This document shows positions 1-33,244 of a stretch of DNA of 33,244 nucleotides, piece by piece. A program made the position numbers and the translations under genes. The stretch spans positions 1 to 33,244 of the forward strand of contig NZ_BATR01000049.1 of assembly GCF_000739655.1 (NCBI RefSeq), given 5' to 3'. The stretch is from Verrucomicrobium sp. BvORR106 (lineage in GTDB: Bacteria; Verrucomicrobiota; Verrucomicrobiia; Verrucomicrobiales; Verrucomicrobiaceae). The notes beneath the pieces were generated by a model, which saw nothing but the letters and a program-made list of their open reading frames with translations, searched no databases and had not been told where the DNA came from. Numbering within the stretch: the stretch's first letter is position 1; the number at the start of each line of letters is the position of its first letter.

Positions 1-85
1 ATCCCTGTGTGCCTTGGATGTTGGGAGGTCTCGACCCTGGTTTGACGACTGGGTACGGCAGACCAGAGACGGAGTGCTTTGCCGT

Positions 86-121
86 GTACGAAGTACGAAA
101 TGCACGAAAAGAACGAAATCG
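86..121 (+). repeat. 36-bp ACGAA-rich direct repeat, copy 1
   Basis: This 36-base stretch is identical to 282-317. Inside it the pentamer ACGAA occurs four times, at offsets 3, 10, 19 and 28. The similarity continues loosely for about 20 bases downstream (C-run, then GCTGCCT). It is probably a dispersed intergenic repeat of this genome; no function is visible. Confidence 0.8.
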
Positions 122-281
122 CCCCCCCGCCGCTGCCTGACGTTCCCGCAGGATGCCGGAGAACAGCACGCAGGATGCGTGCGCTCCCCAGCTACCCTTT
201 CATCCCCCAGCCTGCCCACAAACCACCCCCCAAAAGCCTCCCCGTCACAACTCCCTCATCTTGAACCCTGACAATTTCTCC

Positions 282-317
282 GTACGAAGTACGAAATGCA
301 CGAAAAGAACGAAATCG
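282..317 (+). repeat. 36-bp ACGAA-rich direct repeat, copy 2
   Basis: Exact second copy of 86-121, 196 bases further on in the same orientation. Two copies at this distance, with no leader, no further units and no cas genes nearby, do not make a CRISPR array. Confidence 0.8.
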
Positions 318-377
318 ACCCCCTCCCAGCGCTGCCTCTCCCTTGACCTCAAGCCTTTCGTCTTCTGTGTCCGCCTC

Positions 378-1505
378 TCACTTCGCTAACTCCACCTTCT
401 TCCCGGTCCGGGCCGACTCGCAGGCGGCGTCCTGAATCTCCACCGCGATCAAGTTGGTCTCCAGGGAGGACTGGCTGCCGCTGGGATCGATCTCACCTCG
501 AATCACGGCGGCGAAATACTCCACCGAGGTGCCATAGGGTTCAGCCAACGGCGCGGCGGTTTTTTCCTCGGGCCGCTTGGCGGGGGCGAGGCGGATGTCG
601 TAGTCCGTGGGGTTGATGGTGCGGATGATGCCCTTGCGGCCGTAGATTTCCACATCCTTGCGCGGGAAGCTCCAATCCCAGGAGGCCTGGATGATCCCCT
701 GAGCTTGGGGGTACTCGAGGATGAGCGTGGCGTTGTCATCCACCGTGGTCCACGTCTCCGGGCGGTTGGTCTGGAAGACGGCCGTGACCGCCTGCGGGCG
801 CTCATTGCCCCGGAGCCAGGTCATGATGACACCGCCGTAGCAGCCAAAGTCCGATGAGGCCCCGCCGCCGTTCAGCTTCGGATCCGTGAGCCACGCCAGA
901 AACTCCGGCTCCACCCGGTCCGGCCCTGGGTGGCCGAAGTGGCCGACGATCTTGGTGATCACGCCGAGCTGCTTCTCCTGCACGCAGATCCGGTGCGCTT
1001 CTGCGAGGCTGGAGTACCAGGTGGTCTCCAGATTGGTCAGCAGGTGGATCTTGTGCTCCCGGGCCAGTGCCGCCATGCGGTCGGCCGCGGGCTTGTCCAC
1101 AGCGAGCGGCTTCTCCACAATGACATGCACCTTGCGCGGGGCCGCGGCCTCCACCACGGCGAGGTGGTCATAGGTGTTGGAGAAGGCCCAGATGGCCTGC
1201 GGCTTGCGCTCGTCCAGCATCTTCGCCAGATCAGTGCCGAAGAGGGATTCATCGAACTTGTAACGCTCGCGGTAGCGGTTCGCGACCTCACGGTTGGGCT
1301 CGTAGATGCCCACGATCTCCACAGAGCCCTGGTAGGCGCGTTTCAGGAAACCATTCACGTGCCCGTGCACCAGGCCTGCGATGACCACCTTCACGGGAGG
1401 GGCCTTCGTCTCCGCGGCGTGTAATGGGATAGAACCTGCGAGCAGCAGGGCCAGCAACGCGAGCGGTTGAGCAAGAAGGGCGGCAAGGCGAAGTCTCTTA
1501 GACAT
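378..1505 (-). CDS. Secreted Gfo/Idh/MocA-family oxidoreductase
   Basis: Predicted NAD(P)-dependent sugar or sugar-derivative oxidoreductase of 375 aa. Residues 1-30 form a Sec-type signal peptide (basic KRLR, a long Leu/Ala core, cleavage near LHA). An N-terminal Rossmann fold follows. Its first loop reads GLVHGH instead of the canonical GxGxxG, and the family EKP motif is at 131-133. The C-terminal half has the D-x-G-x-(Y/H) region as DFGCY at 219-223. A twin-arginine motif is absent, although exported cofactor-binding members of this family often use Tat. The gene lies 84 bp downstream of a DUF1080 gene on the same strand and is probably co-transcribed with it. Relatives act on glycosides, inositols or 3-keto sugars; the substrate cannot be read from sequence. 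Family confidence is high, export fairly high. Confidence 0.88.
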   Translation of the reverse strand: MSKRLRLAALLAQPLALLALLLAGSIPLHAAETKAPPVKVVIAGLVHGHVNGFLKRAYQGSVEIVGIYEPNREVANRYRERYKFDESLFGTDLAKMLDERKPQAIWAFSNTYDHLAVVEAAAPRKVHVIVEKPLAVDKPAADRMAALAREHKIHLLTNLETTWYSSLAEAHRICVQEKQLGVITKIVGHFGHPGPDRVEPEFLAWLTDPKLNGGGASSDFGCYGGVIMTWLRGNERPQAVTAVFQTNRPETWTTVDDNATLILEYPQAQGIIQASWDWSFPRKDVEIYGRKGIIRTINPTDYDIRLAPAKRPEEKTAAPLAEPYGTSVEYFAAVIRGEIDPSGSQSSLETNLIAVEIQDAACESARTGKKVELAK

Positions 1506-1589
1506 GTGAAGGAAGGGATGGGGAGGAAGGGGAGTGATCTCGATTCTACAGCAAAACGCGAGGAGGGGGCGAGGGAGTGACGGATGCGC

Positions 1590-2405
1590 TCACTTGGCAG
1601 GGGCAGCTGCCGCAGCCTTCTTCGGCTTGCCGCCACCCTGCGGGACGACTTTCACCGCCTCTGCCGGGATCGGGGCCTGCGCCGCCGTGAGCAGCGGCAG
1701 GTCAGCGGGGAGGTGTTTCACGAAGAAGTCCTTGTACTGGATCTTCATCACCGGGCCCACATGGACCTGCACGGCGATGACGCCTTCCAGCGCGCGGCCT
1801 TTCTCATCCAGGTCAATGACATCCACCGTCGGCACGCCATCGATCCAGTGCTGGTGGTGGTTGCCCTGCACGAGCACGCGGTACTCATGCCACGTTTCAG
1901 CAGGGAATTTTTGCACCGGCAGCTTGCCGACCACCCAGGGCTGGCCTTGCGGATCGATAACCACCTTCTCGCCCGTATGCGCGAGGATGCGGCGGCCGCG
2001 CTCCTCATAGAGCATGCCGTTGTGGTCATCCCGCGCCGGGACCACATCGCACTGGTAACCCGTGACCACCCACTCGCCCAGATCAGGCCGCTCCTGCCCG
2101 CGATACTGCAGGCCGCTGTTGCCGCCGGTGGTGACCTTCACCTTCACCCGCAGCTCGAAGTTCTTCACCTTGCCGTCCTTCCAGGTGATGAAGCGGTTGT
2201 AGTCCAGCTTGCCATCGGTGACGCCCGTGAGGCAGCCGTCCTCCACCGACCAGTACTTCTCACTGCCGCTCCACCCGCTGAGGTCCTTGCCATTGAAAAT
2301 GGCGGTAAAGCCCTCCGGCGGCGCGGGGGCCTGCTCCTGCGCCCGGAGAGGCAGGGTGGAACCGAGGGCGAGTAAAAAGAGACTGAGGGCGATGCGACGA
2401 TGCAT
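1590..2405 (-). CDS. Secreted DUF1080 / 3-keto-disaccharide hydrolase domain protein
   Basis: A 271-aa protein with a signal peptide (MHRRIALSLFLLALG..., likely cleaved after LRA at residue 22). One concanavalin-like beta-sandwich domain follows, of the family now called 3-keto-disaccharide hydrolase (formerly DUF1080). Family hallmarks are GFTAIFNGKDLSGW at 32-45, NSGLQYRGQE, the WHEYRVLVQGNHHQHWIDG strand pair, and HVGPVMKIQYKDFFVK. The last ~20 residues are Lys/Ala/Pro-rich and probably disordered. Characterised members cleave glycosides whose sugar has been oxidised at C3. The neighbouring Gfo/Idh/MocA oxidoreductase is the enzyme type expected to produce or handle such 3-keto sugars. The gene is divergent from the ThuA-like gene across 259 bp. 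The exact substrate is unknown. Confidence 0.9.
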   Translation of the reverse strand: MHRRIALSLFLLALGSTLPLRAQEQAPAPPEGFTAIFNGKDLSGWSGSEKYWSVEDGCLTGVTDGKLDYNRFITWKDGKVKNFELRVKVKVTTGGNSGLQYRGQERPDLGEWVVTGYQCDVVPARDDHNGMLYEERGRRILAHTGEKVVIDPQGQPWVVGKLPVQKFPAETWHEYRVLVQGNHHQHWIDGVPTVDVIDLDEKGRALEGVIAVQVHVGPVMKIQYKDFFVKHLPADLPLLTAAQAPIPAEAVKVVPQGGGKPKKAAAAAPAK

Positions 2406-2664
2406 GGTGAGATGGGTCTGGAAAGGAAGCGTGATCCGTGAAGTCTGCTCATGAAAGGAGCGTCTCCGCCATGTGCAACGCCGTCCGGGGCGCCCAACTT
2501 GCCATCAAAGTCGCGGAAGAGCCTGCACCTGCTGGAAAGAGAGGCCAGGGCTCCGCCATCACCTGGCACAAGGGAATGGAGGCAACAATTGCCGTTTCAA
2601 TTTTGCCCAAGTCTCCGTAGTATTGAGCTGGACTCCGCAACCAACAAGTCAGCTTTCTCAAGCC
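2406..2664. promoter_or_regulatory. Divergent intergenic region between DUF1080 and ThuA-like genes
   Basis: These 259 bases separate two divergently transcribed genes, so they must hold promoters in both directions. I could not assign a convincing -35/-10 pair on either strand. Several frames stay open across it, including one continuous with the ThuA-like gene, but their translations carry no family signal. Confidence 0.4.
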
Positions 2665-3441
2665 ATGTTTTCCCGCCTTCTTCTTCTTGCTGTGGTGGTT
2701 CTCGGGGCGTTCGATGCGGCGGCGCAGACGCCTGCCCCATTGCCCAAGGTGTTGTTTTTTGCCAATCCCATGGGCTCAGACAACGATGTGATCCGGCGTA
2801 CATCACCGAATGAGCTGTCCGTGGCGGAGCGGAACTTTGCCGAGTTGAGTAAAGGCCTCTTCGAGGTCACGATCACACAGAATGGCCACGAGGTGACGGC
2901 GGCCAAACTGAAGCAGTACGACGCGATCGTGTTCTTCACCGCCATCAATCCGCCGGGTGTGGATGTGCTGGCGCTCACGGAGTGGGTGAAGAACGGCGGC
3001 GCTTTCACGGGCATTCACTCCACGGCGAACACGTACCAGGAAGTCCCTGCCTTCGGGCAGATGCTGGGGGCCTACTATGACCGGCGTCCCTGGCGCACGC
3101 GGCAGGCACCCCAGACGAAAGTGCGCGTGAAGGTCGAAAATCAAACCCACCCGGCGACGAAACACTGGGGCACCTCGTTCGAGATCGCGGATGACATCTA
3201 CCAGTTCAAAAACTTCGACCGCAGCAAGGTGGACCTGTTGCTCAGCCTGGATCCACAGAGCCTCGACCTGGCAAACAAGAAAGTGAATGCCAGCGACAAA
3301 GATCTCGCGGTGTCCTGGGCGAAGACGCAGGGAACCGGCCGGGTTTTCTACACGGCACTCGGTGACTGGGAAGAGACCTGGAAGAATCCGGACTACCGGA
3401 CCCACCTCATCGAAGGCATTCGCTGGACGCTGAAGAAGTGA
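2665..3441 (+). CDS. Secreted ThuA-like domain protein
   Basis: A 258-aa protein starting at the ATG at 2665. That start places a clean signal peptide (MFSRLLLLAVVVLGAFDAAA) at the N-terminus. The same frame stays open 64 codons upstream, but that extension would bury the signal peptide and looks non-coding. The mature part is a ThuA-like (trehalose-utilisation type, glutaminase-amidotransferase-like) fold. Visible segments are QYDAIVFFT, GGAFTGIHSTANT, the FGQMLGAYY segment, and the C-terminal AVSWAKTQGTGRVFYTALGD followed by IRWTLKK. Most relatives have GH where this one has GD after TAL. ThuA-like, DUF1080 and Gfo/Idh/MocA proteins recur together in Verrucomicrobiota and Planctomycetota, and a role in 3-keto or otherwise modified glycoside catabolism is inferred from that company. 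Confidence 0.87.
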   Translation: MFSRLLLLAVVVLGAFDAAAQTPAPLPKVLFFANPMGSDNDVIRRTSPNELSVAERNFAELSKGLFEVTITQNGHEVTAAKLKQYDAIVFFTAINPPGVDVLALTEWVKNGGAFTGIHSTANTYQEVPAFGQMLGAYYDRRPWRTRQAPQTKVRVKVENQTHPATKHWGTSFEIADDIYQFKNFDRSKVDLLLSLDPQSLDLANKKVNASDKDLAVSWAKTQGTGRVFYTALGDWEETWKNPDYRTHLIEGIRWTLKK

Positions 3442-3446
3442 CATTC

Positions 3447-3836
3447 TGCCCGCTGCGCGGGAGACAGAAGACTGCCAGACGCCAGACTGAAGACTTGAGC
3501 TCTCGCATGGGAGTGTACGACCGGCGGCCCCTCTGTAAAGGGAGCGAGGGACATTCCTGTCCCGGTCCGCCCCAAACGTCCCATGATGCCGCGTTCTGCC
3601 CCAACACCCAACCACCCCGGGCTGTAGGGCGACCGCTCCCGTTGCCTCAATCAGGAGCCGTTCGCGGCAAGCGGAGCGCTTGCCCTACAGGCGGTCATCT
3701 TCTCGTGCTGCTCACACCCAACGACATCTGCTGCCCAACCCCTCCGCTCTCGCCCCGACGGAGACCGTCGGACTACTCCCGCAGCGTCGCTTCGGGAGTA
3801 GTCCGGACGTGCCGTCCGGCTCAGTCGCCGCACCCA
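3447..3836 (+). repeat. Composite multi-hairpin intergenic repeat, copy A
   Basis: This covers most of the 552-base gap between the ThuA-like gene and tRNA-Val; I see no gene in it. Four modules occur in the same order as in 11334-11680. (1) CCCGC/GCGGG hairpin, 3449-3461. (2) A conserved block at about 3535-3586 with the perfect hairpin GGGACA-TTCC-TGTCCC. (3) A long imperfect inverted repeat, 3622-3690, bounded by CTGTAGGGC and GCCCTACAG. (4) A block at about 3742-3836 with three successive hairpins: CCGACGG/CCGTCGG (3755-3771), GGACTACTCCCG/CGGGAGTAGTCC (3770-3804, 12-bp perfect stem) and GGAC/GTCC (3805-3817). It begins 6 bases after the upstream stop codon, so it may also serve as a terminator. 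Confidence 0.8.
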
Positions 3837-3993
3837 TCCGGGACCAAGCCACGCTCCCTCCGCCACCTCCTCTTCATCTATCGGTAACATCGAACAAAAT
3901 CCGCCCCAAACGACACCCCACTTCGGGTCACAATCATCGCGCCACTGTATCTTCAGCAGGGCCTCAGACGCCATCATCGGCTTGAAAAAAGAG

Positions 3994-4065
3994 TGCGCAG
4001 GGAGGGGATCGAACCCCCGACCAACTCGGTGTAAGCGAGCCGCTCTACCGCTGAGCTACCTGCGC
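3994..4065 (-). tRNA. tRNA-Val (anticodon TAC)
   Basis: A 72-nt cloverleaf folds on the minus strand. The acceptor stem GCGCAGG pairs perfectly with CCTGCGC. The D arm is GCTC/GAGC, the anticodon stem GCTCG/CGAGT has loop CTTACAC, and the T arm has the TTCGATC loop. Positions 34-36 are TAC, which reads Val GTA and, by wobble, other GTN codons. The discriminator base is A and the 3' CCA is not encoded, so it must be added by the CCA-adding enzyme. A run of six T on the minus strand directly after the gene could end transcription. Confidence 0.95.
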
Positions 4066-4246
4066 GTCTAGAGGGCTCCCTTACTCGCCTCGAACCCGTC
4101 CGAGAGCAAGAGGAAAAACTGGCGAAGTGTTGCAATTTCCGACCTTGCCAGTGCCAGAAAATTCACCCAAAATCGGGCATAATTGAGACTGGCTGCGACG
4201 AGCATAAGAATCGGTTAAATCGCGCTCCAAGCCCCATGGGACGGAC

Positions 4247-4266
4247 TTTGTGAAATTTTTCACAAA
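4247..4266. promoter_or_regulatory. Candidate CRP/FNR-family operator upstream of atpB
   Basis: A perfect 20-bp palindrome with 9-bp arms, TTTGTGAAA and TTTCACAAA, separated by TT. Its core is TGTGA-N6-TCACA, exactly the half-site pattern and spacing bound by CRP-type regulators in proteobacteria. It is centred about 84 bases before the atpB start and about 50 bases before the start site expected from the candidate promoter at 4273-4300, a plausible activator position. That a CRP/FNR-family protein of this organism binds here is inference. Confidence 0.55.
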
Positions 4267-4272
4267 TAAATC

Positions 4273-4300
4273 TTGCGGGAAATTGCAGGGTCGGTTTAAT
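4273..4300 (+). promoter_or_regulatory. Candidate sigma-70 promoter of the atp operon
   Basis: TTGCGG (4273-4278), a 16-base spacer, then TTTAAT (4295-4300), about 40 bases before the atpB ATG and just downstream of the palindrome at 4247-4266. A weaker alternative, TTGAGA-N16-TAAGAA, lies at 4183-4210. The choice was made by eye from consensus similarity and the AT-rich setting. Confidence 0.4.
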
Positions 4301-4340
4301 AAGTGGCCCTTCTCTCAGCCGAGCCTCGGATTTCCCGTAT

Positions 4341-5222
4341 ATGTCGCACGTTTCTGAATCCTTTTTCATTCTGCCTACCATGTTGGCAGAAGGTGTGAGT
4401 CCGTACGCCAGTTCGCTCTTCGGCGAGAAGAGCAGTCTCTCCTTTTTCACGAACTCCTTCCTCCTCGCTGGCATCGTGCTGGGCGTGCTTCTGTGGATCT
4501 CCCGCAAGGCCACTTCCAACATGCAGCTCATCCCGCATGGCTGGCAGAACGGGTTCGAGGGTGTGGTGGAGTTTCTTTACAGCAAGGTTGAAGACATCAT
4601 CGGGCCCAAGGTGGCCAAGCGCGCCTTCCCTCTGCTTGCCTCGGTCTTCATGTTCGTGCTGATCTCGAACTGGTTCGGTCTGATTCCCGGCGTGGGCACG
4701 ATCGGCTGGGGCCACGGCAGCGGCAACCTGACGCTCTCCTCGGTTTCGACTCCGCTCTTCCGTCCTGCCACCGCCGACTTGAACATGACCCTCGGCATCG
4801 CGCTGAGCTTCATGATCGTCTGGCTGATCCTCACCATCAGTGAAGTGGGCGTCATTGGCTTCCTCAAGCACATGTTCGCTCCCAAGGGCAAGTTCAAGGG
4901 CATCATGATGCTGATGATGGGTGTGATCTTCGCCTTCGTCGGCCTGATCGAAGTGGTTTCGATCGCCTTCCGCCCCATGTCGCTGTCTCTGCGACTTTAC
5001 GGCAACATCTTCGCCGGTGAGACCCTCCTGCACACGATGATGTCCATCCTGCACGGCGCTCCTCCGATCATCGAATTCATCGGCAGCATCCTGATCCCGC
5101 TGCCCTTCTATTTCATGGAACTGCTGGTGGGTCTCCTCCAGGCGGTTGTCTTCACCCTCCTTTGCTCAGTGTACATCCTGCTCTCCACCGCCCACGACGA
5201 GGAGCACGACGAACACCACTGA
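4341..5222 (+). CDS. atpB: F1Fo ATP synthase subunit a
   Basis: Membrane subunit of Fo that forms the proton half-channels against the c-ring; 293 aa with several hydrophobic helices. The family signature SLSLRLYGNIFAGETLL places the essential helix-4 arginine at residue 218. FVLISNWFGLIPG near 105-117 is the other conserved block. The first ATG is at 4341; a second in-frame ATG at 4380 would shorten it by 13 residues and cannot be excluded. No strong Shine-Dalgarno sequence precedes either. The C-terminus is His/Glu/Asp-rich (DEEHDEHH). It is the first gene of the atp operon; no atpI or atpZ is seen upstream, where a tRNA lies instead. Confidence 0.97.
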   Translation: MSHVSESFFILPTMLAEGVSPYASSLFGEKSSLSFFTNSFLLAGIVLGVLLWISRKATSNMQLIPHGWQNGFEGVVEFLYSKVEDIIGPKVAKRAFPLLASVFMFVLISNWFGLIPGVGTIGWGHGSGNLTLSSVSTPLFRPATADLNMTLGIALSFMIVWLILTISEVGVIGFLKHMFAPKGKFKGIMMLMMGVIFAFVGLIEVVSIAFRPMSLSLRLYGNIFAGETLLHTMMSILHGAPPIIEFIGSILIPLPFYFMELLVGLLQAVVFTLLCSVYILLSTAHDEEHDEHH

Positions 5223-5300
5223 TAAACCCATTTGCCGCCGGGACCGTGGCTATGACTGCGGGCGGCGGTAGAACAACGAAACACAATACCTACTAAGACT

Positions 5301-5579
5301 ATGATGATGGAACTTATGTCCGTGGCTGAGGCCGCTGTCGCCGCCGCCCCCTCCGCTGTTGAGCTCGCCAAAGTTACCGGCGTGAACGGCAGCTTCACCC
5401 TCGGCGTTGCCGGTGCTGGCGCCGCTGTGGCGATCGGCCTGATCGGTGGCAAGGCTGTGGAAGCCGTCGGCCGTAACCCCGGCGCTTATGGCAACATCAT
5501 GACCCTTGGCATCATCGGCATGGCGTTGGCAGAAGCTATCGCCATTTACGCTCTGATCATCGCTTTCGGCGGCCGTTAA
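5301..5579 (+). CDS. atpE: F1Fo ATP synthase subunit c
   Basis: Proteolipid of the rotor ring, 92 aa, forming two membrane helices joined by the polar loop GRNPGAYG (R58-N59-P60). The ion-binding carboxylate is Glu78 in ALAEAIAIY. The positions that carry Gln in helix 1 and Ser/Thr after the Glu in Na+-dependent rings are Ile and Ala here, so proton coupling is expected. The N-terminus is extended by about 15 residues (MMMELMSVAEAAVAAAP), with several alternative Met starts. It lies 78 bases after atpB, and a perfect 11-bp hairpin follows its stop, consistent with the higher expression this subunit needs. Confidence 0.97.
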   Translation: MMMELMSVAEAAVAAAPSAVELAKVTGVNGSFTLGVAGAGAAVAIGLIGGKAVEAVGRNPGAYGNIMTLGIIGMALAEAIAIYALIIAFGGR

Positions 5580-5606
5580 TCCGCTGCTGTTAGCTCTTCA
5601 GCTCCC

Positions 5607-5633
5607 GGGTGGCGGAGGTCTTCTCCGCCACCC
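5607..5633 (+). promoter_or_regulatory. Strong intercistronic hairpin after atpE
   Basis: Perfect inverted repeat GGGTGGCGGAG-GTCTT-CTCCGCCACCC (11-bp GC-rich stem, 5-base loop), starting 28 bases after the atpE stop and ending 44 bases before atpF. The following CCTTTCCG is only weakly T-rich, so full termination is unlikely. A 3' stability element or partial terminator favouring atpE is more probable. Confidence 0.6.
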
Positions 5634-5677
5634 CTTTCCGCCCCTTCCTTACCCAAATTTTCCAACCAGGCTTTCAT

Positions 5678-6199
5678 ATGATCGTGGCAGCGTCGGCAGT
5701 ATCGGCAATTACAGAACAGTTTGGGCTTCAGTGGGGACACCTCATTGCCCAGATCATCATTTTTGCGATCGTGGTCTTCGTCCTGCGTCGCTATGCCTTC
5801 GGCCCCATCCTTGCGATGCTGGAAGCCCGCCGCAAGCGCATCGCCGACGGCGAGTCCAAGCTCGAGAAGATTGCTCGCGACCTCGCTGCTGCTGAGCAGA
5901 ACGCGAAAGCCATCGTCACCAAGGCCGACGACGAAGCTGGCCGCTTGATCAAAGAAGCTGGTGAAAGCGCCAACATCCTGGCTGAGAAAAAGCGCCAGGA
6001 GGCTGTCAACGAAGCGTCCGCGATCATCGCCAAGGCTCGCGAAGCCGCCCAGCTCGAACAGGAGCAACTCGTCACCCAGCTCAAGCGCGAATTCGGCCGC
6101 ATGGTTGTGGATGCCACCTCCCGTGTCACCGGCAAGGTCCTCAATAACGACGACCAGGATCGCATCAACCGCGAAACCGCCGCCCAGGTCTCCCTCTAA
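5678..6199 (+). CDS. atpF: F1Fo ATP synthase subunit b
   Basis: Peripheral stalk subunit, 173 aa from the ATG at 5678 (MIVAASAVSAITEQFG...). The frame is open 23 codons further upstream, but that part crosses the hairpin after atpE and would put a hydrophilic stretch before the membrane anchor. One N-terminal membrane helix (about residues 20-40, LIAQIIIFAIVVFVLRRYAF) leads into a long Lys/Glu/Ala-rich amphipathic helix ending near the C-terminus. This is the usual dimeric stalk architecture at the usual length. It joins Fo to the delta subunit encoded next. Confidence 0.94.
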   Translation: MIVAASAVSAITEQFGLQWGHLIAQIIIFAIVVFVLRRYAFGPILAMLEARRKRIADGESKLEKIARDLAAAEQNAKAIVTKADDEAGRLIKEAGESANILAEKKRQEAVNEASAIIAKAREAAQLEQEQLVTQLKREFGRMVVDATSRVTGKVLNNDDQDRINRETAAQVSL

Positions 6200-6248
6200 G
6201 GTTCAAGGTTCGTTCGCCCGCTTCTCCTCTCTCTAATCCCTCCCGGTC

Positions 6249-6647
6249 ATGAAGATCAGCAAAGACGCCCTTCGCTCCGCCCGCCAGCTCTTCCGTGCAT
6301 GCGTGGACTCCAACGGTCGTCTCCACAACAGCCGGGTGAAGCGCGTCGTGAAACGCGTTGCCGAGGAGAAGCCTCGCAACTACCTCGCCGTGCTCACGGC
6401 ATTCGCACGCTTCGTGCGCCTGGAGACGGAGAAACGCACGGCTGTGATCGAGAGCGTCACCCGTCTCTCCAACGAAATGCGCGAGCAGCTTCGTGTGGAC
6501 CTTCAGAAGAAGTACGGTGAAGACCTGACCCTGGAGTTTTTTGAAAACCCCTCTCTCATCGGCGGTCTCCGCGTGAAAGTGGGCAGCCACGTTTGGGACG
6601 GCAGTGTCGCCGCCAAGCTGGAAGCCCTTCGTCAGAGCCTCGCCTAG
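6249..6647 (+). CDS. atpH: F1Fo ATP synthase subunit delta, short form
   Basis: Connects the b stalk to the top of F1. At 132 aa it is well below the usual 175-180 aa. The C-terminal part is typical: a strand ending in GGLRVKVGSHVWDGSVAAKLEALR near residues 105-129, the family signature. The N-terminal helical-bundle region that normally binds alpha is much reduced (about 60 residues). The only upstream in-frame sequence is the 49-base gap after atpF, so a missed start does not explain the shortness. Position between atpF and atpA supports the assignment. Confidence 0.85.
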   Translation: MKISKDALRSARQLFRACVDSNGRLHNSRVKRVVKRVAEEKPRNYLAVLTAFARFVRLETEKRTAVIESVTRLSNEMREQLRVDLQKKYGEDLTLEFFENPSLIGGLRVKVGSHVWDGSVAAKLEALRQSLA

Positions 6648-6730
6648 CCCCATCCCGTTAACGACTCGTCCGATTCGTTCCCTTCCGCCCCGCCCAGCCC
6701 CGTCAATTTGATCCAACACCAGAACACGTT

Positions 6731-8263
6731 ATGAGCAGCATCCTCCAGGAGATTGAAACCGAAATCGCCGGACTGAAGACTTCCGTCACCAGATCCAATG
6801 TTGGCGTGGTGCGGGAAATCGGCGACGGCGTTGCCAAGATCGAAGGTTTGAGCGATGTGATGCTCAACGAAATGATCGAGTTCCCCGGCGGTCTGTACGG
6901 CCTGGCACTCAACCTGGAAGAGACCGAAGTCGGTGCAATTCTTCTCGGTGACGGTCTGAACATCAAGGAAGGCGACGAAGTCAAGACCACGGGCCGTCTG
7001 CTCGAAGTGCCAGTGGGTAACGGCGTGCTGGGCCGTGTGGTGAACTCCCTCGGTCAGCCTCTCGACGGCAAGGGTGACATCAAAGGCGACGCCTTCTACC
7101 CTGTTGAGAAGATCGCTCCTGGTATCGTTAAGCGTAAGTCCGTGAGCGTGCCCCTCCAGACGGGCATCATGTCCGTGGACGCGATGATCCCGATCGGCCG
7201 TGGCCAGCGTGAGCTCATCATCGGTGACCGCTCCACCGGCAAGACCACCATCGCCGTGGACACCATCACCTCCCAGGCCCGCCAGAACAAGGCCGCCGAG
7301 GAAGGTCAGCTTCAGGGCCACAAGCGCGTGATCTGCATTTACGTCGCCGTCGGTCAGAAGCAGGCGAACATCGCCCGCGTGATCAAGACTCTCGAAGACG
7401 CCGGTGCGCTTCCCTACACGATCATCGTGAGCGCCTCCGCCGCTGACTCCGCCACGAACCAGTACCTCGCTCCTTACGCTGGTTGCGCCATGGGTGAGTA
7501 CTTCATGGACAAGGGCGAAGACGTTCTCATCATCTTCGACGACCTTTCCAAGCACGCCGTGGCTTATCGCCAGGTGTCCCTGGTGCTCCGCCGCCCCTCC
7601 GGCCGTGAAGCTTATCCCGGTGACGTGTTCTACCTCCACAGCCGCCTTCTTGAGCGCTCCGCCCGTCTTTCCGACGCTGCCGGTGGTGGTTCCATGACGG
7701 CACTGCCGATCATTGAGACGCAGGCTGGTGACGTGTCCGCGTACATCCCGACGAACGTGATTTCCATCACGGACGGCCAGATCTTCCTCGAAACCGACCT
7801 CTTCTACCAAGGCGTGCGTCCGGCCATCTCCGTGGGTCTCTCCGTGTCCCGCGTGGGTTCCGCCGCCCAGACCAAGGCCATCAAGAAGGTCTCCGGCACG
7901 ACCAAGCTCGACCTCGCCCAGTTCCGCGAACTCGCCGCCTTCGCCCAGTTCGGTTCCGACCTCGACGCCGCCACCAAGGCCAAGCTCGACCGCGGTCAGC
8001 GCATCGTGGAGCTCTTCAAGCAGGGTCAGTACAATCCGAAGTCCCTTGAGATCATGGCCTCCATTCTCTGGGCCATGCAGAACGGTGGCTTCGATGACAT
8101 CTCCGTTGACCGCGTGAAGGAGTTCCAGGCCAAGTTCGAAGAATTCCTTGAGACCCGCAAGTCCTCCTACCTCGACAAGCTTCGCAATGCGAAGGAGCTC
8201 AAGGAAGACATCGTGGCGGAACTCAAGACCGCCCTCGCTGACTTCAAAGCCAGCTGGAAGTAA
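6731..8263 (+). CDS. atpA: F1 ATP synthase subunit alpha
   Basis: Non-catalytic nucleotide-binding subunit of the F1 hexamer, 510 aa, the normal length. The N-terminal beta-barrel covers roughly residues 25-95. The P-loop is GDRSTGKT at 165-172, where almost all relatives have GDRQTGKT (Gln to Ser). The Walker B region reads [26 protein letters not shown] carries the arginine finger that reaches into the beta active site. The C-terminal helical domain ends in LADFKASWK. Codon use is strongly C-ending, as expected for a highly expressed gene. Confidence 0.98.
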
Positions 8264-8290
8264 GCCCAAGCCAGCCCCGGCCTGCCCCCC

Positions 8291-8309
8291 CGGGCGGAAG
8301 TCCCGCCCG
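8291..8309 (+). promoter_or_regulatory. Intercistronic hairpin between atpA and atpG
   Basis: Inverted repeat CGGGCGG-AAGTC-CCGCCCG (7-bp stem) in the 86-base gap, with GC-rich flanks and no T-run. It is weaker than the hairpin after atpE. It may be an RNA-stability element, or simply the product of GC-rich intergenic sequence. Confidence 0.35.
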
Positions 8310-8349
8310 CCGCTCCCCGCCATCCTGACACCGGAACGCAACACCCCAG

Positions 8350-9240
8350 ATGCCCAGCACCCGCGACATTCGCCGACGCATCAAGTCGGTTAAAAACACG
8401 GCCCAGATCACGAAGGCCATGCAGCTCGTGGCCGCTTCCAAAATGAAGCGCGCCCAGGATCAGGCCTTGGCCGGCCGTTCCTACGCGGAACTGCTCAACA
8501 AGGTGCTTGTGAGCCTGAAGGACAAGACGGGTGACCTCGTCCACCCCCTTCTGGAAGAGCGTGAAGGCAATCGCGAACTCATCCTCGTGGTGAGCACGGA
8601 CAAGGGTCTTTGCGGTGGTCTCAACACCAACCTCCTGCGCAAGGTGATTGAGCAGACCAAGGGTGGCGATGTGGCCTTCATCACCGTGGGCAGCAAGCTG
8701 CGCAACTCCCTCGGCAAGCTCAAAAAGAATCTGGTCGCTGACTTCGGCGTCAAGGATCCGGTCAAGTTTGCTGAAACCCGCCCGGTCTCCCGCTTCCTCA
8801 TCCAGCAGTTCCTGGACGGCAAGTATGACCGCGTGAAGGTCGCCTTCACCAACTTCGTCAACGTGCTCCGCCAGGAGCCCCTGATCGAAACCGTCCTTCC
8901 TGTCAGCCCGGTCACGATCGGCAAGCCCAAGGATTTCGAAGGCATGGGGGCGGACGTTCCGCCATCCGCCGCCGCCGTTGGCCAGGAATACCTTTTCGAG
9001 CCCAACCCGCTTGCGGTCTTCGACCAGGTGCTCCCCCAGTACATCGATTACATGGTGTACCAGATGATTCTTGAAGCCCGTGCCTCCGAGCACAGCTCGC
9101 GGATGGTGGCCATGAAGAGCGCCACGGACAACGCGAAGTCGATGATCAAGGACCTGACGCTCGAGTACAACAAACTGCGCCAGGCCAGCATCACCAACGA
9201 ACTGCTGGAAATCACCACCGCCATGAAGGCGCTGGAATAG
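8350..9240 (+). CDS. atpG: F1 ATP synthase subunit gamma
   Basis: Central rotating shaft of F1, 296 aa. The N-terminus MPSTRDIRRRIKSVKNTAQI followed by TKAMQLVAASKMKRAQ is the invariant gamma coiled-coil segment. The middle Rossmann-like part begins with LILVVSTDKGLCGGLNTNL. The C-terminal helix carries SEHSSRMVAMKSATDNAKSM and LEITTAMKAL, the part that contacts beta. Gene order and length are normal. Confidence 0.97.
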   Translation: MPSTRDIRRRIKSVKNTAQITKAMQLVAASKMKRAQDQALAGRSYAELLNKVLVSLKDKTGDLVHPLLEEREGNRELILVVSTDKGLCGGLNTNLLRKVIEQTKGGDVAFITVGSKLRNSLGKLKKNLVADFGVKDPVKFAETRPVSRFLIQQFLDGKYDRVKVAFTNFVNVLRQEPLIETVLPVSPVTIGKPKDFEGMGADVPPSAAAVGQEYLFEPNPLAVFDQVLPQYIDYMVYQMILEARASEHSSRMVAMKSATDNAKSMIKDLTLEYNKLRQASITNELLEITTAMKALE

Positions 9241-9248
9241 CCTCCTGA

Positions 9249-10727
<1,479 letters not shown>

Positions 10728-10742
10728 TGCTGTTTCCTCAAG

Positions 10743-10787
10743 CCGGGTTTCGAGCACGTGGAGCATCCCTCCCCGGCTGAAACCCGG
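10743..10787 (+). promoter_or_regulatory. Intercistronic inverted repeat between atpD and atpC
   Basis: CCGGGTTTC (10743-10751) pairs with GAAACCCGG (10779-10787) across a 27-base loop. It is followed by the pyrimidine-rich TTCGTTTCTCCCTTTTCTG. It lies in the 107-base gap and could lower atpC expression relative to atpD or protect the upstream message. Found by eye; no folding energy was computed. Confidence 0.45.
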
Positions 10788-10834
10788 TTCGTTTCTCCCT
10801 TTTCTGCGTCCAAACCGACCACCTTCCCTTCCAG

Positions 10835-11257
10835 ATGTCCCTCAAGCTCGAAATCGTCACTCCTGAAAAGCGCGTGTTCTCTGATACGGTGGACACCGTC
10901 GTGCTTCCGGGCAGCGAAGGTGAACTGGGTGTGCTCGAGTCTCACGTGCCCCTCGTCACCGCCCTTCATCCCGGCGAGTTGGCCTACACCAAGGAAGGCA
11001 CCGTCCAGCACCTCGCGGTCGGCACCGGCTTCGTCGAGATCACCGGACATCGCGTGGCCGTCCTCACCGACATGGCCATGGCGGAGAGCGACATCGATGA
11101 GAAGGCCGTTGAAGAGGCCCTCAAACGTGCCGAAGAAACCGTTGAGAAGCTCAAGAATTCTCCTGACGTCGGCGGTGAAGAACTCGCCACGGTCATGGCC
11201 AGCATTCAGCGCTCCACGGCCCAGCTTCGGGTGAAGCGCCGCCGCAACTCGCTGTAA
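10835..11257 (+). CDS. atpC: F1 ATP synthase subunit epsilon
   Basis: Rotor subunit that links gamma to the c-ring and can inhibit ATP hydrolysis; 140 aa. The N-terminal beta-sandwich is clear (LKLEIVTPEKRVFSD, VVLPGSEGELGVLESHVPL, VGTGFVEITGHRVAVLTD). A C-terminal helical hairpin (residues 90-140) holds the regulatory part. It is the last gene of the operon and is followed by a rho-independent terminator. Confidence 0.96.
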   Translation: MSLKLEIVTPEKRVFSDTVDTVVLPGSEGELGVLESHVPLVTALHPGELAYTKEGTVQHLAVGTGFVEITGHRVAVLTDMAMAESDIDEKAVEEALKRAEETVEKLKNSPDVGGEELATVMASIQRSTAQLRVKRRRNSL

Positions 11258-11286
11258 GTCATTCCGTTTACTGCCCGCCGTTTTTC

Positions 11287-11331
11287 AAATGGATGCCGTG
11301 GTGCCGAGCGCACTGTGGCATCCATTTTTGT
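11287..11331 (+). terminator. Rho-independent terminator of the atp operon
   Basis: Perfect 11-bp inverted repeat AAATGGATGCC (11287-11297) / GGCATCCATTT (11317-11327), running straight into TTTTTGTTTTG. It lies 30 bases after the atpC stop, where the operon is expected to end. Confidence 0.85.
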
Positions 11332-11333
11332 TT

Positions 11334-11680
11334 TGCCCGCCTGCTTCGCGGGAGACGCGAGATAAAAAGACTCCAGGCATCATGCGCGACGAGGCGGTCA
11401 GTAAAAGGAGCGAGGGACATTCTTGTCCTGGTTCGCCACAAACGTCCCATGAGTGTGCCATAGAGATCTCGTGGCCAAGCCATCTGGGTGTGACGCTGTA
11501 GGCCCCACGCGGCAAGCGGAGCGCTCGCCCTACAGCGTCAATAACCTCAGACCGTCCAATCGGCATCTGCCCGTCACCCCCTCCGCTCCCAACCCGACGG
11601 GGACCGTCGGACTACTCCCGCAGCGTCGCCACGGGTGTAGTCCGGACGTGCCGTCCGGCTCAGTCGCCGCACCCCGCCAG
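11334..11680 (+). repeat. Composite multi-hairpin intergenic repeat, copy B
   Basis: Second copy of the composite element seen at 3447-3836, in the same orientation and again downstream of a plus-strand gene. Module 1: CCCGC/GCGGG at 11336-11352. Module 2: about 11401-11453, with GGACA-TTCT-TGTCC. Module 3: 11491-11540, bounded by a perfect 12-bp inverted repeat TGACGCTGTAGG/CCTACAGCGTCA. Module 4: about 11578-11675, with CCGACGG/CCGTCGG, GGACTACTCCCG paired to CGGGTGTAGTCC with one mismatch, and GGAC/GTCC. Spacers between modules differ from copy A while the modules themselves are well conserved. The rest of the gap to 11829 is pyrimidine-rich and shows no gene. Confidence 0.8.
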
Positions 11681-11829
11681 GTCAAATCCACCCCATCCCA
11701 TTCTCTCCCCGCCGTCTCCCATCCTTCCCTCCCTCCCCACCCCCTCCGGAGAATCTGCAATTCAGACTGGCGCACGCTCCCGCGTCTGGTTAACTGCAAG
11801 CTGGCGGATAAAACCACCGCCGGGCACCC

Positions 11830-12738
11830 TTGAAAAAAGTCCTCCAGCGCATCTTCCAATCCCTCGCCCTGTGCTTCATCGCCGCGGCCTGCGGAGCCTC
11901 TGGCAACCAGCCAGACACCGCCAGCCCCTCCAGCGTGTGGCGCGTGGAAAAGGATGGGAAGCACGTCTATCTGGCGGGCACCATCCACCTGCTGAGAAAG
12001 GCGGACTACCCGCTGCCGGCCGTCTTCGAACAGGCCTACGCCGATAGCTCCAAGCTCGTGTTTGAACTCCCGCCCGGCAGCGATGAAAACAGCCAGGTGG
12101 CCAGTCGCATGCGCCAGCTCGGCATGTACACCGGGGATGACGAACTGGGCCTCCATGTCAGCGCCGCCACCATGCAGAAGGTGCGCAAGTGGGCTTCAGA
12201 AAAGGGCCTGCAGGAGTCGGTCGTGAAGAAGTTCCGCCCTTGGTTCCTGTCCCTCACCATCGCCGCCACGGAGTACCAGATCCTGGGTGCCGATCCTGCT
12301 CGCGGGGTGGATACCTACTTTGAAAAGAAGGCCAAGGCCGACAACAAACCGGGGGAAGGGCTGGAGTCGGTCGAGTTCCAGCTTGGTATCTTCGCCAAGC
12401 TCAGTGAGCACCTGCAGGAGAATCTGCTGGAGCAGACCCTGGGAGAATCTGAGACCCTGCCCAAGGACTTTGACGAGCTGATCGTGGCCTGGCGCAAAGG
12501 GCAAAGCGACAAGCTTCAAGAGCTGCTGTTTCGCGATGCCGACAAGTACCCGGAGCTGCTGGAGGAGTTCCTCCTCAAACGCAACAAGGCCTGGGTGGCC
12601 CCCATCCTGAAGTACATCGAGCGGAATGAGAAGGTGATGATCCTCGTCGGGGCCGGACACCTCGGCGGCAAAGGCGGCGTGATCGATCTGCTCAAGGAAA
12701 AAGGCTGCACGGTGACTCAGGTGTCCGCGACGCCATAG
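11830..12738 (+). CDS. TraB/GumN-family lipoprotein
   Basis: A 302-aa protein starting at TTG (11830), the only start that keeps the Lys-Lys-led signal peptide MKKVLQRIFQSLALCFIAAAC. Cys21 may be a lipobox cysteine, though the preceding residues are a weak match. The body matches the TraB/GumN (PF01963-type) fold: VWRVEKDGKHVYLAGTIHLL near 36-55 with the GTIH motif, FELPPGS, RGVDTYF, and the C-terminal MILVGAGHLGGKGGVIDLL with the GxGHL motif. The family is proposed to be metal-dependent proteases related to Tiki, but function in bacteria is poorly defined. The gene is monocistronic and convergent with the next gene across 40 bases. Confidence 0.85.
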   Translation: MKKVLQRIFQSLALCFIAAACGASGNQPDTASPSSVWRVEKDGKHVYLAGTIHLLRKADYPLPAVFEQAYADSSKLVFELPPGSDENSQVASRMRQLGMYTGDDELGLHVSAATMQKVRKWASEKGLQESVVKKFRPWFLSLTIAATEYQILGADPARGVDTYFEKKAKADNKPGEGLESVEFQLGIFAKLSEHLQENLLEQTLGESETLPKDFDELIVAWRKGQSDKLQELLFRDADKYPELLEEFLLKRNKAWVAPILKYIERNEKVMILVGAGHLGGKGGVIDLLKEKGCTVTQVSATP

Positions 12739-12778
12739 ATCAGCCGCGGGCGTCAGTCTGCCGCCGACAAGGCAGCGA

Positions 12779-13378
12779 TCACTTCTTCCGGCGGAACACT
12801 GCCACGTGCTTGTCCACGTGTTTGCCCGGCGTCAGGAGTTTCCTCGCCAGCGGATTGTGCGTCGTGCTCACCAGCTCCGCGCCCATGCTCTGCAGGGCAC
12901 CCAGGGCCAGCTCATGCTCCTTGTCGAAGTAGCTGGTGATGACCAGGAGGCCTTCCTCATCCATTTTACTCAGACCCTGCTCGAAGATCTTCTTCCACAG
13001 CTCCGGTCCGTGCCAGTAGTTCTGGTGACGCAGCAGGACCATGTTGAAGTCCTCACCCACCTGCTTGTGCAGGTGGAGCTTGGTCGCGTCCTCCAGCAGA
13101 AACTCGGCCGGCAAATTCGCGTGGTTCGCCCGGGCCTGGAGGATCTCGCGAATCCGGATGTCCGCCCCCACCAGATTGACCTGGCCTGTCGTTTGGGACT
13201 GGCCAAACTTCACCAGCGTTTCTGCCTCATCACATCGACCACAGGCCAGGTTCAGCACCCGCAGATCTCCGGTGGGAGGCAGATGCAGATGAGGAGCCAC
13301 CGAACCTTGAAGAAGGTTGGTCAATACGGCCATGTCCCCGGCGATGGGGTTGGGATCATCAAGAGGAGACTGGGACAT
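12779..13378 (-). CDS. Class I SAM-dependent methyltransferase
   Basis: A 199-aa Rossmann-fold methyltransferase. Motif I is VLNLACGRCDEAETL, an unusual variant in which the Gly-rich loop reads ACGRCDE. The acidic motif II is GADIRIREI, and a later segment FNMVLLRHQNYW corresponds to motif IV. The substrate is unknown. It lies 39 bases downstream of trpB on the same strand and is probably co-transcribed with it, but nothing ties its activity to tryptophan. Confidence 0.75.
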   Translation of the reverse strand: MSQSPLDDPNPIAGDMAVLTNLLQGSVAPHLHLPPTGDLRVLNLACGRCDEAETLVKFGQSQTTGQVNLVGADIRIREILQARANHANLPAEFLLEDATKLHLHKQVGEDFNMVLLRHQNYWHGPELWKKIFEQGLSKMDEEGLLVITSYFDKEHELALGALQSMGAELVSTTHNPLARKLLTPGKHVDKHVAVFRRKK

Positions 13379-13417
13379 GGCGATGGAGCAGAGCAGAACG
13401 GGGCTGGGGAGGCAGGG

Positions 13418-14644
<1,227 letters not shown>

Positions 14645-14710
14645 GGCGGGGAGGTGAGTCTATCGCAATTCCATCGCGGCTCAAAGGGTTGTTGCATTGA
14701 TGCTTCCGCT

Positions 14711-15745
14711 TCACCCCTCCAATTGGAAGTCTTGTTGCGCCAGCACGGCATTGAGCGCCTTTCGATACGGGCTGGGCATGGGCAGGGCGTCCAGGCTGGC
14801 CAGGGGGATCCACTGCAGGCCTGCGGCGGCGGCGGCCTCGGCCTTTTCCGGAGGAGCATGCACCCAGAGATCCACTTTGTACCGGGTGATGGTGTACTTG
14901 GACCGGTGCAACACTGGCGGTTGTTGTTTCGCCTCAGCAGGGAGCTCAGGCAGCTTCCACAGGCCGGTGCGACGTTGTCCAGACTCCTGCTGGAGGAGCA
15001 CCCCCTGCGGACCGGTTTGAAAATACACGCGCTCCGTCACGGCCGTGATCACCGTCTGCTTGCTCTTCACCGGGAGACTCGCGGGCTCGCGGGTGAGGCA
15101 GTGCGGTTGCACCGGGCAGGCATCGCAGTTGGGCGCGCTGACGCGGCAGATCGTCTGGCCCAGTTCCATCAGCGCGCTGTTGAAGACACGGGGGCTCTTG
15201 GCCGCCTCCACCAGCGCCCGGGATCGGGTCCAGAGTCGGGCCATGCCCTCCCGGCTGTCCACTGGCGTGGCATCGTCCCACACGCGGGAGAGCACCCGGG
15301 CCACGTTGCCATCCACAATCGGAGCCGCCGCATCGTGGGCAAAGCTGCACACCGCCCCCGCCGTATAGTCACCCACTCCGGGCAGGGCGCGCACGCCTTC
15401 CAGCGTGGTCGGGAACACGCCGCCATGCTCGCCCTCCACCTGCTTGGCCATCTGTTGCAGGAAGCGGGCGCGGCGGTAGTAGCCCAGCCCTTCCCAGACG
15501 CGCAACACCTCCGCTTCATCCGCCACCGCCAGCGTCGCGGTATTGGGGAACCGCTCCATCCAGCGGGCGTAGTAGCCCCGGTCCAGCACCGTGGTGATCT
15601 GCGTCTGCTGCAGCATCATTTCCGAGACCAGAATGGCATACGGATCCGTCGTCCGCCGCCAGGGGTAATCCCGGCCGGACACCGCAAACCAGGCCTCCAG
15701 GGCATGCGCGATTTTGGCAGGGTTGGGCTCGATGACTTTTTTCAC
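14711..15745 (-). CDS. mutY: A/G-specific adenine glycosylase
   Basis: Removes adenine mispaired with 8-oxoguanine. The catalytic Glu lies in VSEMMLQQTQ, the helix-hairpin-helix in VRALPGVGDYTAGAV, and the family segment VDGNVARVLSR follows. The iron-sulfur cluster motif is complete (C-x6-C-x2-C-x5-C: CRVSAPNC-DA-C-PVQPH-C). The C-terminal ~120 residues are a NUDIX-like 8-oxoG-recognition domain. I chose a GTG start at 15745 because it puts PWR about 27 residues in, as in E. coli MutY, and leaves a 91-base gap to the divergent rnhC. A TTG at 15760 and ATGs at 15838 and 15853 are in frame, but the ATGs would overlap the rnhC start and add a tail with no homology signal. Confidence 0.93.
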   Translation of the reverse strand: MKKVIEPNPAKIAHALEAWFAVSGRDYPWRRTTDPYAILVSEMMLQQTQITTVLDRGYYARWMERFPNTATLAVADEAEVLRVWEGLGYYRRARFLQQMAKQVEGEHGGVFPTTLEGVRALPGVGDYTAGAVCSFAHDAAAPIVDGNVARVLSRVWDDATPVDSREGMARLWTRSRALVEAAKSPRVFNSALMELGQTICRVSAPNCDACPVQPHCLTREPASLPVKSKQTVITAVTERVYFQTGPQGVLLQQESGQRRTGLWKLPELPAEAKQQPPVLHRSKYTITRYKVDLWVHAPPEKAEAAAAAGLQWIPLASLDALPMPSPYRKALNAVLAQQDFQLEG

Positions 15746-15836
15746 AGGCAGGGAAATCAATCGTGAAGAAACCGGGATGCGGAGTGGGATTTCAAGCTTA
15801 ACCTGCGGAGTTTCACGTCTTTTGCCCAGACCTTCC

Positions 15837-16754
15837 ATGCCCGCCCTCACCACCTATACCAAAGTGCTCACGGAACTCCAGGCTGCCAAGCTCCGGACGG
15901 TGCTGGCGGCGAAGGGCTTCAAGTTCACGGAGAAGCCCTACTGCCTGTACGCGGCGGAGGGGACCAAGGTGAACGTGGCCGTGTATGAAAAGGGGCCCAA
16001 GATCGTCGCCCAGGGCAAGGGCGTGGAGGAGTTCATTACTTTTACCCTCGAACCCGAAGTGCTCGGGGTCGCCGAGCTCGGGTATGAGGAGGTGAACCAG
16101 CCGGAAATGTTCGAGCCCCACCTCGGGATCGATGAAAGCGGCAAGGGCGATTTTTTCGGCCCGCTGGTTATCGCAGGTGCCTACGTGGAGGCATCCATGG
16201 CACGCAAGTTGCGCGATATGGGGGTGATGGACAGCAAACGCATTGGCAGTGACGCCCGGATCGAAGCAATCGCCGGGGACATGCGCGCAGCCCGGGTGGT
16301 GCATGAGGTCATCGTCATCGGGCCGGAGCGCTACAACGAACTCTACACCAAGTTTGGCAACCTGAACCGCCTCCTCGCCTGGGGGCACGCCCGCGTGATC
16401 GAGAACCTGTTGGAGCGGGTACCCGACTGCCCGATGGCCCTGTCTGACCAGTTCGCCAACCCGCGGGTGCTTCAGAGCGCCCTGTTGGAAAAGGGGAAAA
16501 CCATCGACCTCCAGCAGCGCACCAAGGCGGAGAGCGACCCCGCGGTGGCGGCGGCTTCCATCTTCGCCCGGGAGAAATTTGTGCGCTGGCTCAAGGAGGC
16601 GGGAGACCGGCTCGGCATCGTCCTGCCCAAGGGGGCCTCACCTGCGGTAAAGCAGGCGGGAGCGGAGCTTATCCGCAAGCACGGGGCCGATATTTTGCCA
16701 AAAGTGGCAAAGATGCATTTCAAGACCGCCATTGAGGTTGCAGCAATTGCATGA
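15837..16754 (+). CDS. rnhC: Ribonuclease HIII
   Basis: Endonuclease that cuts the RNA strand of RNA-DNA hybrids; 305 aa from the ATG at 15837. The N-terminal ~90 residues form the TBP-like substrate-binding domain typical of HIII enzymes (LAAKGFKF, YCLYAAEGTKVNVAVYEKG). The catalytic domain opens with HLGIDESGKGDFFGPLVIAG, with acidic residues D99 and E100 and a further Asp at 132 in MDSKR; ALSDQFANP lies later. The frame is open upstream to 15714, but that part overlaps mutY and lacks family signal. The stop overlaps a small open frame by ATGA. Confidence 0.95.
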   Translation: MPALTTYTKVLTELQAAKLRTVLAAKGFKFTEKPYCLYAAEGTKVNVAVYEKGPKIVAQGKGVEEFITFTLEPEVLGVAELGYEEVNQPEMFEPHLGIDESGKGDFFGPLVIAGAYVEASMARKLRDMGVMDSKRIGSDARIEAIAGDMRAARVVHEVIVIGPERYNELYTKFGNLNRLLAWGHARVIENLLERVPDCPMALSDQFANPRVLQSALLEKGKTIDLQQRTKAESDPAVAAASIFAREKFVRWLKEAGDRLGIVLPKGASPAVKQAGAELIRKHGADILPKVAKMHFKTAIEVAAIA

Positions 16755-16760
16755 TATTTT
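16732..16760 (+). promoter_or_regulatory. Candidate sigma-70 promoter for the HU-family gene
   Basis: TTGAGG (16732-16737), 17-base spacer, TATTTT (16755-16760), about 107 bases before the HU ATG and overlapping the end of rnhC. If real, it would give a leader of about 100 nt that holds the small open frame at 16751-16879. Assigned by eye. Confidence 0.35.
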
Positions 16761-16879
16761 CTCTGGAGACCCTTGGAAAGCTGGTTTATGAGTACCTCAC
16801 GACCAGCGATCTGCAAAAGTTCCTGTCTGCCGTTCGAAAATCAGCCAAGCAACCTGTTACAGGCTTATGTCAACCGTAA
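16751..16879 (+). CDS. Possible 42-aa small ORF between rnhC and the HU gene
   Basis: The frame starts at an ATG sharing ATGA with the rnhC stop and ends 13 bases inside the HU gene, in another frame. The peptide begins MIFSLETLGKLVYEYLTTSD and continues with LQKFLSAVRKSAKQ. It has a balanced, helix-forming composition unlike the Pro/Arg/Ser-rich noise frames of this GC-rich genome. Both overlaps are of the kind seen with translational coupling, so it could be a small protein or a leader peptide that couples translation to HU. I recognise no family. Without conservation evidence, chance remains a serious alternative. Confidence 0.3.
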   Translation: MIFSLETLGKLVYEYLTTSDLQKFLSAVRKSAKQPVTGLCQP

Positions 16880-17181
16880 CCAAACGTGATCTGGTGGTAG
16901 AATTGAGCAACCGTACGGGTTTGACGCAGAGTCAGGCCTTCGACCTCTTTCAACAGGCTCTCGACCTCATCACTGAGGAGCTCGCGAAGGGCAACGAGGT
17001 CACCCTCCGTCGTTTTGGCACCTTCGAGGTGCGGGTGACGAAGCCCAAGATTGGCCGCAATCCCAACAAGCCGGGTTCGGAAATGCAGATCCCGCCGCGC
17101 ACCGTGGTGCGCTTCAAGCCGGGCAAGGAAATGAAAGCGCAAGTGGGAGCTGTGCCTCCCACGAACGTGCCCGAGGACTGA
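16867..17181 (+). CDS. HU/IHF-family DNA-binding protein
   Basis: Small nucleoid protein of 104 aa that bends or wraps DNA as a dimer. The N-terminal helices (TKRDLVVELSNRTGLTQSQA), the FGTFEV strand and the arm motif GRNPNKPGSEMQIPPRTVVR with FKPGKEMK are all typical. The arm region contains the conserved Arg-Asn-Pro. A ~12-residue Val/Pro/Glu tail follows the core. Whether it is HU or one IHF subunit cannot be decided from the sequence; the unpaired single gene favours an HU-like homodimer. Confidence 0.93.
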   Translation: MSTVTKRDLVVELSNRTGLTQSQAFDLFQQALDLITEELAKGNEVTLRRFGTFEVRVTKPKIGRNPNKPGSEMQIPPRTVVRFKPGKEMKAQVGAVPPTNVPED

Positions 17182-17197
17182 GTCCTTTCCCGGCAGG

Positions 17198-17794
17198 CTA
17201 CGCGCAATCCTCTGACGGGGCGGCTTTGACCGCCTCATACACGAAGGCGGGCGGCAGATTGCCCCAGACCGTGGAGCTGGTCCGCAGCTCCACACATCGA
17301 TCTTGGAGCAGCGCCCGGAATCGCTGCCCCTGAGGCAGCATGTGAAACCCCGCGTAGGCAAAGGTGACGAACACCCCGCCCGGGCGCAGCCTGGGCAGCA
17401 CGTGATCGAGGATCGCCGTCTGCAGACTCTCGGGGAAGTTGGTCCACGGCAGGCCGCTCACAATGCTGTCGAACCCGCAGTCCGGTCCCAGGACGCCTGC
17501 AAAGTCGAACTCCTGACACGGGGCCGCCTCAAATCGCATGCGCGGATGCTGCTGGCGCAGTTGGTCCACGAAGGTCTGATTGAGCTCGATGCCCAGATAG
17601 CTGGCACCTTGCGGCAGCACCTCATCGATCGCCGTCGTGAACGCACCTGTGCCCGGCCCCAACTCCAGCACGGAGCGGGCCTTTGCCACCTGGGCGCATT
17701 CTACCATGCGCTTGGCCAGCGCGGGCGAGGACGGCGCGATCGCCCCGGTGGTCTGCCAATTGGTCAAGAACTGCTGAAAAAATCTCCACGACAT
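17198..17794 (-). CDS. PmtA-like class I SAM-dependent methyltransferase
   Basis: A 198-aa methyltransferase resembling phospholipid N-methyltransferases (PmtA) and related rRNA-dimethylase-like proteins. The N-terminal segment FFQQFLTNWQTTGAIAPSS is the family's amphipathic membrane-binding start. Motif I is VLELGPGTGAFTTAI, the acidic loop is YLGIELN, and SGLPWTNFPESL is the post-motif catalytic stretch. The C-terminus NLPPAFVYEA is also typical of the PmtA group. The likely substrate is phosphatidylethanolamine at the inner membrane, but this is inferred from family only. It is convergent with the HU gene (16-base gap) and divergent from the lipoprotein gene. Confidence 0.75.
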   Translation of the reverse strand: MSWRFFQQFLTNWQTTGAIAPSSPALAKRMVECAQVAKARSVLELGPGTGAFTTAIDEVLPQGASYLGIELNQTFVDQLRQQHPRMRFEAAPCQEFDFAGVLGPDCGFDSIVSGLPWTNFPESLQTAILDHVLPRLRPGGVFVTFAYAGFHMLPQGQRFRALLQDRCVELRTSSTVWGNLPPAFVYEAVKAAPSEDCA

Positions 17795-17857
17795 TCAAGT
17801 CACGCTATCCAATGTTGCAGGGGCGTGCGAATGGTTTTATCGGAACACGGTCAGCCC

Positions 17858-18079
17858 ATGAAATCGCGCCTCGTTGTTCTCCTAACGTGTGCCGGCACTT
17901 TGCTCGTGTCCGGTTGTGGTTCCTCTCCCTACAAGATCACCTTGCGGGACGGGCGTGAGTACCTCACGGCCAGTCGGCCCGAGTTCAACGAGAAGACAGG
18001 ATATTACAAATTCCGCAGTCAGAATGACCGGGACGCGCTCATCCGGAGCGATGAGATCCTGATGATGCAGGAGCTCTGA
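17858..18079 (+). CDS. Small YgdI/YgdR-like lipoprotein
   Basis: A 73-aa protein from the ATG at 17858. The signal peptide MKSRLVVLLTCAGTLLVSGC has a good lipobox (LVSGC, Cys20). The mature part (SPYKITLRDGREYLTASRPE and a second half ending in ALIRSDEILMMQEL) matches the small SH3-like YgdI/YgdR lipoprotein family, in which a YxIxxxDG-type strand is typical. Function is unknown in any organism. The frame is open far upstream, but that part is antisense to the methyltransferase gene. maf follows within 20 bases, so the two probably share a message. Confidence 0.8.
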   Translation: MKSRLVVLLTCAGTLLVSGCGSSPYKITLRDGREYLTASRPEFNEKTGYYKFRSQNDRDALIRSDEILMMQEL

Positions 18080-18096
18080 TCCCCCAAGTGCTGACG

Positions 18097-18696
18097 ATGA
18101 GTGTCAATCCCGGTCACCTTGTTCCGCTGGTCTTGGCTTCAGGTTCCCCCCGCCGGGTGGAACTGATGCAGGAGGCGGGTTATGTCTTTGAGGTCCTGGT
18201 GCCCGAGGTGGAGGAGGCTCATGACGAGTCCCTCACCTGTGAGGCGCTGACCATGGAAAACGCCCGGCTCAAGGGGCGGGTCATCGCCGCCTCCCGGCCT
18301 GATGCCGTGGTGATTGCGGCCGACACCCTCGTCTACCTGGATGACAAACCACTGGGCAAGCCGCGCGACATGGAGGACGCCGCGGCCATGCTGCGACGCC
18401 TGAGCGGCCGCACGCATCGCGTGTGCACCGGCGTGGCGGTCCTGGCCCAGGGCGGTGCGGTGGAGCACACCTTCCCCGTCATCAGTGAGGTCACCTTCAA
18501 GCCGCTCACGGAGGAGGTCATTCGCGAGTATCACTCGAAGATCCAGCCGCTCGACAAGGCGGGCGCCTACGCCGTGCAGGACGAGAGCACTATGATCATC
18601 GAGCGCGTGGAAGGCTCCTGGTCCAATGTCAAAGGCCTCCCCATGGAGCGCCTGAACGATGAGCTGGCCAGTTTCCTGAAGCCCTCCGCAGGGTGA
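18097..18696 (+). CDS. maf: Maf-family nucleoside triphosphate pyrophosphatase
   Basis: Hydrolyses non-canonical or selected NTPs (dTTP/UTP type in the YhdE branch) to the monophosphate; about 199 aa. Signatures are LASGSPRRVELMQEAG near the N-terminus, AADTLVYLDDKPLGKPRD, LSGRTHRVCTGVAV, and DKAGAYAVQDES near the C-terminus. I prefer the ATG at 18097; a GTG at 18088 adds three residues. It lies just after the YgdI/YgdR-like gene and is convergent with the antiporter gene (29-base gap). Confidence 0.93.
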   Translation: MSVNPGHLVPLVLASGSPRRVELMQEAGYVFEVLVPEVEEAHDESLTCEALTMENARLKGRVIAASRPDAVVIAADTLVYLDDKPLGKPRDMEDAAAMLRRLSGRTHRVCTGVAVLAQGGAVEHTFPVISEVTFKPLTEEVIREYHSKIQPLDKAGAYAVQDESTMIIERVEGSWSNVKGLPMERLNDELASFLKPSAG

Positions 18697-18725
18697 CGTC
18701 GAGCCTCTAGGAGCCAACCTCTGCC

Positions 18726-20615
18726 TCAGCCTCGGGGTTTTTCGTTTTCACGACGAAGCGCCTCCGTATCCCAGCCTCCGTCAGGTTTGCTGAGGCCCTT
18801 CATGTCCGCAGCGAAGAGCTTCTCCATTTCCTCGATCTGGTCGCGCGCCGCGTTCACATAGGCAGCCCCGAGTTTGTGCTCGTACCAGACGTCGGCCATG
18901 GAGCGCAGGCTGCGCTCGTCCAGCTCCTTGAAGAGACGTGTGGCCCGGAGCGCTTCATGGGCCGGATAGCCCAGCGCCCTCAGCGTCTGTGCCGCCATGT
19001 CCAGAGAGCTGCCCAGGGTCTCGCGGTAAATGTGCTCCACACCGCGCTTCACCATTTCGTAGGCGTGCAGCCGGCCGGAGGCGCGGGCCAGAATCGCCAG
19101 ATGAGGGTAGTGATGTTGCACGTTGTCGATGATTTGCAGCGCCTTGGCTTCATCATCGATGGCGATGACGATGAGCTTGGCCCGGGCTGCGCCCGCGCTT
19201 TCCAGCAGGTCAGGGCGGGAGGCATCGCCGTAGAAGAGCTTCAGCCCCATGCGGCGGAGGAGGTCCACCTGGTCAGAGTCCATGTCCAGCACCGTGGCGC
19301 CGATGCCGTAGGCGCGCAGCACGCGGCCCACAATGTGGCCGAAACGGCCATATCCCGCGATCAGAACGGCGTTCTCCTCGTCCGGGATCTCGTCCATCGG
19401 TCGTTGTTGCTGGGATTTCAGCAACCAGGGCAGGAGCACCTTCTCATGCAGCAGCAGCATCAGGGGCGTCATCGCCATGGAGAGCGCCACCACGGCGATG
19501 GTTGGCTTGGTGAGGGAGGATGGCAGGATGTGACCGGACTCGGCCATCGAGAGCAGGACGAAGCAGAACTCACCCCCTTGAGCCAGCGCCAGCGTGAATA
19601 GACTGGTGTCCGTGCCCGGCATGCGGGAGAACCGCGCTACGATGAAAAGCACGAGCATCTTCAAACCCAGCAGACCCGCTACGGCCTGGATCATGATCAG
19701 CGGTTGAGAAGCAATGAGGCTGAAATCCACCCCCGCGCCTACCGCAATGAAGAAGATGCCCAGCAGCAGTCCTTTGAAGGGTTCGATGTCAGACTCCAGC
19801 TCATGGCGGAACTCGCTTTCCGCCAGCACCACGCCCGCCAGGAAGGTGCCCAGCGCGGGGCTCAGCCCCACGCTCTGCATGAGCAGCGCGATGCCGATGA
19901 CCAGGAGCAGCGCCGTGGCGGTGAAGATCTCGCGCAGCTTCGTGCTGGCCACGAAACGGAAGAGCGGCCCGATGAGGAAACGCCCGCCCCCAACGATCAA
20001 GGCGACCGCCCCGACCGTGAGCAAGGCTTGATGCCAGCCCGGTACTGCATCCGCCGCCGCTCCGTGGTGGGGATCAATTGCCACCGGCGTACCGCCTGCT
20101 GCCAAAAGGGGGAGAACGGCCAGGATCGGGATGACCGCGATGTCCTGGAAGAGCAGCACCGCAAAGCTGGCCCGGCCCGCCTCGCTCTTCATCTGGCCCT
20201 TCTCCGCCAGCGACTGCAGGACGATTGCGGTGGAGGACATGGCCAGGATCATGCCGAGCGCCAGACCCTGCTTCCAAGGCAGTCCCAGGGCCACCGCCGC
20301 GGCACCGATCAACAACGCCGTGGCCGCCACCTGCACCCCGCCCATTCCCAAGATGGGACCGCGCAACCGCCAGAGCAGGCGCGGCTTCAGTTCGAGCCCG
20401 ATGACGAAGAGCATCATCACCACGCCGAACTCGGCAAAGTGCATCACATCGCCACCCTCACGGCCCACGAACTTCAGCACAAAAGGCCCGATCAAGACCC
20501 CGGCCAGCAGGTAGCCCAGCACCGAGCCCAGCCCGAGTCTTTTGGCGATCGGCACCGAGATGACCGCCGCGCACAAGTAGATGAAGGCCTGGGCCAGGAA
20601 GGAATCAAGATGCAT
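18726..20615 (-). CDS. KefB/KefC-type K+/H+ antiporter (CPA2) with RCK domain
   Basis: A 629-aa inner-membrane cation:proton antiporter. The first ~380 residues form about 12-13 membrane helices (FVIGLELKPRLLWRLRG, SSTAIVLQSL, and ALGTFLAGVVLAESEFRHEL are Kef landmarks). From residue ~410 a TrkA-N/RCK nucleotide-binding domain begins with VLIAGYGRFGHIVGRVL and GDASRPDLLESAG. The C-terminal ~100 residues are helical and charged. In E. coli KefC the RCK domain is gated by glutathione adducts and K+ efflux acidifies the cytoplasm against electrophiles. The upstream neighbour is a KefF-like oxidoreductase 23 bases away, supporting this role. Confidence 0.9.
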   Translation of the reverse strand: MHLDSFLAQAFIYLCAAVISVPIAKRLGLGSVLGYLLAGVLIGPFVLKFVGREGGDVMHFAEFGVVMMLFVIGLELKPRLLWRLRGPILGMGGVQVAATALLIGAAAVALGLPWKQGLALGMILAMSSTAIVLQSLAEKGQMKSEAGRASFAVLLFQDIAVIPILAVLPLLAAGGTPVAIDPHHGAAADAVPGWHQALLTVGAVALIVGGGRFLIGPLFRFVASTKLREIFTATALLLVIGIALLMQSVGLSPALGTFLAGVVLAESEFRHELESDIEPFKGLLLGIFFIAVGAGVDFSLIASQPLIMIQAVAGLLGLKMLVLFIVARFSRMPGTDTSLFTLALAQGGEFCFVLLSMAESGHILPSSLTKPTIAVVALSMAMTPLMLLLHEKVLLPWLLKSQQQRPMDEIPDEENAVLIAGYGRFGHIVGRVLRAYGIGATVLDMDSDQVDLLRRMGLKLFYGDASRPDLLESAGAARAKLIVIAIDDEAKALQIIDNVQHHYPHLAILARASGRLHAYEMVKRGVEHIYRETLGSSLDMAAQTLRALGYPAHEALRATRLFKELDERSLRSMADVWYEHKLGAAYVNAARDQIEEMEKLFAADMKGLSKPDGGWDTEALRRENEKPRG

Positions 20616-20638
20616 GGCAGACGGGACGAGACGGGAAG

Positions 20639-21250
20639 TCAGGAGTGGGTCAGGGGAAGGGGAAGGGGCACCGCCAGATTGAGCGAATCATGCGCCAGCA
20701 CCCTGCCAGGTTCAAAGGCATCACTGCAAAGATGCGTCAGCACGTGACGGTAGTGATCCGCGTGCTGTTGAAGCTCAGCTTCTGTGAGTTGGAACGTCCC
20801 GTGAACCACAAACGGAGGCAGAAACTGCATGCGGCAGAGCGTGGCCGTTTGCTCCAGGGGCGCCAGCAACTGACGGACGGAGAAGCGATTGTAACCCACT
20901 GCGCAGTAGGCCTCGGCCATGCCGCCTGTAGAGATCGCCTGAATCCAGAACTTGCCCTCCAGCTCCCGGCCATTCTCCCCGTAAGCAAAGCCATGTTGTA
21001 GCACCAGATCCGCCCACTGCTTCAAGATCGCGGGGGTGGAGTACCAGTAGAAGGGATGCTGAAACACCACCCCATCATGCTGGCGCAGCAGTTCCTGCTC
21101 CCTTGCCACCTGGATGTGAAAGTCCGGGTATTCTTCGTAGAGATCATGCACCGTCACCCCTTCCACCCCCTGCGCCGCCGCTAGCAGCGCCTTGTTGATG
21201 CGGGACCTCCGCATGGCAGGATGCGCGTGGACAAGGAGGATGCGTTTCAT
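20639..21250 (-). CDS. KefF-like NAD(P)H:quinone oxidoreductase
   Basis: A 203-aa flavodoxin-fold protein of the NQO/KefF family. The N-terminus MKRILLVHAHPAMRRSRINK is the FMN-binding start. QHPFYWYSTPAILKQWADLV and FAYGENGRELEGKFWIQAIS TGG are family motifs around the active site. In enterobacteria KefF or KefG binds the RCK domain of KefC or KefB and is needed for full K+ efflux. The gene stops 23 bases before the antiporter gene on the same strand, an arrangement like kefFC. Assignment to KefF rather than KefG or a generic quinone reductase is inference from that context. Confidence 0.87.
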   Translation of the reverse strand: MKRILLVHAHPAMRRSRINKALLAAAQGVEGVTVHDLYEEYPDFHIQVAREQELLRQHDGVVFQHPFYWYSTPAILKQWADLVLQHGFAYGENGRELEGKFWIQAISTGGMAEAYCAVGYNRFSVRQLLAPLEQTATLCRMQFLPPFVVHGTFQLTEAELQQHADHYRHVLTHLCSDAFEPGRVLAHDSLNLAVPLPLPLTHS

Positions 21251-21349
21251 AACAGGAGCGACAGCAGGGAAGGGAGGCTACGCCAGCCGGATCAACTGGG
21301 ACACTCGAGATTTCAGCAGATCCGGCGGGCCTTGCAATGAGACGGACAC

Positions 21350-21745
21350 CTACTCCTCACATCCCTTCTCCAGATCCTTCAGTTGGTGATCCAGCGCGCC
21401 TACGGACATCTGGATTTCAATCAGAGAGAGGACAAGGGAGGTGATCATGGTCAGCAGGCTGAGTCCGAAGAGGATCTTGCCGGCGGTGTCCCATCCCAGG
21501 AAGAGGACGAGCATGCACACGGTGCAAAACAAGATGCTGAGCACGCCATAGAACTGCATGTCGCGGATGAGCTTGATCCGGCGGCGCAGGTTGTGGATCT
21601 GCTTCAGGTAGATGGGGTCCGCGGAAGTCTTGTAGCTGGCGTGCAACGCCCGGACCACGCTGGCGAGGCCGAGGAACCGGTTCGTGTAGGCCAGCAGGAG
21701 GAGGGAGATGGCCGGGAAGATGAGGGCAGGGGTGGTGAGCGTCAT
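21350..21745 (-). CDS. DUF2721-family membrane protein
   Basis: A 131-aa membrane protein from the ATG at 21745 (MTLTTPALIFPAISLLLLAY). It has an N-terminal helix, a charged cytoplasmic loop (LKQIHNLRRRIKLIRDMQFY), then two further helices (ILFCTVCMLVLFLGW; LLTMITSLVLSLIEI) and a charged C-terminus. This fits the DUF2721 family, whose function is unknown. The frame is open 18 codons upstream with a Cys/Pro-rich stretch that is unlikely to be translated. It lies about 100 bases from both the histidine kinase and the KefF-like gene, so operon membership is unclear. Confidence 0.8.
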   Translation of the reverse strand: MTLTTPALIFPAISLLLLAYTNRFLGLASVVRALHASYKTSADPIYLKQIHNLRRRIKLIRDMQFYGVLSILFCTVCMLVLFLGWDTAGKILFGLSLLTMITSLVLSLIEIQMSVGALDHQLKDLEKGCEE

Positions 21746-21851
21746 AGGGCACAGGCACGGGCACAGGTGCCCGGGGCTGGTCCGGGCGGTCTGCCGCATA
21801 CCTTACGCCAGCGGGAATCGTGCCTCAATCTCTGCTTCCTGCCTCTGACGG

Positions 21852-24362
<2,511 letters not shown>

Positions 24363-24413
24363 GAAATCACCAGACTGCTATCTGTCGGTACGAGTTGTTA
24401 ACCTTGAAACGGG

Positions 24414-24872
24414 TCATTGAAAGGGGAGGACGGCGTTCGGCAGGATGCGAAGCACCATCTCCGCGAGTGCACGGGGAGTGTAGGGCTTGGGAAGCACATC
24501 ATCAAATCCCATACGTCGGCAGCTGGCGATGCTCTCCTCATCCACAAAGAATCCGCTGCAGGCGATGACAGGGATGCCGGGCTGGATGACGCGGAGCGCC
24601 TCCAGCGCCTCCATGCCGGACATGCCCCCGGGCAGCACCAGGTCCAGAATCACCAGATCGATCTTGGTGTGGTGCAGGACGCAGTACTTGAGGATTTGCG
24701 CGGCTTCTTCGGCGCTGCTGGCGCTCAGGACCTCCCAGCGGTGGGAGGTGAGAATCGTGCTGGCCAGGGCCCGGAGCACCGGTTCATCATCCACCAGCAG
24801 GATGCGCCCTCTGAACGCCGGCATCGTGACCGGAGGCTCAGGGTTTTCAGGTATGGGGGCAGCTAAGCTCAT
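24414..24872 (-). CDS. Single-domain response regulator
   Basis: A 152-aa receiver-only protein. The acidic pair is D28-D29 in RILLVDDEP, the phospho-acceptor is Asp77 in LVILDLVLPGGMSG, and the conserved lysine is K129 in LPKPYTP. No DNA-binding or enzymatic output domain is present, so it must act through protein contacts or phosphotransfer, for example with the hybrid kinase encoded 51 bases downstream. The start is 9 bases after the GspE-like gene, indicating one message and suggesting a link to pilus or secretion control. CheY-like or Spo0F-like roles are both possible. Confidence 0.9.
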   Translation of the reverse strand: MSLAAPIPENPEPPVTMPAFRGRILLVDDEPVLRALASTILTSHRWEVLSASSAEEAAQILKYCVLHHTKIDLVILDLVLPGGMSGMEALEALRVIQPGIPVIACSGFFVDEESIASCRRMGFDDVLPKPYTPRALAEMVLRILPNAVLPFQ

Positions 24873-24881
24873 GGGTGGGGT

Positions 24882-27035
24882 TTAAATGGCGGTGTAGGAG
24901 AGACAGCGGATTTCATCCAGTGTCGTGTTGCCAGCGAGGAACTGCAACAGACCCTCCTGATAAAGTGTGCGGAAACCCTGGGTGAGCGCGGCGGCCCGCA
25001 GGGCGGAGAGTGGGGCGGCGGCCTCAACGAGATCGCGGATTTCATCGCTCACCTCGCACAACTCCATGAGGGCGATTCGGCCGCTGTAACCGGTGCCGTG
25101 GCACTCATCGCAGCCCACTTTCTCATAGACCGGCTGGGTGAGCGCGTGGGTGATGGCCCCTTGTTTGAACAGGTGCTCCTGGATCTCGCGCGAAGCAGCG
25201 ACGGGGCGTTTGCAGTAGCCGCAGAGCTTGCGCACCAGCCGTTGTGCCTGGCTAAGGGCCAGGGAATCCGCCAGAAGATACTTTTCCACTCCCATGGAGA
25301 GGAGGCGGGAAACGGCCCGCAGAGAGTCGTTGGCGTGCAGGGTGGTGAGCACCAAGTGACCCGTGAGGGAGGCGTTCACCGCCGCCTGGGCTGTCTCGGT
25401 GTCACGAGATTCCCCGATCAGAATGATGTCAGGGTCGGCTCGCAGCAGGGCCCGCAGGCCGTTGGCAAAGTCCAGACCGTACACCGGGTTGGTTTGCGTC
25501 TGGTTGATGCCCTCCACCTCATACTCGATTGGGTCCTCAATCGTCTGGATGTTCACGTCCACCTCGTTCACGCTGTTGAGCAGCGCGTAGAGGGTGGTCG
25601 TTTTACCTGAACCGGTGGGTCCGGTCACCAGCACCAGGCCCTGGTCCCGGCGCATCACGCGGGTGAAGATATCCTGTTGCCGCTGGCTGAGATTGAAGTC
25701 GCTCAGGTGACGCACACCGTCCTGTTTGTCCAGGAATCGCATGATCACCTTTTGAAACTCCCGCCGCGTGGGGATGGCGGCCACACGAACGTCCAGACGA
25801 CGCCGGCCGAGGCGCATGGCAAAGCGGCCATCCTGAGCCTCCTGGCGCGTCTGGCTCATGTTGGAATAGTTTTTGACCAGGGCGACGAAGCGGGAGAGCA
25901 GCTCCTCGGGAGCGGTGAGGATGACTTTGAGATTGCCGTCAATGCGGGCCCGGAATCGCGTGACGTTGTGAAACTTCTCGATGTGAAGGTCACTGGCCCG
26001 GCAGCGGATGGAGGTGAACAGGGCCCAGTGCATGAGCTCCTCCGCCGAGTGGTTCGGGTTCTGCGGGTTGACTCGCGCCATGTCTTCGGCGCTGATTTCT
26101 ACCACATCACTTTCCTCGCGATCAGCCAGACGGGTCTCTTCCACCTTGGCCACCGAATTGGGGTCAAAGTTGGCGGCAGCCCGGGCGATGGCCTCGCGGA
26201 TGGCGCTGGGGTCCGCCAGCACTGGCATGATCTTGCCAGCCTCGTTGCCGAGGGACATCCACTCGTCTTCAAAGGCGTAGTTGTCCGGCGACTCGCTCAG
26301 CAGATAGATGCAATGACGGCCAGCATAGAGGGGGTATACATTGAACCGCTCCAGCAGGTGATGGGGAAACAGCTGCTGCCGGGGGGCTTCCTGGGCATTG
26401 TACACCTGCGCTTTGCCGTCCGTGGTCAGGTAGCGGAGGGCCACGCCCAGATTCCGTTGCAGGCCGTTGAAGTCGGCCACGCTCAGCGCAGTCTTCTTGT
26501 CCCGCAGCACCGCATAGTAGCCGCGCAGACGAGTCGCATCCGAGGGTTCGTAGGGATAATTTTTCAGCAGCCATTCGAAGGCTGCATCCAGACCGCCTTC
26601 GCTCAGGCGGGGCACCTCCAGCTTTTCCAGGGGGTTCTCCTGCGGGATGGGATTCTGCTGGCACCGGTTGGCAAAATCCTGCCTCGCCTTTTGATACTGG
26701 TCCTTGGAGATGAGGACCCGCACCGTGAGTGCAGGCGGCACACCCCAGTTGTCCGTGGCCTTGGGATTGAAGTGGGCCATGATCAACAATGGCCCCAGCG
26801 TCGCCACCGGCAGCCAGGGATCGGCCGTGTAGGGCATCCGGCCCAGCTTTCGGAGGATGCGTTCCGCCTCAGGAGGGCAGCTCTCGCGCAGCAGGTTCAC
26901 CGGCACCAGGCCGTTCTGCAGCGCCACCCCTTCGATGGTCATCACCAGCGTTTCCTTCGCGCCCGCGGCTTCCGTACCTGGAGCGGAGGCACCGGTGGCA
27001 AAACCGAGGGGAGACGACTGGGCGGCGACAGACAT
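24882..27035 (-). CDS. GspE/PilB-family assembly ATPase
   Basis: Hexameric cytoplasmic ATPase that drives pilin or pseudopilin assembly; 717 aa, longer than the usual 500-570. Residues ~190-290 resemble the GspE N-terminal (MshEN-like) domain (FNVYPLYAGRHCIYLL, MPVLADPSAI); the first ~190 residues are unfamiliar. The ATPase core shows ASDLHIEK (347-354), Walker A GPTGSGKT (472-479), the Asp box around DPIEYEVEGI, and Walker B/His box DIILIGESRDTETA and LVLTTLHAND. The common GEIRD is GESRD here. A tetracysteine zinc site is present (C605, C608, C642, C645), which favours GspE/PilB over the retraction ATPase PilT. It sits between pilin genes and a response regulator. Confidence 0.92.
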   Translation of the reverse strand: MSVAAQSSPLGFATGASAPGTEAAGAKETLVMTIEGVALQNGLVPVNLLRESCPPEAERILRKLGRMPYTADPWLPVATLGPLLIMAHFNPKATDNWGVPPALTVRVLISKDQYQKARQDFANRCQQNPIPQENPLEKLEVPRLSEGGLDAAFEWLLKNYPYEPSDATRLRGYYAVLRDKKTALSVADFNGLQRNLGVALRYLTTDGKAQVYNAQEAPRQQLFPHHLLERFNVYPLYAGRHCIYLLSESPDNYAFEDEWMSLGNEAGKIMPVLADPSAIREAIARAAANFDPNSVAKVEETRLADREESDVVEISAEDMARVNPQNPNHSAEELMHWALFTSIRCRASDLHIEKFHNVTRFRARIDGNLKVILTAPEELLSRFVALVKNYSNMSQTRQEAQDGRFAMRLGRRRLDVRVAAIPTRREFQKVIMRFLDKQDGVRHLSDFNLSQRQQDIFTRVMRRDQGLVLVTGPTGSGKTTTLYALLNSVNEVDVNIQTIEDPIEYEVEGINQTQTNPVYGLDFANGLRALLRADPDIILIGESRDTETAQAAVNASLTGHLVLTTLHANDSLRAVSRLLSMGVEKYLLADSLALSQAQRLVRKLCGYCKRPVAASREIQEHLFKQGAITHALTQPVYEKVGCDECHGTGYSGRIALMELCEVSDEIRDLVEAAAPLSALRAAALTQGFRTLYQEGLLQFLAGNTTLDEIRCLSYTAI

Positions 27036-27074
27036 GTGAGGTGTCGGGAAAAATCGGGGTATTGAAACTGAGAG

Positions 27075-27578
27075 CTACTTTCCGGCCATCGTGAAATTTG
27101 GCGGGAAAACAAACTGGGTACCGAGGTCAGTACCATCGAAGTTCACCTTCAATCCGGTTCCTGCCTCGCCGGGCGAGATCATCTTGTAGATGGTGCCAGT
27201 CCACATCAACCGGAAGTCCTCGGTGCTGCTGGAAATATCGGGGTTCCAGTCACTACGCATGTAGGGTGAGCCAGGTTTGGGATTGTCCGGGTTGCGATAC
27301 TGCATGGTTCGCAGGATGAGCATTTCATCCTGGCCGGAGGGAGCGACGCCAGTGAAGAGCAATTCATAGTTGCTCATGTTGAACTTGTGCACCGCTGTGT
27401 TCAGCGTCTCCAGCGTGTTCTTGGCGATGGCAGTGCGAGAGCTCGATGTCAGTTCACTGAACCTCGGAATGGCCACCGCTGCGATCACGGCGATCACCGC
27501 GATGACCATGATGAGCTCGATGATGCTGATGCCATCTTCCCGTCTCGCTGATTGTGCCGATGTCCTTGTTCCCTTCAT
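27075..27578 (-). CDS. Type IV pilin-like protein 1
   Basis: A 167-aa prepilin with a 16-residue basic leader ending in Gly. The class III cleavage site reads EDG|ISIIELIMVIAVIAVIAA, with Glu at +5 of the mature protein and a ~20-residue hydrophobic helix. The C-terminal part (about 115 residues) contains Trp/Tyr-rich segments (MRSDWNPDISSS, LMWTGTIYKM) and no Cys pair. It is probably a minor pilin or pseudopilin. It lies 39 bases before the GspE-like gene and 27 bases after the next pilin gene, so they share a message. Confidence 0.88.
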   Translation of the reverse strand: MKGTRTSAQSARREDGISIIELIMVIAVIAVIAAVAIPRFSELTSSSRTAIAKNTLETLNTAVHKFNMSNYELLFTGVAPSGQDEMLILRTMQYRNPDNPKPGSPYMRSDWNPDISSSTEDFRLMWTGTIYKMISPGEAGTGLKVNFDGTDLGTQFVFPPNFTMAGK

Positions 27579-27605
27579 GGCAAATTTCGAGGTTGGAAAT
27601 GAACC

Positions 27606-28013
27606 TTAGTAGTTGATGACAGTGGTGCCCTGCTTGAGGGTCACCTTAGCCAGAGGGTCGATCGTGCGGAAAGTGACTGAGTAACCGTTCGGCATGAAGT
27701 CGGTCAGATTCGTCTCCGAAAAGGAGATGTAAGGGGCGATTTTGACGTACTTGAGCTGATCGGTCGTGGCGGCGGTCCAGTCCGCCACGGCTTGAGTCCT
27801 GCCTCGGACCTGGATGAAAGTGGCCATGCCCATGTTGATGGACTCTGCACGGGCAATCGCGATGTTACGTTCGCTATCACCGCGCATCTTCACCAAGTTG
27901 GGAATGGCGAGGAAGGCAATGATGCCGATGATGGCGACAGCGGCCAGCATCTCGACCAGGGAAAATGCGGCGTGCAGCCTGGCCGGTCTGGATGAAAAGG
28001 TGCGGGGTTGCAT
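27606..28013 (-). CDS. Type IV pilin-like protein 2, with Ala at the cleavage site
   Basis: A 135-aa prepilin: a 16-residue basic leader, then HAA|FSLVEMLAAVAIIGIIAF, with Glu at +5. The residue before the cut is Ala where prepilin peptidases almost always need Gly, so processing may be slow or use a tolerant peptidase. The mature part is small (about 119 aa) and ends KVTLKQGTTVINY. The gap to the next gene upstream is 18 bases. Confidence 0.87.
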   Translation of the reverse strand: MQPRTFSSRPARLHAAFSLVEMLAAVAIIGIIAFLAIPNLVKMRGDSERNIAIARAESINMGMATFIQVRGRTQAVADWTAATTDQLKYVKIAPYISFSETNLTDFMPNGYSVTFRTIDPLAKVTLKQGTTVINY

Positions 28014-28031
28014 AAGCCGGATCAGGTGAAG

Positions 28032-28502
28032 TTATTCCGCGGTCAGGAGGACCTGCGGATAGTTTCCCGAAGCCCAAGTGGGCAGGGTGATGTATTGCTT
28101 GGTGGCGGTGAGGGCATCGCTTTTGATCTTGTCAGAATTCGTCGTGCTGTTGAAGAAGTGATTCTTCGTCGGATCGTCAAGATATGAGGCGATCAGGTTC
28201 AGACGCGCCAGGGAAGTGGTACGACTGTTGTAGTCGGTGCGGATCTCTTCCACAGTCCGGAGTTTGCCGGTGCCCGTGGAGGCATTGATGACGTTGACGC
28301 GGTTGCTGTCTCCGTTAACCCAGGCATTCACGGCATTCTGGACGGCGGCCTGCTGCTGGCGGGCAATCATCCGGCTGGCGTCCGTCGTGGCACCGGAAAA
28401 GGCGCTGATAAGGATTCCTGCCATGATGGAAAGGATGGCAATGGTCACCAGAGCCTCAACCAAGGTGAATCCCGGAGCCCTGTGCGGGTGGATCGAGTTC
28501 AT
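28032..28502 (-). CDS. Type IV pilin-like protein 3
   Basis: A 156-aa prepilin with a short 11-residue leader (MNSIHPHRAPG) and cleavage site G|FTLVEALVTIAILSIMAGIL, with Glu at +5. The mature domain is Thr/Asn-rich and lacks a Cys pair. It is the first gene after a strong hairpin that separates it from the putative major pilin, so it is likely expressed at a lower level as a minor pilin. Confidence 0.88.
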   Translation of the reverse strand: MNSIHPHRAPGFTLVEALVTIAILSIMAGILISAFSGATTDASRMIARQQQAAVQNAVNAWVNGDSNRVNVINASTGTGKLRTVEEIRTDYNSRTTSLARLNLIASYLDDPTKNHFFNSTTNSDKIKSDALTATKQYITLPTWASGNYPQVLLTAE

Positions 28503-28533
28503 GACGGACGGTTAAAGGAATTAAAGAGGCAGC

Positions 28534-28564
28534 GCGGCCCGGCAGACATTTCTGCCAGGGCCGC
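28534..28564 (-). terminator. Strong hairpin downstream of the putative major pilin gene
   Basis: On the minus strand GCGGCCCTGGCAGA pairs with TCTGCCGGGCCGC across an AATG loop, 13 bp with a single bulged T. It lies in the 87-base gap after the pilin gene at 28590-28982. The following CTCTTTAATTCCTTT is moderately T-rich, so partial termination or 3'-end stabilisation of the pilin message is likely. Confidence 0.6.
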
Positions 28565-28589
28565 GGGAAAGGCTGAATCGGAAAGGCGA

Positions 28590-28982
28590 TTAAGGCGTCT
28601 TGTCCTTGTTGTAGACCAACGCCTTGTTGGCATCCGTATCAATGTACTTAAGGGCATTGGTCTGTTCCGTAGCGGAAAGGCCGGGAACGGAGAAAGACTT
28701 GGTAGCGAAGGCACCGGTTCCAGTTTTGCCCTTCACCACGTCGGCCACGGTCTTGTCGGGAGCGGAGATGTCCCAAGTTGCACCAGCCGCCACGCCCGCC
28801 TGGAACACGGAAACGATGTTCTGGGCGTTACGCTGATCTTTCGTCTTTGTAGCTGCGTCACTGATGCCGCTGATGCTGGGGATGGCAATGGCTGCAATCA
28901 CACCGATGACGGCGATCACGACGAGCATTTCGATAAGGCTGAAGCCCTGGCTGATGATGTTTTTTGGTTTCGTGTTTTTCAT
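28590..28982 (-). CDS. Type IV pilin-like protein 4, putative major pilin
   Basis: A 130-aa prepilin from the ATG at 28982: a 13-residue leader MKNTKPKNIISQG, then FSLIEMLVVIAVIGVIAAIA with Glu at +5. The mature domain of 117 aa is Ala/Thr/Lys-rich, begins with SISGISDAATKTKDQRNAQN, and ends VYNKDKTP. It is the only pilin in the locus with its own AT-rich promoter region, and it is followed by a strong hairpin, which together suggest the abundant subunit. The frame is open 26 codons further upstream, but that sequence overlaps the leader region and has no pilin features. Confidence 0.88.
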   Translation of the reverse strand: MKNTKPKNIISQGFSLIEMLVVIAVIGVIAAIAIPSISGISDAATKTKDQRNAQNIVSVFQAGVAAGATWDISAPDKTVADVVKGKTGTGAFATKSFSVPGLSATEQTNALKYIDTDANKALVYNKDKTP

Positions 28983-29077
28983 AGGTACTGGATGTCTGAG
29001 TTTATGGTTTAGGGAGCACTGAGGAAATGGTTTAGATGAAGAGAAAGCAGGCTCGATCATTTATGATAACGATGGAA

Positions 29078-29105
29078 ATTCTATCATTTCTTGGATTATC
29101 GTCAA
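29078..29105 (-). promoter_or_regulatory. Candidate sigma-70 promoter of the putative major pilin gene
   Basis: On the minus strand TTGACG (29105-29100), a 16-base spacer, and TAGAAT (29083-29078). It lies about 95 bases before the ATG at 28982, in a 200-base stretch much richer in A+T than the rest of the window. It is the best promoter match I found here. No sigma-54 TGGCAC-N5-TTGC motif, often seen before pilin genes, was found. Confidence 0.6.
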
Positions 29106-29188
29106 CTCAAAATTATGAATATTGCAGTGATTTCAATCAAATTTGGCAGTCCGGCTGTGTGAACAATAAGTTTCGGTTCATTTGATTC

Positions 29189-30418
29189 TCATTTTCGACC
29201 GGGAAGGATGGCGTCACCGAGGCTGAAGATGGGGCCGTAGATGGCATAGACGAGGAAGCCCACCATCAGGCCGAGGATCATCATCGTGAGAGGCTCGATG
29301 ATCTTGTCCACCTGGTTGGCGAGGGTATCGAGTTCGTCCTCGTAGTCGTCGGCGATCTCGTTGAGCATCTCCGTGCCCGCGCCTGTTTCCGAGGCGAGCT
29401 CGATGAGCCCGCAGATGGTGCGCCCATCATCGCCCAGCCAATGGGATTCGATGAGGAAGGATTCGTGCATGGTCCGCCCGACGTTGATGTGCCCTGCCAG
29501 ACGCTCGAAGAATTCGCGGTAGTGCCAATGCCAGGAAGCTTCGGCGGTGATAGCCAGAGCGTTCGAAAGCCGGACGTTGGCCTCCAGCAACATGGCCAGA
29601 CAGCGGAAGCTGACGGCAGACGCGGACTTTCTGACCAAGTTGGAAATGATCGGAAGCTTGAGGAAAAGCGTTTGGGCCGTCCGCGTGCTCGTCATGCGCC
29701 CCCAGTTCTTGAAGAACATAAACAGCCCGCCGATCGGGATGGCCAGCGTCCAAGGCTGGTGAATCAGCGTCTCGGACATGAACACGAGCGCCTTGGTGCC
29801 AAGGGGAAGCGGAACTTTAAGTGAGGTGTAGAGCTTTTGCATCGCTGGAACCAGCGTGTAGCTCATGATGATGATGACCCCGATTCCCAAGGTGACCACC
29901 ACTCCTGGGTAGATCATCCCGGATTTCAGCTTTTTGATAATTCGCGCAGTCTTCTTCTGGGCTGAGCCGATCCGCCGGCAGACGGTGGAAAGCTGACCCG
30001 CTTCCTCACCGGCGATGATCAGGCTCAGCAGCTCCTTGGGGAAAACCGAGGGGTGCTTGGCAATGGCGTCGCTGAACTTCTCCCCGATGGACAGATCATA
30101 GACCAGCTCCGCAATCACCCCGCGGTACTTGGGGGACTTCACGCGGTTGGCCTGCAGCTGCAGGCTCTTGATCATGCCGATGTTCCGCTCCAGACAGCGG
30201 GCCAGTCCGTTGAAGAACACCACCCGGTCATCCAGGTTCTCCTTCGGCAGGGTCATCTTGTGGACCGTCTCATCGAGGCCCACGATGTCCTCGATGGTGG
30301 CAGTTTCGGCCCCCGACATGCCGGACCCGATAAGTGCCTTTTCGTGCGTGTCCGTCTCCACGAACGACTCGTGCGTGCCGCCCGTATGGATATTCGTGAT
30401 GAGGACTTTCTTGAGCAT
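29189..30418 (-). CDS. GspF/PilC-family inner-membrane platform protein
   Basis: A 409-aa polytopic protein that couples the assembly ATPase to the growing fibre. Two GspF domains are visible. The first (about residues 68-190: LARCLERNIGM, VFPKELLSLIIAGEEAGQLS, MIYPGVVV) leads into a membrane helix. The second (about 270-400: FRCLAMLLEANVRLSNAL, LIELASETGAGTEMLNEIAD) ends in the helix EPLTMMILGLMVGFLVYAIYG. The paired E-A/T-G motifs (AGEEAGQL, ASETGAGTEML) are diagnostic. The N-terminal ~65 residues are cytoplasmic and divergent. It lies between a pseudopilin gene and the pilin promoter region. Confidence 0.94.
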   Translation of the reverse strand: MLKKVLITNIHTGGTHESFVETDTHEKALIGSGMSGAETATIEDIVGLDETVHKMTLPKENLDDRVVFFNGLARCLERNIGMIKSLQLQANRVKSPKYRGVIAELVYDLSIGEKFSDAIAKHPSVFPKELLSLIIAGEEAGQLSTVCRRIGSAQKKTARIIKKLKSGMIYPGVVVTLGIGVIIIMSYTLVPAMQKLYTSLKVPLPLGTKALVFMSETLIHQPWTLAIPIGGLFMFFKNWGRMTSTRTAQTLFLKLPIISNLVRKSASAVSFRCLAMLLEANVRLSNALAITAEASWHWHYREFFERLAGHINVGRTMHESFLIESHWLGDDGRTICGLIELASETGAGTEMLNEIADDYEDELDTLANQVDKIIEPLTMMILGLMVGFLVYAIYGPIFSLGDAILPGRK

Positions 30419-30441
30419 GAGTATCTAGAGAGGAGGGGATC

Positions 30442-30882
30442 TCAGCGGATGCTGGGGCGGTAAACCTCAAGCGCGACCGCTTGGTGGGTGGAGGAGATCG
30501 GGTTGCGGATGGTCACGGAGCAAGTGACGTCCTCCAGCGTGCCCATGGAGTTGGCCATGGCGACCGTGCCTTCACTGGTGAAACTGACCTGAGTGCCCGG
30601 AGCGGTGCCGTAGGGAACGACGGCGGACTCCAGCATGCTGTTGTTGGTCACGTGAGGCATCACTGCCAGCACTTCGGCCGGAGTCAGACCCAGTTGCCAC
30701 AGGCGGGCGGCATTGTCCTGGTAGTTGAGAGCCACGGCCGTGACTTCGGCGGTCTCCCCCTGAAGGTTCATCGTGCCCGCCAGAGAGACCGTGCCACCGA
30801 TTACCGCCCCAATCAGGGCAGAGGCAATCATCACTTCGAGAATGGTGTAGCCGTTCTTCCGGCCAGGGAGGTGCGTTTTCAT
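30442..30882 (-). CDS. Type IV pilin-like protein 5 / minor pseudopilin
   Basis: A 146-aa prepilin with leader MKTHLPGRKNG and cleavage site G|YTILEVMIASALIGAVIGGT, with Glu at +5. The mature domain is beta-strand-like (VSFTSEGTVAMAN, CSVTIRNPISSTHQAVALEV) and resembles PilV/GspI-type minor subunits in outline only. Its start overlaps the upstream gene's stop by 4 bases (ATGA), indicating translational coupling with the PilX-like gene. Confidence 0.85.
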   Translation of the reverse strand: MKTHLPGRKNGYTILEVMIASALIGAVIGGTVSLAGTMNLQGETAEVTAVALNYQDNAARLWQLGLTPAEVLAVMPHVTNNSMLESAVVPYGTAPGTQVSFTSEGTVAMANSMGTLEDVTCSVTIRNPISSTHQAVALEVYRPSIR

Positions 30883-32372
30883 CGAACCAAGAAGTAGGTT
30901 TCCATCCAGGCGTCCCGAGGCAGAAGCTTTTCGAGATTCTCCGGATCGGTTTCACGCTGCAGGATGATGCGGACCCCGGTTCCCGTGTCGGTGCAGTTCA
31001 GCACCCAGTCGGTGCGGATGCCTCCGGTCATCTGCAAGTTGACCGAGGTCGGCAGATTGATGTACACGGGGCGGTATTCGGTAATGAGGTTCGTTCGCCA
31101 GCGCAGAGGGCCGCCTGACACGATGCTGCTGCTTTGATAGCCCAGGAAAAGAGTCGTCCCGGCTCCGGTGCCGGTGCCAGGGCCGGCGGCCAGGATGAAC
31201 CGGCGGTTGTTTTCACCCACAAAGCGAACGTCCCTTACCGTGCTGGTCGGATCCAGCCAGACGATGATGGGGGAGAGGGTGTCGGCGGTGGAGTATTCCG
31301 TCGCAGTCGTCTGACCTTCAATCACCACCTGATCATAGGCACCGGTGATGCGGCAATGCGTGAGGCCGGTGTTCTTGAGGCGGATCTTGAGGACCTTGAA
31401 CTTGCCGCTGTAGGTCGTGTTATAAGGTGAGGTGGTGGGCGGCGCGTAGGTGGGGCTGTTTTCCTGCACGATCTGCACCGCCGTGGTGGTGCTGCCGCTT
31501 GCCGTGGTGGAGCTGTAGGTGGACCAGGAGCCGGTGGTCTGGCCGAGGTGGTAGATCGATCCCGGGGTGAAGTCCGTGTTGTTGATCATCTTCAACGTCC
31601 CGTTGGTCACCGCAGTGGGCGTGCTCGTGCCGCCGTACCCTGCCGTGGCGGTGGGGGTGATAGCATAGTTTTCCGGAAGCTGCGTGGCGGTCCCGGCGTT
31701 GTTCTTCACGGTGTTCGTGAAGGTAGGCTTCATGTGGATGTAACTATTGGCGCGCAAGTCTGTGGTCTGGGCGGTGCCGTCGTAGATCACCACCCGGCCA
31801 TCGACCCGGATGTTGTTGGTGATGTAGTAATCCCCCGTGGCGCTGGCCGCCTTCTTGTGCAGAACGAGCAGATCCCCCTGAAGCAGCGCGGGATAGGACT
31901 TCAGGTAGTTGAACATGCTGACGTGCTCCGCCTGGTTGCTGTTGGAGTCCGCCACCGTTCGTTCATAGAAATAGCCTTCATCTTCCGTGGGTGGCACCTG
32001 GATGTTGTTGAAAGGGTAGGAGACGACCGGGGCGGAGGGCCGCTGAGTGGTCTCATACGCGGAGAGGTTGCTGTAGGCTGAGGCCTGGAGTCCGCCCCAG
32101 TTGGTGGCCAGCGAGGCACTGCTGGCAGCGCGGGTGACCGTGTCGCGAAAGCTGTACACGTAGCCGTACTGGCGGTTGGCGGCGTCCGTGTTCATCCAGG
32201 CCAGACGACGCTGGCTGGCGGAAGCCATGCGCTCCGCCTGCTGCAGACGGGCTCCCAACACATACATCATCCCCGTGACGGCAATGGTGCCGACCATGAC
32301 CATGGCCAGCGCGAACATCATCGCGGCGCCGCGACGATGACGAGACTTGCTGCTGGAACCAAAGGTGTGCAT
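30879..32372 (-). CDS. PilX-like membrane-anchored protein with large Ser/Thr-rich domain
   Basis: A 497-aa protein from the ATG at 32372. A short basic leader (KSRHRRG) precedes the hydrophobic helix AAMMFALAMVMVGTIAVTGM (residues 16-35). This layout is like PilX or GspK: Gly before the helix, but no Glu at +5. The remaining ~455 residues look extracytoplasmic and beta-rich, with high Thr, Ser, Asn and Gly (e.g. ATAGYGGTSTPTAVTNGT) and segments such as SGKFKVLKIRLKNTGL and YDQVVIEG. The family is unknown to me; Verrucomicrobiota carry several such cassette proteins beside pseudopilins. The frame is open 35 codons upstream, but that part is Pro-rich and overlaps the preceding gene's end. It may be a tip or adhesin-like minor component. 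Confidence 0.65.
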   Translation of the reverse strand: MHTFGSSSKSRHRRGAAMMFALAMVMVGTIAVTGMMYVLGARLQQAERMASASQRRLAWMNTDAANRQYGYVYSFRDTVTRAASSASLATNWGGLQASAYSNLSAYETTQRPSAPVVSYPFNNIQVPPTEDEGYFYERTVADSNSNQAEHVSMFNYLKSYPALLQGDLLVLHKKAASATGDYYITNNIRVDGRVVIYDGTAQTTDLRANSYIHMKPTFTNTVKNNAGTATQLPENYAITPTATAGYGGTSTPTAVTNGTLKMINNTDFTPGSIYHLGQTTGSWSTYSSTTASGSTTTAVQIVQENSPTYAPPTTSPYNTTYSGKFKVLKIRLKNTGLTHCRITGAYDQVVIEGQTTATEYSTADTLSPIIVWLDPTSTVRDVRFVGENNRRFILAAGPGTGTGAGTTLFLGYQSSSIVSGGPLRWRTNLITEYRPVYINLPTSVNLQMTGGIRTDWVLNCTDTGTGVRIILQRETDPENLEKLLPRDAWMETYFLVR

Positions 32373-32379
32373 GGATCGA

Positions 32380-33244
32380 CTAGGTGGAGGGAAACATGGG
32401 GGTGGTGAACATGAAGGACGTGCGGCCCGCCATGTGATTGTAGGCCCTCCGCGGATCTGTGGTGCCATAGCTGCCATTCAGCACGCCGCCGGTGTTCACA
32501 TTGCCGGGCAGTGCTAGGGAGTCCACGGCGGGGTCCGGCCAGAAGATGAAGTAGAACGGTTGCTCCGCCGCGAGTTTGAAGCGGTCGATCGTGGTCGATC
32601 CCTCGGCAATGGCTTTAAGGGACCGGCGTTCGAAGGCGACCACCGGCGGGACGAAGGACTCCGTCTCCCCGCTGACCCGGTAGATCACATCATAGTAGGC
32701 CGTGAGTCCGCCATTCACATAGCGTCGCACGCTGGCGTAGGTTCCTAGAATCGTGCTCGTGGCGCTGGGGTTTTTGGCCTCGACAAAATCCACGTCATAG
32801 ACGGCCAGCACGGGGATGGTGGAGGCAGTCTGAGAAAACCCGAGGAAGAAGACAGAGTAGTTGGGAGTGACGCCGGTATTGCGATAGCTGGTGAAAATGG
32901 AGCCGGAGCCCGAGATGGCCGTGGAGAGATAGGTGCGGAAGGCCTCAGGGGTGTCCATGCGCGTGCCCGGGGGCGGTGAGGCGATGCTGGCAGGCCGGAC
33001 GGTATTGAAGACGTTGTTCGCGCGGTACAGGCAGTACACTGCCACGGACTGGGCGGTGTCGGTGATGAACTTCTCCCGCAGCGCTTCGGCACGCGCCAGG
33101 CTGCCGTAGTTGGGCGCCATGTAGGTGGAGATGTCCGTCCCGGTCTGCCCTGGGTAAAAGTTGCTTTTGGCGTTGGTGGGAAGGCGCACCGTGGCCACAT
33201 CGCTGAAACGCTGCTGCGCCCGTACAAAGGTGGCATAGGCCATC
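32380..33244 (-). CDS. C-terminal part of a pilus-locus protein, truncated by the window edge
   Basis: At least 287 aa; the frame runs to the window edge and the real N-terminus lies outside. The visible start (AYATFVRAQQRFSDVATVR) reads like the segment just after a pilin-type N-terminal helix, so a prepilin-like or PilW-like protein is likely. The rest is rich in Tyr, Phe, Ser and Thr (YSVFFLGFSQTASTIPVLAV, YYDVIYRVSGETESFVPPVV, YFIFWPDPAVDSLALPGN). I do not recognise the family. It stops 7 bases before the PilX-like gene, so it is in the same operon. Confidence 0.6.
   Translation of the reverse strand, partial: MAYATFVRAQQRFSDVATVRLPTNAKSNFYPGQTGTDISTYMAPNYGSLARAEALREKFITDTAQSVAVYCLYRANNVFNTVRPASIASPPPGTRMDTPEAFRTYLSTAISGSGSIFTSYRNTGVTPNYSVFFLGFSQTASTIPVLAVYDVDFVEAKNPSATSTILGTYASVRRYVNGGLTAYYDVIYRVSGETESFVPPVVAFERRSLKAIAEGSTTIDRFKLAAEQPFYFIFWPDPAVDSLALPGNVNTGGVLNGSYGTTDPRRAYNHMAGRTSFMFTTPMFPST

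Follow-up and report, generated by a model that had tools for sequence, protein, structure and literature searches.

The composite repeat that occurs twice in the DNA analysed here is very probably a mosaic: a cluster of mobile elements of the REP type, which accumulate in the gaps between genes, with some copying of whole arrays in addition. The window is the entire contig C161 (33,244 nt) from the 8.69-Mb genome of Verrucomicrobium sp. BvORR106, here G000. Two of the four modules of the composite, M3 and M4, bear the marks of GTAG-tagged repetitive extragenic palindromes (REPs), of which they are dimers; M1 and M2 would also be palindromic repeats, of the REP/TIR kind. The data behind this reading are the copy numbers, the dimer structure and the covariation of the M4 hairpins, together with the transposase genes flanked by M4 or M3 REPs, the module differences between orthologous gaps and a tandem duplication in G003. 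Comparison genomes were G001, likely Verrucomicrobium sp. BvORR034 by our assumption, G002 (76% complete) and G003 (one contig of 8,220,857 bases), which we take to be V. spinosum. Gene neighbours were called with our own codon-usage gene caller.

M1, M2, M3 and M4 follow one another in identical order and orientation in copy A (3447-3836) and copy B (11334-11680), with unlike spacers between the modules, as the initial annotation had described (Table 1). The stems that it named are also present: GGGACA/TGTCCC pairs perfectly in copy A and has one mismatch in copy B (TGTCCT), and the 12-bp arm GGACTACTCCCG pairs fully in copy A and with one mismatch in copy B. Two features can be added to that description: the left half of M3 is missing in copy B, and the GGACTACTCCCG arm is formed where two GTAG REPs meet, as a consequence of their opposed GTAG heads. 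Between copies A and B the M1 hairpin loop changes from 3 to 7 nt, M2 is 89% identical across 55 nt, and the M4 cores sit within a 136-nt stretch of 85% identity; the conserved flanks of M4 in copy A extend to about 3740-3835. An Rfam scan gave a tRNA as its sole match at the gathering score and no known RNA family for the composite. A tRNA-Val gene (anticodon TAC) lies just past copy A, at 3993-4065 on the minus strand.

Table 1. Coordinates of modules and neighbouring features in the window
Feature	Start	End	Strand	Description
M1 copy A	3447	3512	+	CCCGC-TGC-GCGGG hairpin (3449-3461), then 7-nt AGACNNN repeats
M2 copy A	3532	3586	+	GTAAAGGGAGCGA head, GGGACA-TTCC-TGTCCC hairpin, CAAACGTCCCATGA tail
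M3 copy A	3622	3690	.	HH pair of GTAG REPs, GTAG outermost, 19-nt spacer
M3 copy A, REP	3624	3646	+	
M3 copy A, REP	3666	3688	-	
M4 core copy A	3755	3819	.	TT pair of GTAG REPs, GTAG innermost, 21-nt spacer
M4 core copy A, REP	3755	3776	-	
M4 core copy A, REP	3798	3819	+	
Terminator-like hairpin	11287	11327	+	Stem of 18 pairs with a T-rich tail; lies after atpC and before copy B
M1 copy B	11335	11395	+	CCCGC/GCGGG arms retained (11336-11352), heptads decayed
M2 copy B	11398	11452	+	Single stem mismatch
M3 copy B	11495	11536	.	Right REP whole (REP -, 11511-11533), left REP body absent
M4 core copy B	11594	11658	.	

The modules are repeats scattered across genomes of Verrucomicrobium. A 401-nt composite query gave at least 80 matches in the own genome at E ≤ 0.01, with 40 of the 203 candidates scored. 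Pattern searches found M1 at 39 sites in G000, 62 in G001 and 61 in G003, and M2 at 65, 18 and 11 sites, respectively (68 in G000 with a shorter pattern); neither occurred in the other 54 of the 57 genomes. M3 was found at 15 sites in G000, 89 in G001, 264 in G003, 11 in G002 and seven in G007, with one match each in two further genomes and none in 50 of the 57. For M4, whose counts cover one arm type only, there were 67 sites in G000, 55 in G001 and 28 in G003; G002 and the remaining 138 of the 142 genomes had none. Reversed-pattern controls matched nowhere in any genome searched. In a named genome collection, where records very close to the window's own genome may be omitted, a degenerate M4 pattern matched 11 stretches, all from BvORR034. 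Simple local duplication had been named as the explanation if merely the two copies existed, with no module alone; it is ruled out by the copies across the genome, 15-68 of each module, among which modules also stand singly. Half of the listed M4 sites of G003 (14 of 28) fall at 4.17-4.20 and 4.73-4.92 Mb of its 8.22-Mb chromosome.

M4 consists of two inverted 22-mers with their GTAG tags facing, each made of GTAGT, a 7-bp stem and a 3-nt loop, that is, a short palindrome tagged GTAG at one end. Among GTAGT-CCG cores, a non-random sample with many loci chosen for carrying M4, 99 of 139 pair in at least six of seven positions, and 90 of these 99 belong to the seven commonest stem/loop classes. 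The TT dimers have spacers of 19-21 nt and join two different stem types in 16 of 16 cases. Across these 16 dimers all 14 stem pairs are formed in every copy, with two-sided changes in five pairs (13 cells) and G-U in one of 224 cells. The covariation score was reached by none of 500 shuffles, the number of two-sided pairs by one, and the measure of further pair types by 42; structures slid out of register drop to 8-50% paired. Covariation in the stems, the check proposed in the initial annotation, is thus seen in the small M4 REP hairpins but not in the long 12-bp arm at the M4 junction, which has no two-sided changes and pairs no better than shuffles, so the arm is ruled out as a covarying fold.

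M3 is likewise a GTAG-tagged palindrome in dimers, here HH with GTAG outermost; the 20 dimers in the loci examined have spacers of 18-20 nt and mostly hetero arms. Compensatory variants of the M1 hairpin (CCCGC-3-GCGGG) are few, and the GGGACA/TGTCCC stem of M2 is nearly invariant, which makes covariation uninformative for M2. The hairpins of 25 M2 stretches inspected, many of which also hold M1, have no GTAG. Being without the tag, M1 and M2 are not classed as GTAG REPs and are placed only as REP/TIR-like palindromic repeats.

Modules were sought around 74 transposase loci, some of them overlapping; G000 itself has 18 Y1_Tnp matches. One of its transposases, C53 (245 aa; locus L038), has M4 REPs on both sides as inverted repeats (67 nt, 87% complementary), and M4 is thus a case of the same REP flanking a RAYT-like gene. 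GTAGTCCGGCTG-type REPs lie on either side of the gene for the closest C53 relative in G001 (52%), and none of the G003 transposase loci examined carries M4, despite the 28 M4 sites in that genome. M3 lies on both sides of a RAYT gene in G002. The relative of this RAYT in G003 (61%) stands amid twelve M3 REPs with a period of about 142 nt in the 3465 bases examined, and the one in G001, with a broken frame, lies between two M3 sites, so that the same REP flanks a RAYT gene in all three genomes. None of the 18 candidates in G000 is an M3 RAYT, though its 209-contig assembly could hide one. M3 numbers run parallel to the state of the gene (264 sites where it is intact, in G003; 89 where broken, in G001; 15 where none was found, in G000), a relation that is only suggestive for a handful of genomes.

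For the other two modules the pairing is looser. M1 flanks both sides of one transposase at a G003 locus and its G001 ortholog (L191, L192) and is absent from the orthologous gap in G000 (L034). M2 resembles the array around the transposase at G003:1981348 (L206), with which it has head and tail in common (75%, E 9e-4); this array is the best lead to a partner for M2, a weak one, and we name no firm partner. In the own genome, none of the transposase loci L031-L044 has M2 within the flanks examined. Two of the four kinds of module, M3 and M4, can thus be matched to an enzyme that probably moves them.

The two HUH histidines and the tyrosine are invariant in five of five aligned transposases (H162, H164 and Y222 in C53, Y222 presumably being the catalytic tyrosine), and a PDB search with the C53 protein gave a single match at E ≤ 0.01, to TnpA-REP (4er8, E 0.0069). 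Against the NCBIfam RAYT model (cut-off 80 bits) C53 scores 58.7, the M3 RAYTs of G003 and G002 78.2 and 72.8, and the L206 enzyme 66.8, all below the cut-off. With Pfam Y1_Tnp (cut-off 23 bits) the scores are 40.8 for C53, 86.1 for the M1-flanked L192 enzyme, 32.2 for L206 and 20.7 for the G003 M3 RAYT, with no match for that of G002. C53 is called RAYT-like because of its Pfam Y1_Tnp score, its HUH/tyrosine motif and its REP flanks. The L192 enzyme exceeds the cut-off of the IS200 model (74.5 versus 55). Seven more short Y1 transposase genes of G000 (L031-L037) each lie between repeats of their own, mostly inverted and in L033 also direct, none matching M1-M4. The L206 gene lies between tandem arrays of units of about 144 nt headed GTAAAGGAGGCGGGG, and by eye similar pieces adjoin M1-M4 units of G000.

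In G000 the 191 listed sites form 134 clusters, 40 of which hold more than one site, and the modules recur singly, in other combinations and in other orders. Expected adjacencies were estimated crudely, assuming 0.9 Mb of intergenic space, on which any excess depends. On that basis M1-M1 is not enriched (1 observed versus 1.0 expected); M1-M2 (8 versus 3.6), M2-M2 (8 versus 3.2), M2-M4 (15 versus 6.3) and M1-M4 (10 versus 3.5) are enriched two- to threefold, and M4-M4 (11 versus 3.0), M1-M3 (4 versus 0.8), M3-M4 (7 versus 1.3) and M2-M3 (11 versus 1.4) more strongly. Some spacings recur: M1 and M4 are exactly 77 nt apart in five of ten pairs, and M4 is 98-101 nt from an inverted M2 in seven places.

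Orthologous gaps were compared in 16 pairs covering 11 distinct gaps, a list limited to gaps that hold a module and differ in length by at least 25 nt; since the loci were largely chosen for carrying modules, frequencies are not to be read from it. Module content differs in eight gaps. One holds M1-M3 in one genome and M1-M2-M3 in the other (L247/L178), another M4 or nothing (L224/L289), and a single gap has M1 in G000 (L270, C159:41000-44000), M2-M1 in G001 (L174) and a transposase gene in G003 (L207). Module sets are identical in L252/L166 and L012/L219, and M4 is in both members of L251/L215. No clean insertion junction was recovered, and the one M4 presence/absence pair inspected in detail, L224/L289, has blurred edges. 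Two candidates for a clean empty site were rejected: in L058/L219 M4 is present in both, and in L098/L123 the insertion contains no modules.

At the copy-B locus of G003 the array is present twice in tandem, with an extra repeat between M3 and M4 that by eye resembles the repeat of the L034 transposase. Copy A matches this G003 array more continuously than it matches copy B of its own genome, in segments of 251 nt (86%) and 132 nt (88%) that include the spacers. From the gap differences, the tandem array and this likeness we therefore infer traffic of single modules plus copying of whole arrays. The proposal that separate mobile units make up the composite is supported by the lone modules and other combinations, the transposases flanked by M3 and M4, and the gaps that differ by single modules. 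Nucleotide synteny with G003 stops at copy A (region 3441-3980 of the window). In BvORR034 (L223) an M4 dimer marks the point where the right half of the copy-B locus is joined to another left neighbour (region 11453-11600 of the window). The arrays may be rearrangement points.

On the mechanism that we propose, each M4 REP, as single-stranded DNA, would probably fold so that 7 bp pair around a 3-nt loop while the GTAG tag stays unpaired. The hairpin would be recognised, cut and joined by a small HUH-tyrosine enzyme (RAYT/TnpA-REP) whose gene lies between copies of the same REP; this would spread copies, which would persist mainly between genes, often right behind a stop codon. Gaps already holding one element would gather others, giving stacks, and whole arrays would sometimes be copied or duplicated in tandem, which would let some spacings and the M1-M2-M3-M4 order recur. 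The mobility of the modules is suggested by sequence comparison; the single-stranded step, the action of the enzymes on these REPs and the cause of the stacking are inferred.

A rival to this mosaic is duplication of the whole composite: the M1-M2-M3-M4 array would have arisen once, the window copies would be segmental, and the modules would not now move independently. The alignment of copy A, spacers included, to the G003 array, the tandem doubling of that array and the five M1-M4 pairs elsewhere with exactly 77 nt between them fit such an origin. It is opposed by the modules that stand singly or in other orders among the 134 clusters (40 multi-site), by the single-module differences between orthologous gaps and by M4 and M3 each flanking a transposase of their own; in the weaker sense of a process contributing beside the mosaic, whole-array duplication is a tentative, rather unlikely rival. 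Elements of different transposase families could also have fused into chimeric units moved as one piece, the enzyme of one family carrying the repeat of another, as in M1 with M4 at 77 nt or M4 with inverted M2 at 98-101 nt, and the ordered array being such a unit; this reading seems unlikely. Chance palindromes in a GC-rich genome would agree with folds of single modules that beat shuffles modestly (z -0.9 to -3.6, eight stretches), but each module has 15-68 near-identical copies in its own genome, which together with the empty reversed controls leave this reading next to no probability, and the copy counts rule it out. The mosaic itself is weakened by the missing GTAG of M1 and M2, by the M1-flanked transposase being confined to one locus shared by G001 and G003 and not G000, and by the weak likeness of M2 to the L206 array. 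Other points against it are the M3 RAYT not found in G000, the G003 transposase loci without M4, the unrecovered clean junction, the scores of C53 and both M3 RAYTs under the NCBIfam cut-off (the latter two also missing that of Pfam Y1_Tnp) and the 42 of 500 shuffles that matched M4 in further pair types.

A transcribed RNA element acting at mRNA 3' ends as stabiliser or terminator, under selection behind genes, would account for the position of the modules and for their conserved stems. The scoring of gene context was confined to M1, with 38 of its 39 sites placed. The M1 hairpin begins 0-16 nt past a stop codon in 14 of 38, which bears out a relation to gene 3' ends; among sites with two neighbours the count is 12 of 28, compared with 0.62 on average and 5 at most under random placement (20,000 draws). 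Copy A does lie just downstream of a plus-strand gene, its hairpin beginning 7 nt past the stop of 2665-3441. Copy B follows a plus-strand gene as well, about 78 nt past the atpC stop (11257), but stands behind the terminator-like hairpin of Table 1, which would place it outside the atp transcript, so that an effect on atp mRNA is unlikely and the suggested 3'-end RNA role doubtful at copy B. The scan alone is weak (one terminator found versus 0.5 expected in shuffles); by eye a like hairpin occurs at the same place in the V. spinosum locus L160. No such hairpin was found before copy A, where the RNA role is undecided. Further against an RNA element, the upstream neighbour of M1 is a gene 5' end in 13 of 38 sites (a 3' end in 20, the inside of a called gene in four, none in one), and the M4 stems change almost solely from one Watson-Crick pair to another, with the single G-U noted above. 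Published REPs lie equally close to 3' ends, which passages of PMC3733652 read as a hint of transcription. Taken as a whole, the RNA reading is improbable.

Small mobile repeats of the REP type are already known, and these families are new members of that kind. M3 and M4 resemble the GTAG REP dimers in passages of Di Nocera et al. (2013, PMC3733652), M3 as HH pairs with GTAG outside, spacers of 18-20 nt and mostly hetero arms, M4 as TT pairs with GTAG inside and spacers of 19-21 nt, all 16 of those examined here being hetero; complementary stem changes are likewise shared, and REPs there and M1 here are both close to gene ends. Those passages also report many REPs in the verrucomicrobium Opitutus terrae, the only member of the phylum that they name, mosaic intergenic regions in Neisseria and, in S. 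maltophilia, hybrid dimers that combine different GTAG families. Unlike these hybrid dimers, four repeat families are stacked here, in one order at two sites of the own genome and largely so at one G003 site. M1 resembles the TIR repeats of TIRYT genes in the same source at one locus shared by two species (L191/L192), where it lies in inverted repeats around an IS200-like transposase, and differs from them in its AGACNNN heptads. The word 'spinosum' was not found in the main text of that paper, and our searches of open-licence PMC papers showed no earlier report of REPs, of these families or of ordered stacking in Verrucomicrobium.

REPINs, as described in parts of Bertels and Rainey (2011, PMC3116915), are likewise inverted REP doublets as the repeated unit, with tandem arrays beside RAYT genes and one RAYT per REP group, and five regions there have REPINs in or adjoining other REPINs. 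Excision reads were available for REPINs, whereas mobility here is drawn from comparison. The enzymes share with RAYT/TnpA-REP proteins, in the portions of PMC8266576 and PMC6006769 concerned, the HUH and tyrosine core, one kind of REP flanking the gene and the match to PDB 4er8. C53 differs in having a long N-terminal part in its 245 aa and in falling below the NCBIfam RAYT cut-off.

For a little-studied phylum, this is an example of a genome in which several REP families have separate enzymes. For M3, the three genomes of the same genus form a natural series, with the transposase intact, broken or not found and 264, 89 or 15 repeats, respectively, in which the decay of REPs after loss of their enzyme and the ride-along of foreign REPs in mixed units become testable. 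The window also has a 42-nt direct repeat (GTACGAAGTACGAAATGCACGAAAAGAACGAAATCG...) at 86-127 and 282-323; similar stretches occur in L058 (G000), L219 (BvORR034) and L275 (G003), and it is another dispersed repeat of the genus.
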